Below, in pieces: positions 1 through 64,000 of a stretch of 64,000 bases of DNA. How positions within the stretch are numbered: position 1 is the first letter of the stretch; every line of letters begins with the position of its first letter. Under the pieces are notes generated by a model. It did no database searches and was not told where the DNA came from. It saw only the letters and a program-made list of their open reading frames with translations. Position numbers and translations under genes: made by a program. Origin of the DNA: Solirubrobacterales bacterium (GTDB lineage Bacteria; Actinomycetota; Thermoleophilia; Solirubrobacterales; 70-9); the NCBI GenBank assembly GCA_023958085.1, contig JAMLGI010000010.1:1-64000 (forward strand), in the 5' to 3' direction.

Positions 1-2
1 GG

Positions 3-116
3 TTCATCTCGGTGGCGCTGGCAGTTCCGGCGATGGTGGTGGCAGTCCCGCTGGAGCTGCTCGGGGGACTGTTCCGCAAGGGCGGCACCTACCGGGCCCG
101 GTTCCAGGTCCTCTGA
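3..116 (+). CDS. C-terminal end of an unrecognised protein (5' truncated by window)
   Basis: An open frame enters from the left edge and ends at TGA 114-116. The 37 visible residues are a hydrophobic stretch rich in Val/Ala/Leu followed by a short basic tail (motif FRKGGTYRARFQVL). This looks like a last membrane segment with a positively charged end. Codons have G/C in nearly every third position, as in the neighbours. It converges with the TadE-like gene on the other strand, with a 54-nt gap. The family cannot be named from this fragment. Confidence 0.5.
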   Translation, partial: FISVALAVPAMVVAVPLELLGGLFRKGGTYRARFQVL

Positions 117-170
117 CCGGCCCCGGGGCAAGCACTGTCTGACGGCTCAGCCGCAAGTCGATGTCCGGGT

Positions 171-857
171 TCAGGCCGACCGCCCCGGGAAGCTCGATCC
201 GATCCGCCATCGCCAGGGGGCCTCGTCTCCCGGCGGCAGCCGATAGTGGTTGCGTCCCGGGAGGATCTCGAGCGGCACCAGGCGCGGGGTGTCCTTGAGC
301 AGCAGCCGGGTGCCGGAGGCGGCGGCGATCTCGTTCGGTCCGGCGACGGCGACCCGGCTTTCCCAGCCGAGCGAGGGCCGGTAGATCCAGTAGGTGATCT
401 CATGACGTCCGGTCCCGATCGGACGGATCTCGGTGAAGAAGGTGACGCGGCGGTTGGCGGTCGTGAGGCCGCGGCGAGGGCCGGTAACCGCGCAGCTCGG
501 CTGCTGGCAGTACCGAAAATCGACCGGCACCAGGCCGTTGACCACGGTGACCGGGGGCGCCAGCATCCGGACCGCACGGGCCAGCGACCACCCGTAGGCC
601 GGCACCAGTGGATGTCGGCGGCAGGCATCCCCGCCGCGCGGACCACAGGCGATCCGGTTGGCGATCCGCTGGCCGAGACCCCGGCCCGGCGGATCGTCCG
701 GGCGCAGGGCAGTGAACCCGATCACCGCGGCAAACGCCAGGGCGAGCAACAGGATCAAGCCGACCGACTCGACCGATGCGCTGCCCCGCATCCGCTCCGC
801 GCCGCGGTGGCGGACATCAGGATCGGCTGGGGTGGAAGGCACTGGACTCCGGCTCAT
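171..857 (-). CDS. TadE/TadG-like single-pass pseudopilin-type protein
   Basis: 228 aa. Near residue 23 there is a prepilin-like segment (MRGSASVESVGLILLL) with Glu five residues after the Gly, followed by about 18 hydrophobic residues. This is the layout of TadE-type minor pilins and pseudopilins. The rest (from about residue 50) is an extracytoplasmic-looking domain with four Cys (in ACGPRGGDAC and YCQQPSC), which could form disulfides. TadE-like proteins usually belong to Tad pilus or secretion loci, but none is visible here, so the role is inferred only from the N-terminus. A later ATG at 791 would start directly at the pilin-like motif. The last about 18 residues look poorly constrained. 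Confidence 0.55.
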   Translation of the reverse strand: MSRSPVPSTPADPDVRHRGAERMRGSASVESVGLILLLALAFAAVIGFTALRPDDPPGRGLGQRIANRIACGPRGGDACRRHPLVPAYGWSLARAVRMLAPPVTVVNGLVPVDFRYCQQPSCAVTGPRRGLTTANRRVTFFTEIRPIGTGRHEITYWIYRPSLGWESRVAVAGPNEIAAASGTRLLLKDTPRLVPLEILPGRNHYRLPPGDEAPWRWRIGSSFPGRSA

Positions 858-949
858 GCCACGACGCTACGCAGTGCCCGCTCACAAATGGTGCGCGAAA
901 GGTCGCATCTCGGTGACGGTCTCTGAACGAAACCCCGCCGTCCAACGGT

Positions 950-1052
950 GGGGCCAACCGGTGCCTACACGGATACCTACGGGCCCCACCCCTGAAGGAT
1001 GAGCTTGGGTGGGGCCAACCGGTGCCCATGCGGATACCTGCGGGCCCCACCC
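950..1052. repeat. Two tandem copies of a 42-bp hairpin repeat
   Basis: Two near-identical units (950-991 and 1011-1052, period 61 bp) differ at only a few positions. Each begins GGGGCC and ends GGGCCCCACCC. With the flanking GGGT the ends of the second unit can pair over about 10 bp (GGGTGGGGCC with GGCCCCACCC), leaving an interior of roughly 25 nt. The units lie in the 260-bp gap between the divergent TadE-like gene and the small gene at 1118. No coding signal is seen. They resemble repetitive extragenic palindromes. Confidence 0.7.
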
Positions 1053-1117
1053 TTGGGGAGGGGTGAGTGGGGCATGCGGGTTTGGTGCCGGGTCGTCCGG
1101 TCGGGTAAATTGAGTTG

Positions 1118-1387
1118 ATGGAAGGTTCCCCATTCGATTTTCTCGGTGACCCGGATGAGCTGCAGCGTCGGATGCAGGAGATGGCCGAGCAGATGCAGTC
1201 CTCACAGGAGGTCGCATGGGCCGATAACGCGATCAAACTGGCGGTCGAGATGACCGTCGCCTCGATCGGCCGTCTCAACACAACCGGCGGCACCGACGAG
1301 CAGGCGATGCAGGTCCGCGACGCGATCCGGGTGATCTTCCCCGAAGCAGTCACCCTGGTGCGCGAGGCGCGTCAGGGTCTGCGCTGA
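1118..1387 (+). CDS. Small conserved-looking hypothetical protein
   Basis: 89 aa, all soluble and mostly helical: an acidic/Met/Gln-rich first helix (DPDELQRRMQEMAEQMQ) and a second half with alternating hydrophobic residues. ATG 1118 directly follows an in-frame TTG at 1115. I chose ATG. The sequence GTAAAT lies about 12 nt upstream. The gene is followed 24 nt later by the hydrolase-fold gene in the same direction, so the two may be co-transcribed. I do not recognise a family. The size and charge pattern would fit a small dimerising helical protein. Confidence 0.6.
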   Translation: MEGSPFDFLGDPDELQRRMQEMAEQMQSSQEVAWADNAIKLAVEMTVASIGRLNTTGGTDEQAMQVRDAIRVIFPEAVTLVREARQGLR

Positions 1388-1411
1388 TCCAGCCCGCGGA
1401 ACCCCGCCAGC

Positions 1412-2155
1412 GTGTCGAGCGATCTCAACGCCAACCAGCAGGGTGACGGCCCGGCCGTCGTCCTGATTCACGGGACCGGGACCGACTCGACGGTCTTCAA
1501 CCCGGCGGCCGGAACCCTGGCTGAATCGTTCCGGGTGATCAGCTTCGACCGTCGCGGCTGGGGCGGTTCACCGGCCGGACCGGAGTACCGCAAGACCTCG
1601 ATTGCGGAACACTCGATCGAGGCCGCCGGGACGATCCGACGGTTCACCGAGGGTCCGGTAACCGTGGTCGGACTCGGTTTCGGAGCCGTGGTTGTCCTGG
1701 AGCTCGCCCTGGCCGAGCCGGAGCTGGTCGCCGCGGCGATCCTGATCGAACCGCCGCTGTTCGACGCGCTGCCCGCCGCCACCGGCGGGATGTCAACCGA
1801 TGTGGAGGCGATCCGATCCGCCGCCGGTGAAGGTGGCGAAACGGCCGCCTACGAACTCTTTCTGGAAGGGAGACTTCCGGTCCTCGGGGCCGGGGCAGAT
1901 CGATTCCTGCCCGTGGCCGACCGCCGACCCGCCGCCGCCCACACCTTTCTGGTCGAGTTGCCGGCCCCCACCGCCTGGCCGCTCGACCCGGTTCGGCTCG
2001 CCTCCCTGGAGGCCGAGGTGACGGTCGCCACCTGTCCCTCCACACCGCCGCTTCTGATCGAGGCGGCGGACAGCCTGATCGGCCGGATCCCCGGAGCTAC
2101 AAGAGTCACCACCCGTCAGGAACCGACCGAGGCCCCCGCCGAGCTCCTGCCCTGA
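1412..2155 (+). CDS. Alpha/beta-hydrolase-fold protein lacking the catalytic serine
   Basis: 247 aa from GTG 1412. The oxyanion-hole motif VVLIHGTGTDS is at about residues 16-26, and the core strand/turn pattern (FDRRGWGGS) follows. At the nucleophile elbow, where family members have G-x-S-x-G, this protein reads VVGLGFGAVVVLELAL, so the Ser is a Gly. No typical GH motif for the catalytic His is seen near the C-terminus either. The fold call is firm, but hydrolytic activity is unlikely. It may bind a ligand or partner, or be a decaying gene. Frame and codon usage are intact along its length, which argues against simple decay. Confidence 0.75.
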   Translation: MSSDLNANQQGDGPAVVLIHGTGTDSTVFNPAAGTLAESFRVISFDRRGWGGSPAGPEYRKTSIAEHSIEAAGTIRRFTEGPVTVVGLGFGAVVVLELALAEPELVAAAILIEPPLFDALPAATGGMSTDVEAIRSAAGEGGETAAYELFLEGRLPVLGAGADRFLPVADRRPAAAHTFLVELPAPTAWPLDPVRLASLEAEVTVATCPSTPPLLIEAADSLIGRIPGATRVTTRQEPTEAPAELLP

Positions 2156-2285
2156 CAGGGATCGACCAGCGCCGGATGTCTGCGCGATCCGCGTCTCAAC
2201 AATCGACCCGTGGCTCAACCCATCGAGATGAAACCTGTCGGGGAGAGCTGCGACTTTCCTTCACCTCGATGAACCGGGTGGGCCA

Positions 2286-3212
2286 CTACCAGACGGCGCG
2301 GTGTTCTTCCATCACCCCTGATCCGGTGGCCAGCTCGATCCCGTCGAGGGAGCCGGTGAAGGCGCCGAAGCGGTGGGTGTACTCGGAACGGACCACCAGA
2401 AAGTTGTCCTTGCGGCGGCGTTCGGCCCCGGCTCCCGGTTCGAAGCGTAGTCGGGGCCGGTCCGTCGGGGCAACGTTCCCCGGGCCTGATCCGCTGTCCG
2501 GCGCGGCGAAGGCGACCCCGTTGAGGTCGTCGAACTGCACCGGGGCCGGCTCGTACGGTTCGCCGTCAACCCAGACCGCCCGTTCGGAACCGGTGTCCGG
2601 ATCATTGATTCCGGAAACCAGGTTCCAGGCGACCTGCCTGCCGTCGATCGAGGTTCCCACCCCGGCCGACCAGAGCCAGGCGGTGTACCGGGCCTGGAAG
2701 CCGGCCGACTCGTCGTCCACCCCGAACCCGTCCAGATCCCAGGTTCGCCCCGGGGTCTCGATCCGGCCGGTGATCGGCACCCCGGCCCGCTTGCGGGTCC
2801 AGCCCCAGCCGTGACCGCTCGGCTGAACCACCTCGACCGGTTCGGCCGGGCCGAGCTCGAGTGAGGCCCGGACCGGTCCGCCGCGCCCGCGGTAATCGAG
2901 TTCGGCGTAGTTTCCCTCCAGCGCCACCTCCTGCCGGCCGGGCCGAAGCTGGGTGTGACCGAGGACCGCACCGGTCTCGCGGTCCCAGAACGACCAGAAG
3001 CAGTGCCGGGCCGGGCCGATCAGCACCGTGGCCAGGCAGATCATCACCCGATCGCCGTAGAACCCGACGTAGCGCCACCGTTTCCGCAGCGAACCCCGCT
3101 GCATCAGAGGCAGTTGCGTCGGTGGCAGCGGCAGATCCGGGCGTCCCGGTCCGGGCCCCCGCCACGACAGAGCCGCCCGTCGCTCGGCCTCGGACCCTCT
3201 GGAATTCCCCAT
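2286..3212 (-). CDS. DUF2804 family protein
   Basis: 308 aa, close to the usual size of DUF2804 proteins. The motif KRWRYVGFYGDRVMICLA at about residues 43-60 and the later patterns GHGWGWTRKRAG, LVSGINDP and VRSEYTHRFGAFTGSLDG match my memory of the family's beta-rich, lipocalin-like (AttH-type) layout. No signal peptide is visible, so it is probably cytoplasmic. Biochemical function of the family is not established. It is divergent from the sulfotransferase gene, with only 21 bp between the two start codons, so they probably share a promoter region. Confidence 0.75.
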   Translation of the reverse strand: MGNSRGSEAERRAALSWRGPGPGRPDLPLPPTQLPLMQRGSLRKRWRYVGFYGDRVMICLATVLIGPARHCFWSFWDRETGAVLGHTQLRPGRQEVALEGNYAELDYRGRGGPVRASLELGPAEPVEVVQPSGHGWGWTRKRAGVPITGRIETPGRTWDLDGFGVDDESAGFQARYTAWLWSAGVGTSIDGRQVAWNLVSGINDPDTGSERAVWVDGEPYEPAPVQFDDLNGVAFAAPDSGSGPGNVAPTDRPRLRFEPGAGAERRRKDNFLVVRSEYTHRFGAFTGSLDGIELATGSGVMEEHRAVW

Positions 3213-3218
3213 GGGCTC

Positions 3219-3224
3219 TACACT
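3219..3224 (+). promoter_or_regulatory. -10-like hexamer TACACT upstream of the sulfotransferase
   Basis: TACACT lies 9 nt before ATG 3234. A transcript starting 6-8 nt downstream would be leaderless or nearly so. No clear -35 is visible. Confidence 0.45.
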
Positions 3225-3233
3225 ACTTCGCTG

Positions 3234-4229
3234 ATGTCAGCACCAGCGAACACCTCCGAGACCGAACCCGTCGCCGCGTACGATCCAGCCGACGATGCGA
3301 TGTGCTCCCGCGCCCGGGAGCGATTCACCTCCGAACGTAACCGGCGCCTGCCGCGCCGCAAGGGCCGGCACGACACCCTGCCGAACTTCATCATCATCGG
3401 CGGGCTGAAGTGCGGGACCACCTCGATCCACCATTACCTCGGGCTGCATCCGGAAATCCACATGTCGAAGCCGAAGGAACTCAACTTCTTCGCCGCCGAA
3501 CAGAACTGGGATCTCGGACTGGACTGGTACCGGGGCCGCTTCGACAGCCGCTTCAAGGTCAACGGCGAGTCCTCCCCGCACTACACCAACGGTCCGCGTT
3601 TCAACGGAGTTGCCGAACGGATCCACAAGCACATCCCGGACGCCAGGCTGATCTACATGGTCCGGGATCCGATCAAGCGGATCCTGTCGCACTGGGTTCA
3701 CGCCACCGGCGCCGGGTACGAAACCCGCGAGTTCGAACCGACCCTGGAGCTGCCGGACACCTCCTACATCCACCGCTCGATGTACTGGATGCAGCTGCAG
3801 CCGTATCTGGAACGGTTCGACCGGTCGCAGATCGAGGTGATCACCCAGGAGGAACTCGGTCGCGAACAGGACGCCACCATGCGCAAGGCGTTCTCCTTCC
3901 TCGAGGTCGATCCCGACTTCACCTCGGAACAGTTCGACCGGCAGTGGGAGAAGTCCTCGGCCAAACATGACGACAAGTACCAGTTCATGGAGAAGCTGAT
4001 CAAGCTTCCCGGGTTCCGTTCGTTTGACCGGAACTTCGACCGGCTGCCGGAGTCGATGCGCTGGATGGTCGAGAAGCTGGTTCACGACCCCGAGAAGCCA
4101 CCGGCCCCCAAACCGGAGATCCCGGACGCGCTGATGGCAACCCTGAAGGACCGCTTCCGCGACGATGTGGCGGCCCTCACCGAGTGGACCGGCCGCGAGT
4201 TCAACGGCTGGCACGACTACACGGCCTGA
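3234..4229 (+). CDS. PAPS-dependent sulfotransferase
   Basis: 331 aa. The 5'-phosphosulfate-binding loop is clear (IIGGLKCGTTSIHHYLGLHP, residues about 45-64), as is the 3'-phosphate-binding motif (YMVRDPIKRILSHWVH, about 140-155). The C-terminal half has the usual family pattern (KSSAKHDDKY). Such enzymes move a sulfuryl group from PAPS to a hydroxyl or amino group of a carbohydrate or metabolite. The substrate cannot be told from this sequence. No signal or membrane segment is seen. The frame is open further upstream, but ATG 3234 follows a -10-like hexamer and begins just outside the DUF2804 start codon. The next gene starts 10 nt after the stop and may be co-transcribed. Confidence 0.88.
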   Translation: MSAPANTSETEPVAAYDPADDAMCSRARERFTSERNRRLPRRKGRHDTLPNFIIIGGLKCGTTSIHHYLGLHPEIHMSKPKELNFFAAEQNWDLGLDWYRGRFDSRFKVNGESSPHYTNGPRFNGVAERIHKHIPDARLIYMVRDPIKRILSHWVHATGAGYETREFEPTLELPDTSYIHRSMYWMQLQPYLERFDRSQIEVITQEELGREQDATMRKAFSFLEVDPDFTSEQFDRQWEKSSAKHDDKYQFMEKLIKLPGFRSFDRNFDRLPESMRWMVEKLVHDPEKPPAPKPEIPDALMATLKDRFRDDVAALTEWTGREFNGWHDYTA

Positions 4230-4239
4230 GGCGGATCCG

Positions 4240-5022
4240 GTGAGTTCCCCCGAGCCGGATCGCGACCCGACCGCGGTCACCCGGCTGCTGCCGGACCCGG
4301 GGCCGACCGGCTTCGAAGCGGAACTGGCCGAGTACCGGCCGTTCGAACACCCGCATCCGGAACGTCCCTGGGTGGCGGCCAACATGGTCACCACCCTGGA
4401 CGGGAGAGCCTCGGTCGAGGGCAACACCCGGCAGCTCGGATCCCGGGCCGATGCGGAACACTTCCTCGCCCTTCGGACCAGGTTTGACGCGATCCTGGTC
4501 GGGGCCGGAACGATCCGGGCTGAGCGCTACGGACGGGTCATCCGTGACCCCCAGTTGCGAGCCCGGCGGGAGCGGATCGGCCTGCCCCACGACCCGCTCG
4601 CGGTGATCGTCAGCGGCAGCCTCGACCTCCCCTGGGATGCCCCGATCTTCACCGACGGCGGCGGACGAATCCTGATCTTCACCCGGGAGCAGCCCGAAAC
4701 CAGACCGGACACCGCCACCTCGCTCCGGATCGAGTCGATGCCGGGCGGGATCGACCCGGGCGGGATGCTCCGGCACCTGCGCCAGGAACGCGGAATCCGG
4801 GCCCTGCTCTGCGAGGGAGGACCTCACCTGCTCGGTCAACTCCTGGAAGCGGATCTGGTCGATGATCTCTTCCTGACCGTCGCCCCGCTGACCAGCGGAG
4901 CGGATGCCCCCCGGATCACCGAAGGCGGCGGTCCGGCGGTCCGGAACTTCGAACTGGACCGTGCCCTGCTGGCCGAGGGCGATCTGCTCACCCGTTACCG
5001 GCGGGTTCGGCCGGCCTCCTGA
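4240..5022 (+). CDS. RibD C-terminal-type (pyrimidine) reductase
   Basis: 260 aa from GTG 4240, which sits just after the sulfotransferase stop. The family hallmarks of the dihydrofolate-reductase-like RibD-C domain are all present: VAANMVTTLDGRASVEG (residues about 45-61), FLALRTRFDAILVGAGTIRAE with the NADPH-binding GAGT (about 76-96), and the late LLCEGGPHLLGQLLEADLVDD (about 190-210). Typical members reduce a ribosylaminopyrimidine in riboflavin synthesis or a deazaflavin-type precursor using NADPH. It has no deaminase domain, so it is a stand-alone reductase. No other rib genes are nearby, so the pathway assignment is uncertain. Confidence 0.85.
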   Translation: MSSPEPDRDPTAVTRLLPDPGPTGFEAELAEYRPFEHPHPERPWVAANMVTTLDGRASVEGNTRQLGSRADAEHFLALRTRFDAILVGAGTIRAERYGRVIRDPQLRARRERIGLPHDPLAVIVSGSLDLPWDAPIFTDGGGRILIFTREQPETRPDTATSLRIESMPGGIDPGGMLRHLRQERGIRALLCEGGPHLLGQLLEADLVDDLFLTVAPLTSGADAPRITEGGGPAVRNFELDRALLAEGDLLTRYRRVRPAS

Positions 5023-5038
5023 CTTCCCGGGGCGCGGA

Positions 5039-5044
5039 TACGCT
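5039..5044 (+). promoter_or_regulatory. -10-like hexamer TACGCT before acyl-CoA dehydrogenase
   Basis: TACGCT ends 7 nt before ATG 5052, the spacing expected of a leaderless transcript. No Shine-Dalgarno sequence is seen. Confidence 0.5.
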
Positions 5045-5051
5045 GCCCGGC

Positions 5052-6278
<1,227 letters not shown>

Positions 6279-6367
6279 ACCTGCCTCTGAAAACGACTGT
6301 GGTTCACGGTTCGGGACCAGGCTTGGTGGTCAACGGGTCCGGCTCATAGTCTGTGGTTGGGCCGGGC

Positions 6368-6416
6368 GGTGGGGATCTCGTTGCCCTTCCCCAGCCACAC
6401 CGCCGAGATCCCCACC
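6368..6416. repeat. Perfect 13-bp inverted repeat, 23-nt loop
   Basis: GGTGGGGATCTCG (6368-6380) pairs perfectly with CGAGATCCCCACC (6404-6416). Beyond one C/A mismatch three further G-C pairs extend the stem. No T-run follows on either strand, so it is not a standard intrinsic terminator, although it lies 90 bp after the acyl-CoA dehydrogenase stop. Confidence 0.75.
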
Positions 6417-6505
6417 ACCCGACCATCAACAGGGATCGTGGGTACGGGCAACTCAGTGAACGTGAACCGACCCCTCTCCGTTTGCGGCCTGTTCCACCAG
6501 CGTCG

Positions 6506-6605
6506 CTCCGGCGGGTGGCCGGGTTTTTTGCTTTTGACACCGAGCGGGAGCGAATGTCAAAAGAAAAAACGCGGACAGGACCCGCCGGCCACCAGTCTGG
6601 TCCCT
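6506..6605. repeat. Structured hairpin element, copy 1
   Basis: Inner stem: GTTTTTTGCTTTTGACA (6523-6539, one bulged G) with TGTCAAAAGAAAAAAC (6555-6570), loop CCGAGCGGGAGCGAA (6540-6554). Outer stem: GGCGGGT (6510-6516) with ACCCGCC (6580-6586). GGTGGCC (6515-6521 region) could alternatively pair with GGCCACC (6587-6593). Copy 2 lies 121 bp downstream. Confidence 0.8.
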
Positions 6606-6626
6606 CACCGTGAACCATCGGCGTTT

Positions 6627-6726
6627 CTCCGGCGGGTGGCCGGGTTTTTTGCTTTTCGCACCGAGCGGGAGCGAATGCGAAAAGAAAAAACGCGGACAGG
6701 ACCCGCCAGCCACCGGGTTGGTCCCC
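6627..6726. repeat. Structured hairpin element, copy 2, with compensatory changes
   Basis: Same 100-nt layout as copy 1, with an identical 15-nt loop. In the inner stem GA becomes CG on the 5' side (CTTTTCGCA), and the facing TC becomes CG on the 3' side (TGCGAAAAG). Both base pairs are therefore exchanged while pairing is kept. The unit ends 26 bp before the cysE start codon, so it could be transcribed as part of, or just ahead of, the cysE promoter region. Confidence 0.8.
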
Positions 6727-6739
6727 GGCCGGACCCGGA

Positions 6740-6745
6740 TAGGCT
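6740..6745 (+). promoter_or_regulatory. -10-like hexamer TAGGCT before cysE
   Basis: TAGGCT ends 7 nt before ATG 6753, consistent with a leaderless cysE transcript. It lies immediately after hairpin copy 2. Confidence 0.45.
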
Positions 6746-6752
6746 CTTCCGG

Positions 6753-7505
6753 ATGGCAGAGCAGCGCTCCCACAGAGGTTCGATCGTGGCCCGGTTCAGG
6801 GATGATGTCCGGTCCGGGATCGAGGCGGCCCGCAGCCGGGATCCGGCCGCGGCCGGGGTGTCGGCACTGGAAATTGCGCTCACCTGGCCCGGGGTGCAGG
6901 CGGTACTCGCGTATCGACTGGCCCATCGTCTCTACCTGGCGGGCATACCACTGCTGCCTTACCTGATCGCCTGGATCAGCCGGTCGGTGACCGGGGTGGA
7001 GATCCATCCGGGAGCCGAGATCGGTGATGGAATCTTCATCGACCACGGCTCCGGGGTGGTGATCGGCGAGACCACCGCGATCGGCCGCAACGTGACCCTG
7101 TACCAGGGGGTGACCCTGGGCGGGACCGGCTTCGAGTCGGGCAAACGCCACCCCACGGTAGGCGACAACGTGACGATCGGATCCGGGGCGAAGCTGCTCG
7201 GACCCCTGACCGTCGGCGCGAACGCGAAGATCGGGGCCAACACCGTGGTGGTCGAGGACGTGCCCGCGAACTCGACGGTGGTCGGCAACCCCGGACACCC
7301 GGTCCGGGTCGAAGGCCGCAGGGTGGAGGGACCGGACGTCGACTGGATCCACCTCCCCGACCCGCTCCAGGACGCGGTCAAGACCCTCTCCGCCCGAATC
7401 CGGGAGCTCGAGAAACAGGTCGCCGAGCTTTCCGGCGATCATCCGCCCGAAGGCGAGGATCCGGCCGCTGAACCCCGCCGGGGTCGCTCTCCCGCCGGCG
7501 GCTGA
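6753..7505 (+). CDS. cysE: Serine O-acetyltransferase
   Basis: 250 aa. It catalyses acetyl-CoA + L-serine to O-acetylserine, the first step of cysteine synthesis. The left-handed beta-helix repeats are obvious (GVEIHPGAEIGDGIFIDHGS; GVVIGETTAIGRNVTLYQGV), with the active-site pattern GKRHPTVGDNVTIGSGAKLL at about residues 130-149. A short N-terminal helical domain precedes them (ALEIALTWPGVQAVLAYRLAHRLY), as in the short, actinobacterial-type SATs. The C-terminus has an added amphipathic helix (LSARIRELEKQVAEL) and a Pro/Gly/Arg-rich end. No cysK is adjacent. ATG 6753 is chosen because upstream residues in the same frame belong to the repeat block. Confidence 0.92.
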   Translation: MAEQRSHRGSIVARFRDDVRSGIEAARSRDPAAAGVSALEIALTWPGVQAVLAYRLAHRLYLAGIPLLPYLIAWISRSVTGVEIHPGAEIGDGIFIDHGSGVVIGETTAIGRNVTLYQGVTLGGTGFESGKRHPTVGDNVTIGSGAKLLGPLTVGANAKIGANTVVVEDVPANSTVVGNPGHPVRVEGRRVEGPDVDWIHLPDPLQDAVKTLSARIRELEKQVAELSGDHPPEGEDPAAEPRRGRSPAGG

Positions 7506-7547
7506 GGGTCGCCCGGGCGGCCTCGATCCGGTCCGGCCGAGGCGCTT

Positions 7548-7553
7548 TATATC
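7548..7553 (+). promoter_or_regulatory. -10-like TATATC before the UvrD/PcrA helicase
   Basis: TATATC (or TTATAT shifted by one) lies 8-9 nt before GTG 7562. It is an AT-rich island in a G+C-rich gap, fitting a near-leaderless start. Confidence 0.5.
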
Positions 7554-7561
7554 CTCGTCAG

Positions 7562-9823
7562 GTGGAGGCTCTGACACATCCCGACGGGACCGGCCCCGAC
7601 GGTCTCAACCCGCCGCAGCGGGAGGCCGTCGAGTACGGGGACGGCCCCCTCCTGGTGATCGCGGGAGCCGGCTCCGGCAAGACCCGGGTGTTGACCCACC
7701 GGATCGCGCATCTGCTGGGCACCGGCAGGGCGCGGCCGGGGGAGATCCTGGCGATCACCTTCACCAACCGGGCCGCCCGGGAGATGCGCGACCGGGTGGC
7801 CGAGATGGTCGGGGCCCGGGTCCGGGCGATGTGGGTGACCACCTTCCACTCGGCCTGCGTCCGCATGCTGAGGGGCGACGCTGAACGTCTCGGCTACTCA
7901 CGGTCGTTCACGATCTACGACGAGGCCGACTCGGTGAGGATGGTGAAGCGGGTGATGGAGGAACTCGAGATCGATCCGAAGCGCTTTCCGGCAAAGGCGA
8001 TCAAGTCGGCGATCTCCGGAGCCAAGAACGAGCTGATCGACCCGGAGGGGTATCGCGAACGGGAGGGCTCCTACTTCGAGCAGAAGGTGGCCGCGACCTA
8101 CGAGCTGTACGAGCAGCGGATGATCGAGTCGAACGCGATGGACTTCGATGATCTCCTGGTCCGGATGGTGAATCTGATGGAGCTTTTCACCGAGGTCAGG
8201 GAGCGGTGGCAGCGGGCATTCCGGCACGTGCTGGTCGACGAGTACCAGGACACAAACCACGCCCAGTACCGGCTGCTTCAGCTGATCTGCGGCGAACGCC
8301 GGAATCTGACCGTGGTCGGGGACGAGGACCAGTCGATCTACGGATTCCGCCACGCCGACATCCGCAACATCCTCGACTTCGAGCAGGACTTCCCGGACGC
8401 CCGGGTGGTCAAGCTGGAACAGAACTACCGTTCGACCGGGACCATCCTCGAAGCGGCGAACGCGGTCGTGGAGAACAACCGGGACCGGCGATCGAAACAT
8501 CTCTGGACCGACGCCGAGCAGGGGGAGGAGGTGGAACTGGTCCGCCTCGCCGATGAGCACGAGGAAGCCCGCTGGGTTGCGGGCGAGGTCGAGCGGCTGA
8601 TCGAGGAGGAGGGGATGTCGGCCGACCAGATCGCGGTGTTCTACCGGACCAACGCTCTGAGCCGGGTGCTCGAGGATGTCCTGGTCCGGTTCCAGGTCGG
8701 ATACCGGGTGATCGGCGGAACCAGATTCTACGACCGGGCCGAGATCAAGGACGCGATCGCGTATCTCCAGTATCTGGCCAACCCGTCGGACACGGTCGCT
8801 TTCGGCCGGATCGTCAACACTCCCCGCCGCGGCATCGGCAAGACCACCCAGGCCCGTCTGGTCAGCCACGCAAACACCACCGGGGAGGACATATGGGACG
8901 TCGCCTCGGCGGTCGATTCGGTGCCCGGGCTGGGGGCCGCCGCGATCCGTTCGGTGTCCGAGTTCCAGGCCCGGATGGGGGAGCTCCGCCACGAGGCCGA
9001 GGATCGGCCGGTGGCCGACACCCTCCAGTCGGTACTGGACCGGAGTGGTTACATGGAGTCGCTCGAGGCCGAACGGACGATCGAGGCCGAGGGCCGGATC
9101 GAGAACCTTCGCGAACTGATCGGGGTGGCGGCAGAGTTCGATGCCAACCGCGAAATCGAGGGTGAAAATCACGTCCCGCCGCTGGAGGAGTTTCTGCAGC
9201 AGATTTCGCTCTACTCCGAACAGGACAAGCTCGAGGACGGGGAGACCCTGCTCACCCTGATGACCCTTCACAACGCCAAAGGGCTCGAGTTCGACGCGGT
9301 CTTCATCATCGGCTTCGAAGAGGGGGTGTTTCCCCACTCCCGTGCCCTCGACGAGGGCGAGGAAGAGGAGGAACGCCGGCTCTGTTACGTCGGGATAACC
9401 CGGGCCCGCAAGCTGCTCTACCTGACCAGTGCCCGCACCCGGCGGATCTTCGGGGGAGGGGCGGAAGCCACCGTGGTCTCCCGCTTCGCCGGTGAACTGC
9501 CGCCCGCCCTCGTGCACCAGCAGGGTTCCGCGGCCGGAGCCGGGGGCTGGAGCGCAGGTGGAACCGGATCGGCAGCCACCGGACCGGGTCGACGCGGAGT
9601 CAGGAGCTATCAGGCCCCTGGTGGCGGTTCACGAGGACGGACTCCGGAACCGATCGCCCCCTCGGTCCCGGTCGAGGTCCGGGTGGGGGATGATGTCGTT
9701 CACGCGAGCTTCGGCGAGGGTGTGGTCACCGGCGCCGAGCCGGGCGGAGTGATTATCGTCCGGTTCCGGGATGCGAGCGAACGAAAACTGATGGCCGAGT
9801 ATGCCCCGATCCAGAAGAAGTGA
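7562..9823 (+). CDS. pcrA: ATP-dependent DNA helicase of the UvrD/PcrA/Rep family
   Basis: 753 aa, a complete SF1A helicase that unwinds DNA 3'-5' in nucleotide-excision repair and removes recombinase or stalled complexes. Q-motif region LNPPQREAV; motif I AGAGSGKTRVLTHRI (about residues 33-47); motif II VDEYQDTN (about 225); motif III GDEDQSIYGFRHADI; motif IV EQNYRSTGTIL; motif V TLMTLHNAKGLEFDAVF; motif VI RRLCYVGITRARKLLYLT (about 600). The C-terminal about 50 residues (VRVGDDVVHASFGEGVVTGA) form the Tudor-like RNA-polymerase-binding domain typical of PcrA. GTG start with no Shine-Dalgarno. The protein could equally be named UvrD1. Confidence 0.95.
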   Translation: MEALTHPDGTGPDGLNPPQREAVEYGDGPLLVIAGAGSGKTRVLTHRIAHLLGTGRARPGEILAITFTNRAAREMRDRVAEMVGARVRAMWVTTFHSACVRMLRGDAERLGYSRSFTIYDEADSVRMVKRVMEELEIDPKRFPAKAIKSAISGAKNELIDPEGYREREGSYFEQKVAATYELYEQRMIESNAMDFDDLLVRMVNLMELFTEVRERWQRAFRHVLVDEYQDTNHAQYRLLQLICGERRNLTVVGDEDQSIYGFRHADIRNILDFEQDFPDARVVKLEQNYRSTGTILEAANAVVENNRDRRSKHLWTDAEQGEEVELVRLADEHEEARWVAGEVERLIEEEGMSADQIAVFYRTNALSRVLEDVLVRFQVGYRVIGGTRFYDRAEIKDAIAYLQYLANPSDTVAFGRIVNTPRRGIGKTTQARLVSHANTTGEDIWDVASAVDSVPGLGAAAIRSVSEFQARMGELRHEAEDRPVADTLQSVLDRSGYMESLEAERTIEAEGRIENLRELIGVAAEFDANREIEGENHVPPLEEFLQQISLYSEQDKLEDGETLLTLMTLHNAKGLEFDAVFIIGFEEGVFPHSRALDEGEEEEERRLCYVGITRARKLLYLTSARTRRIFGGGAEATVVSRFAGELPPALVHQQGSAAGAGGWSAGGTGSAATGPGRRGVRSYQAPGGGSRGRTPEPIAPSVPVEVRVGDDVVHASFGEGVVTGAEPGGVIIVRFRDASERKLMAEYAPIQKK

Positions 9824-9865
9824 TGTGAAAACGGTGGGCGGCTCCCGCCCGGAAGAGGTGGAGAG

Positions 9866-10714
9866 TTGAGCGCGATGATCATCGACGGCAAGCAGGTGGC
9901 GGCCGAGGTCCGGGCCCGGGTGGCCCAGGAGGTCGCCGGGTTCTCGGCCCGGGCGGGTCGTGCTCCAACCCTGGCCACCGTCCTGGTCGGCGCCGATCCG
10001 GCCTCCGAGATCTACGTCGCGAACAAGCATCGGGCCTGTGAAGCAGCCGGGATGCGTTCGGTCCATCACGGCCTGCCGGCCGAGACCCCCCAGTACGAAC
10101 TGATCGAACTGGTGGCCGCGATGGGGGAGGATGACGGGGTCGACGGGATCCTGGTTCAGCTTCCGCTCCCGGACCAGATCGATCCGGACGCGGTGATCGC
10201 GGCGATCAACCCGGCCAAGGACGTTGACGGTCTGACCGCGACCAACGCCGGCCTGCTCGCGACCGGGCGTCCGGGACTCGTGCCCTGCACTCCGGCCGGA
10301 GTGATCGAGCTGCTGGACCACTCCGGGACCGTGCTCGAGGGGGCCGATGCCGTGATCGTCGGCCGTTCCAACCTGGTCGGACGTCCACTGATAAGCCTGC
10401 TGCTCGCCCGCAACGCCACGGTGACGGTCTGCCACTCCCGGACCCGGGATCTGGAAGCGACCTGCCGCCGGGCGGACGTGCTGATCGCCGCTGCCGGAAC
10501 CCCCGGTCTGATCGGTGCCGGCCACGTCAAGCCGGGAGCCACCGTGATCGACGTCGGGATCAACCGGACCGAGGACGGGCTCCAGGGCGACGTCGACTTT
10601 GATGCGGTGGTGCCGATCGCCGGGGCGATCACGCCGGTTCCGGGCGGGGTCGGGCCGATGACGATTGCGCTGCTGCTGGCCAACACCCTGGCGGCAGCCG
10701 GAGCGCGGGGATAG
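9866..10714 (+). CDS. folD: Bifunctional methylenetetrahydrofolate dehydrogenase/cyclohydrolase
   Basis: 282 aa. It interconverts 5,10-methylene-THF, 5,10-methenyl-THF and 10-formyl-THF using NADP. Visible signatures: YVANKHRACEAAGM (Tyr...Lys catalytic pair, about residues 51-64), QLPLPDQID, PCTPAGVIELLDHSG, the Rossmann VIVGRSNLVGRPLISLLL (about 158-175) and VPGGVGPMTIALLLANTL at the C-terminus. TTG 9866 is preferred over ATG 9875. GAGGTG ends 5 nt before the TTG, and the resulting N-terminus (MSAMIIDGK) matches common FolD starts. The membrane-protein gene follows after 4 nt, suggesting a transcription unit that may run to gatB. Confidence 0.93.
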   Translation: MSAMIIDGKQVAAEVRARVAQEVAGFSARAGRAPTLATVLVGADPASEIYVANKHRACEAAGMRSVHHGLPAETPQYELIELVAAMGEDDGVDGILVQLPLPDQIDPDAVIAAINPAKDVDGLTATNAGLLATGRPGLVPCTPAGVIELLDHSGTVLEGADAVIVGRSNLVGRPLISLLLARNATVTVCHSRTRDLEATCRRADVLIAAAGTPGLIGAGHVKPGATVIDVGINRTEDGLQGDVDFDAVVPIAGAITPVPGGVGPMTIALLLANTLAAAGARG

Positions 10715-10718
10715 CGAA

Positions 10719-11291
10719 ATGCGCCCATCGGCGGTCAGGATCGACCCCGGACTCCTCCTTGCCGGAGCGGCGTCCCTGCCGCTGATCTTCCTGCTCTTCG
10801 GATCCTGGTTCTGCCTGCCGTCCCGTTCGCTCGCCAACGAAGGGGCGATCCTGATCGCCCCTCAGCGTTGCTGGAACGCCTGGACCAGCTTCCAGGTAAT
10901 CGACCTGCTGCTCCTGTTCACCGCGCTTGCGGCGATTGCAGCGGTGGTGCTGACAACTGTCCGGACCGAGCTTCCGGTCAAGCCCGGACCGGTGCTGACG
11001 GTGCTGGCCGGGCTCTGCTTTCTGCTGGTCTGCGTTCGGCTGATCAGTCCGCCATGGGCCGGGGCCGGCCGGGCGACGGCACCGTTCATCGCCCTGCTCT
11101 GCCTCGCCGTGATCGCCGGAGGCGGGATGCTCTCGAGCCGCCGCGGGACTACCGTCCGGTCCGCAGGCCACGATCAGAAGAAAGGTCGGGGCGATGGCCG
11201 CGGACCGCGACCGGGCAGGCGCCGTACCACGAACGGGACCAGGTCAGAGGCACCGGCATTCAGGGATTTCAACCGGGAAGGGAGACTGTGA
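10719..11291 (+). CDS. Small multi-pass membrane protein
   Basis: 190 aa. Four hydrophobic segments are visible (roughly residues 11-30, 58-78, 90-107 and 120-140), followed by a basic, probably cytoplasmic tail of about 45 residues. Between the first two segments is a loop with Cys and Trp (WFCLP, RCWNAW). I do not recognise a family. It is sandwiched between folD (4-nt gap) and a second small membrane protein whose ATG overlaps this stop (TGATG), so translation is probably coupled. It could form a two-component membrane assembly with that neighbour. Confidence 0.7.
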   Translation: MRPSAVRIDPGLLLAGAASLPLIFLLFGSWFCLPSRSLANEGAILIAPQRCWNAWTSFQVIDLLLLFTALAAIAAVVLTTVRTELPVKPGPVLTVLAGLCFLLVCVRLISPPWAGAGRATAPFIALLCLAVIAGGGMLSSRRGTTVRSAGHDQKKGRGDGRGPRPGRRRTTNGTRSEAPAFRDFNREGRL

Positions 11292-11668
11292 TGAAAACGA
11301 GTCGGGTCCACGGACCGGAGTGGATTCTGGGGGCTGCCGGTGCGGCAATGATCGTGGGACTCTTTCTGCCCTGGTCGGGCGACCACAGCGGACTCCAGTC
11401 GTTCGATCTGCTGGTGCTGCTGCTGGCAGTCACCGGGATCGCCGCCCTGGCCGTCCCGCTGGTGGTGTCCGCGAGCCGGCTCACCGACGTTCCGATCGCC
11501 TGGGAAACCCTGCTCTGGCTCGCCTCGCTGCTCCTGCTCGCGATCACGGTACTGGTGGTTTTCCTGATTCCGCCGTCGCTCAGTCACGGAATCGGGCTCT
11601 GGCTCACCCTGGTTGGTCTGATCGTGGTCGGACTGGCAGGTTGGCGCAGCATCCGACGCGAATCCTGA
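11291..11668 (+). CDS. Small multi-pass membrane protein
   Basis: 125 aa with four hydrophobic segments (about residues 11-28, 35-55, 70-90 and 98-116) and a short basic tail. Its first loop (PWSGDHSGLQSFD) aligns loosely with the loop of the upstream membrane protein (CWNAWTSFQVID), and the spacing of segments is alike. The two may therefore be distant paralogues, which is an inference from inspection. Start ATG 11291 overlaps the previous stop by one base. No function can be assigned. Confidence 0.7.
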   Translation: MKTSRVHGPEWILGAAGAAMIVGLFLPWSGDHSGLQSFDLLVLLLAVTGIAALAVPLVVSASRLTDVPIAWETLLWLASLLLLAITVLVVFLIPPSLSHGIGLWLTLVGLIVVGLAGWRSIRRES

Positions 11669-11726
11669 GTCGTCCCGCCCCTCCCGCGGGAGGTGCGGCC
11701 GACAGCCCGGAACCGGCTCCGCTCAA

Positions 11727-11732
11727 TACACT
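11727..11732 (+). promoter_or_regulatory. -10-like TACACT before gatC
   Basis: TACACT ends 7 nt before GTG 11740, consistent with a leaderless gatCAB transcript inside or after the folD unit. Confidence 0.5.
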
Positions 11733-11739
11733 CGACGCC

Positions 11740-12030
11740 GTGATCGAGCGCGACGAGGTCTTGCATATCGCCCGGCTCTCCCGGCTTCGTCTGAGCGAAG
11801 AGGAGATCGGATCGCTGACCGGAGATCTGTCTTCGATCCTGGACCATGTCGGCAAACTTTCCGAGGTGGACATCGAGGGGGTCGAGCCGACCTCGCATGT
11901 GGTGCCGCTGCGCAACGTGCTCCGGGACGATCAGCCTCGACCCAGCCTTCCGCCCGAGGTTGCCTTGGCCCAGGCGCCGGATCCCTCCGATGGTGCCTTC
12001 CGGGTGCCTTCCCCGCAGGCAGAGGCCTGA
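11740..12030 (+). CDS. gatC: Asp-tRNA(Asn)/Glu-tRNA(Gln) amidotransferase subunit C
   Basis: 96 aa, the usual GatC length. The N-terminal helical pattern EVLHIARLSRLRLSEEEI is diagnostic, followed by LSSILDHVGKLSEVDIEGVEPTSH and the extended C-terminal strand with RDDQPR. GatC wraps around and stabilises GatA and joins it to GatB. GTG 11740 is chosen because it gives the family's usual N-terminus and sits 7 nt after a -10 hexamer. gatA follows after 3 nt. Confidence 0.92.
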   Translation: MIERDEVLHIARLSRLRLSEEEIGSLTGDLSSILDHVGKLSEVDIEGVEPTSHVVPLRNVLRDDQPRPSLPPEVALAQAPDPSDGAFRVPSPQAEA

Positions 12031-12033
12031 TCC

Positions 12034-13528
12034 GTGGCGATCGATCTACTCGCAGCTTCGGCCTCCCGGACCGGAAGGCTGATCGGGGACGGCGAGGTTT
12101 CCGCCGCCGAGGTGCTCGACTTCTGGCTGGCCCGGGTTACCGGTGACGACCTGAACGGTTATCTCTGGCGGGCCGATCCGGAGAGCGCCACCCTCGGGGT
12201 GGACGGAACCGCCGGAGGAGACGCTGCCGGGGTGCCGGTGGCGATCAAGGACATCTTCTGCACAGAGGGGGTGCCGACAACTGCTGCCTCCCTCATCCTT
12301 GAGGGCTACCGGCCGCCATACACCTCAACCGCGGTCAGCCGCCTCGCTGCGGCCGGCCTGCCGATGCTGGGCAAGACCAACATGGACGAGTTCGCGATGG
12401 GCTCCTCGAATGAAAACTCCGCCTACGGTGCCTGTCGCAACCCCTGGGACCGCTCCCGGGTGCCGGGCGGCTCCTCCGGTGGGTCGGCGGCCGTGGTAGC
12501 CGGCGGTCTTGCCCCGTGGGCGCTCGGCACCGACACCGGCGGCTCGATCCGCCAGCCGGCCGGCTTCTGTGGCATCGTCGGCCTGAAACCGACCTATGGG
12601 GCAATCTCCCGCTTCGGGATGATCGCTTTCGCCTCCTCGCTCGACCAGTGCGGCCCGATCACCCGGGACGTCACCGATGCGGCTCTGCTGCTGTCGCTGC
12701 TCCAGGGCCGGGACGAGATGGACTCCACCTCGGTCGGGATCGAGGGTGGGGTCGTCGCCCCCACGTCGAAACGCCTCGACGGTCTCCGGATCGGCGTGCC
12801 ACGGACCCTGATCGGGGGAGGGGGTGGAGCCTGGCGTGACCGCGGTCTTCGGGCAGACGCTGGAGCGGATCGAGGCGCTGGGCGGCGAGCTCGTGGACAT
12901 CGAGCTGCCCCATGCCGAACACGGCATCTCCGCCTACTACATCCTGGCCCCGGCCGAGGCTTCGACCAACCTCTCCCGTTACGACGGCGTCCGGTACGGC
13001 CTGCGTGCCACCGACGAGGACCTGCTCTCGATGTACGAACTGACCCGGGACGAAGGGTTTGGTCCGGAGGTGAAGCGCCGCATCATGCTGGGCACCTACG
13101 CGCTGTCTTCCGGCTACCACGACGCCTACTACGGTCGCGCCCAGCGGGTCCGGACCCGCATCGTTGCCGACTTCGATCGTGCCTTCGGTGAGGTTGATCT
13201 GATCGTCACCCCGACCTCGCCGACCGTCGCCTTCGGTCTCGGCGAGAAGACCGAGGACCCCTGGACCATGTACCTCAACGATCTGTTCACGGTGCCGATG
13301 TCCCTGGCCGGCATCCCGGCGATCTCGATCCCGGCCGGGCTGGCCCGCCCGGCGACCGGCGGTCCCGAGATGCCGGTCGGCTTCCAGATCTCGGCGCCGG
13401 CCTTTGCCGAGCAGAAACTGCTGGAGGGTGCTTTCGCTCTGGAGCAGGCGATCGGATTCGACCCCAGCCCGGGCTGGACCGGCGAGGAAGGGAGGCGGAA
13501 TGAGCGAGTCCCGGGATGGAAGCGGTGA
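12034..13528 (+). CDS. gatA: Glutamyl/aspartyl-tRNA amidotransferase subunit A, interrupted by a +1 frameshift
   Basis: Amidase subunit that releases ammonia from Gln for tRNA-dependent amidation. The first frame (from GTG 12034) carries the Lys of the Ser-cisSer-Lys triad ([20 protein letters not shown]), then [16 protein letters not shown] and [20 protein letters not shown]. The frame breaks in the run GGGGG at 12814-12818. Removing one G restores a normal family sequence across the site ([15 protein letters not shown]), and the second frame runs to TGA 13526-13528 with [21 protein letters not shown] and [16 protein letters not shown]. The corrected protein would be 497 aa, the normal GatA length. 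The gene is essential in bacteria relying on GatCAB, so a sequencing error in the homopolymer is the likeliest cause. Real mutation or recoding cannot be excluded from sequence alone. Confidence 0.88.
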
Positions 13529-14940
13529 TCGGCCTGGAGATCCACGTCCAGCTTTCGACCCGAACCAAGATGTTCTGCGGCTGCGAACTGTCCTTCGGTG
13601 ACGAACCCAACGTCCACACCTGTCCGGTCTGTCTCGCCCACCCGGGCGTGCTGCCGGTGCCGAACCGGACCGCTGTGGAGTACGCGCTGAAGATCGGCGC
13701 GGCGCTCGGCTGCGAGCTTTCGCCGGTCTCCACCTTCGACCGCAAGAACTACTTTTACCCGGACAACCCGAAGGCCTACCAGATCACCCAGGCCGCGATC
13801 CCCTATGCGATCAACGGGCGGCTGGGGGAGGTGCGGATTCACCATGCCCATCTGGAAGAAGATGCCGCCAAGACCATCCACACCGGCGGCGCCGGCCGGA
13901 TCAAGGGCTCGGACGCCTCGCTGGTCGACTTCAACCGCGGTGGCACCCCGCTGGTCGAGATCGTCACCGAACCGGATCTTGGTTCCGGGGCCCAGGTGCG
14001 GGAATGGGGCCAGCTGCTCAGGGCCACGATCAAGCAGCTCGGTGTGTCCGACGTGAACATGGAGGAAGGCTCGCTGCGATGCGACGCCAACATCTCGGTG
14101 CGACCGGCCGGCTCCACCGAGCTCGGCACCAAGACCGAACTCAAGAACATGAACTCCTTCCGTTTCATCGAGCGCGGGGTGGAGGCCGAGATCGCCCGCC
14201 AGAAGGAGCTGATCGCCGCCGGTGGCAGTGTGGTCCAGGAGACCCTGCACTTCGACCCGGCCACCGGCGAGCTGCATTCGCTCAGGTCCAAGGAGGAGGC
14301 CCATGACTATCGGTATCTGCCGGAGCCGGACCTGGCTCCGCTGGTACCGACCGCGGAAGAGATCGCCGCCGCCTTCGACTCGCTGCCGGAGCTGCCCGCC
14401 GCCAGGGCCAGCCGCTACGAGGAGATCGGTGTCCAGGAACAGGCCGCCCTGCTGCTCTCCTTCGAGACCGACTGGGCCGAGTTTTTCGAGGGTGTGCTGG
14501 AGGCTGACGAGACGATCGAGCCGCGAGTCGCCGCCAACTGGGTAACCGGCGAGTTTGCGGCCGAGTTGCGCAAGCAGGATGACCGGCCCCTGGCAGATTC
14601 CAGGGTGGCGCCACACTCGCTTGCTGCCCTGATCGGCCTGGTCGCCGCCCGGAAGATCTCGCACGGCGCCGGGAAGACGGTGCTGGAACGGATGGTGGCC
14701 GAAGGCGCCGAACCGGGCGAGGTGGTCGCCGCCGAGGGCCTCGAGCAGATCTCCGACTCCGGGGAGCTTGAGTCGATCGTCGAGCAGGCGATCGCCGACA
14801 ATCCGAAACCGGCCGAGCAGGTCCGCTCCGGTAACCAGAAGGCGATCGGCGCCCTGGTTGGCGCGGTGATGAAAGCGACCAAGGGCCGGGCCGACGGCGG
14901 TGAGGTCAACCGCCTGCTCCGCGAAAAGCTCGGACTCTAG
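13516..14940 (+). CDS. gatB: Asp-tRNA(Asn)/Glu-tRNA(Gln) amidotransferase subunit B
   Basis: 474 aa. It is the kinase/tRNA-binding subunit that phosphorylates the misacylated tRNA side chain. N-terminus [20 protein letters not shown], with the zinc-site cysteines (FCGC and HTCPVCLAHPG, residues about 18-40). Then YFYPDNPKAYQITQ, EDAAKTIHTG, DFNRGGTPLVEIVTEPD and MEEGSLRCDANISVRP follow as in the family. The C-terminal YqeY-like tail domain is complete. ATG 13516 overlaps the end of gatA by 13 nt. TAG 14938-14940 forms the outer end of a long inverted repeat. Confidence 0.95.
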   Translation: MEAVIGLEIHVQLSTRTKMFCGCELSFGDEPNVHTCPVCLAHPGVLPVPNRTAVEYALKIGAALGCELSPVSTFDRKNYFYPDNPKAYQITQAAIPYAINGRLGEVRIHHAHLEEDAAKTIHTGGAGRIKGSDASLVDFNRGGTPLVEIVTEPDLGSGAQVREWGQLLRATIKQLGVSDVNMEEGSLRCDANISVRPAGSTELGTKTELKNMNSFRFIERGVEAEIARQKELIAAGGSVVQETLHFDPATGELHSLRSKEEAHDYRYLPEPDLAPLVPTAEEIAAAFDSLPELPAARASRYEEIGVQEQAALLLSFETDWAEFFEGVLEADETIEPRVAANWVTGEFAAELRKQDDRPLADSRVAPHSLAALIGLVAARKISHGAGKTVLERMVAEGAEPGEVVAAEGLEQISDSGELESIVEQAIADNPKPAEQVRSGNQKAIGALVGAVMKATKGRADGGEVNRLLREKLGL

Positions 14941-15100
14941 ATGATTGATTCCTAACTCACCCACGTCCGGATGATCCGTCCGATTCGGCGCATTTCGGCG
15001 TCGTCGGGACTCGAACTTGCCACCGGCGAGCCCTTCGCCCTCCTTCTTGAACTGCTAGATCGGACGAACCCCCGGACGCCCTTAGGAACCAATCATCTAG
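14937..15100. repeat. Long imperfect inverted repeat joining the stop codons of two convergent genes
   Basis: Arm CTAGATGATTGATTCCTAA (14937-14955) matches the reverse complement of 15082-15100 at 18 of 19 positions. Pairing resumes further in: GTCCGG-x-CGTCCGAT on the left corresponds to a near-copy on the right arm. Each arm begins at the TAG stop of the flanking gene (gatB on +, protease on -). The 126-nt interior has no recognisable gene. It may act as a bidirectional terminator or be a small palindromic mobile element. Confidence 0.65.
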
Positions 15101-16437
15101 CGGCGCCTCTTCGGCTTCTTCTTCTGTTTCGGAAGCACCCGGATCGTCCTTTTGATCGTCTTCCGGCTGAGGTGGCCGGTTTGATCCATCGAGCGGATCC
15201 AGAGCCTGTGAGTCCCGATTGAGAGGCGCCGTACCTTGATCAGCGGCCCGGTGTAAACCGCGTCCTTGCGGTCGAGTCGCACCTTGAACCTCTGGACAGG
15301 GGTGCTGCCACTGCCCTTCGCCCGGATGTTCACCGCCCGTTTTCTCATGCTCGCGGGGGGATTCCGGACCAGGCCCACGGTCGGGCTGACCGATCCGCCA
15401 ATGTTCGGTGAGCGGTAGACCGCGATCGCTTCACTGCCCAGCTGCGGGCCGTACAGGCGTCTCTTCAGGGAAGCCTGGTCGTAGCCGTAGCTGACCACCG
15501 AGGTCAGGTAGGTCCGGTCGGCGATCCAGCCGCCGCCACTCGCCCCCTTGGTCATGTCGCAGGGCCACGCCATGTAAGGGGCTGGTGGGGGGCGCAAGTC
15601 GAAATCGAGCGAAGCCGGGATGCAGCGGATCAGATCCTCGCCGTCGTACTCCGGGCTGGGCATGACCGGATAGCCGAAGATCTCGACCGTTCGATCGGTG
15701 AGTTCGGCGTCGAACTCGATCTTCCGTGCCCCGGTCTGGTTCTGCAGCGGTGAGTCGAGAGCTACGGCGCCGAAATCGTAGCTGTGGGCTTCGGTGTCGG
15801 CGCCGCCTTTCCAGTGAGCGGTCGTGGCCAGCCAGGTCGCGTTGAAGGTGCCGAACGGTGCGTTGTCGAGATCGGACCGGGTGTATCCGGGCACGAAGAC
15901 CATGTCGGTGACCCATTTCCCGAGCGGTGGGTCGTAGACGCAGTGACCGGCGGTGATCACGACGTTGCGACCGCGGGAGTCCACCACCGTGCCGGAACAG
16001 ACGTACTCCTCACCGTCGAGTCGAAAAAAGAGGCGGCCGTGAGCGCTGTACGGGGCAGCGGAGGGGTCGGTGATGACTTCGCTGGGGGTTGGGTCGAGTT
16101 TCGGGGCAGCGCTGGCTCCGGCGCCGGAATCCACGGGCGAGGCCGGTTTCCCGAGTGGGTCGGGGGGGTCGACCGGGAACGGCTTTGCCTCAAGCATTTC
16201 CCGTGTGGTCCAGACCGGATCCTGATCGTCGGTGGTGGGGGCGGGGGCCGAGGCCGTGGCACCGGCGGGGGCTGCCGGTGCGGTTTGAAGTTTCACCTGG
16301 GAGGCCGTGGGCCCGGCCACCTTGCCGGAGGCCGCCGCTGCGGTGTCGACCCACGCCGAACCGAGCGAGAACGATGCCGCCGCGATACACCCGAGCAGTA
16401 CGGGCAGCACAGATTCGAAAATTCCCCCCTTGGCCAT
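15097..16437 (-). CDS. Exported trypsin-like serine protease
   Basis: 446 aa. N-terminal signal-like segment (VLPVLLGCIAAASFSLG, residues about 10-26), then about 90 residues of Ala/Pro/Thr-rich linker, then a chymotrypsin-fold domain. Catalytic triad is intact by motif: His in VITAGHCVYDP (about 162), Asp in SYDFGAVALD (about 220), Ser in DMTKGASGGGWI (about 299). Cys pairs surround it (YVCSGT...GHC; RCIP...WPCD). From about residue 370 a small Ig-like or cell-wall-like module follows (FKVRLDRKDAVYTGPLIKVR), ending in a strongly basic tail KQKKKPKRRR. The frame is open far upstream, but ATG 16437 gives the signal peptide. It probably cleaves proteins outside the cell or processes envelope proteins. 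Confidence 0.85.
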   Translation of the reverse strand: MAKGGIFESVLPVLLGCIAAASFSLGSAWVDTAAAASGKVAGPTASQVKLQTAPAAPAGATASAPAPTTDDQDPVWTTREMLEAKPFPVDPPDPLGKPASPVDSGAGASAAPKLDPTPSEVITDPSAAPYSAHGRLFFRLDGEEYVCSGTVVDSRGRNVVITAGHCVYDPPLGKWVTDMVFVPGYTRSDLDNAPFGTFNATWLATTAHWKGGADTEAHSYDFGAVALDSPLQNQTGARKIEFDAELTDRTVEIFGYPVMPSPEYDGEDLIRCIPASLDFDLRPPPAPYMAWPCDMTKGASGGGWIADRTYLTSVVSYGYDQASLKRRLYGPQLGSEAIAVYRSPNIGGSVSPTVGLVRNPPASMRKRAVNIRAKGSGSTPVQRFKVRLDRKDAVYTGPLIKVRRLSIGTHRLWIRSMDQTGHLSRKTIKRTIRVLPKQKKKPKRRR

Positions 16438-16511
16438 CTGGTGATCGTAACCCTTTGCGGACCGGGAAGTTCCGGCCGGAATCCGACCCCACGATGCCCG
16501 TTCACCGGATC

Positions 16512-16517
16512 TATACT
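16512..16517 (+). promoter_or_regulatory. -10 element TATACT before ndh
   Basis: TATACT ends 7 nt before ATG 16525. It is one of the closest matches to the TATAAT consensus in the window and fits a leaderless transcript. Confidence 0.6.
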
Positions 16518-16524
16518 CGGCAGC

Positions 16525-17847
16525 ATGGCTTGGAACATCGTGATCGCCGGAGGCGGCTTTGCCGGCGCTTCGGTTGCCCGTGAACTTGAGCGCCTCCTGC
16601 CTCAGCAGTCGGCCCGGCTGGCTCTGGTCAACGACGTCAACTTTCTGCTCTACACCCCGTTTCTGCCCGAAGCCGCGGCCGGAACCCTGGAACCGCGGCA
16701 CGTGGTCACCCCGCTGCGTGAAATCGTCAAGCGGACCAACCTGCGTCTGGGGGTGGTGGACAGCCACGATCCGGCGACCCGTACGGTCGAGGTCAAGTCC
16801 CATCACGGCACGGTCGACCGGCTCAGCTACGACCATCTGGTCCTCGCACCCGGATCGATCTCGCGGCTGCTGCCGATCCCCGGACTGAGCGAGTTCGGGA
16901 TCGGCTTCAAGAGCCTTTCCGACGCCACCTATCTCCGCAACCGGGTGATCGAGACCCTGGAGATGGCGAACGCAACCGAGGACACGGCGCTGCGTGACGA
17001 GCTGCTCACCTACGTGTTCGTCGGTGGCGGCTACGCCGGGCTGGAAGCGCTGGCCGAGCTTCAGGACTTTGCCGCCGATGCGATGCAGCACTACCCCCGG
17101 GCCCGGCTTCACGGGATGCGGTGGGTCCTGATCGACGCAGCCGAACGGGTGATGCCCGAGATCGACCCGGATCTGGCGCAGTACGCGGTCCAGCAGCTGC
17201 GAGGACGCGGTATCGACATCAAGCTTTCGACCACCCTGACCGAGGTGACCGCGAACTCGGCCACGATCTCGACCGGCGAGACGATGCCGACCCGGACGGT
17301 GGTCTGGACCGCCGGGGTCGCTCCCAGTCCGGGTCTGAAGAACATGGCGGTGCCGCTGGATGAAGGAGGTCGAATCCCGGTTGATTCCTCCCTGCGAGTG
17401 GAGGGGATGGACGGAGTCTGGGCGCTCGGCGATGCGGCCGCGGTTCCCGATCCGAACGGTGGGATCTGTCCACCGACCGCCCAGCATGCGGTCCGCCAGG
17501 CCAAGGTTGCCGCCGCCAACATCGCGGCCGCGGTCGGGATCGGCGAGCCCCGCATCTTCAACTACCGCAGCCAGGCCGCCTTCGTGAACCTCGGTCGTTA
17601 CAAAGCGGTCGGCAAGATCGGTGATCGCACCTTCCACGGACTGCCGGCGTGGTGGATGGCCCGCTCGTACCACATGAGCCAGATCCCCGGAGCGGGCCGC
17701 AAGATTCGGGCTGTACTCGACTGGACCGCCAGCCTGCCCTTTGCCCGTGACCTCTCGGAGGTCGGTGAGATCGGCCGTCCCGGGGATCTCGATCCGCGGC
17801 ACTACGAGCGAGGCGGCACCCACCGACCGATCTCGCCACTGGAGTAA
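16525..17847 (+). CDS. Type II NADH dehydrogenase-like FAD/NAD(P)-binding oxidoreductase (NDH-2)
   Basis: 440 aa. Two Rossmann motifs: FAD site VIAGGGFAGASVARELE (residues about 5-21) and NADH site YVFVGGGYAGLEALAEL (about 168-184). The FAD-pyrophosphate motif GVWALGDAAAVPDP (about 297-310) is followed by TAQHAVRQAKVAAANI, the usual quinone-side region of NDH-2. Such enzymes pass electrons from NADH to menaquinone at the membrane surface without pumping protons, and the window also encodes a menaquinone pathway. A C-terminal amphipathic/basic region (GRKIRAVLDWTASLPF) could mediate membrane contact. It is divergent from the protease gene, with 87 bp between. Confidence 0.88.
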   Translation: MAWNIVIAGGGFAGASVARELERLLPQQSARLALVNDVNFLLYTPFLPEAAAGTLEPRHVVTPLREIVKRTNLRLGVVDSHDPATRTVEVKSHHGTVDRLSYDHLVLAPGSISRLLPIPGLSEFGIGFKSLSDATYLRNRVIETLEMANATEDTALRDELLTYVFVGGGYAGLEALAELQDFAADAMQHYPRARLHGMRWVLIDAAERVMPEIDPDLAQYAVQQLRGRGIDIKLSTTLTEVTANSATISTGETMPTRTVVWTAGVAPSPGLKNMAVPLDEGGRIPVDSSLRVEGMDGVWALGDAAAVPDPNGGICPPTAQHAVRQAKVAAANIAAAVGIGEPRIFNYRSQAAFVNLGRYKAVGKIGDRTFHGLPAWWMARSYHMSQIPGAGRKIRAVLDWTASLPFARDLSEVGEIGRPGDLDPRHYERGGTHRPISPLE

Positions 17848-17874
17848 CCCCAACCCAAAAAGATCAACCAGCGC

Positions 17875-17919
17875 CGAGGTGTCGATTTTCCGGCATTATG
17901 CCGACTCGACGACACCTCG
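17875..17919. repeat. Nested hairpin between ndh and the zinc-ribbon gene
   Basis: Outer arms CGAGGTGTCG (17875-17884) and CGACACCTCG (17910-17919) are perfect. Inside them CGGCATTATGCCG (17891-17903) is a second perfect 5-bp hairpin with a TTA loop. No T-run follows. The position 28 bp after the ndh stop fits a terminator-like or REP-like element. Confidence 0.7.
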
Positions 17920-17959
17920 CCGGGGAGCGTTCAGTTCCGGGTGTGGGCAGAATGGGGGT

Positions 17960-18235
17960 GTGGGATTCTCCTATGTACTCATTGCGTTGCTGTTCGGGTT
18001 GGCGACCGGGTTCATCGGCCGTGCCAAAGGCGGCTCCTTTTTCGTGTGGCTGTTGGTCGGGGCGGTCCTGCCCCTGCTCGGCCTGGTCGCAGTCGTGCTC
18101 TACCGCAACGAGAGAAACGAACCGGAGCGACGGTGCCCCACCTGCGGCAGGATCCTCAAGCTCTATGTTCAGGTCTGTCCCGGCTGCGGCACCGATCTTT
18201 ATCTGCCGCCCCCCGAAGAAACCAGAATGCCCTAA
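17960..18235 (+). CDS. Small membrane protein with C-terminal zinc ribbon
   Basis: 91 aa from GTG 17960. Two closely spaced hydrophobic segments (about residues 3-17 and 25-43, FFVWLLVGAVLPLLGLVAVV) are followed by a charged linker and a zinc-ribbon CPTCGRILKLYVQVCPGCG (two CxxC pairs, about residues 59-77). The arrangement resembles small PLDc_N/YtpI-like membrane proteins with zinc ribbons, but no exact family is claimed. It stands alone between two palindromic repeats. The start is uncertain by a few codons; a longer in-frame extension upstream crosses the hairpin and was rejected. Confidence 0.65.
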   Translation: MGFSYVLIALLFGLATGFIGRAKGGSFFVWLLVGAVLPLLGLVAVVLYRNERNEPERRCPTCGRILKLYVQVCPGCGTDLYLPPPEETRMP

Positions 18236-18301
18236 CAGGGGCCACCAGCCGTCCGCTGGCTTCGTCAACGGCGGAAAAGTGAGTGGCTCACGCACCAAGA
18301 T

Positions 18302-18422
18302 CGTTCTGGAGCCGATTGTGGCGGCTATGTGGCCTAAACCGGCTCCAGAACCGAACACCGTGTGCCCCCACCCGTTCTGGAGCCGATTGTGGCGGCTATG
18401 TGGCCTAAACCGGCTCCAGAAC
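18302..18422. repeat. Two identical 50-bp hairpin repeats, 21 bp apart
   Basis: Copies at 18302-18351 and 18373-18422 appear identical over all 50 bases. Each is bounded by 12-bp perfect inverted arms, GTTCTGGAGCCG and CGGCTCCAGAAC, with a 25-nt interior containing GGCGGCTATGTGGCC. They lie in the 207-bp gap between the convergent zinc-ribbon and glycosyltransferase genes. Identity of both copies suggests recent duplication or gene conversion. Nothing protein-coding is seen in the gap. Confidence 0.85.
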
Positions 18423-18442
18423 GATTCCTGGGGGAGAGACTG

Positions 18443-19519
18443 TCAGCGGAGCCAGGTTCGGAGGATGGCGTTGGTGAAACCCATTCCGTAGCGGAGGACG
18501 GCAGGCTTCTTCGAGGTTCCGTGGAGTCGCTTCTCGACCGTGACCGGGACTTCGATCGCGGGAACGTCCCGTTTGATCGCTTCGATCATGAACTCCGAGG
18601 TGTGGAACTGCTCCTGCTTGAGGACGAGTTGCGGAAGGACCGAGGTGCGAACCGCACGGTAGCCGTTGGAACAGTCGGTCACGTGGGTGCGGGTGATGAA
18701 GGAGACCACCCGGTTGAAGAAGACGATGCCGAGCTCCCGGGCGAAGTGGTTCTGCTCGGCGTGGCCCAGGACCCGGGAGCCGTGGGCGACATCTGCCTCG
18801 CCTTCGAGCACCGGCTTGACCAGTCGCGGCATCTCGGCCGGCAGGTGCTGACCGTCCGCGTCAAGGGTGACCACGATCGCGGCCTCGGCGTCCACCATCA
18901 GTCGATAGCCGGTCCTGAGGGCGGCGCCGCCGCCACGATTGACCACATGCCGGGCGACCGTGGCGCCACAGGCGGCGGCCACCTCCTCGGTGCCGTCGCG
19001 GGAACCGTCATCGACCACCAGCACCGCAGTCTCCACGCCGCAGACCTCCGCGGGGATCTGTTCAAGTACATGGGCGATGTTGTCGGCCTCGTTGTAGGCC
19101 GGTATGACCACCGCGATCCTGCCCTTGAAGAGCTTGCGACGATCGTCGATCCGGAACTGCTCCGAGGCGATTCCCTCGAGCACCGCCGAGATCTGCCGCG
19201 AGTTGCGGGACCCGACCGAAAGTGCCCGCACCGCCATCAGGAAGAGCGCCAGGATCGCAAACACGGCCAGTCCGAGGATCCGGCCGCCGTTTCCTCGCTC
19301 GAAGGAGAGGGCCGAAAGCAGCCGGTCGGCGAGCTCGGTTCCGGCGACGATCGCCAGTCCGATCCCGGCGGCGAGCAGGATCAGGACGTCGGCGTTGCGG
19401 AGCTCCCGTCGGCGGATAAACGCAAAACAGCAGATCAGCAGACCCACGACCAGACCGCTGGATCGGAGCGCGGTGAGCTGGCCGGGAAAGGTCGAGGCGA
19501 ACTGGAGGTCTGGGATCAA
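18443..19519 (-). CDS. DUF2304-GT2 fusion: membrane-anchored family 2 glycosyltransferase
   Basis: 358 aa. The first about 115 residues contain three hydrophobic segments with the DUF2304 pattern (short loop RRRELRNADVLILLAAG). A GT-A glycosyltransferase domain of DPM/polyprenyl-phosphate sugar synthase type follows: VVIPAYNEADNIAHVLEQIP (about 132-151), VLVVDDGSRDGTEEVA, ATVARHVVNRGGGAALRTGY and the metal-site TLDADGQHLP (about 215-224). It probably transfers a sugar from a nucleotide donor to polyprenyl phosphate on the inner membrane face, supplying the two GT-C proteins upstream. Start TTG 19519 overlaps the previous stop as TTGA, indicating translational coupling. DUF2304 and GT2 are more often separate neighbouring genes. 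Confidence 0.85.
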   Translation of the reverse strand: MIPDLQFASTFPGQLTALRSSGLVVGLLICCFAFIRRRELRNADVLILLAAGIGLAIVAGTELADRLLSALSFERGNGGRILGLAVFAILALFLMAVRALSVGSRNSRQISAVLEGIASEQFRIDDRRKLFKGRIAVVIPAYNEADNIAHVLEQIPAEVCGVETAVLVVDDGSRDGTEEVAAACGATVARHVVNRGGGAALRTGYRLMVDAEAAIVVTLDADGQHLPAEMPRLVKPVLEGEADVAHGSRVLGHAEQNHFARELGIVFFNRVVSFITRTHVTDCSNGYRAVRTSVLPQLVLKQEQFHTSEFMIEAIKRDVPAIEVPVTVEKRLHGTSKKPAVLRYGMGFTNAILRTWLR

Positions 19520-20970
19520 GCGGGGCTTTCGGTTGGATCGGGGAGCGGTGCGGGGTTGCCTGTCGGCTCCGTCCGGCGTCGCAGCCGGTCGAGCAGCGAG
19601 GTGAAGGCTACGGATGCAAGCGGAAGGATCAGGGTCATGAGGATCTCGTTGCGTCGGGGCGGGGCCAGGGTGAGGGCGGCGACCGCGGTGATGCCGAAGA
19701 TCGGGATGGCCAGGGCGATCGCTTCCATCCGACGTCGCCAGGCCAGCAGGGCAAGCCCGGCCAGGCCGAAAGCGACCAGCAACTTCTGGAGCAGGGCACC
19801 GAATCCGGTGGCGAAGAATCCGGCGGAGGCGGTTGCCCACATTCGCCACGCCTTCCGCAGGGCCATGCCGATGTAACCGAAGGGATCGTCACCGAGAAAG
19901 CGCTCCAGGTTCTCACGCCCGATCCGGCCGAGGGCGGCATCGCGGCCGAGCGCCGGGTAGCGGGCCGCGACCCGGTCGAAAAGTGGCACCGGATCGACCC
20001 GGTCGAGCGCGGGGGATCCCGGTTCGAGGTGGCGTCCGGTCTGCTCCTCGAGCAGTGCCGACTTGACCCGTTGATACTCACCGTCGCCCGGCCGGTAGGT
20101 CCCGGTGAAGAGCGCCTTCCCGCTGCCTGTGGTCACCGGGACGACCCGGTCGAGGGTCACGTAGTTGTGGACCGTCCAGGGGATCACCGGCAGCAGGGTT
20201 GCAACGCCGAAAATGAGTGTGGCGATGGCCGCCCGCAGCCAGCCGTGTCCGAGGCCGGCCCGGATCAGCAGGAAGAGCGCGAAGGCGGCGGCGATCGCCA
20301 TGTACTCGGGCCGGATCAGGATGGTCAGACCGAACAGCAGTCCCGGCAGGAGCCAGTACCAGGGACCCTCACGGCGGTCGGCCCAGAGGAAGGCGAGAAC
20401 TGCCGCCGGCAGGGTGAACTCGGCCGGTGGTTCACTCATCAGGGCACCCGGTGCGGCCACGAACGGCGGGTACAGAGCGACCAGGGCGGCGGCGAGCAGG
20501 GGCGCGGCCTTCGCGGTCAGGCCCCCCGGCCCCCCGGGTCCGGTCGCGGTCGGTGGCTTGAGGCCGCGGGCAGGGTCTGCACCCACGGGTCTGGCCAGCC
20601 GGGCGGTGAGAAAGAAGGCGAGCAGGATGGTTCCGGTCCCGAACAGCGCTTCCACACCGCGGGCGACCCCGTCCCGGACGCCGCCGGTCAACAGGTAGGA
20701 GCCGGCGTAGATCAGGGGCGCCCCCGGGGACCAGTCCGACGGGTTCTCGAAGCCCGGCCCGCCAAAGGTCCCGTTCTCGTAGAGGGATTCGGCCAGTGCG
20801 CGGTAGGCGAATGCGTCGTCACCCGGGTTCCGGTCCGGGGATACGACGAACGTGGCTCTCATCATGAAACCGATCGCGGCGATCACGGCCAGCGCGATCA
20901 GGACGTTGCGGCCGTACCGCGACTGGAGCGCGGTCAGTCGTCCGGGGCGATCTCGATCGGAGGGGTTCAT
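19516..20970 (-). CDS. GT-C (PMT/ArnT-like) membrane glycosyltransferase, paralogue 1
   Basis: 484 aa, with about 10-12 hydrophobic segments. The first periplasmic loop has the acidic motif SPDRNPGDDAFAYRALAES (residues about 44-62) expected of GT-C enzymes using polyprenyl-phosphate sugars. Later motifs (ILIRPEYMA; TTGSGKALFTGTYRPGDG) recur in the upstream gene (MVRPEYLA; STGAGQTLFTGS), so the two are paralogues. It starts at ATG 20970, overlapping the upstream stop as ATGA, and couples to the GT2 gene by TTGA. The three genes form one tight operon. Substrate is unknown; protein, lipid or cell-wall glycans are possible. Confidence 0.85.
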   Translation of the reverse strand: MNPSDRDRPGRLTALQSRYGRNVLIALAVIAAIGFMMRATFVVSPDRNPGDDAFAYRALAESLYENGTFGGPGFENPSDWSPGAPLIYAGSYLLTGGVRDGVARGVEALFGTGTILLAFFLTARLARPVGADPARGLKPPTATGPGGPGGLTAKAAPLLAAALVALYPPFVAAPGALMSEPPAEFTLPAAVLAFLWADRREGPWYWLLPGLLFGLTILIRPEYMAIAAAFALFLLIRAGLGHGWLRAAIATLIFGVATLLPVIPWTVHNYVTLDRVVPVTTGSGKALFTGTYRPGDGEYQRVKSALLEEQTGRHLEPGSPALDRVDPVPLFDRVAARYPALGRDAALGRIGRENLERFLGDDPFGYIGMALRKAWRMWATASAGFFATGFGALLQKLLVAFGLAGLALLAWRRRMEAIALAIPIFGITAVAALTLAPPRRNEILMTLILPLASVAFTSLLDRLRRRTEPTGNPAPLPDPTESPA

Positions 20971-22394
20971 TTCTGGGTCAGGCCTTGCGAAGCGAGCGCC
21001 GTAAGCGGAGTTTCCGGCTCCAGCGGGGAGGTTTCTCCCGTTGAGGCTACGGGACCACGGCGGCGGGCGAGGCTTGCGTCGGCAAGCGAGATCGCCCCGG
21101 CCAGCCCGACCCCCGAGAGGGCGGCGATCAACGGCCAGAGGGCGAGGCTGCGCCGGGGGGAGGCGACCAGGATCGCCCCGACCACGGTTGCCCCGACGGT
21201 CAGGGCCAGAATCGGCCAGAGTTCGGGCCGTCGGCGCCGAGCCAGCAGGGCCAGCCCGCCTGCGGCGAGAGCAACGATCAGCCAGTGGAGGAACCGCCCC
21301 GGAATTGATCCGGTCAGGTCCCGGCGACCTCGCCACCAGACCCGGATCGACTTGGCGGTGAGGAAACCGGCCAGCCCCACCGGGTCGGATTCCAGCGCCC
21401 GGAGGTAGTTGTCGCGCCCCATCCGGGCCAGGGCGAGATCGGTCGGCAGGCCCGGAAACCGGCGTTCGGCGAGCAGCGAAAAGATCCGTTCCGGGGTGAT
21501 CGAGCCGGCGGCTTCGCCACTGACCCTGTTCTGGCGCAGGAGTTCGGCCCGCAACGCGGGATTGGCACCCAGCACTGCCGGAGCCACTTCCTGCGGGTTG
21601 CCACCCGAAGACTGGATGCTGCCGGTGAAAAGGGTCTGGCCCGCACCGGTCGAGATCGGGATCGGACGTCCGCTGGACTGGCTCGTGGTGATCAGCCAGG
21701 GGGCGACGATCGCGACGAAGGAGAGGACGACGATCAGGGCCGGTCCGGCGGTGGGGCGCAGGGACCGTCTTCCCGGGGCGAGGAAGAGCGCGGCCACTGC
21801 CGCCAGGCCGATCGCCAGATACTCCGGACGGACCATCGCGGTCAGCCCGAACAGAATCCCGGGGGGAATCCATGCCCACTGCGATCCGGCCTCGTCTGCC
21901 TTCAGCATCGAGAGCAGGGCGCCGACGATCAGGGTGCCGGCGAGTGGCTCGGTCAGGAACATTCCGGCGTCGGCGATCACCGTCGGGTAGAAGGCGGCTA
22001 CAGCTGCAGCCGTGATCTCGGCCGGGCCCCGGACCGATGGCGGGGCCAGCCGCCCGGCGAGCATCCAGGCGAGCGGTATCGAGAGGGACGAGATCAGCGC
22101 CAGCATCAGCCGGGCTGTGCGGGCGTTCTCACCGGTCAGATCGAACCACCCGGCGATCAGCAGCGGCAGACCCGGGCTGTAGTTGCTGGCGGCCTGGGGG
22201 TGGGCCGGGACGTCCCTGCCGCCCTGGTCGAACTGTCCCCGATCGTGGAGGCCGATGGCGATCCGTTCGTAGGCTGCGGAATCGGGCAGGTTCCTCTCCG
22301 CCCCCTGCCAGGCGGAGTCGGCCCGGAGCAGCAGTCCGAACAGAAGAATCGAGAAAAGGATTACCAGCCTCAACGAGGGGATCCTAGATGGCAT
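20967..22394 (-). CDS. GT-C (PMT/ArnT-like) membrane glycosyltransferase, paralogue 2
   Basis: 475 aa. First TM about residues 7-23, then a loop with the acidic GT-C pattern NLPDSAAYERIAIGLHDRG and a downstream ASNYSPGLPLLIAGW. Multiple further TMs and a long extracytoplasmic region around residues 280-380 follow. It is homologous to the adjacent gene by shared loops. ATG 22394 opens the operon of three envelope-glycan genes. The 183-bp gap to the divergent UDP-sulfoquinovose synthase gene contains a 9-bp inverted repeat. The protein may use a sulfoquinovosyl or hexosyl polyprenyl donor, but this is only inferred from the neighbourhood. Confidence 0.83.
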   Translation of the reverse strand: MPSRIPSLRLVILFSILLFGLLLRADSAWQGAERNLPDSAAYERIAIGLHDRGQFDQGGRDVPAHPQAASNYSPGLPLLIAGWFDLTGENARTARLMLALISSLSIPLAWMLAGRLAPPSVRGPAEITAAAVAAFYPTVIADAGMFLTEPLAGTLIVGALLSMLKADEAGSQWAWIPPGILFGLTAMVRPEYLAIGLAAVAALFLAPGRRSLRPTAGPALIVVLSFVAIVAPWLITTSQSSGRPIPISTGAGQTLFTGSIQSSGGNPQEVAPAVLGANPALRAELLRQNRVSGEAAGSITPERIFSLLAERRFPGLPTDLALARMGRDNYLRALESDPVGLAGFLTAKSIRVWWRGRRDLTGSIPGRFLHWLIVALAAGGLALLARRRRPELWPILALTVGATVVGAILVASPRRSLALWPLIAALSGVGLAGAISLADASLARRRGPVASTGETSPLEPETPLTALASQGLTQK

Positions 22395-22420
22395 GGCCCA
22401 AACGTCCCGAAGGTGAGGGG

Positions 22421-22509
22421 CCGTATGCCGATGGGATGTGAGGAGAAGGGGATAAATCAGGTTGGTGGCCCGATGTTCCCCGCCGACGAAGCAGACCGAA
22501 GGCATACGG
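22421..22509. repeat. Inverted repeat in the divergent glycosyltransferase/sqdB intergenic region
   Basis: CCGTATGCC (22421-22429) and GGCATACGG (22501-22509) are perfect reverse complements, separated by 71 bp. Position between divergent promoters suggests a possible paired operator. Chance cannot be excluded at this arm length. Confidence 0.4.
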
Positions 22510-22563
22510 TTTCACACCGAGGACCGAGTCTTGGCCGTGCCATCCAGATCCCCTTGACTCCGG

Positions 22564-22569
22564 TAATCT
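22564..22569 (+). promoter_or_regulatory. -10-like TAATCT before the UDP-sulfoquinovose synthase gene
   Basis: TAATCT lies 8 nt before ATG 22578, again fitting a leaderless start. No Shine-Dalgarno is visible. Confidence 0.5.
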
Positions 22570-22577
22570 CGGCCCTT

Positions 22578-23789
22578 ATGCGAATCCTGATTCTCGGTGG
22601 CGACGGCTACCTCGGTTGGCCTACGGCGATGCGGTTCTCAAACCGGGGGCACGACGTGATGATCGTCGACAACTTCGCCCGTCGGCAGTGGCACCTCGCC
22701 CAGTCGACCGACTCGCTGACCCCGATCGCGAGCCTCGAGGACAGGCTCGACGCCTGGGAGCGGGTTTCCGGCCGCCGGATCGAGGCGCGAGTCGGCACGG
22801 TCGAGGACGGTGAGTTTCTCGACGGGGTGGTGGCGGACTTCCGGCCGGAAACGGTGATCCATTACGGCCAGCAGCCATCCGCGGTCTACTCGATGAAGTC
22901 CCGCCAGACCGCGGTCGAGACCCAGCGGACCAACGTGATCGGCACCCTGAACCTGCTGTTCTCGATGCGGGAGCACGTGCCGGACGCCCATCTGGTCAAG
23001 CTCGGCACGATGGGCGAGTACGGCACGCCCAACATCGATATCGAGGAGGGTTTCATCGAGATCGAGCACAACGGCCGCAAGGACACGCTGCCTTTCCCGA
23101 AACTGCCGGCCTCGCTCTACCACGCCTCCAAGGTTCACGACTCGACCAACATCCATCTTGCCACCCGGTTCTGGGGGCTGCGAGCCACCGATCTGAACCA
23201 GGGCGTCGTTTACGGAATCGAGACCGACGAAACCGCACTCGACCCGGCGCTTGCCACCCGCTTCGACTACGACGAGACCTTCGGCACGGTGCTCAACCGG
23301 TTCTGTGTCCAGGCCGTGATCGGTCATCCCCTGACGGTGTACGGAGGCGGCGGTCAGACCCGTGGCTTTCTCAACATCAAGGACACGCTGCGCTGCGTCG
23401 AGCTGGCCACCCTCACCCCGGCCGATCGGGGTGAGTTCCGGGTGTTCAACCAGTTCACCGAGCAGTTCACGGTGGCCGAGCTGGCCGATCTGGTCCAGGC
23501 GTCGGCGGCCGAGGTCGGTCACCAGGTCGATGTCGAGCGGCTCCCCAACCCGCGAGTCGAGCTGGAGGAGCACTACTTCAATGCCTCGCACCAGAAGCTG
23601 CTGGACCTCGGGCTGGAGCCCCATCTGCTCGGTCACGAGCTGGTTCACTCGATGCTCGGGATCATCGACCGGAACCGCGACCGGGTCATTTCGAGGGCGA
23701 TCGATCCAGTCACAAAGTGGAATCCGGGTGAGCTCGAGGGCGGTCTGAAGATGCCCGAGCCGGAGCCCCTGGCCGCTACCGATGCCTGA
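22578..23789 (+). CDS. sqdB: UDP-sulfoquinovose synthase (SQD1/SqdB family)
   Basis: 403 aa short-chain dehydrogenase/epimerase-fold enzyme. Family-specific motifs are plentiful: LILGGDGYLGWPTAMRFS (residues 4-21), HYGQQPSAVYSMKS, LVKLGTMGEYGTPNIDIEEG (about 140-159), LYHASKVHDS with the Tyr-x3-Lys pair (about 180-184), ATDLNQGVVYGI and GGQTRGFLNIKDTLRCVEL. SQD1 enzymes make UDP-6-sulfo-6-deoxyglucose from UDP-glucose and sulfite, for sulfoquinovosyl lipids or, in some archaea, glycoprotein glycans. No SqdX/SQD2-type transferase is adjacent; instead three membrane glycosyltransferase genes diverge from it. The family call is strong, the end product is not known. Confidence 0.92.
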   Translation: MRILILGGDGYLGWPTAMRFSNRGHDVMIVDNFARRQWHLAQSTDSLTPIASLEDRLDAWERVSGRRIEARVGTVEDGEFLDGVVADFRPETVIHYGQQPSAVYSMKSRQTAVETQRTNVIGTLNLLFSMREHVPDAHLVKLGTMGEYGTPNIDIEEGFIEIEHNGRKDTLPFPKLPASLYHASKVHDSTNIHLATRFWGLRATDLNQGVVYGIETDETALDPALATRFDYDETFGTVLNRFCVQAVIGHPLTVYGGGGQTRGFLNIKDTLRCVELATLTPADRGEFRVFNQFTEQFTVAELADLVQASAAEVGHQVDVERLPNPRVELEEHYFNASHQKLLDLGLEPHLLGHELVHSMLGIIDRNRDRVISRAIDPVTKWNPGELEGGLKMPEPEPLAATDA

Positions 23790-23799
23790 TTCCGACTGA

Positions 23800-23805
23800 T
23801 ATGAT
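23800..23805 (+). promoter_or_regulatory. -10 element TATGAT upstream of ilvB
   Basis: TATGAT lies 45 nt before ATG 23851, leaving a leader of about 40 nt with a weak GATGGAG ribosome site. This differs from the leaderless pattern elsewhere. I see no leader-peptide or attenuator structure. Confidence 0.45.
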
Positions 23806-23850
23806 CGGATTTCAGCCCACACCCCCAGACTCACTGATGGAGTAGCCGTG

Positions 23851-25530
23851 ATGAGAGCCGCAGACGCGCTGTTCAAGTCCCTGGAGGCCGAAGGTGTCGA
23901 GCACATCTTCGGGATTCCCGGAGGGGCAAACCTGCCCACCTACGACGCCCTTGTGGATGCCAACCTCCGTCACGTACAGGCCCGGCACGAACAGGCTGCC
24001 GGTCATGCCGCCGAAGGGTACGCACACGCCTCGGGCAGGGTCGGGGTCGCTTTCGGCACCTCCGGTCCCGGCGCGACGAACCTGGTGACCGCGATCGCCG
24101 ACGCGATGATGGATTCGGTCCCGACCGTGTTCGTCACCGGGCAGGTCCGGACCGACCTGATCGGCACCGACGGCTTCCAGGAGGCGGACGTGGTCGGCAT
24201 CACCATGCCGATCGTCAAGCACTCCTTCCTGGTGACCGAGCCGCAGCAGATCCCCGAGTACGTCCACGATGCATTCCACATCGCTTCGACCGGTCGACCC
24301 GGTCCGGTACTGATCGACGTCCCTCAGGATCTGGCCCGTCAGGAGATCGAGTACAGCCCGCCGACCGAGCCGATTGAACTGCCCGGCTACAAGCCGAGCG
24401 TCGAGGGCAACCTCAAGCAGATCCGGTTGGCGGCCAAGGCGATGGCGAACTCACGGCGTCCGGTGATCTACTCGGGAGGCGGGGTGATCCTGGCCGAGGC
24501 TTCGTCCGAGCTGCGCGAGCTCTGCGCCGGCGACAACTTCCCGGTCACATCGACCCTGATGGGTCTCGGAGCCTTCCCGGCGAACTCACCCCAGTGGCTC
24601 GGGATGCTCGGGATGCACGGCACCCGGGCGGCAAACTACGCGATGGACGAAGCCGACCTGATCATCGCGATCGGGGCCCGCTTCGACGACCGGATCACCG
24701 GCAAGCTCTCCGAGTTCGCCCCGAACGCCAAGTTCATTCACATCGACGTCGATCCGGCCGAGATCTCGAAGAACATCCCGGCTCACATTCCGATCGTCGG
24801 TGATGCCAAGGCGATCCTGCCGAAGCTGACCCGCGAGTACCGGGCGATCCAGACCGACAGCGAACGACTCGATGGCTGGTGGGGCCGGATTCACGCCTGG
24901 CAGAAGGGCTACCCGCTCACCTACGAGCCCGGCCAGGACGGCGAGGTAAAGCCACAGTTCATGATCGAGACCCTGCACAAGGTCACCGGCGGCGACGCGA
25001 TCGTCAGCTCCGACGTCGGCCAGCACCAGATGTGGGCCGCCCAGTACTACGGCTTCAACGAGCCTCGCCGCTGGATCAACTCGGGCGGTCTTGGGACCAT
25101 GGGATTCGGCCTGCCGGCCGCGCTCGGCGCCAAGGTGGCCAGGCCGAACGAGGAGGTCGTCTGCGTGACCGGGGACGGCAGCCTGATCATGAACGTCCAG
25201 GAACTGGCGACCGCGGTCACCGAAGAAATTCCGGTGAAGGTCTTCCTGGTCAACAACGGCTACATGGGCATGGTCCGGCAGTGGCAGGAACTGTTCTGGG
25301 AGGGCCGCTACAGCGGCGTCGACAACGGCTCCAGCCCGGACTGGGTCAAGCTGGCCGAGGCTTTCGGAGCGAGCGGCCTGCGCTGTGAAGACAGCGCCGA
25401 CCTGGAGGAGATGATGCGGGCAACTCTGGATCACGACGGCCCGGCGCTGCTCGACGTTCGAGTCAGCCCCCGGGAGAACTGCTATCCGATGATTCCCGCC
25501 GGGAACGCGGCAAGGGACATGGTGGGCTGA
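23851..25530 (+). CDS. ilvB: Acetolactate synthase large (catalytic) subunit
   Basis: 559 aa ThDP enzyme that condenses two pyruvates, or pyruvate plus 2-oxobutyrate, for Val/Leu/Ile synthesis. The catalytic Glu is in VQARHEQAAGHAAEGYA (about residue 46). FGTSGPGATNLVTAIADAMM and VTGQV follow; the FAD/central domain has IAIGARFDDRITGKL; the ThDP motif is GDGSLIMNVQELATAV with NNGYMGMVRQWQELFW downstream (about 447-480), both typical of anabolic AHAS. It forms an operon with ilvN (TGATG overlap). An in-frame GTG lies directly before the chosen ATG. Confidence 0.95.
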   Translation: MRAADALFKSLEAEGVEHIFGIPGGANLPTYDALVDANLRHVQARHEQAAGHAAEGYAHASGRVGVAFGTSGPGATNLVTAIADAMMDSVPTVFVTGQVRTDLIGTDGFQEADVVGITMPIVKHSFLVTEPQQIPEYVHDAFHIASTGRPGPVLIDVPQDLARQEIEYSPPTEPIELPGYKPSVEGNLKQIRLAAKAMANSRRPVIYSGGGVILAEASSELRELCAGDNFPVTSTLMGLGAFPANSPQWLGMLGMHGTRAANYAMDEADLIIAIGARFDDRITGKLSEFAPNAKFIHIDVDPAEISKNIPAHIPIVGDAKAILPKLTREYRAIQTDSERLDGWWGRIHAWQKGYPLTYEPGQDGEVKPQFMIETLHKVTGGDAIVSSDVGQHQMWAAQYYGFNEPRRWINSGGLGTMGFGLPAALGAKVARPNEEVVCVTGDGSLIMNVQELATAVTEEIPVKVFLVNNGYMGMVRQWQELFWEGRYSGVDNGSSPDWVKLAEAFGASGLRCEDSADLEEMMRATLDHDGPALLDVRVSPRENCYPMIPAGNAARDMVG

Positions 25531-26069
25531 TGCAGGCAACCGATCTGATGCGGCTCGAAGACCTTGAGGCGCACCGCTCGTACTCCGATCGCAAGCACGT
25601 CCTCTCGATCCAGGTCGAGAACCGGCCCGGTGTGCTGGCCCGGATCGCCGGACTGTTCTCGCGCCGCGGGTTCAACATCGACACCCTGGCGGTCGGACCG
25701 ACCTCCGACCCGGACATCTCCCGGGTCACGCTGACCCTCGACGGCGCGGTCCACCCGATCGATCAGGTCACCAAACAGCTGCACAAGCTGGTCAACGTGA
25801 TCAAGATCCGGGACATGGAGCCGGAGGGAACGGTGGCCCGTGAGCTGGCCCTGTTCAAGGTTTCGGCCGCGGTCGAGAACCGGGCCGAGATCGTGCAGTT
25901 CGCGGAGATCTTCCGGGCCAAGATCGTCGACGTCTCCCGTCGGGCGCTGATCGTCGAGGTCACCGGATCTCACGACAAGATTCAGGCTTTCGAGAGCATG
26001 CTTCGTCCGCACGGTCTGCTCGAGATGGTTCGCACCGGCGAGGTCGCCCTCGCCCGCGGCGGCGAGTAG
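25530..26069 (+). CDS. ilvN: Acetolactate synthase small (regulatory) subunit
   Basis: 179 aa, full length. The N-terminal ACT domain is clear (LSIQVENRPGVLARIAGLFS, residues about 25-44, then RGFNIDTLAVGPT). The second, IlvN-specific domain has KVSAAVENRAEIVQFAEIFR and RALIVEVTGSHDKIQAFESM. It binds valine and controls the catalytic subunit. Its start overlaps the ilvB stop by one base. Only 7 nt separate it from menF, so isochorismate synthase appears to be co-transcribed with acetolactate synthase. Confidence 0.95.
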   Translation: MQATDLMRLEDLEAHRSYSDRKHVLSIQVENRPGVLARIAGLFSRRGFNIDTLAVGPTSDPDISRVTLTLDGAVHPIDQVTKQLHKLVNVIKIRDMEPEGTVARELALFKVSAAVENRAEIVQFAEIFRAKIVDVSRRALIVEVTGSHDKIQAFESMLRPHGLLEMVRTGEVALARGGE

Positions 26070-26076
26070 GACGACC

Positions 26077-27480
26077 TTGCCTTCACCCCTGCTTGATCGG
26101 GCGGCCCTCGGGAGCCTGATCGAAGCCGGGATCGAGCGGGCAGCCGACCGGGGCCGGGCCACCCTGGTCTCGGTGACCGTTCCGGTCCAGTGTCCGGACC
26201 CGGCCGCGGTTGTGTTCGCCGGACGTCGGGTCGGCGAACCCTGGTTTGTGACCGAGCAACCCGATCGCCGGACCGCGATCGCCGTACTGGGCTCCACCCG
26301 CCGGGTGACCGCGACCGGACCGGACCGCTTCCGCGAGGTGGCCGCCGAGTGTGCCCACCTTTCCGGGGAGGCGGTTGTCCTGGGGGAGGAAACCCCGGGC
26401 CCGTCATCGGGACCAGTCTGGACCGGTGGTTTCGCCTTCGACGATCGCGGCGCCCGGACCCCCGCCTGGTCGAGCTTCGAGGCGGCAGCGATGACCCTGC
26501 CGGAGATCTCGATCCAGGCCGATCCGGCGGGGAGCTCGCTGACCGTCAACCTGATGGTCGGTGAGGGGATGGACCCGGCTCGCAGCGCAGAACGAATCAC
26601 GGGACGGGTGGACAGCCTGGACCGAAGCGACCTGGGGCTTCTGGACCCGGATCCGGCGGTGCCGGTCGAGGTCGAGAGTGTGCTCGGTCCGGAGATCTAT
26701 GAGGGCGCGGTCGCCGCCGCGATCGAGCGGATCCGGTCGGGTGAGATCGAGAAGGTGGTGCTGGCCCGGGAGGTGATCGTGCGGGCGGGGCGGACCCACG
26801 ATCCGGCCGCTCTCTTTGCCGCCCTCCGGCGCGGCTTTCCGTCCTGTTTCAATTTCTGTGTCGGGACGGGCTATGCGACCTTCATCGGGGCGACCCCGGA
26901 GCTCCTGGTCCGTTGTGCCGGGCGGGGTGTCGCGACCGTCGGACTGGCCGGGTCCACCCGAAGGAGCTCGGATGCGGCTGTGGATGCCCATCTGGCTCAG
27001 TCCCTGCTCGACAGTCCCAAGGACCGGGCCGAGCATGAGGTGGTAGTGAAACGGATCGTGAAGACACTCTCCCGGGAGAGCATCTGGGTCGAGGCTGCCG
27101 GGGAGCCGGAGGTGATCAAGGTGGCGAACGTTCAGCATCTCGGAACCCCGATCTACGCCCAGCTCGGTCGGCCGCGAACCGCGATCGAGCTGGCCGGAAT
27201 GCTGCACCCGACCCCGGCGGTAGGAGGGGAGCCGTGGGAGAAGGCCCGCCGGGTGATGGCCGAGCTTGAGGATCTGGATCGCGGCTGGTATGCGGGCCCG
27301 GTCGGCTGGATGGACGGGGCCGGCGACGGCGAGTTCTGCGTTGCCCTGAGAAGCGCCCTCCTCTGCGACCGTGAGGCCCGTCTCTTTGCCGGGGTCGGAG
27401 TGATGGCTGATTCCAACCCCGCAGACGAGCTCGCCGAGACCGAGATCAAGCTGGGGGCACTCCTGCCCCTGCTCGGCTGA
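26077..27480 (+). CDS. menF: Isochorismate synthase (menaquinone branch)
   Basis: 467 aa, chorismate-binding enzyme converting chorismate to isochorismate. Signatures: EIEKVVLAREVIVRAGRTHD (about 225-244), YATFIGATPELLVRC, GLAGSTRRS, SPKDRAEHEVVVKRI, VQHLGTPI, LHPTPAVGGEP, and RGWYAGPVGWMDGAGDGEFC near the end with GEF and later Glu residues for Mg binding. It starts with TTG 26077 just after ilvN. With menD, menC, menA, menB and menE in the same 8.5 kb it belongs to menaquinone, not siderophore, synthesis (inference from context). Confidence 0.9.
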   Translation: MPSPLLDRAALGSLIEAGIERAADRGRATLVSVTVPVQCPDPAAVVFAGRRVGEPWFVTEQPDRRTAIAVLGSTRRVTATGPDRFREVAAECAHLSGEAVVLGEETPGPSSGPVWTGGFAFDDRGARTPAWSSFEAAAMTLPEISIQADPAGSSLTVNLMVGEGMDPARSAERITGRVDSLDRSDLGLLDPDPAVPVEVESVLGPEIYEGAVAAAIERIRSGEIEKVVLAREVIVRAGRTHDPAALFAALRRGFPSCFNFCVGTGYATFIGATPELLVRCAGRGVATVGLAGSTRRSSDAAVDAHLAQSLLDSPKDRAEHEVVVKRIVKTLSRESIWVEAAGEPEVIKVANVQHLGTPIYAQLGRPRTAIELAGMLHPTPAVGGEPWEKARRVMAELEDLDRGWYAGPVGWMDGAGDGEFCVALRSALLCDREARLFAGVGVMADSNPADELAETEIKLGALLPLLG

Positions 27481-27491
27481 TTCCCGACGGA

Positions 27492-27497
27492 TACACT
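27492..27497 (+). promoter_or_regulatory. -10 element TACACT upstream of the lysyl-oxidase-like gene
   Basis: TACACT is 26 nt before GTG 27524, and AAGGAG (27512-27517) lies 6 nt before that GTG. This gene therefore seems to have a short leader with a real ribosome site. Confidence 0.45.
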
Positions 27498-27523
27498 CCC
27501 TGCGTTCAGCCAAGGAGCGGGAT

Positions 27524-28444
27524 GTGCCATCAGATCAGGGAGGAATGCTTGAGCGAACAGCGGGACCATATGTGCGAACCCGGAAGAGAGCGGGTCGAAT
27601 GACGGGCCGGGGATCGAGGCTGAGGGTTTCGCTAGTCGCACTGTCCGGCTTCCTGATGGCGCTTGCGGGAGTGGCGGCGCTCGGCCCGCCGTCGACCGTG
27701 GGGGAGTCGGTGGCAGCCACCGCGGCCGGGGCCCGGGTGGCCGGGAGTGGTCCCTGTGCGAACCCGAAGTCCCGGGCGAAGCTGCTCTGTCCCGACCTGA
27801 AGGTCGCCTGGCCGCGTGACCTTGCGATCGATCGCACGACCAGGCCCGGCAAGGCGTTGCTGCGATCCACCAACGACATCCGCAGCCGGGGGCTCGGGCC
27901 GATCGAGCTTCGGGGCCGGCGCGACCGGCCGCGCAGCATGGCGACCATGCAGGCGATCCGCCGCCGGGGCGGTGGGTACGCGCTCTATCCGTCCCAGATG
28001 CGGCTGCGTTTCCACAACGTCGGTGCCCGCTACGGAGGGGCCTACTGGAAGGCGGCCCTGCCGCTTCGATTCGAACTCTGGAAGATCGACGGCCACCGAA
28101 GGAGGGTCAGGCTGGCCCGGGTCGGCCCCAAGCAGTTCTACTGCCTGCGGGACCTGGAACGGACCAGGCCCGGTCGCAGGTCGCCTCGCGACCCGGTCTA
28201 CCCGGCGTGCAACCAGAATCCACGAATCCGCAAGGTGACCCTCGGAACCTCGGTTGGCTGGTCGGACATCTACCCGTCCACCTACGACGAACAGTGGATC
28301 AACGTGACCGGACTCCGGGGCTGCTTCGCCTACGTCCTCAAGGTTGATCCGCTGGACCGGATGTACGAACTGAACGAGAGAAACAACGCCTCCCAGCGAA
28401 TCGTCCGCCTGCCCTGGCGCGGCAACCACAAGCGAGGCTGCTGA
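27524..28444 (+). CDS. Secreted lysyl-oxidase-like protein
   Basis: 306 aa from GTG 27524 (AAGGAG 6 nt upstream); ATG 27599 would give a shorter, conventional signal peptide (SLVALSGFLMALAGVAALG). The mature region aligns with the lysyl oxidase family: LLCPDLKVAWP, then VGPKQFYCLRDLE, CNQNPRIRKVTLGTSVGWSD, YDEQWINVTGL and MYELNERNNASQRIVRL. The Lys of the cofactor-forming pair (GPKQFYC) and a Tyr before EQW are kept. The copper-binding His cluster, expected just before the Lys, is absent; that segment reads RYGGAYWKAALPLRFELW. It may therefore not be an oxidase. Arg-rich, like other exported proteins here. Confidence 0.75.
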   Translation: MPSDQGGMLERTAGPYVRTRKRAGRMTGRGSRLRVSLVALSGFLMALAGVAALGPPSTVGESVAATAAGARVAGSGPCANPKSRAKLLCPDLKVAWPRDLAIDRTTRPGKALLRSTNDIRSRGLGPIELRGRRDRPRSMATMQAIRRRGGGYALYPSQMRLRFHNVGARYGGAYWKAALPLRFELWKIDGHRRRVRLARVGPKQFYCLRDLERTRPGRRSPRDPVYPACNQNPRIRKVTLGTSVGWSDIYPSTYDEQWINVTGLRGCFAYVLKVDPLDRMYELNERNNASQRIVRLPWRGNHKRGC

Positions 28445-28463
28445 ACCCCGTTCCCGACCGGGG

Positions 28464-28510
28464 CCGAACCGGTATCGATCCATCCGGGCGATCGATCAAT
28501 ACCGGTTCGG
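28464..28510. terminator. Bidirectional hairpin between convergent lysyl-oxidase-like and menD genes
   Basis: CCGAACCGGTAT (28464-28475) pairs perfectly with ATACCGGTTCGG (28499-28510). The inner CGATC/GATCG can extend the stem. It starts 20 bp after the + strand stop and covers the last codons of menD. Only short T-runs follow (TCCCTCTTTC on +). Confidence 0.55.
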
Positions 28511-30202
28511 TCCCTCTTTCGGGGTGGCGTGGATCAGGGAGGGCTCGCCGGCCAGCAGGCCGGCCAGTTCGGTCGGGTCGTCAAGACGGTGGCAGGGGAG
28601 GCCGAAGAGGTTTGCCGCGGCGGGGATGTCGAAGTTCGGCGGGGTGGACATCAGAGCCTCGAACTCATCCGGCGGCATCGACTGTTTCTGCGGCAGGCGG
28701 TCGAAGATCGCCCCGCCGTTGTTATCGATGACCAGGATGTGCGGCCGGTTTTCGAGGCCCCGCCAGACTGCGAGTGAACCGATGTCGTGCAGAAATCCGA
28801 CGTCTCCGGTGACGATCACGGTCGGGCGGTTGGTGGCGAGCGCGGCCCCGATCCCGGAGCCGATCAGGCCATCGATCCCGTTCGCTCCCCGGTTGGCGAG
28901 GAAGGTCAGATCCCGCGACAGTGAGGGGGTGAAGGACTCGAGATCACGGATCGGCATCGAGGAGTTCACGTAGATCAGGCCGCCATCCGGCACCGCCTCC
29001 GCCAGCGTCCGGTAGAGCGGCCCGGTGGGTGCCCGATCGGGACCGGGCAGGTCGGCTGCCGCCTCCCTCCACGCGGTGAGATAGCTGCCTTCAGGGACGG
29101 CTCCGAGGCGGCCTGACAGGGTATCCGCGAACCAGGCCGGATCGGCCCTGACGATCTGGCTCGCGGTTCCGGTTGGCTCGTTGAAACCGTGGTCCGGGTC
29201 GATCACGATCTGTTCCGTCCGGTCGAGGCCGGAGAGCCAGAGCCGCAGACCCTTGGAGGTCGGCATCTCCCCGAACCGAAGCACCAGGTCCGGCGTCAGT
29301 TCGGGTCGGGCGTTGAATCCACTCACCCCGTAGCGGTCCGAAGCCCCGATTCTCGCGTAGCCTGGGACCGTCCGGGAGCGGTCGTGGGGGCCACAGAGCA
29401 GCTGTGAGGTTGGCTCGGCCAGCACCGGGCAGTCGAGCGTTTCGGCCAGTCTGGCGACCGGTTCCCGCAGATTCGGGTCGGTCTGACGTCCGGCCAGGAT
29501 CAGAACCCGTCCGGATCCGGCCAGACGCTCCGCAACCCCGTCCACAGTCGCTTCGTCCGGTAGCCGGGGGCGGGCCCCCGAGATGGTGACCAGGGGGCGG
29601 TCACCGCGGCCCTCGAGGGCAAGACTGGAGGTGGCGGTGACAGCATCCGGACCCGGGATCGGGGCCAGGGGTTCCCGAAGCGGAAAGTTGAGGTGTGCCG
29701 GGCCGGGCCGGGGATCCCCCGCGGCGACGGCAAACGCACGACAGGCGGTGGCGCGGAAGTGAAGCAGCCCCGCATCGTCGGCAGCGTGGCTCCCGACCTC
29801 CGAGAACCAGCGCACCGCGCTGCCGAACAGCTTGATCTGATCGATCGTCTGTCCGGATCCGTTGTCGCGCAGCTCCGGAGGCCGGTCGGCGGTGATCACG
29901 ATCAACGGCACGGCCGAAAGGTCGGCTTCCGCCACCGCCGGGTGGTAGTTTGCCGCCGCCGTTCCCGAGGTGCAGAGCAGCGCGACCGGGGTGCCGGAGG
30001 CCTGCGCGGCACCGAGCGCGATGAATCCGGCCGAGCGTTCGTCCACAACCACCGTCACCTCGATTCCCGGCTCGCGCCAGAGTGCCAGGGCCAGGGGGGT
30101 GGAACGCGAACCGGGAGAGATCAAGGCGAGACGAACCCCGCAGCGGGCCAGCTCCTCGGCAAAGGCGGAGGCGAGCGCGGTATTTGCGTTGGTCCGGTCC
30201 AT
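28496..30202 (-). CDS. menD: 2-succinyl-5-enolpyruvyl-6-hydroxy-3-cyclohexene-1-carboxylate synthase
   Basis: 568 aa ThDP enzyme that adds succinic semialdehyde (from 2-oxoglutarate) to isochorismate. N-terminus ELARCGVRLALISPGSRSTP with catalytic-region Glu in VVVDERSAGFIALGAA (about residue 54). RPPELRDNGSGQTIDQ is the MenD-typical segment. C-terminal ThDP-binding region ANGIDGLIGSGIGAAL, then VTGDVGFLHDIGSLAV and VIDNNGGAIFDRLPQ (about 515-530). First gene of menD-menC, with only 12 nt to menC; both are on the minus strand with menA and menB, but menB lies upstream of menA. Confidence 0.95.
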   Translation of the reverse strand: MDRTNANTALASAFAEELARCGVRLALISPGSRSTPLALALWREPGIEVTVVVDERSAGFIALGAAQASGTPVALLCTSGTAAANYHPAVAEADLSAVPLIVITADRPPELRDNGSGQTIDQIKLFGSAVRWFSEVGSHAADDAGLLHFRATACRAFAVAAGDPRPGPAHLNFPLREPLAPIPGPDAVTATSSLALEGRGDRPLVTISGARPRLPDEATVDGVAERLAGSGRVLILAGRQTDPNLREPVARLAETLDCPVLAEPTSQLLCGPHDRSRTVPGYARIGASDRYGVSGFNARPELTPDLVLRFGEMPTSKGLRLWLSGLDRTEQIVIDPDHGFNEPTGTASQIVRADPAWFADTLSGRLGAVPEGSYLTAWREAAADLPGPDRAPTGPLYRTLAEAVPDGGLIYVNSSMPIRDLESFTPSLSRDLTFLANRGANGIDGLIGSGIGAALATNRPTVIVTGDVGFLHDIGSLAVWRGLENRPHILVIDNNGGAIFDRLPQKQSMPPDEFEALMSTPPNFDIPAAANLFGLPCHRLDDPTELAGLLAGEPSLIHATPKEGPNRY

Positions 30203-30214
30203 CCGGCCCGAAGC

Positions 30215-31321
30215 CTATTCGGGCAGGTCGAAATTCACCCCGAGCCCGGGGCCCACGGGCGGGGTCAGCCAGGGACCGTCCAGGGTCGGACCGATCGAGG
30301 AGTGTTCGGCCTCGAACAGCCGCTGGGTTGCAAGTCCCTGAGCGACCCCGGCCCAAGGGCCGTCGGGGTCGAGCCGGCGGAGGGTGACCGCCACGTGGGA
30401 GGCGGCCGCCATCCCGACCGGACCGTCGAGAGCGCTGGACAGATAGGTCGGCAGGTGTCCGCCCAGGGTGGGGTCGAGGTTCCCGATCTTGCTCAGCTTG
30501 ACCGTGGCCGCATCGCAGGCACCGAGTTCGGCAGCACGGCGGGCGTCGGCCTCGGAGCTGACCGACTCGTCGGCAACCAGCGGCACCGGGACCAGTTCCC
30601 TCAGCCGGGCCATCTCCTCCAGCGATGCCACCGGCTGTTCGACCAGCTCGATCGCATGATCCGCGAGCGCAAGGATCTCCCGCGCGGCCTGCTCCACACT
30701 CCAGGATCCGTTCACATCGAGCCGGATCTTCACCCGGTCTCCGAGTGACTCCCGTAGCGCCGCGACCTGCCCCTGGTCGCCTTCCGGGCCGAGTTTCAGC
30801 TTGAACGTCGTGAAACCGGCGCCAGCCCAGTTCTCGGCCTGACGACGAACCTCGTCCGGAGACCCCGAGCTGAGGGTAGCGTTGCAGAGAACCGGTTCCG
30901 GTGGCCGGGAAGACGCGGCCTGATCGCCTGCCGCCATGATGGAGAACAACAGATCGTGAAGCGGGATCCCGCGTTCCCGGGCCCGGACGTCGGCGAGAGC
31001 GGTCTGGACCGCGCAGCGGGCCGGCCGGCCGAGCAGCTTCCGGGAGGTGGAGAGCCACGCCTCATCGGCAGCCTCGGCAGCCTCGGCCGCGAAACACCAG
31101 TTGTGAAGCTGGGCCTCCACCCGTTCGGCGCTCTCGCCTCCGCGAAGTGAAAGCGGCACCGCCTCGCCGAGCCCCGGCATTCCGGAGGCGGATCTGATCG
31201 AGAGCAGAACGGTCTCCCTGTGATCGAGCCGGCCGCGGGCGGTCACGTAGGGCTCACGGAACGGCAGCGAGCTGCGGGCGACCGTGGAGGAGCGGAGCGG
31301 AAAGAGGCCCCGGGTGACCAT
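30215..31321 (-). CDS. menC: o-Succinylbenzoate synthase
   Basis: 368 aa enolase-superfamily enzyme dehydrating SHCHC to o-succinylbenzoate. Active-site pattern is complete: FTTFKLKLGPEGD with the KxK pair (about residues 170-182), RLDVNGSWSVEQA (first metal ligand Asp), IELVEQPVASLEEM (Glu), LVADESV (Asp) and AATVKLSKIGNL with the second catalytic Lys. Members of this superfamily can also racemise N-acyl amino acids, but the men neighbourhood decides the call. One nucleotide separates it from the end of menA. Confidence 0.9.
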   Translation of the reverse strand: MVTRGLFPLRSSTVARSSLPFREPYVTARGRLDHRETVLLSIRSASGMPGLGEAVPLSLRGGESAERVEAQLHNWCFAAEAAEAADEAWLSTSRKLLGRPARCAVQTALADVRARERGIPLHDLLFSIMAAGDQAASSRPPEPVLCNATLSSGSPDEVRRQAENWAGAGFTTFKLKLGPEGDQGQVAALRESLGDRVKIRLDVNGSWSVEQAAREILALADHAIELVEQPVASLEEMARLRELVPVPLVADESVSSEADARRAAELGACDAATVKLSKIGNLDPTLGGHLPTYLSSALDGPVGMAAASHVAVTLRRLDPDGPWAGVAQGLATQRLFEAEHSSIGPTLDGPWLTPPVGPGLGVNFDLPE

Positions 31322-31322
31322 C

Positions 31323-32207
31323 TCAGGAACCGATCAGCAGGCCGATGGTGACCAGCAGCGAAAAGACCCCGAGCAGGGCACCGGTGTCGGCCAGGGCCTG
31401 ATTCAGGGTCGGGCCGTCGGTCCGGGTCGTGACCGCACGGATCGGCTTGATCGCGAGGGGCAGGGCCAGCAGGCCGGCGAGGCCGGGCCAGGGACCGCCG
31501 CGGAGTGCGAGGGTGAGGGCCAGCGACAGGAAGGCGCCCGCGATCAGCAACCGGAAGAGCCGTCGGGTGCGATCCCGCCCGATCCGCACCGCAAGGGTGT
31601 TCTTCTTGGCCCGTCGGTCCGAATCGAGGTCGCGGACGTTGTTGACCACCAGGATCGCGGTCGAGAGCAGCCCGACCGACACCGAGAGCCCGAAGGGCAG
31701 CCAGGCCAGGGTCTCGAGCTGGACGAAGTACGAACCGTTGACCGAGACGAGCCCGAAGAAGATGAACACGAAGACCTCGCCGAGGCCGGCGTAGCCGTAC
31801 GGTCGCGGACCGCCTGTGTAGAGCACTCCGGCGGCGATCGAGACGAGCCCGACCACCAGGATGATCCACCCGGCGAGAAACGCCAGGTAGATTCCGAGCA
31901 GGCCGGCCAGGCCGAAGGCGATCCAGGTCGCGACAAGCACCCGGCGTGGGGTCACCAGCCCGGCCGAGGTGACCCGCACCGGGCCGAGTCGGTCGGCTGC
32001 GTCGGCCCCCCGGCGCGCATCGGAGTAGTCGTTGGCCAGGTTGGTTCCGATCTGGATCAGGACCGAGGCGACCAGGGCCGCGAGGAAACCACCGAGGCGA
32101 GGCAGCGACCCGGAGTTGGCGGCGAACGCCGCGGCGGTTCCGACCAGGACAGGTGCGACCGCGGCCGGCAGGGTGCGGGGCCGGGCCGCATTCAGCCAGA
32201 TTCTCAA
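31323..32207 (-). CDS. menA: 1,4-Dihydroxy-2-naphthoate polyprenyltransferase
   Basis: 294 aa integral-membrane UbiA-family prenyltransferase with about 8-9 hydrophobic segments. First Asp-rich motif NLANDYSDARRGADAADRLG (about residues 55-74) and second VVNNVRDLDSDRRAKKNTLA (about 180-199) bind the Mg-prenyl-diphosphate. It makes demethylmenaquinone. Start: TTG 32207 begins LRIWLNAARPRTLPAA, the usual MenA N-terminus; no ATG or GTG is in frame nearby. It lies 13 nt from the end of menB and 1 nt from menC. Confidence 0.92.
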   Translation of the reverse strand: MRIWLNAARPRTLPAAVAPVLVGTAAAFAANSGSLPRLGGFLAALVASVLIQIGTNLANDYSDARRGADAADRLGPVRVTSAGLVTPRRVLVATWIAFGLAGLLGIYLAFLAGWIILVVGLVSIAAGVLYTGGPRPYGYAGLGEVFVFIFFGLVSVNGSYFVQLETLAWLPFGLSVSVGLLSTAILVVNNVRDLDSDRRAKKNTLAVRIGRDRTRRLFRLLIAGAFLSLALTLALRGGPWPGLAGLLALPLAIKPIRAVTTRTDGPTLNQALADTGALLGVFSLLVTIGLLIGS

Positions 32208-32220
32208 GCCGTCACCATCC

Positions 32221-33147
32221 CTAGGGGCGCTTCGGGAACCTGCCGAAGTCGGGGGAGCGACCTTCCTGGTAGGCGTTGCGGCCCTCCTGGCCTTCCTCCG
32301 ACATGTAGAAGAGCAGGGTCGCATCGTGGGAGAGCTGCTGGATGCCGGTGAGGCCGTCCTCCTCGGCGTTGAACGAGGACTTGAGCAGTCGCAGTGACAG
32401 CGGGGAGAGATGGGACATCTCGCGGCACCAGGCAACGGTCTCCCGCTCCAGGTCCGCCAGCGGGACCACCGCGTTGACCAGACCCATCTCCTCCGCCTCC
32501 CCGGCCGTGTAGTGCCGACAGAGAAACCAGACCTCCTTGGCCCGTTTCACCCCGATGTTGCGGGCCAGCAGTGAGGAACCGAAGCCACCGTCGAAGCTGC
32601 CGACCCGGGGGCCGGTCTGGCCGAAGCGGGCGTTGTCGGCCGCGATCGTCAGGTCACAGACGAGATGGAGGATGTGGCCGCCACCGACCGCGTAACCGGC
32701 GACCATCGCGATCACCGGTTTCGGGGTGCGGCGGATCTGAACGTGAAGGTCTCCGACATCGAGCCGTCCGATTCCCTGCTGGGCGACGTCGTCGTCGCCG
32801 ATGTAGCCGTCGTTGCCGCGGATGCGCTGATCTCCCCCGGAGCAGAAGGCCTCGTCCCCGGCTCCGGTGAAGATGATCGATCCGACCTCGGTGTCGTCCC
32901 GGGCCCGGTTGAAGGCGTCCCGGAGTTCGGCCAGGGTCTGCGGCCGGAAGGCGTTCCTCACCTCGGGTCGGTTGATCGTGATCTTGGCGATCCCGTCGGC
33001 CTTCTCGTAGAGGATGTCGCTGAACTCGCCGGCCGTCTGCCACTCGATCGGCTGGTAGAGAGTTTCTTCCGGGGGGGCGTTGCGGTGGCGGATCGGCAAG
33101 GGCGGTACTCCGTTTCTCAGGTGGCGGCCGGCTGCGTCGGACCGCAC
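32221..33147 (-). CDS. menB: 1,4-Dihydroxy-2-naphthoyl-CoA synthase
   Basis: 308 aa crotonase-fold enzyme closing the naphthoate ring from o-succinylbenzoyl-CoA. Diagnostic segments: [44 protein letters not shown] (active-site loop), [38 protein letters not shown] (typical MenB with the catalytic Asp) and [15 protein letters not shown]. The start is uncertain: GTG 33147 follows a minus-strand CATACT by 6 nt and is chosen; TTG 33099 would remove 16 residues; an upstream ATG would reach toward menE. It is divergent from menE. Confidence 0.92.
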
Positions 33148-33153
33148 GGCACA

Positions 33154-33159
33154 AGTATG
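33154..33159 (-). promoter_or_regulatory. -10-like CATACT (minus strand) before menB
   Basis: On the minus strand CATACT ends 6 nt before GTG 33147, in the 85-bp region shared with divergent menE. Confidence 0.4.
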
Positions 33160-33232
33160 GTGGCCAACGATAACCGGGCCGGGTGGCAGCATGCGCTTCA
33201 GGTCCGGATGCCGACCGCGGAGAGGAGGCAGG

Positions 33233-34603
33233 TTGAAGCTCGACAACTGGCTGGAGCAGCGCGCACAGAGCTATCCCGACCGGATGGCCCTGATCTGCGA
33301 CGGCAGCGAGCTGACCTACGCCGAACTCGAGCAGGAGGCACTCAGCGCTGCCCGTCGGCTGGCGGCATTCGGGGTGCGCCGTGACACCACCGTGGCGATG
33401 AACATGGGGCCCGGGCCGGGCAAGGTGATCCTGATTCATGCCCTGATGAAGCTCGGGGCGGTACTGCTCCCGATCAGCCCGAACCTCGCTCCCGTCGAAC
33501 GCCAGCGGGCCCTGGAGACCTGCGGGGTCGGCATCGACCTGGACGAGCCGGATCGCCTCACCCGGACCGAAGCCGACCTGCCGCTGCTGGGCGAGATCGA
33601 CCTCGACCGGGTTCACTGCCGGATCCTCACTTCCGGGTCGACCGGGGAGCCGAGTGCGATCGGTCTCAGCTACGGGAACCACCTGTTCAGCGCCATGGGC
33701 TCGGCCTTCAACATCGGGGTCGAACCGGGGGACCGCTGGCTCTGTGCGCTGCCGATGAGCCACATCTCCGGAATGTCGATCGTGATGCGGTCGGTGATCT
33801 ACGGCACCGGCCTGGTGCTGCACGATCGCTTCAGCCCGGAAGCCGTCGCGAGCGCAATCCAGTCCGACCGGGTGAACGTGATCTCGCTGGTCTCGACCAT
33901 GCTGCTGCGGCTGCTCGATGCCGGGGTGGACCTTTCCGGAACCAGGGCGATCCTGGTCGGCGGGGGGCCGGTTCCGCGCAGCGCCCTGGAGCTGGCGGCG
34001 GAGCAGGGGGCCCCGGTCCTTCAGACCTACGGCATGACCGAAACCTGCTCCCAGGTGACCACCCTGTCGGCGGCCGATGCGAATCGCAAGCCGGGCTCGG
34101 CCGGCCGGCCACTGTTCACCTCTCACCTGCGGATTCATGAAGACGAGATCCTGGTCCAGGGGCCGACCGTTTCAACCGATTCGCTCGATGTCGATGGCTG
34201 GCTTCACACCGGGGATATCGGACGGATCGACGAGGAGGGGTTCCTCTACGTCGAAGGCAGGATCGACGACTTGATCATCTCCGGTGGCGAGAACATTCAT
34301 CCCGGGGAGGTGGAAGACGCCCTGATCAGGCACCCGGCGGTGGCCGAAGCGGCGGTTGTCGGCAGGCCCGACCCGGAGTGGCAGCAGGCGGTAACCGCAG
34401 TGGTTGTCCTGAAGGAGGGAGTCGTGCCCGCCCCCGGTGAACTGGAGGAGTTCTGCTCCGGGTTGCTTGCCTCCTACAAGGTCCCGAAACGGATCGAGGT
34501 GGTCGAGACGCTGCCGCGTACCCCGTCCGGAAAGGTCCATCGGGCGGTGCTCCGGGACCGAACGGAAGGTGGCACACCCGCGTCTCCGGGACCAACCCCA
34601 TAG
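33233..34603 (+). CDS. menE: o-Succinylbenzoate-CoA ligase
   Basis: 456 aa AMP-forming acyl-CoA synthetase. Seen: [17 protein letters not shown] (P-loop region, about residues 133-149), [56 protein letters not shown] and the C-terminal catalytic Lys in [11 protein letters not shown]. The P-loop departs from the common PKG core: the usual Lys is Ser. TTG 33233 is selected because GAGGAGG (33222-33228) lies 4 nt upstream and the resulting [18 protein letters not shown] is the normal MenE start. ilvC follows after 10 nt. Confidence 0.88.
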
Positions 34604-34606
34604 CAT
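34601..34606 (+). promoter_or_regulatory. -10-like TAGCAT before ilvC
   Basis: TAGCAT ends 7 nt before ATG 34614 and overlaps the menE stop. ilvC may thus have its own leaderless promoter in addition to read-through from menE. Confidence 0.4.
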
Positions 34607-34613
34607 CCGTCCC

Positions 34614-35618
34614 ATGAGCGAGAAAGACATCTTCTACGACAGCGACGGCGATCTCTCCCTGCTTCAGGACAAGACCGTCGCCATCCTCGGATTCGGCTCC
34701 CAGGGCCACGCCCACGCCCTCAACCTGAAGGACTCCGGAGTGAACGTTGTGGTCGGGCTGCGGGAGAACTCCTCCTCGCGGGAAACCGCCGCCGCGGCCG
34801 GGCTGGAGGTGCTCTCGGTGGCGGAGGCGGCAGACCGCGGTGACGTCGTGATGATCCTGCTCCCGGACGAGCTTCAGGCGCGGATCTGGAAGGACGAGAT
34901 CGCCGCCGGGATCGCCCCGGGCAACCTGCTGATGTTCGCCCACGGGTTCGCGATCCGCTTCGGCCAGATCGAACCTCCGGCCGGGGTCGACGTCGGCATG
35001 GTGGCGCCCAAGGGGCCGGGGCACATGGTCCGCCGCCAGTACGAGGAGGGTTCCGGAGTGCCCTGCCTGATGGCGGTCGAACAGGACGCTTCCGGCAACG
35101 CCCACGATCTCGTTCTGGCCTACGCCATCGGGATCGGCGGCGGGCGTGCCGGAATCATCGAGACCACCTTCAAGGACGAGTGTGAAACCGACCTGTTCGG
35201 GGAGCAGTCGGTGCTCTGTGGTGGTCTCAGCGAACTGGTTCGGGCCGGGTTCGACACCCTGACCGAGGCCGGCTACGACCCGCGCCTCGCCTACTTCGAG
35301 TGCCTCCACGAGGTCAAGCTGATTGCCGATCTGATGTACGAAAAGGGAATTCAGGGAATGCGGTACTCGATCTCGAACACCGCCGAGTACGGCGATGTGA
35401 CCCGGGGTAGCCGGGTCATCGGCGAGGAGTCACGGGCGGCGATGAAGGAGATCCTGGCCGAGATCCAGTCCGGTGAGTTCGCGCGGGAGTTCATCGGCGA
35501 GAACGAGGCGGGCAACGAGAACTTCGACCGGATGCGCCAGGCGGGCAAGGATCACCAGATCGAGGTGGTCGGGGCGGAGCTCCGCAAGATGATGCCCTGG
35601 GTCGACACCGAGTTCTGA
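34614..35618 (+). CDS. ilvC: Ketol-acid reductoisomerase, class I
   Basis: 334 aa, the short class I size. It isomerises and reduces acetolactate/acetohydroxybutyrate with NADPH. Rossmann motif [20 protein letters not shown] (residues about 22-41), ILLPDELQ, then [18 protein letters not shown], and the Mg ligands in [19 protein letters not shown] (about 182-200) plus Glu in [19 protein letters not shown]. It lies 8.5 kb from ilvBN, separated by the men genes. Confidence 0.96.
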
Positions 35619-35637
35619 GGTCGGCCGGAACGATCCG

Positions 35638-36213
35638 ATGGGTGGTTTCCGGATCGTCCTGGCCTCCGGTTCGCCCCAGCGGCGGGAGCTGCTGGGGCGC
35701 CTCGGGCTCGAGTTCGAGGTCCGGGTGTCCGGGGCCGAGGAACTGGTGTCCGGGGACCCGGAAGAGCTGGTCGTCGCCAACGCCCTGATCAAGGCCGGCA
35801 CGGTCGCCGGCGAGACCGGACCCGAGCTGATCATCGGTTGCGACACCGACGTGGTTTGCGAGGGACGAATCCTCGGCAAGCCCGCCGACGAGACCGAAGC
35901 CCGTGAGTATCTGTCCCGCCTCTCGGGCCGGGAGCATCGGGTGCTGTCCGGCCTCGCGGTTCTCGGGCCGGACCCGGACCGGGTCAGGAAGGGCGTGGCC
36001 GAGTCCAGGGTGCGCTTCCGCGAGCTCGACGCCCCGACGATCGAGCGCTATCTGGCGTCCGGTGAGTGGCGGGACCGGGCCGGCGGCTACGCGATCCAGG
36101 GACGGGGTTCCGCCCTGATCGCCGGCGTAGAAGGTGACATCGCCAACGTGATCGGCCTGCCAGTCGGGTTGCTGCTCCGGCTGGTCCCGGAGCTCGACAT
36201 CCCCGCGGAGTAG
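35638..36213 (+). CDS. maf: Maf/YceF-type nucleoside triphosphate pyrophosphatase
   Basis: 191 aa. N-terminal IVLASGSPQRRELLGRLGLE (residues about 5-24) is the Maf signature (S-x-S-x-x-R-x-x-x-L). IIGCDTDVVCEGRILGKP (about 63-80) carries the catalytic Asp, and DRAGGYAIQGRGSALI is also typical. Maf proteins hydrolyse non-canonical or canonical NTPs and often sit beside mreBCD; here maf precedes mreC by 210 bp. It starts 19 nt after ilvC with weak ribosome-site signal. Confidence 0.9.
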   Translation: MGGFRIVLASGSPQRRELLGRLGLEFEVRVSGAEELVSGDPEELVVANALIKAGTVAGETGPELIIGCDTDVVCEGRILGKPADETEAREYLSRLSGREHRVLSGLAVLGPDPDRVRKGVAESRVRFRELDAPTIERYLASGEWRDRAGGYAIQGRGSALIAGVEGDIANVIGLPVGLLLRLVPELDIPAE

Positions 36214-36242
36214 AATCGGCGTTCGGCCGAACGGTCCGGCAA

Positions 36243-36351
36243 CGGGACGCTCGGGCGGTATCCACCGGATTTCCGGCGGGTTTCTGCAAGGCGTCCCGCA
36301 AGTGGCGTTTTCCGGGGTCTCGTCCCGACCGCAACTGAGAAAGTCGCCACT
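36243..36351. repeat. Two inverted repeats in the 210-bp maf-mreC gap
   Basis: CGGGACGC (36243-36250) pairs with GCGTCCCG (36291-36298). Immediately after, AGTGGCG (36301-36307) pairs with CGCCACT (36345-36351). The two hairpins together occupy most of the space upstream of mreC and could be a maf terminator, an mreC leader structure or another extragenic palindrome. No mreB or other gene is present in the gap. Confidence 0.5.
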
Positions 36352-36423
36352 CACCGACGTCGGCCAGAGGCCGCCAGACCGGCCATTTGGACGAGAGCCA
36401 ACCGCACCAACCAGGAACCGACC

Positions 36424-37269
36424 GTGTACCGCAAACAAGTTCGCCGCCGCAGGGCCGTGCTGATTGGCCTGATGCTGATCGGCTTCGTCCTGCTGACCGC
36501 CGCATTCAGCCGCGGGCCGGGCGGAGCCGGTGGCATCTTCGGGACCGTTCTCGATCCGGTTCAGAACGGCGCCAGCCGGGCCCTGAAGCCGGCCCGGGAC
36601 CTGGCCAACTGGTTCGACGAGACGATGGCGGCAAGGGGGGAACGGGACCGTCTCGCCAGGTCGCTGGAGCAGGCCCGCGGCCAGGCGATCGCGGGCAAGG
36701 TCGCGGTCCAGGAAAACCGGCAGCTCCGAAAGATGGTGAAACTGTCCCGGTCCGGGGTGACCGAAGGGTTCCGGCCGGTTGCCGCCACGGTCGTGGCACG
36801 GTCGCCGACCGTCTGGTACTCGACCGTCACGGTCGACCGGGGTTCGGGCGACGGAGCTCGGGTGAACGACCCGGTGATCAACGGTGACGGTCTGGTCGGA
36901 CGGGTCAGCTCGGTGAGTCACTCGGGAGCAGTGGTCACCTTGATCTCGGACAGCTCCAGCGCGGTCTCGGCGAAGATCGTTCCCGGAGGTGCACAGGGTG
37001 TGGTTCGTCCCAAGGTCGGATCCCCGGGAACGCTGCTGATCGAGTTCCTCGACCGGACCCGGAACATCGCGAAGGGTCAGAGCGTGGTCACCTCCGGCTG
37101 GCGCGGGGACGGGCTCTCCTCGCTCTACCCGCCGGGAGTTCCGATCGGCGAAGTCAGCCGGGCACCGATCGACGAACGTGAGGCGATCCAGACGGTTGAG
37201 CTGAAGGCATACCCCGACCTGCGGAACCTCGAGCTGGTCCAGATCCTGACCGGGGGTGATCGGAGATGA
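36424..37269 (+). CDS. mreC: Rod-shape-determining protein MreC
   Basis: 281 aa from GTG 36424. One N-terminal membrane segment (VLIGLMLIGFVLLTAAF, about residues 12-28), a coiled-coil region (MAARGERDRLARSLEQARGQ, then QENRQLRKMVKL, about 68-105), then the beta-barrel domain with VVARSPTVWYSTVTVDRGS, NGDGLVGRVSSVSHSGAVV and VVTSGWRGDGLSSLYPPGVP. It organises the elongation machinery in the periplasm-like space together with MreD, RodA and PBP2 encoded next. Its last codons overlap mreD by 4 nt (ATGA). Confidence 0.92.
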   Translation: MYRKQVRRRRAVLIGLMLIGFVLLTAAFSRGPGGAGGIFGTVLDPVQNGASRALKPARDLANWFDETMAARGERDRLARSLEQARGQAIAGKVAVQENRQLRKMVKLSRSGVTEGFRPVAATVVARSPTVWYSTVTVDRGSGDGARVNDPVINGDGLVGRVSSVSHSGAVVTLISDSSSAVSAKIVPGGAQGVVRPKVGSPGTLLIEFLDRTRNIAKGQSVVTSGWRGDGLSSLYPPGVPIGEVSRAPIDEREAIQTVELKAYPDLRNLELVQILTGGDRR

Positions 37270-37844
37270 TCGTCACCAGGAGGTCGGGAGCCACGGTGGC
37301 GGCGCTCGTGTTGATCTTTGTGCTGCTCCAGAACACCTTCTTTTCGCAGGTCGAGTTCCTCGGCGCCCCGGTCTGGCTGCTGCCGGTAGTGGCGGTCACC
37401 TTCGGCCTCATGGGAGGCAGCCTGCTCGGGGCGACGATCGGGTTCGGACTGGGGTTCTTTGCCGATGCGCTCGGCGACAGCCCGCTCGGACTCGGCTGCC
37501 TCACCTTCATGGCGATCGGGTACCTCGGCGGTTTCTACCGGGAACGAAGCGGACGGGCCGACCACTACTCGGTCGTGGGCCTCTCGGCTGCGGCCGTGCT
37601 GGGGGCCAACCTGGCTTTCGGGGCCTTCGGACTGCTGGGCGGCATGCAGGCCCCGCTTTCCTGGGGCGCTCTGCCCGACATCCTGCTTCAGTCGCTGTTC
37701 GGGGCGCTGGTCGCCCTTCCGACCTACGCGGTGATCTACCGGGTGCTGCGCCCGGCCCTGATCCTGGAGGCTCCGTCCACGGTCACGCGGCAGCCCAGGA
37801 CGGGCCTTGCCGGGGCCGCCACGGAGGTCGACCATGAGGTTTGA
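37266..37844 (+). CDS. mreD: Rod-shape-determining protein MreD
   Basis: 192 aa with five to six hydrophobic segments (for example AALVLIFVLLQNTFF, VWLLPVVAVTFGLMGGSLLG, LGCLTFMAIGYLGGFY). The FGLGFFADALGDSPLGLGCL motif around residues 61-80 is typical of MreD. The C-terminus is hydrophilic. It overlaps mreC by 4 nt and the penicillin-binding protein gene by 11 nt, consistent with translational coupling. Confidence 0.9.
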   Translation: MIVTRRSGATVAALVLIFVLLQNTFFSQVEFLGAPVWLLPVVAVTFGLMGGSLLGATIGFGLGFFADALGDSPLGLGCLTFMAIGYLGGFYRERSGRADHYSVVGLSAAAVLGANLAFGAFGLLGGMQAPLSWGALPDILLQSLFGALVALPTYAVIYRVLRPALILEAPSTVTRQPRTGLAGAATEVDHEV

Positions 37845-39702
37845 GCCGCTGCCGCCCGAACGCAGGCGGCGTACCGGTACATCACGGAGGATCGCCATCA
37901 TCGGGGGGGTGGGGCTGGCTCTGTTTGCCGCCCTGTTCTTCCGTCTCTGGTCGCTTCAGATCGTGACCGGGGACCGGTACCTCGCCGAGGCAAACCAGAA
38001 CCGCACCCGGGAGATCAGGGTCCAGGCCCCGCGCGGTGACGTCCTCGATCGTGACGGGAAGGTCCTGGTCGACAACCGGAACAGCATGGCGTTGCAGCTC
38101 GACCCGATCGAGATTCCCGAGTCCGCTGCCGAACGGAAGGAACTCTACGTCCGGATCGGGCGGGTTCTGGGACGCAGCCCGGCCTGGGTCGCGCAGAAGG
38201 TCGCATCGACCGAGAAGAACGATCCCCCGGGCAGCCCGGTCACCCTCACCCGTGATGCCGATGACGATCTCGTCTACTACCTCCAGGAACACCAGGATCA
38301 GTTTCCCGAGGTTCACGTCAACCGGATCTTCGTCCGGCAGTACCCTCAGGGTACGGCTGCCGCCCATCTGCTCGGAAGTGTCGGTGAGGTCACCGCGGAA
38401 GACCTGAAGAAAAACCCCGAAAAGCAGCTTGCGGCCGGGGATTCGCTGGGGCGGGCCGGAATCGAACAGACCTACGACAACCAGCTCCGCGGACGCGCGG
38501 GTGACACCCGGCTGCAGGTTGATTCAACCGGGAGGATCATCGGCCAGTTCCCCTCGACCATGCCCAAACCGGGTGAGAACGTCCGGCTTTCGATCGACAG
38601 CGGGATCCAGCAGGCGGGCGAGGCCTCGCTGAACAGCATCGGCCTGCGTGGAGCCTTCGTCGCGCTGGACGTGAGAAACGGCGAGGTGCTCGGGCTCGGT
38701 TCAACTCCGAACTTCGACCCCTCGATCTTCACCCGTCCGCTGAGTCAGGACCAGGTTGACGCCCTGTACGACGAGGACACCGGAGCTCCGCTTTTCAACC
38801 GGGCGATCGGGGGCCAGTACGCGGTCGGTTCGATCTTCAAGCCGTTCACCGCCCTCGCCGCACTTGATGCCGGCGTGATCAGCCCGTCGGATGTGGTCAA
38901 CGACGCCGGGACGATCAGGATCTCGGGGCAGGATTTCGACAATGCCGGCAAGCAGGCCCACGGCCCGGTCGATCTCCGCCGGTCGCTCGAGGTCTCCTCG
39001 GACGTCTACTACTACAAGCTCGGGGCGGCCATGAACGGCACTCCGCAGCTGCAGAACACGGCCCGGGATTTCGGCTTCGGGAGGGCCGCGGGCATCGACA
39101 TCCCGGGCGAGTCCGAGGGCCTCGTGCCGACCCCGAAATGGCTGAACGACGCTCATCGCAAGCAGCCGGAGTACTACGACCCCTGGGTGATCGGCCAGAA
39201 CATCCAGTTCGCGATCGGCCAGGGTTACTTTCAGGCGAGTCCGCTGCAGATGGCGGTGGCCTACGCCGCCCTCGGCAACGGCGGCGATCTCCTTGAACCC
39301 CAACTGATGTTCCAAACCGAGGACTCGGCCGGACGGGTGATCAAGGAGGCGGAACCCCGGGTCATGAATCGGATCCCGATCGACCCGGCAGCCCGTCAGG
39401 TGATCATGGAGGGACTTCATGATGCCGCCCAGGCACCGGGTGGAACCTCCTACAAGGTTTTCGGCGGTTTCCCGGTGAAGATCGCCGGCAAGACCGGCAC
39501 GGCCGAGCGCGCCGGTGAGGCCGACCAGGCCTGGTACGCGGCACTCGCGCCCTACCCCGATCCGAAGATCGCGGTGGTCGTGACCGTGGAACAGGGCGGC
39601 TTCGGCGCCGATACCGCGGCACCGGTTGCCTCACAGATCCTGCAGACCTACTTCCACAAGCAGGCCGGTCAGGTTTCCGGCGGCACCGGAGCGGTGGAGT
39701 GA
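37834..39702 (+). CDS. mrdA: Penicillin-binding protein 2 (elongasome transpeptidase)
   Basis: 622 aa class B PBP. One TM (IAIIGGVGLALFAALFFRLW, about 21-40), a pedestal domain with QAPRGDVLDRDGKVLVDNRN, then the transpeptidase domain: SxxK in VGSIFKPFTALAALDAG (Ser about 332), SSD in LEVSSDVYYYKLG (about 387), and KTGTAERAGEADQAWYAAL (about 553). Gly/Tyr-rich elements FAIGQGYFQASPLQMAVAYA are also standard. It cross-links lateral-wall peptidoglycan with RodA. The start is chosen at ATG 37834, with GGAGGT 5 nt upstream. Confidence 0.95.
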   Translation: MRFEPLPPERRRRTGTSRRIAIIGGVGLALFAALFFRLWSLQIVTGDRYLAEANQNRTREIRVQAPRGDVLDRDGKVLVDNRNSMALQLDPIEIPESAAERKELYVRIGRVLGRSPAWVAQKVASTEKNDPPGSPVTLTRDADDDLVYYLQEHQDQFPEVHVNRIFVRQYPQGTAAAHLLGSVGEVTAEDLKKNPEKQLAAGDSLGRAGIEQTYDNQLRGRAGDTRLQVDSTGRIIGQFPSTMPKPGENVRLSIDSGIQQAGEASLNSIGLRGAFVALDVRNGEVLGLGSTPNFDPSIFTRPLSQDQVDALYDEDTGAPLFNRAIGGQYAVGSIFKPFTALAALDAGVISPSDVVNDAGTIRISGQDFDNAGKQAHGPVDLRRSLEVSSDVYYYKLGAAMNGTPQLQNTARDFGFGRAAGIDIPGESEGLVPTPKWLNDAHRKQPEYYDPWVIGQNIQFAIGQGYFQASPLQMAVAYAALGNGGDLLEPQLMFQTEDSAGRVIKEAEPRVMNRIPIDPAARQVIMEGLHDAAQAPGGTSYKVFGGFPVKIAGKTGTAERAGEADQAWYAALAPYPDPKIAVVVTVEQGGFGADTAAPVASQILQTYFHKQAGQVSGGTGAVE

Positions 39703-40877
39703 TGGAGTCCTCGCCACTGACAGATCGGGAGCGGTCATCGATCGGCCTCAGGTTGATGGAAAAGGCCGGACTGGCGGAAATGGATGGCTGGCTGGCAGTT
39801 GCCGTCCTCGGGCTGTTTGCGATGTCGCTCTTCACCCTCCAGCAGGCCACCGCCGAACCGACCGGACAGTACCTCCAGCGTCAGGCTCTCTATGGTTTGG
39901 TCGGAATCATCGGAATGATTGCCATCTCCCGCATCGACTACTCCCGCTTCCGGGAACTACGTGTCGGTATCTACACGTTCCTCTGCGCCTCGATTTTCGC
40001 GGTGTTCGCTTTCGGCGTGGCCGCGCGAGGATCGACCAACTCGCTGGAGTTGCCCTTTTTCACATTCCAGCCGGCCGAGCTGGGGAAACTGCTGCTGATC
40101 CTGGCCCTGGCCGGGTTCGTCATTGACGGTGCCCGCCGTGGCACCGGCTTCCGGCGCACCTTGAGCTATCTGGCCCTGGGCCTCTTCCCGACCGGGCTGG
40201 TGCTGCTCCAGGATCTCGGCACCTCACTTGTTTTCGCCGCGATCACCGCAACCATTCTGATGATTGCCGGTACCCGCTGGACCCATCTGGCGGCCATCGG
40301 AACCGGCGCGATCGCCTTCACTGCGATCGTTCTGGTGCTGATGCCGATGGTGGGAGCACCGGTGCTGAAGGAGTATCAGCAGGATCGTCTTACTTCATTT
40401 CTCAGCCCCTCGTCGACAATTGGCGATGCGGGCTACCAGCAAAACCAGGCCAAGGTCGGAATCGGCGCCGGTGGAACCACCGGACGCGGCGACCAGGCCA
40501 CCCAGTCGGACCTCGGATTCGTGCCCGAGCGACACACGGACTTCATATTCGCCGTGGTCGCGGAGCGTTACGGATTCGTCGGGGCCGCACTGGTCCTGTC
40601 CCTTTTCGCCCTGCTCTTCTGGCGGGCGTTGCGTCTGATGACGCTCTCGAAGAATCGTTACGGAACTCTTGTCGCAGGCGGAATCGCCGCGGCGATCATC
40701 TTCCAGGTCTTCGTCAATGTGGGAATGAACCTCGGCATCATGCCGATCACCGGCATCCCTTTGCCGCTGGTCAGCTACGGGGGGTCGGCGGTCATCGCCA
40801 CCTTCCTGATGATCGGGGTCCTGCAGAGCATCCACATCGAGTCGCACGCCGCTCAGAGGAGCCCCTGGATCGACTGA
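39702..40877 (+). CDS. rodA: RodA peptidoglycan glycosyltransferase (SEDS family)
   Basis: 391 aa polytopic protein with about ten membrane segments. Family motifs: FTFQPAELGKLLLILALAGF (about 124-143), LVLLQDLGTSLVFAAI with the conserved Asp, YQQNQAKVGIGAGGTTGRG, QSDLGFVPERHTDFIFAVVA (about 264-283) and ITGIPLPLVSYGGSAVIATF near the end. It polymerises lipid II with PBP2. ATG 39702 overlaps the mrdA stop by one base. It is the last gene of the elongasome set; rne follows 39 nt later. Confidence 0.95.
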   Translation: MESSPLTDRERSSIGLRLMEKAGLAEMDGWLAVAVLGLFAMSLFTLQQATAEPTGQYLQRQALYGLVGIIGMIAISRIDYSRFRELRVGIYTFLCASIFAVFAFGVAARGSTNSLELPFFTFQPAELGKLLLILALAGFVIDGARRGTGFRRTLSYLALGLFPTGLVLLQDLGTSLVFAAITATILMIAGTRWTHLAAIGTGAIAFTAIVLVLMPMVGAPVLKEYQQDRLTSFLSPSSTIGDAGYQQNQAKVGIGAGGTTGRGDQATQSDLGFVPERHTDFIFAVVAERYGFVGAALVLSLFALLFWRALRLMTLSKNRYGTLVAGGIAAAIIFQVFVNVGMNLGIMPITGIPLPLVSYGGSAVIATFLMIGVLQSIHIESHAAQRSPWID

Positions 40878-40916
40878 GAATCCAGAGGGCAACCAATCTG
40901 AACGGAATCGCATTAC

Positions 40917-43001
40917 ATGAAAAAAACCATTGTCGTGTCGGCCGACCGGGGTGAAACCCGGGTCGCCGTACTCGAAGCAAAAACGGTCAAGTCGCGACGC
41001 GAGGTGGCCGAGGTCTACATCGAGCGCAAGGGCGCCCGTTCGCTCGTCGGAAACATCTACCTCGGCAAGGTGGACAACGTCCTGCCGGGAATGGAAGCAG
41101 CCTTCGTTGACATCGGGCTCGAACGAAACGGGTTTCTGCACGTCGACGAGATCCTGCTGCCCGACGGTCAGCAGGCCCCCCGGCGCGGCCGGGGTCAGGG
41201 CAGACGGATCGACGAGCTGCTGAAACCGAAGCAGGAGATCCTGGTCCAGGTGATCAAGGACCCGATCAAGTCGAAGGGCGCCCGGCTCTCGATGAACGTG
41301 ACCATCGCCGGTCGATACCTGGTCTACGCGCCGTCCGGAACCGGAGTGGGGGTGAGCCGCCGGCTCGCCGACAAGGAGCGCGACCGCCTGCGCCGCATGG
41401 TCGGCCGCACCTACGAGGGACCGGGTGGGCTGATCGTGCGCACCGCCGCTCACGGCGCCAAGAAGACCGATTTCGTGCGGGAGATCGCCTACCTCCACCG
41501 GCTCGACGAGGTGCTGGAGGACCGGCGAAAGGGCGCGAAGGCCCCTTCCCTCGTTTTCCAGGAGCAGGACCTGCCGGTCCGGGTGTTGCGCGACGTCTTC
41601 CTCAACGAGTTCGACAAGGCGGTGATCGACGACGAGAAACAGTTCAACCGGGTGACCAGCTTCTTCAAGCGGACCGCTCCGGAACTGGTTGAAGGGGTCG
41701 AGCTCTACCGCGGCGAGAAGCCGCTGTTCGAGAAGTGGGAGATCGAGAAGGCGATCCAGTCCACTCTGGGGCATCGGATCGACCTGCCTTCGGGCGGCTA
41801 CCTGATCATCGACTACACCGAGGCTCTGACCGTGATCGACGTCAACTCCGGCTCCTTCACCGGGCGTGGCAAGGGCGGGCTCGAGGAGACGATCACCAAG
41901 GTCAATACCGAGGCGGCGGTCGAGGTGGTCCGTCAGCTGAGGCTGCGCGACATCGGCGGAATCATCGTGATCGACTTCATCGACATGGCCAAGGGCCGGA
42001 ACCGGGACAAGGTGCTGGGCATCCTGCGAAGCGCCCTGGACGCAGACAAGTCGAAGAGCTACCTGGTCGAGATCTCGCCGCTCGGGCTGGTCGAGATGAC
42101 CCGACAGAACATCACCGATGGCGTCCGCGAGATTCTCACCGTCACCTGTCCGACCTGCGAAGGGGAGGGCGTGGTGCTCTCGGCCGAGACCGTGGCGATC
42201 GAGGGGCTGAGGAAGATGTCCGTGATCGCCCGTGAGCACGCCGAAGAGGAAGCGTTCCTGATCCGGGTCAACCCCAAGGTCGCGGTGCTGCTCAACCGTC
42301 CCGACTCCGGTCTGCTTGAGCTCGAGAAGGAGACCGGCAAGCGCTTCCACTTTGAAGGTGGCGAGGCGCTCGCAATCGACAACTTCGAACTGATCGAGTC
42401 CGGTGGCAAGGCCGGAATCGAGGAACGGGCCCTGCCCTTCCGCCCGGAGGAGGAGGTTTTCGTCCGGATCGAGGAACCCCACATGTACGAGCCGGATGCC
42501 GGGGTGGCCCGGATCGACTCCTACATCATCTCGATCGCCGATGCGGCCGATCTGGTCGGGGAGCGGCGAATGGTGAAGATCGAGTCGGTTGAGCGGGCAT
42601 CGGCTACGGCGACCCTGCTGCCGGACGCGGAGCAGCCACCGGAATCCCGCGGTGAGAAGCAGAACGGCGGCTCCCGCAAGGGGTCCGGCGGGGGCAGCCG
42701 GAATCGATCCGGACAACGAAGCAGGCCGAACGGAACCGGAGGCGGATCCGGCGGTGGGAAGAGCCGGAGCGGGGACGAATCCGGAGCCGGAAGGAAGTCC
42801 GCCGGGTCCTCCTCAGACGGCAAGTCCGGCCAGAGCGGAAAGGCTGACGAACCGGCCTCCGATGACTCGAAAGGCAGCGCGGAGAACGAGTCGGACGAGG
42901 GCAAGGAGCCAAACGGACAGAACCCGGTAAACTCCGGACGGTTCAGCCTCAGGCGTGGCCGCCGTCGTCGTGGCCGCAAGAAGGCGGACGCCGGCAGTTG
43001 A
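40917..43001 (+). CDS. rne: Ribonuclease E/G family endoribonuclease
   Basis: 694 aa. S1 domain near the N-terminus (NIYLGKVDNVLPGMEAAFVD, about residues 44-63; GLERNGFLHVDEI). RNase H-like and DNase-I-like parts follow with catalytic Asp residues in TVIDVNSGSFTGRG (about 306) and GGIIVIDFIDMAKGRNRDK (about 351), and the zinc-link CPTCEGEG (about 411). From about residue 560 the protein turns into a low-complexity Gly/Ser/Arg/Lys tail, probably disordered and RNA- or partner-binding, as in actinobacterial RNase E. The position before rplU-rpmA is conserved in many bacteria. It processes rRNA and degrades mRNA. Confidence 0.94.
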   Translation: MKKTIVVSADRGETRVAVLEAKTVKSRREVAEVYIERKGARSLVGNIYLGKVDNVLPGMEAAFVDIGLERNGFLHVDEILLPDGQQAPRRGRGQGRRIDELLKPKQEILVQVIKDPIKSKGARLSMNVTIAGRYLVYAPSGTGVGVSRRLADKERDRLRRMVGRTYEGPGGLIVRTAAHGAKKTDFVREIAYLHRLDEVLEDRRKGAKAPSLVFQEQDLPVRVLRDVFLNEFDKAVIDDEKQFNRVTSFFKRTAPELVEGVELYRGEKPLFEKWEIEKAIQSTLGHRIDLPSGGYLIIDYTEALTVIDVNSGSFTGRGKGGLEETITKVNTEAAVEVVRQLRLRDIGGIIVIDFIDMAKGRNRDKVLGILRSALDADKSKSYLVEISPLGLVEMTRQNITDGVREILTVTCPTCEGEGVVLSAETVAIEGLRKMSVIAREHAEEEAFLIRVNPKVAVLLNRPDSGLLELEKETGKRFHFEGGEALAIDNFELIESGGKAGIEERALPFRPEEEVFVRIEEPHMYEPDAGVARIDSYIISIADAADLVGERRMVKIESVERASATATLLPDAEQPPESRGEKQNGGSRKGSGGGSRNRSGQRSRPNGTGGGSGGGKSRSGDESGAGRKSAGSSSDGKSGQSGKADEPASDDSKGSAENESDEGKEPNGQNPVNSGRFSLRRGRRRRGRKKADAGS

Positions 43002-43049
43002 GGCGTCCCGCACTGCCGGTCAAACGACAAGGATTCGAGAGCAAAGCTT

Positions 43050-43604
43050 ATGTACGCGGTTGTTGAAAGTGGTGGCAAGCAGTATCGGGTCGAGGAAGGC
43101 ACCGTGCTGCTGGTCGATCGGCTCAAGGCCGAGGAGGGCGAAACGGTCGCCCTGAAACCGGTCATGGTCAGCAGCGACGGGCTCGTGGTGGACGCCAAGA
43201 GCCTGGAGAAGATCAAGATCGAGGCAACCGTCACCGGGCATGAGCGGGGCGAGAAGATCCGGGTCTTCAAGTACAAGGCCAAGAAGGGTTACAGCCGCCG
43301 CCAGGGGCATCGGTCCGAACTGACCAGGCTTGAAGTGACTTCGCTCGGCGGATCGAAGAAGAAGGCGACCCCGAAGAAGGCCGCCGCCAAGCAGGAGCCG
43401 GAGGCCGAGGCCGGTACCGCCGAGCAGAAGAGTCCGGCGAAGAAGCCCGCGGCAAAGAAGGCCCCGGCGAAGAAGCCGGCTGCCAAACCGGCCGCGAAGG
43501 CCGCAGCTGAGACTGAGACAACGGCCGCCTCGAAGAAGCCGGCCGCGAAGAAGGCCACGCCGAAGAAACCGGCGGCCACGAAGGAGGAAACCGATGGCGC
43601 ATAA
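43050..43604 (+). CDS. rplU: Ribosomal protein bL21 with a long Lys/Ala-rich C-terminal tail
   Basis: 184 aa. The first about 102 residues are a normal bL21 ([49 protein letters not shown]). The remaining about 80 residues are made of AKKPAAKK-type repeats with Glu/Thr-rich interruptions, resembling a histone-H1 or DnaK-suppressor-like basic tail. Standard L21 is about 100 residues. The tail is in the same reading frame and overlaps the rpmA start by 11 nt, so it is not an assembly artefact by that measure. It could contact rRNA or nucleic acid outside the ribosome body. Confidence 0.93.
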
Positions 43605-43848
43605 GAAAGGACTCGGTTCCTCAAGGAACGGTCGTGACTCGAACCCGAAGATGCTCGGGGTCAAGGTGTTCGCCGGCCAGGCAGTGAGCGGTGGCGAGAT
43701 CATCGTGCGTCAGCGCGGCACCAGGTTCTGGTCCGGTGACGGCACCGGCATCGGCCGCGACCACACCATCTTTGCCACCCGACCCGGCACGGTCGAGTTC
43801 AGTGCCGGGCGCCGCGGCCGGGTGATCTCGGTCACCTCGAGCGAGTAG
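43594..43848 (+). CDS. rpmA: Ribosomal protein bL27
   Basis: 84 aa, complete. Begins [20 protein letters not shown], the mature-type N-terminus that reaches toward the peptidyl-transferase centre; no cleavable Firmicutes-type leader is present. [20 protein letters not shown] and [20 protein letters not shown] follow as in the family. AAGGAGG-like sequence inside rplU lies just upstream, and the start overlaps rplU, so the two are translated together. Confidence 0.96.
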
Positions 43849-43869
43849 GCAGATCGCCGACCGCTTGAG

Positions 43870-43896
43870 GGGGCGCCCGCAACCAGCGGGCGCCTC
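43870..43896 (+). terminator. Intrinsic-type terminator after rpmA
   Basis: GGCGCCCGC (43872-43880), loop AACCA, GCGGGCGCC (43886-43894) form a perfect 9-bp stem extendable by G-T and G-C pairs. It begins 23 bp after the rpmA stop. The U-run is weak (CTCGATTCC), as is common at high G+C. Confidence 0.6.
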
Positions 43897-43924
43897 GATT
43901 CCACGGCGTCCGGTCGGCCCCCGG

Positions 43925-43930
43925 TACAGT
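43925..43930 (+). promoter_or_regulatory. -10-like TACAGT before the first secreted sulfatase-fold gene
   Basis: TACAGT ends 6 nt before ATG 43937, fitting a leaderless transcript beginning the extracellular-protein block. Confidence 0.5.
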
Positions 43931-43936
43931 TTTGCC

Positions 43937-45442
43937 ATGGGAGTGTGGTTGAAACGGAGGCTGACCACGGGCATCGCCGCTCTCGGCCTGATGCTGCTGC
44001 TGCTCCTCCCGACGTTCGCGGGGGCGGCCCCTGCGGCCAGTTCCACGACTCCGAAGGTCCGTCCTCCGGTTGTGGTCATGGTCCTGGACGAGATCCCGAC
44101 CAGTGCGCTGATTGACCACGGGGGCAACATCTGGCGTTCGAGGTTCCCCAACCTGGCGCGGCTCTCCCGGGAGGCGACCTGGTATCCGAACTACAGCACC
44201 AACTCGGGCACCACCTACCTCTCGGTGCCGACCATTCTGAGCGGCAAGTACTCCCGGTCCGGCAATACCTTCCCGATCTTCAGGCAGTACGAGCAGAACC
44301 TGTTCAGCTGGATGAACGGGTCCGGGTACCGGATCCGGGCGGAGGAGGTGGCGACCAGGGTCTGTCCGCCCGGAGTCTGCCCGGCTGCTCCCGGCAGCAC
44401 GCCCGACCCGGCGAAGTTCGCTTCGGCCCGTGAGTACATGTTCGCCAGCGTGCAGGCCGCCCCGAACGTGTACAGGCGGGATGCCCTGGCTCTCGTGAAG
44501 GCCCTCAGGATCCGCCCGGGAGAGCTGATTTTCAGGCACCTGCTGCTGCCCCATCATCCGTACAAGTTCCTGCCTTCATGCCGGGAGTACACATCCGGAC
44601 CCGTCCCGTTGAGCGGGCCGGTCCAGCCGGACGGTGCGGGACGACCCCGAGTCTCCGTCCCGTCCGGAAACGTACGTCTCGGGTACGAGCGGATGATGCT
44701 TCAGCTCGGCTGCACGGACCGGGTGATCGGTGCGCTCAGGCGAACCGCCATCCGGCAGGGGATGTGGAAGTCGATGATGCTCGTGGTGGTCGGTGATCAC
44801 GGCGTTGACCATCGTCCGGGTGGCTTCCGGCGTGACGCCACCCCGGACACGATCGGTTCGATCGGATTCACCCCCCTCTTCATCAAGTATCCCGGCAGCC
44901 TCAGGGGCGGAAAGTCCCCGCTTCCGGTCCGGGGAATCGACCTGTTCCCGACGATCACGGAGGCCACCGGCAGCGCCATGCCTGACGTCGACGGAACGCC
45001 GATCTCCCGTCTGGGTGCCGAGTCGGCAGGGCTGAGGGTTGACGGTGTCACGTACCCGTTCAGCCAGGCAGTCGCCAGCCGCGACCGGGCGCTTCGCTTC
45101 AGAAACCGGGTGTTGGGGAAGGGCGGCCTCTTCCGGATGGGTCCGGCCCCGCTGCTGATCGGTCGCAAGTCAACCACCCCGGGACTGGTGCGAACACCGG
45201 CCCGGCTGGACTCCCCCCGGTGGTACTCGGGCGCGAACGGCAACGCCGGAAAAGCCTCGGCCATGGTCACCGGCACGGTCAAGCGGCTCCCACCCGGGAG
45301 GATCGTCGCGGTTTCGGTGAACGGGCGGATCCGCGGCACGGCACAGATCTTCTGGGACGGCAAGGCGAAGCGATTCGGGGCGATGATCGACCCGCGCCAC
45401 CTCAGAAGGACCAATCGGATCTCGGTTTTCGCGGTTTGGTAG
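43937..45442 (+). CDS. Secreted alkaline-phosphatase/sulfatase-superfamily protein, paralogue 1
   Basis: 501 aa. Signal peptide (TGIAALGLMLLLLLPTFAGA, about residues 11-30). The fold is recognisable by the first metal strand PPVVVMVLDE (Asp 51), the nucleophile-region Thr in STNSGTTYLSVPTILSG (about 88-103), HLLLPHHPYKFLPS (about 199-212) and the second metal loop VVVGDHGVDHRPGG (Asp287, His288). The C-terminal about 70 residues (AMVTGTV, VSVNGRIRGTAQIF, RFGAMIDP) form a small beta domain shared by the two paralogues. Related proteins are usually membrane-anchored sulfatases or phosphoglycerol transferases; this version has no TM besides the signal. The substrate may be an envelope polymer or phospho/sulfo-ester. 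Confidence 0.8.
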   Translation: MGVWLKRRLTTGIAALGLMLLLLLPTFAGAAPAASSTTPKVRPPVVVMVLDEIPTSALIDHGGNIWRSRFPNLARLSREATWYPNYSTNSGTTYLSVPTILSGKYSRSGNTFPIFRQYEQNLFSWMNGSGYRIRAEEVATRVCPPGVCPAAPGSTPDPAKFASAREYMFASVQAAPNVYRRDALALVKALRIRPGELIFRHLLLPHHPYKFLPSCREYTSGPVPLSGPVQPDGAGRPRVSVPSGNVRLGYERMMLQLGCTDRVIGALRRTAIRQGMWKSMMLVVVGDHGVDHRPGGFRRDATPDTIGSIGFTPLFIKYPGSLRGGKSPLPVRGIDLFPTITEATGSAMPDVDGTPISRLGAESAGLRVDGVTYPFSQAVASRDRALRFRNRVLGKGGLFRMGPAPLLIGRKSTTPGLVRTPARLDSPRWYSGANGNAGKASAMVTGTVKRLPPGRIVAVSVNGRIRGTAQIFWDGKAKRFGAMIDPRHLRRTNRISVFAVW

Positions 45443-45508
45443 CTGTACCTTGACCAGGAAGAGGCCTCGCAAGAAGATCTCGTCCTCACCGCCACCCGCC
45501 GGAGCGTC

Positions 45509-46999
45509 ATGAAGCGACGCGGGACCGGGTCCGGACCACGACCGCTGCTCGGGCCGCTCGGCATGATTGTCGCCGTCCTCCTGGTCGGAACGATCTGGGC
45601 GGCTCCCGGTGCCGGGGCTGCCCCCGGGAACTCTCGCCCGCCGGTGGTGGTGATCGTGCTGGACGAGTTTCCGACCACCGCCCTGATCAACCAGGCCGGA
45701 GCGATCTCGCCAGCGCGGTTCCCCAACTTCTCCCGGCTGTCGCGAGAGGCCAGCTGGTATCCGAACCACACCACCGTCTCTCAGTGGACCTACAACGCGG
45801 TGCCGGCGATCCTCGGCGGCAACTACGCCCCCGCCCAGGCGACCCTGCCGGATTTCGGAAACTACCAGCAGAACCTGTTCACCTGGTCGGACGCGGGCGG
45901 TTACCGGATCGATGCGGAAGAGACCGCCACCCAGCTCTGCCCGGCATCGATCTGCCGGGATGCCACCCGGGACCGGTTGGAGCCATCCCGGTTCAACACT
46001 CCGCTCGGGTTCCTCCGGGCAAAGGTGGCCCAGCATGTGAAGCGGTCGAGAGCGAACGTCTTGAGCCGAATCCGACGACTCAAGATCCGCCCAGGCCGGA
46101 TGGTGTTCCGGCATCTGCTCCTGCCACACCACCCGTACTCCTTTCTGCCGGACGGCCGGCGATACCCGAACGGTCCGATTCCGGCAAGCCCCTGGGGCGG
46201 ACTCAGGGTCACCCAGCCGATCGGGAACGTGAGGCTCGGCTACCAGAGGATGATGCTCCAGATCGGATACGTCGACCGGATGATCGGGCAGCTGAGGCGA
46301 AATGCGCTCCGGCAGGGAAAGTGGAAGTCGATGATGCTGGTGGTGACCGGTGACCACGGAATCGAGCATCGGCCCGGCTTCAACTGGCGTGAAGTGAACG
46401 CGAGGAACCTCGGCTCGATCGCCTTTGCGCCCCTCTTCATCAAGTATCCCGGCCGGCTCCGCGGCGGCAGATCGACGCTCGCGACCCAGGCGGTGGACAT
46501 CCTCCCGACGATCGCCCGCGAGGTCGGGATCAAGATCCCCGCGGGCGACGGACGACCGATCTCCGATCTCTCCGCCGAACCACGGCCGGTGCGTATGGAT
46601 GCGGCGACATTTCCGTTCGATCAGGCAGTCAGGAGCCGCAATCGGGCGATCAGGTACCGGAACGGACTACTTGGACGGGGTGGGCTTTTTCGTCTCGGTC
46701 CACGTCGGGATCTGATCGGACGTCGGCCCGGTGCGGTCCGGCTCTCGGGAGTGAACGCCTCGCTTGACTCCCCCGGCAGCTACGGCAGGGTCCGGCGAGG
46801 TGCGGCCTCGGTGCCGGCGATGGTCACCGGCACGGTGAGGGGGATCCGGGCCGGCCGGATCGTTGCGGTCACGGTCAACGGGGTGATCCGGGGAACCGCC
46901 CAGGTGTTCCGGGACGGGAGAAAACGGCGTTTCGGCGCGATGGTCGACCCGGCCACGCTCCGATCCCGAAACCGGATCAGGATCCTCCTGGTGCGCTGA
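45509..46999 (+). CDS. Secreted alkaline-phosphatase/sulfatase-superfamily protein, paralogue 2
   Basis: 496 aa. Signal segment LGMIVAVLLVGTIWAAPGAG (about residues 16-35). Same domain order as paralogue 1: PPVVVIVLDEFPTTALINQ, TTVSQWTYNAVPAILGGNY with the nucleophile-position Thr next to Tyr, HLLLPHHPYSFLPDG, LVVTGDHGIEHRPGFNWR, LFIKYPGRLRGG, and the C-terminal AMVTGTVRGIRAGRIVAVTV and RFGAMVDPATL. It lies 66 nt after paralogue 1. Extended identity in the motifs points to gene duplication in place. Arg is strongly preferred over Lys. Confidence 0.8.
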   Translation: MKRRGTGSGPRPLLGPLGMIVAVLLVGTIWAAPGAGAAPGNSRPPVVVIVLDEFPTTALINQAGAISPARFPNFSRLSREASWYPNHTTVSQWTYNAVPAILGGNYAPAQATLPDFGNYQQNLFTWSDAGGYRIDAEETATQLCPASICRDATRDRLEPSRFNTPLGFLRAKVAQHVKRSRANVLSRIRRLKIRPGRMVFRHLLLPHHPYSFLPDGRRYPNGPIPASPWGGLRVTQPIGNVRLGYQRMMLQIGYVDRMIGQLRRNALRQGKWKSMMLVVTGDHGIEHRPGFNWREVNARNLGSIAFAPLFIKYPGRLRGGRSTLATQAVDILPTIAREVGIKIPAGDGRPISDLSAEPRPVRMDAATFPFDQAVRSRNRAIRYRNGLLGRGGLFRLGPRRDLIGRRPGAVRLSGVNASLDSPGSYGRVRRGAASVPAMVTGTVRGIRAGRIVAVTVNGVIRGTAQVFRDGRKRRFGAMVDPATLRSRNRIRILLVR

Positions 47000-47083
47000 A
47001 TCGGGCAATGCGCTGATCCGATATCTTGATGGCCAAGCAGAAGGGCAGGGGCGAACCAGCGCCGACCGGCGTGGAGGAATCAG

Positions 47084-47482
47084 ATGGAAGGAACCATTCT
47101 GTTGAGCAGAATCCCAGGCTTGATCGCGGCCGTCGGAGTGGCGCTCGTTCTGACGCTGACTCTGGTCGCATCGGCCGAGGCGGTTCCGAGGTGCCGCTAC
47201 AACTCGCCGTACGCCTGCAAGGCAAAGCAGGAACGATCATGCGGCAAGATCATCACCTGGCAGGAAGGGATCAAGGCCCCCTCCAGGGTGTTCGCCCGGA
47301 AAACGGGTTGTCGCACCGCCCGCCGGGTCGCGTGGCGCGGAGCTTACGGGTACCCAAACGGGCGCTGGCGGGTGGTTTACGGATCCGGCGAGGGTGGGGT
47401 CTGGGTCAAGGGCGGATCCCGCTACCAGGGGGAGCGACTCCTCTGGAGGAAGTACGTGCGCATATCCAGCCTCAGGCGATGA
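47084..47482 (+). CDS. Small secreted basic protein of unknown function
   Basis: 132 aa. ATG 47084 is preceded by GGAGGA (47073-47078) at good spacing. Signal peptide about residues 8-33 (IPGLIAAVGVALVLTLTLVA). The mature part is about 100 residues, rich in Arg/Lys/Gly/Tyr/Trp, with four Cys (RCRYNSPYACKAKQERSCG and KTGC) that could form two disulfides. No family recognised. It lies between the second sulfatase-fold paralogue and the secreted serine hydrolase. Confidence 0.65.
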   Translation: MEGTILLSRIPGLIAAVGVALVLTLTLVASAEAVPRCRYNSPYACKAKQERSCGKIITWQEGIKAPSRVFARKTGCRTARRVAWRGAYGYPNGRWRVVYGSGEGGVWVKGGSRYQGERLLWRKYVRISSLRR

Positions 47483-47524
47483 TCGGTTGAATACTTTGTC
47501 CGCCGAGGGAAACACCGGAACGCT

Positions 47525-48883
47525 TTGCCGTCTGCTCCCGGTCGCCGCCGGGTGAGGTCGCCCCTCCGACAGGTCAGGATCCGGACCAGGCGCGATCCCG
47601 GATGGATGCTCTCCGCCGGTGTCGTGGTCGGGATCCTCGCTGCGCTTGCGGTGTCAACGAATGCCCGGGCGGGCTCGGGAGTCAGGATCACCGCCGGTCC
47701 CGCCGCGGAATCCGTGATCCGAACCTCGGCCCCCGTCTTCCGGTTTTCCTCGCCCGAGGGTGGGGCGCGGTTTCGCTGCCGGCTCGACCAGGGGCAGTCT
47801 TTCACCTGCAAGCCGCCACTCCGCCTGAGGGCCCTGACGGACGGCTGGCACCGTCTGCGGGTTTCCGCGGTCGACCAGGACGGGATCGAACTGTCTGTCG
47901 TCAAGCGACGGTTCCGGGTTGACACCGTTCCGCCGAAGTCCAGGATCGGAACGGCGCCGCGCCGCCTGATCCGGACCATCGAGCGCACCGTCCGCGCGGT
48001 GGTCGGGTTCAGGGGACGGCACGGAGCGAAGCGATTCGAGTGTCGACTCGATCGGGCAGGGTGGAGTCCCTGCCGGCCGCCGTTCAGGAGGCGAGTCGGG
48101 CCGGGGCGGCACCGCTTCGCGGTCCGGGCGATCGACGCGGCGGGAAACGTGGAGCGTCATCCCGTGATCCGGCGGTGGCGGGTCCGGCGGTGGGAGCCCG
48201 GACTGCGGTCGGCCCGCCGCTACGCCCGGCGGAGGGCCGGGCCGGTCTCCTTCGCGGTCGATGTGGGCTGGCGCCGTCAGGGTTTCCGGATGGCGCTCAG
48301 GGCGCGGTCCGCTTCGACCATCAAGACCGTGTTGATGGTCGCCTACCTGAACCGTCGAAAGGTCCGGCACCGGCGGCTGACCCGCAGTGAAAGGGGCAGG
48401 CTCGGGGTGATGATCAGGCACTCGGACAACGGTGCGGCAACGGCAGTCCGTGATCGGGTCGGAGCCCGCGGGATCAAGCGTCTGGCCCGGCGGGCCGGGA
48501 TGAAGGACTTCCGTTACAGCCCGATCTGGGGAATCTGCAGGGTGAGTGCCCGTGACTACGCCCGGTTGATGCGGCGTCTCCCGGACCTGCTACCCCGCCG
48601 CCACCGGAGGTTCGCACTACGGCAGTTGGCCGGGATCACCCGGAGCCAGCGCTGGGGGGTCGGCCGGATCCGCATCCGCGGCTGGGGACGCTACTTCAAG
48701 GGTGGCTGGGGAATCAGCGATGGAGGTCACGGTGGTGTCGTGAGTCACCAGATGCTCCTGCTGAAGCGGGGCCGCTGGCGGATCGGGGTCGCGATCCTCA
48801 CCCAGGGCAACCCTTCGGTCGGGTACGGAAACGGCACCCTCCGCGGAGTCGCCCGGCGGCTTCTCCGAGGCCTCCCACACTGA
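47525..48883 (+). CDS. Secreted class-A beta-lactamase-fold serine hydrolase with two N-terminal Ig-like repeats
   Basis: 452 aa. Start uncertain: TTG 47525 or GTG 47552. Signal segment MLSAGVVVGILAALAV (about 28-43). Two similar modules follow (FRCRLDQGQSFTCKPPLRLR and FECRLDRAGWSPCRPPFRRR, each with a Cys pair), resembling the Ig-like repeats common in extracellular actinobacterial proteins. The catalytic domain has the penicillin-recognising fold: SxxK in SASTIKTVLMVAYL (Ser about 264), SDN in RHSDNGAATA (about 299) and a KGG in FKGGWGISDGG (about 392) at the KTG position. It may be a carboxypeptidase, esterase or other serine hydrolase; resistance is not implied. About one residue in five is Arg. 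Confidence 0.78.
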   Translation: MPSAPGRRRVRSPLRQVRIRTRRDPGWMLSAGVVVGILAALAVSTNARAGSGVRITAGPAAESVIRTSAPVFRFSSPEGGARFRCRLDQGQSFTCKPPLRLRALTDGWHRLRVSAVDQDGIELSVVKRRFRVDTVPPKSRIGTAPRRLIRTIERTVRAVVGFRGRHGAKRFECRLDRAGWSPCRPPFRRRVGPGRHRFAVRAIDAAGNVERHPVIRRWRVRRWEPGLRSARRYARRRAGPVSFAVDVGWRRQGFRMALRARSASTIKTVLMVAYLNRRKVRHRRLTRSERGRLGVMIRHSDNGAATAVRDRVGARGIKRLARRAGMKDFRYSPIWGICRVSARDYARLMRRLPDLLPRRHRRFALRQLAGITRSQRWGVGRIRIRGWGRYFKGGWGISDGGHGGVVSHQMLLLKRGRWRIGVAILTQGNPSVGYGNGTLRGVARRLLRGLPH

Positions 48884-49028
48884 ACATCGAGCGCGCGTCC
48901 CGCGCGGGAATCGGAAATGCGGGCGTTCACCGGGGCCCGCTGATCCCGGACGCCTGTGGTTGGTGGCAGAATCTCCGACAGGACATGGGTGAGGGACTCG
49001 TCAAAGTCGGCAGGCAGGTTCGGGGCGG

Positions 49029-50546
49029 ATGGTGATCCTCCGTCGAAAAGCATGGTCGATTCCGGTTGTCGCTGCGGCCCTCTTTTTCGCAGCGACCGGA
49101 TCCCCACATGCCGCCGGAACACCGGCCGCGGCTTCCGGTCGCCCCCCGGTGGTGGTGCTTCTCCTTGACGAGTTCCCGACCACGGCGCTGATCGACCGGC
49201 ACAGCGGGATCGACGAGAATCGGTTCCCGCACTTCGCGCAACTCGCCAGGGAGGCGGTCTGGTACCCGAACCACACCACGGTTTCGAGCGTCACCTACAA
49301 CTCGATCCCCGCCATGTTGACCGGGAACATGCCGCTGGCGGAGGACACCTTTCCGGTCGTCCAGCGTTATCCGCAGAATCTGTTTCCGCTGCTCAGCGCC
49401 GGCGGCTACAGAATCGACGGCCGGGAACCGATCACCGAACTGTGCCCGGTTGCGCTCTGCCCGTTGAGGAGCGGGCCGAGGCCGGATCCGACCATGTTCG
49501 GATCCTCGGTTGAACTCGTGCGGGCACAGTGGGACCTGAACGCCGCGAGTTCAAGGGGAAAGATCCGGGGTGAGCTGCGCCGAATCGCGATTCGCCCCCG
49601 CACCCTGATCTTCAGGCATCTGCTCCTGCCTCATCACCCGTACCAGTTCCTTCCGTCGGGCCAGGTCTACCGGGACGGTCCGATCCCGAAAACGCCCTGG
49701 GGGGAGGGACGGATATCCAACCCGATCGGCAATGCCCGGCTGGGCTACCAGCGGATGATGCTGCAGGCCGGCTACGTCGACCGGATCATCGGGGCTTTCC
49801 GACGAAACGCCATTCGCCAGCATCGATGGAAGTCAATGATGCTGGTGGTGGTGGGTGACCACGGGGTCGAGCACCGGCCCGGCCGGTACTGGAGAAACAT
49901 CAATCGGGCGAACGTCGGATCGATCGCATTCACCCCGCTTTTCGTGAAGTATCCGGGCAGCGTCAAGGGCGGGATGTCTCTGCGGCCGACCCAGGGGATC
50001 GACGTTCTGCCGACCATCGCCAGAACCGCCCGGATCGGCATCCCGGCGGTTCAAGGCAGGCCGGTCTGGACGGTTCCCGCCGATCGGCGACCGGTCACGG
50101 CCGACGGCCGGACCTTCCCCCTCGGTCGGGCGCTGGCCAGCCGCAACGAGGCGGTCGAGTACCGCGACCGGCTGCTCGGAACCGGCGGCTTCTATCGGAT
50201 GGGCCCGGCCCGTCATCTGATCGGTCAGGAAACTGCCCGCACCCCGGCGACAACGGTCAACGCCCGGCTTGACGACCCCGAGGCCTTCACCGCGGTCAGG
50301 CTCGGGGCGCGCCGGGTTCCGGCGATGGTGACCGGCCGGGTCACCGGGATCCGGGAGGGTCAGATACTCCTCGTCTCGGTCAACGGAGTCATCCGGGGAA
50401 CCGCCGAGGTCTTCCGCGACCGCAGGAAACTTCGCTTCGGGGCGATGATCGACCCCGACCATCTGCTCCGGCGCAACTGGGTGTCCATCTACCGGCTGCC
50501 GGATCCGACCCCGACCCCGACCCCACCGCGGAGTGATCGGAAGTAG
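49029..50546 (+). CDS. Secreted alkaline-phosphatase/sulfatase-superfamily protein, paralogue 3
   Basis: 505 aa. Signal segment IPVVAAALFFAATGSPHAAG (about 11-30). Matching landmarks: PPVVVLLLDEFPTTALIDRH, TTVSSVTYNSIPAMLTGNM, HLLLPHHPYQFLPSGQVY, LVVVGDHGVEHRPGRYWR, LFVKYPGSVKGG, and C-terminal AMVTGRVTGIREGQILLVSV and RFGAMIDPDHLLRRNW. It ends in a Pro/Thr repeat (TPTPTPP) absent from the others. Separation from paralogues 1 and 2 by two unrelated secreted-protein genes suggests duplication followed by insertion or rearrangement. Confidence 0.8.
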   Translation: MVILRRKAWSIPVVAAALFFAATGSPHAAGTPAAASGRPPVVVLLLDEFPTTALIDRHSGIDENRFPHFAQLAREAVWYPNHTTVSSVTYNSIPAMLTGNMPLAEDTFPVVQRYPQNLFPLLSAGGYRIDGREPITELCPVALCPLRSGPRPDPTMFGSSVELVRAQWDLNAASSRGKIRGELRRIAIRPRTLIFRHLLLPHHPYQFLPSGQVYRDGPIPKTPWGEGRISNPIGNARLGYQRMMLQAGYVDRIIGAFRRNAIRQHRWKSMMLVVVGDHGVEHRPGRYWRNINRANVGSIAFTPLFVKYPGSVKGGMSLRPTQGIDVLPTIARTARIGIPAVQGRPVWTVPADRRPVTADGRTFPLGRALASRNEAVEYRDRLLGTGGFYRMGPARHLIGQETARTPATTVNARLDDPEAFTAVRLGARRVPAMVTGRVTGIREGQILLVSVNGVIRGTAEVFRDRRKLRFGAMIDPDHLLRRNWVSIYRLPDPTPTPTPPRSDRK

Positions 50547-50560
50547 CCGGACGCCTGGAA

Positions 50561-50566
50561 TAGGAT
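50561..50566 (+). promoter_or_regulatory. -10-like TAGGAT before the solute-binding lipoprotein gene
   Basis: TAGGAT ends 6 nt before GTG 50573, consistent with leaderless expression. Confidence 0.45.
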
Positions 50567-50572
50567 CTTCCG

Positions 50573-51403
50573 GTGCGATCCCGGCTGCTGATCCTTCTGT
50601 TGCTCGTCACGACGCTCGGCCTGGCGGTCGCGGGCTGTCGGGTTCAGTTCGGGGAGGGGCCGGCCGGTGAGTTCAGTCCGGCAACCCCCGGCGTGCTTAC
50701 CGTCGCCACCGAGAAGGTCCCGACGATCGGATTCTGGCTCGGAACCAGGGCCAGGCCCACCGGCGGGTTCGAGTATGAGCTGGCGGTGGCTCTGGCCGAC
50801 CGGTTCGGACTTGACCGGATCGAGATCCGCACGGTTCCATTCGAAAAGTTGACCGCCGGTGACCTCGACGGTGCCGACCTGGCGCTGCGAGAACTGACCC
50901 CGACCACCGAGCGGGAGAAGAATCTCGACTTCTCTACCCCCTACATCGCGGCCCCACCGGCCGCCCTGGTCCGGGCGGGCGAGCGGATCCCGGACCTGAA
51001 AACCGCCCGGGAACTCTCCTGGGTCGTGCCCGAGGGAACCACTCTGGTCGCAACTCTGGAGGACCTGGTCCGGCCGGAGAGGATGACCACGGCCCCGGAC
51101 CGGCCCGCGGTGGTTCACCGGGTGATCAACGGCGAGGCCGACGCAGCGCTTTTCGATCTCCCGGTGGCGCTGGCGCTGGCCCGGGCATCGAAGGGAGGGC
51201 TCGAGGTCGCGGCGCAGTTCGGTGGCAACGAAACCTTCGCCGCGGCCCTGCCGAAGGGTTCCGGCAACCTGGAGGCGGTCAACTCCGCGATCCGGGCGCT
51301 CGCCGCCGACGGAACCATCTCCGAACTTTCCGAGAGGTGGCTTGGCGTCAGCCTGTGGGGTGACTCCTTCCAGGTTCCCTCCGTACCGTTGATCCGATCA
51401 TGA
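50573..51403 (+). CDS. Family 3 solute-binding lipoprotein (amino-acid type)
   Basis: 276 aa. Lipobox LAVAGC (Cys about residue 22) after a short signal. The mature protein has the two-lobed family 3 pattern: GVLTVATEKVPTIGFW, GFEYELAVALADRFGLDRIE, ALRELTPTTEREKNLDFSTP, EGTTLVATLEDL, INGEADAALFDLPVALA, and the final AINxLxxDG-like NSAIRALAADGTISELSERW. Such proteins deliver amino acids to an ABC importer or act as sensors. No permease or ATPase gene is nearby, so the partner is elsewhere or it acts alone. It is followed after 13 nt by the antiporter gene. Confidence 0.85.
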   Translation: MRSRLLILLLLVTTLGLAVAGCRVQFGEGPAGEFSPATPGVLTVATEKVPTIGFWLGTRARPTGGFEYELAVALADRFGLDRIEIRTVPFEKLTAGDLDGADLALRELTPTTEREKNLDFSTPYIAAPPAALVRAGERIPDLKTARELSWVVPEGTTLVATLEDLVRPERMTTAPDRPAVVHRVINGEADAALFDLPVALALARASKGGLEVAAQFGGNETFAAALPKGSGNLEAVNSAIRALAADGTISELSERWLGVSLWGDSFQVPSVPLIRS

Positions 51404-51416
51404 GGAGCAAGACCTG

Positions 51417-53303
51417 ATGCTGAATCTCGAAGCGCCGGACGGTTCCACCTGGGAGTTCCTGGTCCTGTTCCTGGTGGTGCTGGTCGGCCCGATCGTGGTC
51501 GAACGGTTCCGGATGCCCGGAATCATCGGGCTGCTTATCGGCGGCTTCATCATCGGGCCGCAGGGTCTCGGTGCGATCTCCTCCGGCAACACCACGGTGC
51601 CCGATCTCGGCCAGCTCGGGTTGCTCTACCTGATGTTCGTGGCCGGGGTGGAACTGGATCTCTCGATGATCCGGATGCACCGCCGGGGAGTGATCATCTT
51701 CGCCGGACTCACCTTTGCGGTTCCGATGGTCTTCGGGTCCGCGGCCGGGTTCGCGCTCGGCTGGTCGACCCCGGCGGCACTCCTGCTCGGTTCACTGCTG
51801 GCCTCACACACCCTGCTCACCTACCCGATCATCCGACGGGCCGGGCTCTCGGCCAATCCGGCTGCAGCCACCGCAGTCGGAGCCACGGTGATTACCGACA
51901 CACTCGCCCTGTTGGTGCTGGCCGCCGTTTCCGGCACCCAGACCGGCAGCGGGACGACCCTCGAGATCATGATCCAGCTCGCGATCGGGCTGGTCGTCCT
52001 GACCCTGTCGACACTCTGGCTGATGCCGAAGCTGGCCCGGGTCACCCTGACCCGCTTCGGGACCGAGAAACCGGTTCGCTACCTGATCGCGATCTGTGCC
52101 TTCCTGCTTGCGGCAACGATCTCCGAGGTGTTCGGGATCGAGGGAATCGTCGGTGCCTTCTTCGCCGGACTCGCCCTCAACCGCCTGGTGCCGAACGGCG
52201 GCCCGTTGATGGATCGGGTCGAGTTCTTCGGGTCCGCGGTCTTCATCCCGGTGTTCATGGTCTCGGTCGGACTGATCCTCAACCCCGGGGTGATGGCCGA
52301 GCCATCGACCCTCGGCCTGGCCGGGCTGATGATCGTCGCCTGCCTCGGCGGAAAGGCGATCGCCGCCTACCTGACGGTGCCACTGCTCGGCTTCAGTCGG
52401 AGCGAAGGCAGCATGATCTTCTCGATGACCAGCCCTCAGGCGGCGGCCACCCTGGCGGCGGTCATGGTCGGCCTTCAGATCGGGCTGTTCGGTGAGTCGG
52501 TGGTCAACGCCTCGCTTGTGGTGATCCTGGTCAGCGTGATTCTCAGCACCCTGGTCGCCGAGCGTTCGGTGAAGGGGGTGGAGCCGCTGGCGGTTGAACA
52601 CCGGCCGCTCGGTTCCCACATCCTGGTTGCGGTCGAGAACCCGGAGCAGGCAGCCTCGGCGATGCGGGTGGCCGCCTGGATCGCCGGTCCGGAAGGCGGC
52701 ACCGCAACCGTGCTGACGGTCGGCGATCCCCGCAAGCCCGGGCTCCCCGGGGAACTGCGTGATCGGCTGGAACGGGACTCGGTCGCCGCCGGACTGGACG
52801 CCCACCTGGCGGTGGTCCACGACACCTCGTTCGCCCGGGGGGTGCTGAACGCGGCCGCCTCCAGCAGCGCATCCCTGATCCTGGCAATGATCAAGGATCA
52901 GCCGGCACGGGCCGCCCGGGGCTGGGCCGAAGCGGTTGCGGGAGCCAGCCCGATGCCGACCGCGCTGCTCCGTGGTGAGACCGACAGTCTGACCTCGGTG
53001 CTGGTCCAGCCCGGGGAAGACTGTCCGGCCGCCTCCGAACTGGCGGCGACGATCGGTTCCCGGATCGGGGAGCAACTCGGGGAGACAGGTGTTTCGGAAC
53101 GGTCCGACCGGATGCCCGGCTCCGGTCCGGCGACCGGTCAGATTCTGATCCGGCCGGTCCAGAGCTGGGATTTTCTCGCCGGGCTCCCCGACGTGCCCGA
53201 GGGCGCCGCGATGATCGTGATCCCGGACTTCGTGAGCACCGCCGAGGAGGCTGAGAAGCAGGCCGAACTTGCAGTCGCCGAGACCCCGTTGACCGGCAAC
53301 TGA
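51417..53303 (+). CDS. CPA2-type monovalent cation:proton antiporter with C-terminal soluble domain
   Basis: 628 aa. Residues about 10-385 hold 12-13 membrane segments with the CPA2 hallmarks (FRMPGIIGLLIGGFIIGPQG, GQLGLLYLMFVAGVELDLSM, LLASHTLLTYPIIRRAGLSA, VITDTLALLVLAAVSGTQTG with the TDT-Asp motif, EGIVGAFFAGLALNRL). From about 395 a cytoplasmic UspA-like region begins (GSHILVAVENPEQAASAMRV, then VVHDTSFARGVLNAAASSSA). No Rossmann NAD-binding KTN motif is evident. It exchanges Na+/K+ for H+ across the membrane. It is probably co-transcribed with the upstream lipoprotein gene. Confidence 0.88.
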   Translation: MLNLEAPDGSTWEFLVLFLVVLVGPIVVERFRMPGIIGLLIGGFIIGPQGLGAISSGNTTVPDLGQLGLLYLMFVAGVELDLSMIRMHRRGVIIFAGLTFAVPMVFGSAAGFALGWSTPAALLLGSLLASHTLLTYPIIRRAGLSANPAAATAVGATVITDTLALLVLAAVSGTQTGSGTTLEIMIQLAIGLVVLTLSTLWLMPKLARVTLTRFGTEKPVRYLIAICAFLLAATISEVFGIEGIVGAFFAGLALNRLVPNGGPLMDRVEFFGSAVFIPVFMVSVGLILNPGVMAEPSTLGLAGLMIVACLGGKAIAAYLTVPLLGFSRSEGSMIFSMTSPQAAATLAAVMVGLQIGLFGESVVNASLVVILVSVILSTLVAERSVKGVEPLAVEHRPLGSHILVAVENPEQAASAMRVAAWIAGPEGGTATVLTVGDPRKPGLPGELRDRLERDSVAAGLDAHLAVVHDTSFARGVLNAAASSSASLILAMIKDQPARAARGWAEAVAGASPMPTALLRGETDSLTSVLVQPGEDCPAASELAATIGSRIGEQLGETGVSERSDRMPGSGPATGQILIRPVQSWDFLAGLPDVPEGAAMIVIPDFVSTAEEAEKQAELAVAETPLTGN

Positions 53304-53307
53304 GCGG

Positions 53308-53313
53308 TAGCCT
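53308..53313 (+). promoter_or_regulatory. -10-like TAGCCT before the amidase gene
   Basis: TAGCCT is 10 nt before ATG 53324, directly after the antiporter stop. Spacing is slightly longer than for the leaderless set. Confidence 0.35.
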
Positions 53314-53323
53314 CCCCGGGACC

Positions 53324-54067
53324 ATGAGGGGAAAGACCTCCAGAATCGGGCAGCAGCTTGTCGTGACCCTCCTCGGGATGGCCATGCTTACTCTCGTGTC
53401 CGTCTCCGGTTCTGTCGGAGCGGAGGGAACGGAACAGGCGGCCGCCGTCCGCCTGGGGGCAGCGATCCCGGCCCAGCGGACCCTGCCCCGTCCGAAAATC
53501 AGGCAGTGGTGGATCCCGTTCGGGCCAAAACGGAAGCACCAGATGGCCGCCTACTCGAAGCGACACTACGGGAAGCGTGAGTGGCGGCTGCGTCGACCGA
53601 AGGTGATCGTTGAACACATGGCGGTAACTCCCGACGTCGGCTCGATCTGGAACACCTTCGCCCCCAACCGGCCCGACCCCGAGCTGGGTGAGCATCCCAA
53701 CACCTGCGCCCATTTCGCGGTATCCCGATCGGGGCGGATATTCCAGTTGGTCGGGCTGAACAAGCGCTGCCGGCACACGGTCGGGCTGAACCAGACCGCG
53801 ATCGGAATCGAGCACGTCGGCTACCGGGACCGTGACCTGCTCGGAAATCGCCGCCAGATGCGAGCCTCACTGAGGCTGACCAGGTGGCTTCGCTGCCGCT
53901 ATCGGATCGGGATCAGGGACGTGATCGGCCACAACGAAAGCCTTCGATCCCCCTATCACCGGGAACGGATCCGGCGGCTGAGACATCAGACCCACGGGGA
54001 CATGCGTCGCTCCTCGATGCGCCGCTACCGGCTGCGGCTCCACCGTGCCGGCCGCTGTCCCGCCTGA
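53324..54067 (+). CDS. Secreted N-acetylmuramoyl-L-alanine amidase-like protein (Amidase_2/PGRP fold)
   Basis: 247 aa. Signal segment LVVTLLGMAMLTLVSVSGSV (about 12-31). Amidase_2 features: VIVEHMAVT with the first Zn His (about 98), NTCAHFAVSRSGRIFQLVGL, RCRHTVGLNQTAIGIEHVGY (His and Glu-His), and VIGHNESLRSPYHRERIRR with the last His (about 205). It would cleave the bond between muramic acid and the stem peptide, or bind peptidoglycan. The protein is extremely Arg-rich (about 44 Arg by eye count). It forms the right end of the accessory block before obg. Confidence 0.82.
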   Translation: MRGKTSRIGQQLVVTLLGMAMLTLVSVSGSVGAEGTEQAAAVRLGAAIPAQRTLPRPKIRQWWIPFGPKRKHQMAAYSKRHYGKREWRLRRPKVIVEHMAVTPDVGSIWNTFAPNRPDPELGEHPNTCAHFAVSRSGRIFQLVGLNKRCRHTVGLNQTAIGIEHVGYRDRDLLGNRRQMRASLRLTRWLRCRYRIGIRDVIGHNESLRSPYHRERIRRLRHQTHGDMRRSSMRRYRLRLHRAGRCPA

Positions 54068-54157
54068 CCCGGCGGTCATCGATCGATGTGGCCGGTTCCG
54101 GATCAAGCCTTGAGACAGAGCTCCGGTCCCCGGACCTGACTGCTCCGACGATCCCCG

Positions 54158-55459
<1,302 letters not shown>

Positions 55460-55512
55460 CGGCAGCCGGTGCCCGAGGGAGCCCGGCCTGGCCGGAACTT
55501 CCCGGGCTCAAA

Positions 55513-55518
55513 TAGGGT
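55513..55518 (+). promoter_or_regulatory. -10-like TAGGGT before proB
   Basis: TAGGGT ends exactly 7 nt before ATG 55526, fitting a leaderless transcript. Confidence 0.45.
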
Positions 55519-55525
55519 CTTGCCC

Positions 55526-56614
55526 ATGACCCTGGTGGTGAAACTCGGATCCTCGATCGTGGCGGCCGACGACGGCGGCCTTCGAAGCGAAGTGCTCGAC
55601 TCGGTCTGTGGCCAGGCGGCATCGCTGAGGCGGGCCGGGGAGGACCTGGTCATGGTCACCTCCGGTTCGATCGCCCGGGGCATCCGGCTGCTCGGGCTGG
55701 AGGCCCGTCCGCGGGCGATCGACGAACTCCAGGCGGCTTCCGCGGTCGGCCAGGGATCGCTCTTCCGTGAGTACGAGAGCCGGCTGGAGCAGGGTGGGGT
55801 GGCCGCGGCCCAGGTCCTCCTCACCGCCACCGATGTGGCCTCACGGACCAGCTACCTGAACGCCCGCGGCACCCTTCGAAGGCTCCTGAGCTGGGGGGTG
55901 GTGCCGGTAATCAACGAGAACGACACCACCGCCACCGACGAGATCACCTTCGGCGACAACGACTTCCTCGCCGCGCAGGTAGCGATCATGCTGGACGCCC
56001 GTTTGCTGGTGCTGCTGACCAACACCGAGGGGGTGTTCACCGCCGATCCCGGCACCCACCCGGATGCCGAGTTGATCGAACGGGTTGAAGATTTCGATCA
56101 ACTCGCCGACAAGGAGATCGGCGATCGCACCTCGGTTTTCGGCAGTGGCGGCATGCGCTCCAAGGTGGCGGCCGCAGAGATGGCCTCAGAATCCGGAATC
56201 GAGACCAGGATCTGCAACGGGACGTCGGACGGCACCCTCGCCGCCGCCGCCGCAGGTCGTCCGGCAGGCACCGCCTTCGGGGTTTCAAGCAGCCGGAACA
56301 CCGGTTTCAAGCAGTGGCTGAAGTACGCGAAACCGGCTTCGGGCCGGATCGAGGTGGATGCCGGTGCCGCCCGGGTCCTGCGGCAGTCCGGTTCCAGCCT
56401 GCTGCCGGTCGGTGTCACCGCGGTCAGGGGCCCCTTTGACGCCGGTGACGCGATCGAGATCGTTGCCGATGGTCAGATCGTGGGCAAGGGAATAACCAAC
56501 TACAGCGCCGAGGAGATCGATCAGATCAAGGGACTGAGAACTGCCGCGGTCCAGGAAAGAATGCCGCGGGCGGCCGAAGAGATCGTCCACCGGGACTACT
56601 TCGTCCTCGCCTGA
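55526..56614 (+). CDS. proB: Glutamate 5-kinase
   Basis: 362 aa. First step of proline synthesis (Glu + ATP to gamma-glutamyl phosphate). Amino-acid-kinase domain: TLVVKLGSSIVAADDGGLRS (residues 2-21), MVTSGSIARGIRLLGLEARP, VPVINENDTTATDEITFGDN, LVLLTNTEGVFTADPGTHPD and FGSGGMRSKVAAAEMASESG. A C-terminal PUA domain follows (GRIEVDAGAARVLRQSGSSL, GKGITNYSAEEIDQIKGL). ATG 55526 gives the standard N-terminus; an upstream in-frame start lacks support. proA follows 46 nt later with its own -10-like element. Confidence 0.96.
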   Translation: MTLVVKLGSSIVAADDGGLRSEVLDSVCGQAASLRRAGEDLVMVTSGSIARGIRLLGLEARPRAIDELQAASAVGQGSLFREYESRLEQGGVAAAQVLLTATDVASRTSYLNARGTLRRLLSWGVVPVINENDTTATDEITFGDNDFLAAQVAIMLDARLLVLLTNTEGVFTADPGTHPDAELIERVEDFDQLADKEIGDRTSVFGSGGMRSKVAAAEMASESGIETRICNGTSDGTLAAAAAGRPAGTAFGVSSSRNTGFKQWLKYAKPASGRIEVDAGAARVLRQSGSSLLPVGVTAVRGPFDAGDAIEIVADGQIVGKGITNYSAEEIDQIKGLRTAAVQERMPRAAEEIVHRDYFVLA

Positions 56615-56648
56615 AAAGACACCCACCCGGACGGGATTTGTGAGCCGG

Positions 56649-56654
56649 TAGGCT
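56649..56654 (+). promoter_or_regulatory. -10-like TAGGCT before proA
   Basis: TAGGCT ends 6 nt before ATG 56661. Confidence 0.4.
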
Positions 56655-56660
56655 TGAGCC

Positions 56661-57932
56661 ATGGAAGCAGCCACCGAGATCGCCGACATTGCCGCCGACA
56701 CCCTTCGTGCGAAGGGTGCCGCCCGGCCGATGGCCGCAGCTCCGACCGCGGTGAAGAACCGGGCCCTGGAAGTGATCGCCCGGGGACTTGGCGATTCGGT
56801 CGAGCAGATCCTCGAGGCCAACCGGCTCGATCTCGCCGATGAGCGGGCCCAGACCCTCAGCGCCGCCCTGACCGACCGCCTGACCCTCACCCCGGAACGG
56901 GTGGAGGCGATGGCCGCGGGTGTCCGCGAAGTGGCGTCCCTCGATGATCCGGTCGGTGAGGTACTGGAGACAGGCAACCTCGAAAACGGACTCCGGTTGA
57001 GCAAGATCCGGGTACCGCTGGGAGTCGTTGCCGTGGTCTACGAAGCGCGGCCCAATGTGACCATCGACTGTGCGGCCCTGACGATCAAGTCCGGCAACTC
57101 GATTCTGCTGAAGGGATCGAGTTACGCCGAACGGACCAACACCGCCCTGGCCGAGGTGGTGCGGGCGGGACTCCTGGAGGCGGGTCTCCCGGAGGACGGA
57201 GTGGTCATGTCGATCGGGGGTGGACGCGAATCGATCGCCGATCTGGCAACCCAGGACGGGGTTGTGGATCTGCTGATCCCGCGGGGTGGAGAGGGCCTGA
57301 AGAAGACCCTGGAGGAGGTGGCCACAGTGCCGGTGATTTTCGCTGCCGCCGGGGTCTGCCACGTCTACGTCCATTCCGACGCGAACCTGGAGATGGCGAG
57401 AGCGGTCGCCTATAACTCCAAGGTCCAGCGTCCCGGTGTCTGCAACGCTTCCGAAACCCTCCTGGTGGACTCGGCGATCGCCGCCGCGTTCCTGCCGCCG
57501 GCCCTGGCGGAACTCGCCTCCGGCGGGGTGGAACTGGTCGGCGACGAGGCCACCCGTGCCAACGCCGAACTCACTCCGGTCGGCAACGCCACCGAAGAGG
57601 ACTGGGACACCGAGTATCTGAATCTCAAGCTGGCGGTCCGGGTGGTCGACGATCTCGAGCAGGCGATCGAGCACATCAACCGGCACGGCAGCGGGCATTC
57701 CGACGCGATCGTCACCGACAACGTCCAGGCAGCGGATCTGTTCGCCCAGGGGGTTGACTCGGCGGCGGTCTACGTCAACGCGTCGACCCGGTTCACCGAC
57801 GGGTTCGAGTTCGGCATGGGCGCCGAGATCGGCGTTTCCACCCAGAAGCTTCACGCCCGGGGACCGGTAGGGCTCCGGGAGCTCACCACAATCAAGTACG
57901 TAGCACGAGGCGATGGTCAGGTGCGGAGTTGA
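56661..57932 (+). CDS. proA: Gamma-glutamyl phosphate reductase
   Basis: 423 aa aldehyde-dehydrogenase-fold enzyme reducing gamma-glutamyl phosphate to the semialdehyde with NADPH. Signatures: GVVAVVYEARPNVTIDCAAL (about 121-140), LKSGN-like TIKSGNSILLKGSSYAERTN, DLLIPRGGEGL, VPVIFAAAGVCHVYVHSDAN and the catalytic Cys in VQRPGVCNASETLLV (about 258). C-terminus FTDGFEFGMGAEIGVSTQKL, HARGPVGLRELTTIKYVARG is the family standard. The nadD start codon immediately follows the stop. Confidence 0.97.
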   Translation: MEAATEIADIAADTLRAKGAARPMAAAPTAVKNRALEVIARGLGDSVEQILEANRLDLADERAQTLSAALTDRLTLTPERVEAMAAGVREVASLDDPVGEVLETGNLENGLRLSKIRVPLGVVAVVYEARPNVTIDCAALTIKSGNSILLKGSSYAERTNTALAEVVRAGLLEAGLPEDGVVMSIGGGRESIADLATQDGVVDLLIPRGGEGLKKTLEEVATVPVIFAAAGVCHVYVHSDANLEMARAVAYNSKVQRPGVCNASETLLVDSAIAAAFLPPALAELASGGVELVGDEATRANAELTPVGNATEEDWDTEYLNLKLAVRVVDDLEQAIEHINRHGSGHSDAIVTDNVQAADLFAQGVDSAAVYVNASTRFTDGFEFGMGAEIGVSTQKLHARGPVGLRELTTIKYVARGDGQVRS

Positions 57933-58532
57933 ATGGCTCGCATCGGGATATTCGGTTCGACCTTCAATCCGCCGCATCTCGGGCATCTGATCCTGGCCCA
58001 GGAGGCTCGTTGGCGGCTGCTGCTTGACCGGGTGATCGCGGTTCCCACCGGCGACCCGTACCACAAGGAGGCCGACCGGTTGCCGGGCCGGGAGCTGCGC
58101 CTTGCCATGGCGGAAGCGGCCTTCGGCGATCAGCGGGACGTCGAGGTGTCCGATCTGGAACTGAGGCGGGAAGGTCCCAGTTTCACCTGCGACACGCTCG
58201 AGGAGATCGCTACCGCCAATCCGGACAGCAGCCTGCGCCTGCTGCTCGGGGCAGACGCGGCGCTGGGAATTGGGGGATGGCACCGGCCGGACCGGGTCTT
58301 CAGGTACGCCCGGGTGGCTGTTGCGCCCCGGGATCTGCTGGAACGGGACCGGATCGAGCAGGCGGCTGCGGCGGCCGGCGGAGCCGGCGAGGTGGACTTC
58401 TTTCCGATGCCGGAGGTCTCGATCTCCTCGACCCTGATCCGGGAGCGGATCCGGACGAGCGCACCGTACGCTCACCTCGTGCCGACGTCGGTCGCCTCGA
58501 TCATCCAGAATGAAAACCTCTATGTCGCCTGA
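57933..58532 (+). CDS. nadD: Nicotinate-nucleotide adenylyltransferase
   Basis: 199 aa. It adenylylates NaMN to NaAD. Nucleotidyl-transferase signatures: RIGIFGSTFNPPHLGHLILA (GxxxPxHxGH, residues 3-22) and the distal SISSTLIRERI (about 169-179). VPTGDPYHKEA and LRLLLGADAALGIGGWHRPD are also typical. The start abuts the proA stop with no gap. rsfS begins inside its 3' end. Confidence 0.95.
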   Translation: MARIGIFGSTFNPPHLGHLILAQEARWRLLLDRVIAVPTGDPYHKEADRLPGRELRLAMAEAAFGDQRDVEVSDLELRREGPSFTCDTLEEIATANPDSSLRLLLGADAALGIGGWHRPDRVFRYARVAVAPRDLLERDRIEQAAAAAGGAGEVDFFPMPEVSISSTLIRERIRTSAPYAHLVPTSVASIIQNENLYVA

Positions 58533-58911
58533 AGACAGCATCGACCTCGCCAGGACGCTCGCCCGACTGGCCGACTCCAAGCTGGGTGAGGACATCACCC
58601 TGCTCGACATGCGTGACCTGGTCGCCTACACCGACTTCCTGGTGGTCTGCGGCGCCCGGAACGAGCGCCAGGCCGAGGCGATCGCCGAGGAGGTTCAGGT
58701 GAGGCTGAAGCGTGATCGCGGCCTGCTGCCGGTGAACGCCGGCTTCGTCGGGGATGCGGACTGGAAGGTTCTCGACTACCTCGACTGTGTGCTCCACATC
58801 TTCACCGACGAAGCCCGGCAACGCTACGACCTCGAGGATCTCTGGCACGAAGCCCCGCGGCTCGAGCTCGACCTGCCGGCCACCCCGGCAGGCGAAGTCA
58901 ACGCCGCCTGA
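58510..58911 (+). CDS. rsfS: Ribosomal silencing factor RsfS
   Basis: 133 aa. Family features: LADSKLGEDITLLDMRDLVA, YTDFLVVCGARNERQAEAIA (residues about 40-59), GLLPVNAGFVGDADWKVLDY and VLHIFTDEARQRYDLEDLWH. RsfS binds bL14 and blocks subunit joining in starvation. ATG 58510 overlaps nadD by 23 nt; ATG 58522 (overlap 11 nt) is equally possible. The order nadD-rsfS is conserved in many bacteria. Confidence 0.94.
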   Translation: MKTSMSPEDSIDLARTLARLADSKLGEDITLLDMRDLVAYTDFLVVCGARNERQAEAIAEEVQVRLKRDRGLLPVNAGFVGDADWKVLDYLDCVLHIFTDEARQRYDLEDLWHEAPRLELDLPATPAGEVNAA

Positions 58912-58975
58912 ATCTGCGGTGGCAGGACGTCTGCCGACGGGTCACACCGGTCGGACCGACCCGGTTTCGCTTCGG

Positions 58976-58981
58976 TAAGAT
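58976..58981 (+). promoter_or_regulatory. -10-like TAAGAT before tRNA-Ala
   Basis: TAAGAT lies 19 nt before the mature 5' end of the tRNA. A short 5' leader to be removed by RNase P fits this spacing. Confidence 0.45.
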
Positions 58982-59000
58982 CCCCGGGCCGTCCTCACGA

Positions 59001-59073
59001 GGGGCTATAGCTCAGCTGGCAGAGCGCTTGCATGGCATGCAAGAGGTCCCCGGTTCGATCCCGGGTAGCTCCA
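59001..59073 (+). tRNA. tRNA-Ala (anticodon GGC)
   Basis: 73 nt with a full cloverleaf. Acceptor GGGGCTA pairs with TAGCTCC (one G-T), D-arm GCTC...GAGC, anticodon stem CTTGC/GCAAG around loop ATGGCAT (anticodon GGC), variable loop AGGTC and T-arm CCCGG-TTCGATC-CCGGG, discriminator A. The 3' CCA is not encoded. It reads GCC/GCU Ala codons, GCC being very frequent in these genes. It converges with the SRPBCC gene, whose stop lies 1 nt beyond. Confidence 0.95.
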
Positions 59074-59074
59074 T

Positions 59075-59521
59075 TTACTTCTCAGCCTCGGCCTTGAGGC
59101 CCTCGGCGGCGTCCTTGGTAAGCCACTCCTTGAGCTTGTCCTCGACCGGGCCCTTGATCAAGAGGCCGAGCATGCGGCCGGTGTCAGCCTCAAGCGCATA
59201 GGTGGCACGGGTGCGGTCATCCCCCAGATCCTCGAGGATCCACTTGCCCTTCAGCCACTTGAGGTCACCCTTGGTCTGCTCCCAGGTCATGCCGTCCTCA
59301 GGCTGGTAGGAGAACTCCAGGCGTGAGGTCACGTCCTTGACCTTGGCGTCCGACTTGATCTGGACCACCGTGGCGCGACCCTCGCCGTCGGACTCCAGCA
59401 CATCGAGTTCCTTCATTGAGTCCTGCCAGTCCGGCGTGTGCTCAAGGTCGGAGATGATTTCGTAGCAGCGGCTCCGGGGCGCGTTGATCTCGACCGTACG
59501 CTCCGCTTTGAGAATTCCCAT
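59075..59521 (-). CDS. SRPBCC (START/polyketide cyclase-like) superfamily protein
   Basis: 148 aa. ATG 59521 opens MGILKAERTVEINAPRSRCY, a typical START-like first strand and helix. Then EIISDLEHTPDWQDSMKELD and the helix-grip strands (ATVVQIKSDAKVKDVTSRLE, MTWEQTKGDLKWLKGKWILE) follow, and the C-terminal helix (LIKGPVEDKLKEWLTKDAAE) closes the fold. These proteins bind hydrophobic ligands; many Coq10-like or unknown-role members exist in actinobacteria. Its 3' end nearly touches the tRNA 3' end. Upstream in-frame residues were excluded because the family start fits ATG 59521. Confidence 0.8.
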   Translation of the reverse strand: MGILKAERTVEINAPRSRCYEIISDLEHTPDWQDSMKELDVLESDGEGRATVVQIKSDAKVKDVTSRLEFSYQPEDGMTWEQTKGDLKWLKGKWILEDLGDDRTRATYALEADTGRMLGLLIKGPVEDKLKEWLTKDAAEGLKAEAEK

Positions 59522-59593
59522 ACCGGAATCGTATAGCCATCCACGGCGGCCGTAATGTCGCCCGTAGACCCATCCGGGCGGTACTCTCGACGG

Positions 59594-59899
59594 GTGACAC
59601 CTGGATCTCGTGAACATCCTGCATCGGCTATACCGTCTGCGGTCGCTCCCGGAGAGCGCGACCATTTGACGAACCGGGCAGCGTTGGCTGACTCGCTTCG
59701 TCGGCCGATGGAGGAGCGGCTTGAGCTCGCGCTGAGCTGGAATCGATTGGTGTCCGAGCTCGAGATCGGAGTGGAGCAGACAGAGCGGGAATCCACCGAC
59801 CGTTGGCCGGAGCAGCAGAAGTTCTGGACGCCCGAATCCTCGGGCCGGATGGCCAACGGTCTCAAGATACCCCCGTCCGCTCCTGCTGGGGTCGCGTGA
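59594..59899 (+). CDS. Short helical protein, probable partner of a decayed nucleotidyltransferase
   Basis: 101 aa from GTG 59594 (start uncertain). The middle (NRAALADSLRRPMEERLELA then LSWNRLVSELEIG) is helical and resembles the small proteins often encoded directly before MNT/AbiEii-type nucleotidyltransferases. The downstream frame ends in just such a nucleotidyltransferase C-terminus. The last about 30 residues overlap that fragment in another frame and look unconstrained, so the natural end may have been lost. Low confidence in function. Confidence 0.4.
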   Translation: MTPGSREHPASAIPSAVAPGERDHLTNRAALADSLRRPMEERLELALSWNRLVSELEIGVEQTERESTDRWPEQQKFWTPESSGRMANGLKIPPSAPAGVA

Positions 59900-60134
59900 T
59901 CAATGGCATCTGACGACAACTCACGGCCTGCTTGATCTGATCGCGCTCCCGGCGCATCTGGGGTCTTTCGGCGAGATGCAGAAGCGGGCTCACAAGGTGG
60001 CTGTGGACGATTTTGAGGTACTGGTGGCCAGCCGGGAAGATCTCCTGAAGATGAAACGTGCGGCAGGCAGGCCGCAGGATCTCGCCGATGTGGAGCTGCT
60101 TGAGTCGTTCCTTCGTCAGGACGAACCCGAATAG
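59823..60134 (+). pseudogene. Remnant of a nucleotidyltransferase (C-terminal part only)
   Basis: In the frame ending at TAG 60132-60134 the translation reads GSRDQWHLTTTHGLLDLIAL, then SFGEMQKRAHKVAVDDFEVL, VASREDLLKMKRAAGRPQDL and ADVELLESFLRQDE. This is the typical end of stand-alone nucleotidyltransferases, where the hydrophobic DLI strand and the VASxxDLLxMKxAAGRPxDLAD segment are conserved. The upstream catalytic GS...DxD part is absent, and the frame closes at about 59733. No start codon precedes the conserved portion. The 305-bp gap before leuS is otherwise empty. Confidence 0.65.
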
Positions 60135-60189
60135 TTGCGCCTTTTCACAGCCTGAGGGAATGACCGGGCAACGTCGATAGTCCACGACA

Positions 60190-60195
60190 TAGACT
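60190..60195 (+). promoter_or_regulatory. -10-like TAGACT before leuS
   Basis: TAGACT lies 9 nt before ATG 60205. No T-box or other leader is seen in the preceding gap. Confidence 0.45.
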
Positions 60196-60204
60196 GAGCG
60201 GTCG

Positions 60205-62700
60205 ATGAGTCGGTACGAAGCGCGGGAAATCGAAGCGAAGTGGCAGGGGATCTGGGCCGAGGAGAAGACCTGGGAGGTCCCCAACCCGGGCCAGCCGGGG
60301 TACGACCCCGAAAGGCCGAAGGCGTACGTGCTGGAGATGCTGCCGTACCCTTCCGGCGAACCGCACGTCGGGCATCTCAAGTGCTACGCGGTCGGTGACG
60401 CGATCGCCCACTTCCGGCGCCGCAACGGCTACGAGGTGATCCACCCGATGGGTTACGACTCGTTCGGGCTGCCGGCCGAGAACAACGCGATCAAGACCGG
60501 GGTGCCGCCCCGGGTTGCCACCGAAAAATCGATCGAGTCCTTCCGGCGCCAGTTCAACGAGTGGGGTATCTCGATCGACTGGTCGCGGGAACTGGCGACC
60601 CACACGCCGGAGTACTACCGGTGGACCCAGTGGCTCTTCCTGCAGATGTTCGAGCGGGATCTCGCCTACCGCACCAAGGCCCCGGTGCAGTGGTGCCCGA
60701 AGGACGCCACCGTGCTCGCCAACGAACAGGTGGTCGACGGGCGCTGCGAGCGTTGCGGGACCGAGGTCGAGACCCGCAACCTGAGGCAGTGGTTCTTCCG
60801 CACCACGGCCTACGCCGAGGAGCTGCTGGCCGATTTCGAGAAGCTCGAGTCCTGGCCCGAGCATGTGGTCACCATGCAGAAGAACTGGATCGGCCGATCC
60901 GAAGGGGCCGAGGTCACCTTCCGCTGCGAATCGGCCGACATCGACTTTCCGGTGTTCACCACCCGTCCCGACACCCTGTTCGGCGCGACCTTTTTCGTGG
61001 TCGCCCCCGAACACCCGGAGCTCGACCGGCTGATCGAGGGCACCCCGGTCGAAGCCGAGGTTCGCGAGTACGTGAACCGGGTTGCCCGCAGCTCCGCCGC
61101 CGAACGAGGCGACGAAGCCCGGGAAAAGACCGGGGTCGCGCTCGGCCGTACCGTCACCAACCCGGTCAACGGGGAGGAGATCCCGATGTTCGTCGCCGAC
61201 TACGTGCTGATGGATTACGGCACCGGCGCGATCATGGCGGTTCCCGGTCACGACAGCCGCGACCACGAGTTCGCCCGTGCCTTCGACCTGCCGATCCGAC
61301 GGGTGATCGAGGGTGAGCCCGAGGACGGCGGTGACTCGGAAGGACTGCCGTACTCGGGCGATGGCCCGATGACCGGCTCTGACCGGTTCGACGGCATCCA
61401 CAATCGCGAGGCCTACGGACAGATCCTCGAGTGGCTTGCGGCCGAAGGACGGGGCGAGGCCTCGGTGAACTTCCGTCTTCGCGACTGGCTGGTTTCACGT
61501 CAGCGGTACTGGGGCGCACCGATCCCGATCGTCCACTGTGAAACCTGCGGGATGGTCCCGGTCCCGGAAGACCAGCTTCCGGTACGACTGCCCGAGATCG
61601 AGGACTACGCCCCGCAGGGCAGGAGTCCGCTGGCCGCGGCGGAGGAGTGGGTGGCCGTCGAGTGCCCGACCTGCGGCGGTCCAGCCCGGAGGGAAACCGA
61701 CACCATGGACACCTTCGTCGACTCCTCCTGGTACTTCCTGCGCTACCTCGATGCCCGCAACGAGGAAGCGGCCTTCGACCGGGAGGCAGCCGATCACTGG
61801 ATGCCGGTCGATCAGTACATCGGCGGGGTCGAGCACGCGATCATGCATCTGCTCTACGCCCGGTTCTTCACCAAGGCGCTCCACGACATGGACCGGCTCG
61901 GGGTGGTCGAACCCTTCGCCAACCTGTTCACCCAGGGAATGATCACCCGCGACGGGGCGAAGATGTCGAAGTCGAAAGGCAACACGGTCAGTCCGGCCGA
62001 GATCGTCGCCCGCCACGGGGCCGACGCCGCCCGAACCTACGTCTGCTTCATGGGCCCGCCGGAACGGGGTGCCGACTGGACCGACGAAGGGGTGGAGGGA
62101 GTCAACCGTTTCCTCTCGCGCCTCTGGCGGATAGCCGACGACCTCGCCGGTTCCGGTCCGGCTCCCCTGGCTTCCGACCCTTCGGCCGAGGGTGATCGCC
62201 GGACCCTGCTGGCCAAGGCCCACTGGGCGATCGGGAAGGCCGGCCACGATTTCACCCGGGGATTCCAGTTCAACACGGTGATCGCTGCGGTGATGGAACT
62301 GGTCAACGAGATCTACCGGGCCCGTGAGGCGCTCGGCGAGGAACCCGGGGATCTCGACGCGCTCCGGTTTGCCACCGCGACGGCCGGGTCCCTGATCCAG
62401 CCGTTCGCCCCCCATCTCGGCGCCGAGATCTACGAGAAGCTGACCGGAGAACGGGTCTGGGAGGCGGCCTGGCCGGAACCCGATCCGGCTCTGCTGAAGA
62501 GCGAGACGATGACCGTCGTGGTGCAGGTGAACGGCAAGGTCCGGGACCGGATCGAGGTGGCCGACGGGACCCCCGACGAGGAGGTCCTGACTGCCGCCAA
62601 GGCGGCCGGAAACGTCGCCCGTCACCTCGAGGGTACCGTCCCGGTCAAGGAGATCGTGATTCCCGGCAAGCTGGTCAACCTGGTGGTTCGCCCGGCCTGA
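60205..62700 (+). CDS. leuS: Leucyl-tRNA synthetase
   Basis: 831 aa class I synthetase, full length. HIGH-type motif in MLPYPSGEPHVGHLKCYAVG (about residues 45-64). MGYDSFGLPAENNAIKTGVP is highly conserved. The CP1 editing domain spans about 225-425 (FTTRPDTLFGATFFVVAPEH, DYGTGAIMAVPGHDSRDHEF). Zinc-type Cys pairs occur in CPKD/CERCG and CETCGM/CPTCGG. KMSKS loop DGAKMSKSKGNTVSP (about 589). The C-terminal tRNA-binding domain VVVQVNGKVRDRIEVADGTP completes it. Independent promoter-like hexamer upstream. Confidence 0.97.
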   Translation: MSRYEAREIEAKWQGIWAEEKTWEVPNPGQPGYDPERPKAYVLEMLPYPSGEPHVGHLKCYAVGDAIAHFRRRNGYEVIHPMGYDSFGLPAENNAIKTGVPPRVATEKSIESFRRQFNEWGISIDWSRELATHTPEYYRWTQWLFLQMFERDLAYRTKAPVQWCPKDATVLANEQVVDGRCERCGTEVETRNLRQWFFRTTAYAEELLADFEKLESWPEHVVTMQKNWIGRSEGAEVTFRCESADIDFPVFTTRPDTLFGATFFVVAPEHPELDRLIEGTPVEAEVREYVNRVARSSAAERGDEAREKTGVALGRTVTNPVNGEEIPMFVADYVLMDYGTGAIMAVPGHDSRDHEFARAFDLPIRRVIEGEPEDGGDSEGLPYSGDGPMTGSDRFDGIHNREAYGQILEWLAAEGRGEASVNFRLRDWLVSRQRYWGAPIPIVHCETCGMVPVPEDQLPVRLPEIEDYAPQGRSPLAAAEEWVAVECPTCGGPARRETDTMDTFVDSSWYFLRYLDARNEEAAFDREAADHWMPVDQYIGGVEHAIMHLLYARFFTKALHDMDRLGVVEPFANLFTQGMITRDGAKMSKSKGNTVSPAEIVARHGADAARTYVCFMGPPERGADWTDEGVEGVNRFLSRLWRIADDLAGSGPAPLASDPSAEGDRRTLLAKAHWAIGKAGHDFTRGFQFNTVIAAVMELVNEIYRAREALGEEPGDLDALRFATATAGSLIQPFAPHLGAEIYEKLTGERVWEAAWPEPDPALLKSETMTVVVQVNGKVRDRIEVADGTPDEEVLTAAKAAGNVARHLEGTVPVKEIVIPGKLVNLVVRPA

Positions 62701-62844
62701 GCGGCTACGGGGTTCCTCCCCTTGGATGGGCGCCCGATCGGTGCCCGGTTGTGGCGGAAGTCGTTACGCAGCCGTATGGAAACGTTGCTGAAGAATTTGC
62801 GCCTGGAGCACCATCCGTGAGCGACTCCGCGCCAGGCTCTGGTT

Positions 62845-63456
62845 GTGATCGATCTCGACCGGAAGCAGATTCTCGTGTACGCGACGGTGGCAGCGGCCGT
62901 GATCATCATCGGCCTGGTCTCGTTGCGGAGTTCAACTGGCGGCTCGAATCCCGCCCCGGAACGGACCGGGTCAGGGAAGGCAGACCGGGAAGGTGAAAGG
63001 GGCTTCGCTCTGGCTGCCGGCCGGCGGGCGCTGGTGGTCGATGTCTCAGGGGCGGTGGTCAAGCCCGGGGTCTACCGGATGCCGGAGGGGACCCGGGTCG
63101 TCGACGCGATCCGGCGGGCAGGTGGCCCCTCCGCGCGAGCGGTTACGGAGGCGATCAACCGTGCCGCCCGCCTGACCGACGGCCAACAGGTGGTCGTCCC
63201 CCGTGGTGGCGGTGGTTCCGGCATGGACGCCCCCGGTGGATCTGCGGCCGGTCCGGGGAGTCCCGGCCCGGTCAGCCTCGGCACCGCGAGCGCATCCGAC
63301 CTCGAGCAGATCGACGGGATCGGTCCGGTAACTGCCCGGAAGATCATCGAGTTCCGCGAAAGCAGGGGCGGTCTCGGCTCGGTCGAGGATCTCGATCAGG
63401 TCAGCGGGATCGGTCCGGTAACGATGGAGAGTCTCCGTTCCGCCCTTCAGCCCTGA
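62845..63456 (+). CDS. comEA: Competence protein ComEA (DNA receptor)
   Basis: 203 aa from GTG 62845. One N-terminal membrane anchor (ILVYATVAAAVIIIGLVSL, about 9-27), a linker, a SLBB domain (ALVVDVSGAVVKPGVYRMPE, RVVDAIRRAGG, about 61-95), a Gly-rich spacer, and a C-terminal helix-hairpin-helix DNA-binding domain with two GIGPVT turns (LEQIDGIGPVTARKIIEFRE and LDQVSGIGPVTMESLRSALQ). It captures double-stranded DNA outside the membrane and feeds the ComEC channel encoded next, 8 nt away. Confidence 0.94.
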   Translation: MIDLDRKQILVYATVAAAVIIIGLVSLRSSTGGSNPAPERTGSGKADREGERGFALAAGRRALVVDVSGAVVKPGVYRMPEGTRVVDAIRRAGGPSARAVTEAINRAARLTDGQQVVVPRGGGGSGMDAPGGSAAGPGSPGPVSLGTASASDLEQIDGIGPVTARKIIEFRESRGGLGSVEDLDQVSGIGPVTMESLRSALQP

Positions 63457-63464
63457 TCGGACCG

Positions 63465-64000
63465 GTGCTGGAGGCCGGTTGGCGGCTGCCCGTCGTGGCC
63501 GGGCTGGCCTGCGGGCTTGGTCTCGCTCCCTTTCTTCAGGTGAACGGAGGGCCGCTCCGTCCCCTGCTGGCCGCGGTGCTTGTCGTGGTGTCGATCGCCG
63601 GCCGCGGCCGATCCCACCTGCCGGCCGCGATCACGATCATGCTGGTGGCCACCCTGGCCGGCCTGTCGGTTGGTTCCCTGCGGCTGGAGACGATCGACCG
63701 GGCGGCATTTGAACCACCGACCAGTGGCGAACGGACCGAGGTGAGACTCTCCGGCTTTGTCGAGGCAGAGCCGAGCCGGTCCCGGGGGATGATCCGGTTC
63801 CGGCTTTCAACCGGGAAGGGACGGCTGATGGTCGAATCCCCGGACCCCGGAGCGGAAAACCTGCCCGGACCCGGCGACGGCATACTCGCGGTCGGAACGG
63901 TCGGCCGGCCCCCGGACTGGTACCGGTCGATCGTGGACCGACACGGCCTGAAAGCCATCCTGAAGGCACGCTACCTGGCTCCGACCTCGGACAGCCGGAC
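63465..64000 (+). CDS. comEC: ComEC/Rec2 DNA-uptake channel (3' end beyond window)
   Basis: About 178 residues visible, frame open to the window edge, start GTG 63465. Two to three hydrophobic segments at the N-terminus (LPVVAGLACGLGLAPFLQV, LLAAVLVVVSIAG, ITIMLVATLAGLSVGSLRL) are followed by the DUF4131-like OB-fold region (RTEVRLSGFVEAEPSRSRGM, RFRLSTGKGRLMVE). The remaining competence domain lies outside. Adjacent comEA strongly supports the call. ComEC transports single-stranded DNA into the cytoplasm. Confidence 0.9.
   Translation, partial: MLEAGWRLPVVAGLACGLGLAPFLQVNGGPLRPLLAAVLVVVSIAGRGRSHLPAAITIMLVATLAGLSVGSLRLETIDRAAFEPPTSGERTEVRLSGFVEAEPSRSRGMIRFRLSTGKGRLMVESPDPGAENLPGPGDGILAVGTVGRPPDWYRSIVDRHGLKAILKARYLAPTSDSR

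What the first reader, a model, noticed from the sequence alone, without database searches (positions are those of the whole stretch)
6506..6726. Tandem 100-nt hairpin elements with compensatory base-pair changes
Two copies, 121 bp apart, can fold the same way. In the inner stem two positions differ between the copies, and both partners change (GA/TC in copy 1, CG/CG in copy 2), so pairing is kept while the 15-nt loop CCGAGCGGGAGCGAA stays identical. That pattern indicates selection on structure, not on protein. The T6/A6 runs are very unusual for this base composition. GGTGGCC/GGCCACC offers an alternative pairing with the outer stem, so a two-state RNA is conceivable. It could be a novel structured RNA ahead of cysE, a REP-like DNA hairpin, or the target of a transposase-like protein.
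Basis: seen in the sequence. Interest (0 to 1): 0.72.

Follow-up and report, generated by a model that had tools for sequence, protein, structure and literature searches.

The report
Hairpin DNA that invades bacterial genes
The two hairpins are copies of a small mobile DNA palindrome found across one order of bacteria, and in relatives the same kind of element sits inside working genes (ribosomal proteins, helicases, metabolic enzymes) and is read through as extra amino acids, as Rickettsia's "selfish" palindromes are.

Summary
In detail: two ~100-nt hairpins (89% identical, 121 bp apart) whose tip pairs change on both sides. They are not a cysE leader; congeners have cysE behind cysK without any element. 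They are two of about 20 dispersed, strictly intergenic copies in this genome, part of a composite repeat spanning about 6291-6736.

A covariance model and pattern searches found distant relatives in over 20 genomes of the same order, up to 17 exact copies each, and none in other orders of the class (reversed-pattern control: 1 match against 106). All share an invariant asymmetric frame, GCGGGTGGC...GACAGGACCCGC (internal loop GG/ACAGG), around an interior hairpin that differs in sequence but always pairs. At one orthologous site (guaA-guaB) the interior differs between species.

In relatives 32 of 75 copies lie in-frame inside predicted genes (lhr, recG, E2, S2, L5, ftsZ and others). Alignment to a solved Lhr shows two clean insertions of 37 and 35 residues.

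Best reading: a new family of protein-invading palindromic mobile elements, working like Rickettsia palindromic elements but without the GTAG/CGTC tag of known REP superfamilies. The mobilising enzyme is unknown. The window's T6/A6 subfamily also resembles a two-way terminator.

The parts
6508..6588 (+). Copy 1 of the palindromic element: outer stem 6508-6516/6580-6588, internal loop GG 6517-6518 / ACAGG 6575-6579, CCG/CGG 6519-6521/6572-6574, T6/A6 arm 6524-6529/6564-6569 with bulged G 6530, tip stem GACA/TGTC 6536-6539/6555-6558, loop 6540-6554
6629..6709 (+). Copy 2 of the element, same anatomy, tip stem CGCA/TGCG 6657-6660/6676-6679
6506..6604 (+). Copy 1 as matched by covariance models R1 and R2, including the small 3' hairpin GGCCACC..GGTCCC
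   Evidence: 123 and 105 bits
6627..6725 (+). Copy 2 as matched by covariance models R1 and R2
   Evidence: 120 and 101 bits
6291..6736 (+). Extent of the composite repeat in the acyl-CoA-dehydrogenase/cysE gap: inverted partial P1 end, P2 palindrome, conserved spacer, two P1 copies
   Evidence: (I1)
6358..6429 (+). Second palindrome family (P2) beside P1; tip arms also vary as complementary pairs (GGGATCTCG/CGAGATCCC or GGGGTTTTG/CAAAACCCC) in other copies
   Evidence: I5; 24 places in own genome
6507..6533 (+). Intrinsic-terminator-like motif of copy 1, + strand (TCCGGCGGGTGGCCGGG TTTTTTGCTT)
   Evidence: 7 terminator-like sites in the region, 0.7 expected
6562..6585 (-). Intrinsic-terminator-like motif of copy 1, - strand (GCGGGTCCTGTCCGC GTTTTTTCTT); same pair in copy 2

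Best explanation
The two hairpins are members of a family of non-autonomous palindromic mobile DNA elements (about 75-120 bp) of this bacterial order. Each has an invariant asymmetric frame, 5'-GCGGGT-GG-C ... G-ACAGG-ACCCGC-3', around an interior hairpin. Shown: dispersal in this genome, the frame in many genomes, covariation, exchangeable interiors, and in-frame residence inside protein genes of relatives. Inferred: copies spread when a trans-acting enzyme recognises the frame as a folded or cruciform DNA hairpin; interiors are replaced or re-matched by conversion between arms or between copies, which yields paired changes; purifying selection keeps copies that are intergenic or in-frame in tolerant loops, linkers or tails. 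In the window genome the subfamily carries an extra unpaired G, so the standard frame-to-frame core is 77 nt (2 mod 3) instead of 73, 76 or 88 (1 mod 3). That would break genes and would explain why its copies are all intergenic. Its T6/A6 arms probably also stop transcription on both strands, as a side effect.
For: Dispersal: about 20 own copies, several in tandem about 121 bp apart, all intergenic, none in 17 congeners. Frame: the relaxed pattern gives 106 matches in 23 of 399 genomes, all in this order, reversed control 1; the R2 model hits 22 of 232 genomes. Structure: over 90 copies GGGTGG is 90/90 and ACAGGACCC 82/90, and stem positions covary (e.g. inner pair 7: 79 Watson-Crick of four types, shuffled mean 30.5, maximum 44). 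Exchangeable interior: the orthologous guaA-guaB gap holds interior type A in G304 and type B in three other genomes. In genes: 32 of 75 copies in non-own genomes inside predicted ORFs. The Lhr protein of L258 aligns to PDB 5v9x without a break in the chain (216|217, 326|328) exactly where the query has 37 and 35 extra residues, the two elements. In the E2 protein of L217 the element lies between lipoyl (3-75) and E3-binding (147-182) domains. Frame use: 28 of 30 in one frame although other frames are often open; cores of 1 mod 3 are 25/30 in genes, 23/43 between genes, Fisher p=0.012.
Against: No transposase or autonomous copy was found: Y1_Tnp is absent from this genome and the half-site search gave no gene-bearing version. 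No target-site duplication was detected and the outer ends are fuzzy. An empty site was shown only at protein level (Lhr, RecG), not as DNA between close relatives. Some orthologous copies are shared by several species, so part of the distribution is vertical and not recent movement. Gene calls come from my own codon-score script, and N-terminal cases (S9, S17, GrpE) could be upstream of the true start. Copies are related to each other, so the covariation, frame and length counts are not independent.
Confidence: 0.82

Rival explanations
1. The element works mainly as a bidirectional intrinsic transcription terminator: each strand carries a GC-rich stem followed by T6 (CCGGCGGGTGGCCGGG-TTTTTT and GCGGGTCCTGTCCGC-GTTTTTT).
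For: 7 terminator-like sites in 6200-6900 against 0.7 expected. Many own copies sit just behind stop codons, at 0-2 bp in three cases. The same T-tract occurs by chance convergence behind a spirochaete flagellin gene.
Against: T6/A6 is absent from all relatives while the frame is kept. Several own copies lie in divergent gaps. Copies inside genes of relatives cannot be terminators.
Confidence: 0.3
2. It is a structured regulatory RNA (riboswitch-like or sRNA) selected for its fold.
For: Strong covariation and an invariant asymmetric internal loop. Across all copies inner-stem G.T pairs on the + strand outnumber A.C (65 against 17 over inner pairs 1-10).
Against: Not tied to any gene, and both orientations occur. 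No Rfam match. In the own genome G.U and A.C are balanced. The wobble excess in relatives is partly one T.G pair shared by the type B interior. Many copies sit inside ORFs on either strand.
Confidence: 0.08
3. It is an ancient, immobile repeat family kept vertically; dispersal happened long ago and copies only evolve by conversion.
For: The orthologous guaA-guaB site carries the element in four species. The same site is used in recG and in one membrane protein in two genomes each.
Against: About 20 near-identical copies in this species and none in 17 congeners. Copy number varies between genomes of one genus or family.
Confidence: 0.12

Closest known systems
Rickettsia palindromic elements (RPE; Ogata et al. 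2000 and 2002, as summarised in PMC10969869)
   Same: About 100-150 bp palindromes, dispersed, found between genes and in-frame inside unrelated protein genes, encoding a shared peptide in a preferred frame, with no known transposase (the last point from my own knowledge).
   Different: Different sequence and an unrelated host lineage. Here the frame is invariant with an asymmetric GG/ACAGG loop and exchangeable interiors. R. conorii RPEs are reported to end in CGTC (PMC3733652); no such tag is enriched here.
REP sequences with GTAG or CGTC tag and their RAYT (Y1) transposases (PMC3733652)
   Same: Intergenic palindromes, often in pairs or clusters, near gene ends; intragenic cases are described in several species there.
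   Different: REPs are 20-40 bp with a GTAG/CGTC tag. These cores are about 70-95 nt, no tag is enriched, and no Y1_Tnp is found in the window genome.
[quoted passage not shown]
   Same: Small, non-autonomous, dispersed, imperfect terminal inverted repeats (GCGGGT/ACCCGC).
   Different: No parent insertion sequence and no target-site duplication found. The whole element is one hairpin.
Bidirectional intrinsic terminators
   Same: Stem plus T6 on both strands in the window subfamily.
   Different: The T runs are a trait of this species' subfamily, not of the family.

Membership tests
Rickettsia palindromic elements | Palindrome of about 100-150 bp dispersed in the genome | tested here: met
Rickettsia palindromic elements | In-frame insertion inside unrelated protein genes | tested here: met
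   Met for relatives (32 of 75 copies), not for the window genome, whose copies are all intergenic
Rickettsia palindromic elements | Terminal CGTC tag reported for RPE | tested here: not met
   CGTC near the ends no commoner than in flanks: 19 and 21 of 73 against 20 and 17
Rickettsia palindromic elements | Sequence homology to an RPE family | not tested
   No RPE sequences were held
GTAG REP / RAYT system | GTAG tetranucleotide at one end | tested here: not met
   2 and 3 of 73 against 1 and 1 in flanks
GTAG REP / RAYT system | Y1 tyrosine transposase in the genome | tested here: not met
   No PF01797 match in the own genome, 95% complete; controls ring
MITE | Target-site duplication | tested here: inconclusive
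   No constant direct repeat clearly beyond chance, but ends are not defined to the base
MITE | Autonomous parent element sharing the ends | tested here: not met
   All 16 exact GGACAGGACCCGC half-sites in the own genome lie in element copies; the two extra ones in relatives lie in coding DNA
Known structured RNA (Rfam 15) | Match to a family at gathering score | tested here: not met
Intrinsic terminator | GC stem followed by T run | tested here: met
   Window copies only; absent in relatives

The most novel reading that the evidence does not exclude
A two-tier mobile element: a fixed, protein-recognised frame (GCGGGT-GG / ACAGG-ACCCGC) that stays at a site while its interior hairpin is swapped for another, unrelated hairpin. 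It is mobilised by an enzyme unlike known REP transposases and has repeatedly added 30-40 residue peptides to core proteins of a whole bacterial order.
Probability: 0.3. Interest if true: 0.85.

Novelty: new variant of a known kind. Interest (0 to 1): 0.72.

Why it matters
In-frame palindromes in working genes have been treated mainly as a peculiarity of Rickettsia, with some intragenic REPs in other bacteria. Finding an independent, tag-less family in another lineage, inside proteins such as S2, L5, L10, FtsZ, RecG, Lhr and PDH E2, suggests that protein invasion by palindromes is a recurrent way to add new peptide segments. Because interiors differ while frames stay, the family also makes questions testable: what recognises the frame, and whether paired changes in DNA palindromes come from selection or from hairpin-templated conversion. 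It is also a warning that strong covariation alone does not prove a functional RNA.

Tried and rejected
cysE leader RNA: rejected by synteny in congeners. Spirochaete hit of the exact 23-mer: a plain flagellin terminator, chance convergence. Virus scan with the short frame: 20 hits, all without stem extension, chance; with the longer frame one of two hits folds as a real relative in a phage-like contig (L265). Plasmid and phage databases: nothing beyond 27-29 nt. Phylum pattern search: one extra genome (G583), with no palindromic interior, judged chance. A larger gene-bearing version from half-sites: none. Target-site duplication: no clear signal; a weak direct repeat near the ends appears to stem from a self-complementary GCGC outer helix. 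Strand bias as a sign of RNA: balanced in own genome, not interpretable in relatives because of shared wobbles. Literature: no paper on palindromic elements in Solirubrobacter or Thermoleophilia (my guess at the lineage, not tested) in the held library; the 2002 RPE paper itself is not held.

Full report
CHECK OF THE OBSERVATION. The two copies are real: 6494-6604 and 6615-6725, 89% identical, spacing 121. They fold alike. The tip stem is GACA/TGTC in copy 1 and CGCA/TGCG in copy 2 around one loop, CCGAGCGGGAGCGAA. The own genome (2.44 Mb, 31 contigs) holds about 20 copies, several in tandem. Seventeen aligned copies show five fully paired tips, a replaced loop (CGGACCGTCGTCCCGGGAG), a 4-nt loop insertion, and another copy has about 150 nt inserted in the loop. 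Counting pairs on 16 copies gives 12 cells changed on both sides, 0 of 500 shuffles as high.

SURROUNDINGS. In the window the copies are part of a composite repeat from about 6291 to 6736, with a second palindrome family (P2, 6358-6429) and a conserved spacer, between an acyl-CoA dehydrogenase gene (5052-6278) and cysE (6753-7505). P2 alone has 24 places in this genome and essentially none elsewhere. All sites located on the fetched own-genome stretches are intergenic, in tandem, convergent and divergent gaps and in both orientations. In 14 congeners cysE follows cysK with a short gap and no element, so a cysE-specific leader is excluded.

RELATIVES. Nucleotide search finds no copy in 60 related genomes. 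A covariance model of the own copies finds three copies in a genome of another family of the order and one in the same family. These share only a frame, GCGGGTGGC...GACAGGACCCGC, while the interior is another hairpin. A second model built on the frame finds 22 of 232 genomes of the order. A relaxed exact pattern finds 106 matches in 23 of 399 genomes of the class, all inside the order, against 1 match of the reversed control pattern. In a phylum-wide sample with a stricter pattern the only extra genome (G583) has no hairpin interior.

ANATOMY OF THE FAMILY. Over 90 copies the left loop strand GGGTGG is invariant and the right strand reads ACAGGACCC in 82. These anchors were partly used to select the copies, so their invariance is partly by construction; the stem columns were not. 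Outer pairs 3-4 and most inner pairs from 2 to 10 change in sequence but keep pairing far above shuffled controls. Interiors fall into types: A with tip TCGCCCGCAGCYTGCGAGGACGA, B with CCCGAGGAAGCTTTAGCTACCGGAGGG, the T6/A6 type of the window genome, and others. At the orthologous guaA-guaB gap (gene names from my reading of the flanks, not a database call) one genome has type A and three have type B in the same frame and flanks, so the interior is exchanged or rewritten at a fixed site.

INSIDE GENES. Of 75 copies from non-own genomes, 32 lie inside predicted ORFs, although the local coding density is about 0.91, so genes are avoided but far from closed. Pfam confirms host proteins S2, L5, FtsZ, L10, S17, S9, GrpE, RibD, MMPL and PDH E2. 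The clearest cases are internal. In an Lhr helicase, alignment to PDB 5v9x is continuous in the template at 216|217 and 326|328 where the query has 37 and 35 extra residues that are the two elements. In RecG the element lies where the alignment to PDB 1gm5 has a gap. In E2 (L217) it lies between lipoyl and E3-binding domains. The peptide on the minus strand reads AGPV...(SSSSQAAGE or GDPPxxPVAKASSG)...PPAGE, and on the plus strand RAGG...TGPAR; 28 of 30 scored copies use this one frame although others are often open. N-terminal cases (S9, S17, GrpE) are less certain because the true start may lie downstream.

WHY THE WINDOW COPIES STAY OUT OF GENES. The frame-to-frame core of coding copies is 1 mod 3 in 25 of 30, against 23 of 43 between genes (p=0.012, not corrected for relatedness). 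The standard core of the window subfamily is 77 nt, 2 mod 3; an unpaired G in the T6/A6 arm supplies the odd base. This is an inference that assumes the same outer ends.

MECHANISM. Shown: a dispersed palindrome family with invariant frame, variable paired interior, and in-frame residence in genes. Inferred: mobilisation in trans by an enzyme reading the frame as a hairpin; paired changes through conversion between arms or copies, with or without selection on the fold; purifying selection on frame and site. G:C to C:G changes at the tip without many intermediates fit conversion better than stepwise compensation, but that is an argument and not a test. The T6/A6 arms make the window copies look like two-way terminators, a trait not shared by relatives.

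COMPARISON. It works most like Rickettsia palindromic elements (summary in PMC10969869). It is not shown to be a member: no CGTC tag, and sequence homology was not tested. It does not meet the GTAG REP/RAYT definition (PMC3733652). No parent element and no target duplication were found for a MITE assignment.

LIMITS. Gene calls are from a simple codon-score script. Copy numbers from the model search are lower bounds because only 17 candidates per genome were scored. An empty site at DNA level was not shown.

Noticed in passing
window 6358-6429 and 24 places in the own genome (L043-L067): Second palindrome family P2, mostly just upstream of P1; its arms also vary as complementary pairs and its loop receives further insertions (for example in L006 and L023).
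   Followed up: partly
L014 and L018 (own genome C6 about 49370, C12 about 12333): Third palindrome family TTCTGGAGCCG..CGGCTCCAGAA in two to three copies beside P1.
   Followed up: no
L018/L019, own genome C12:12384-12545: About 150 nt with its own palindromic ends (GAAGG..CCGAAAC/GTTTCGG..CCTTC) inserted in the loop of a P1 copy: a hairpin nested in a hairpin.
   Followed up: no
L265, positions 2918-3009, minus strand (IMG/VR contig 3300036760_000384): One frame copy with a well-paired interior in a gap between genes of a phage-like contig, just before a start codon; host unknown.
   Followed up: partly
L222, L229, L191, L232 (guaA-guaB gap): Same site and flanks but interior type A in one genome and type B in three.
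   Followed up: yes
L231 and L248 (recG); L235 and L259 (membrane protein): Elements at about the same codon in orthologous genes of two genomes but with different interiors; in recG also a different reading frame.
   Followed up: partly
window 14940-16525: A stretch of about 1.6 kb without a called gene between two genes; not examined.
   Followed up: no
window 5052-7505: The iscR-cysK-cysE order of congeners is broken here: an acyl-CoA dehydrogenase gene lies upstream of cysE, so the element array sits at a rearrangement point.
   Followed up: partly
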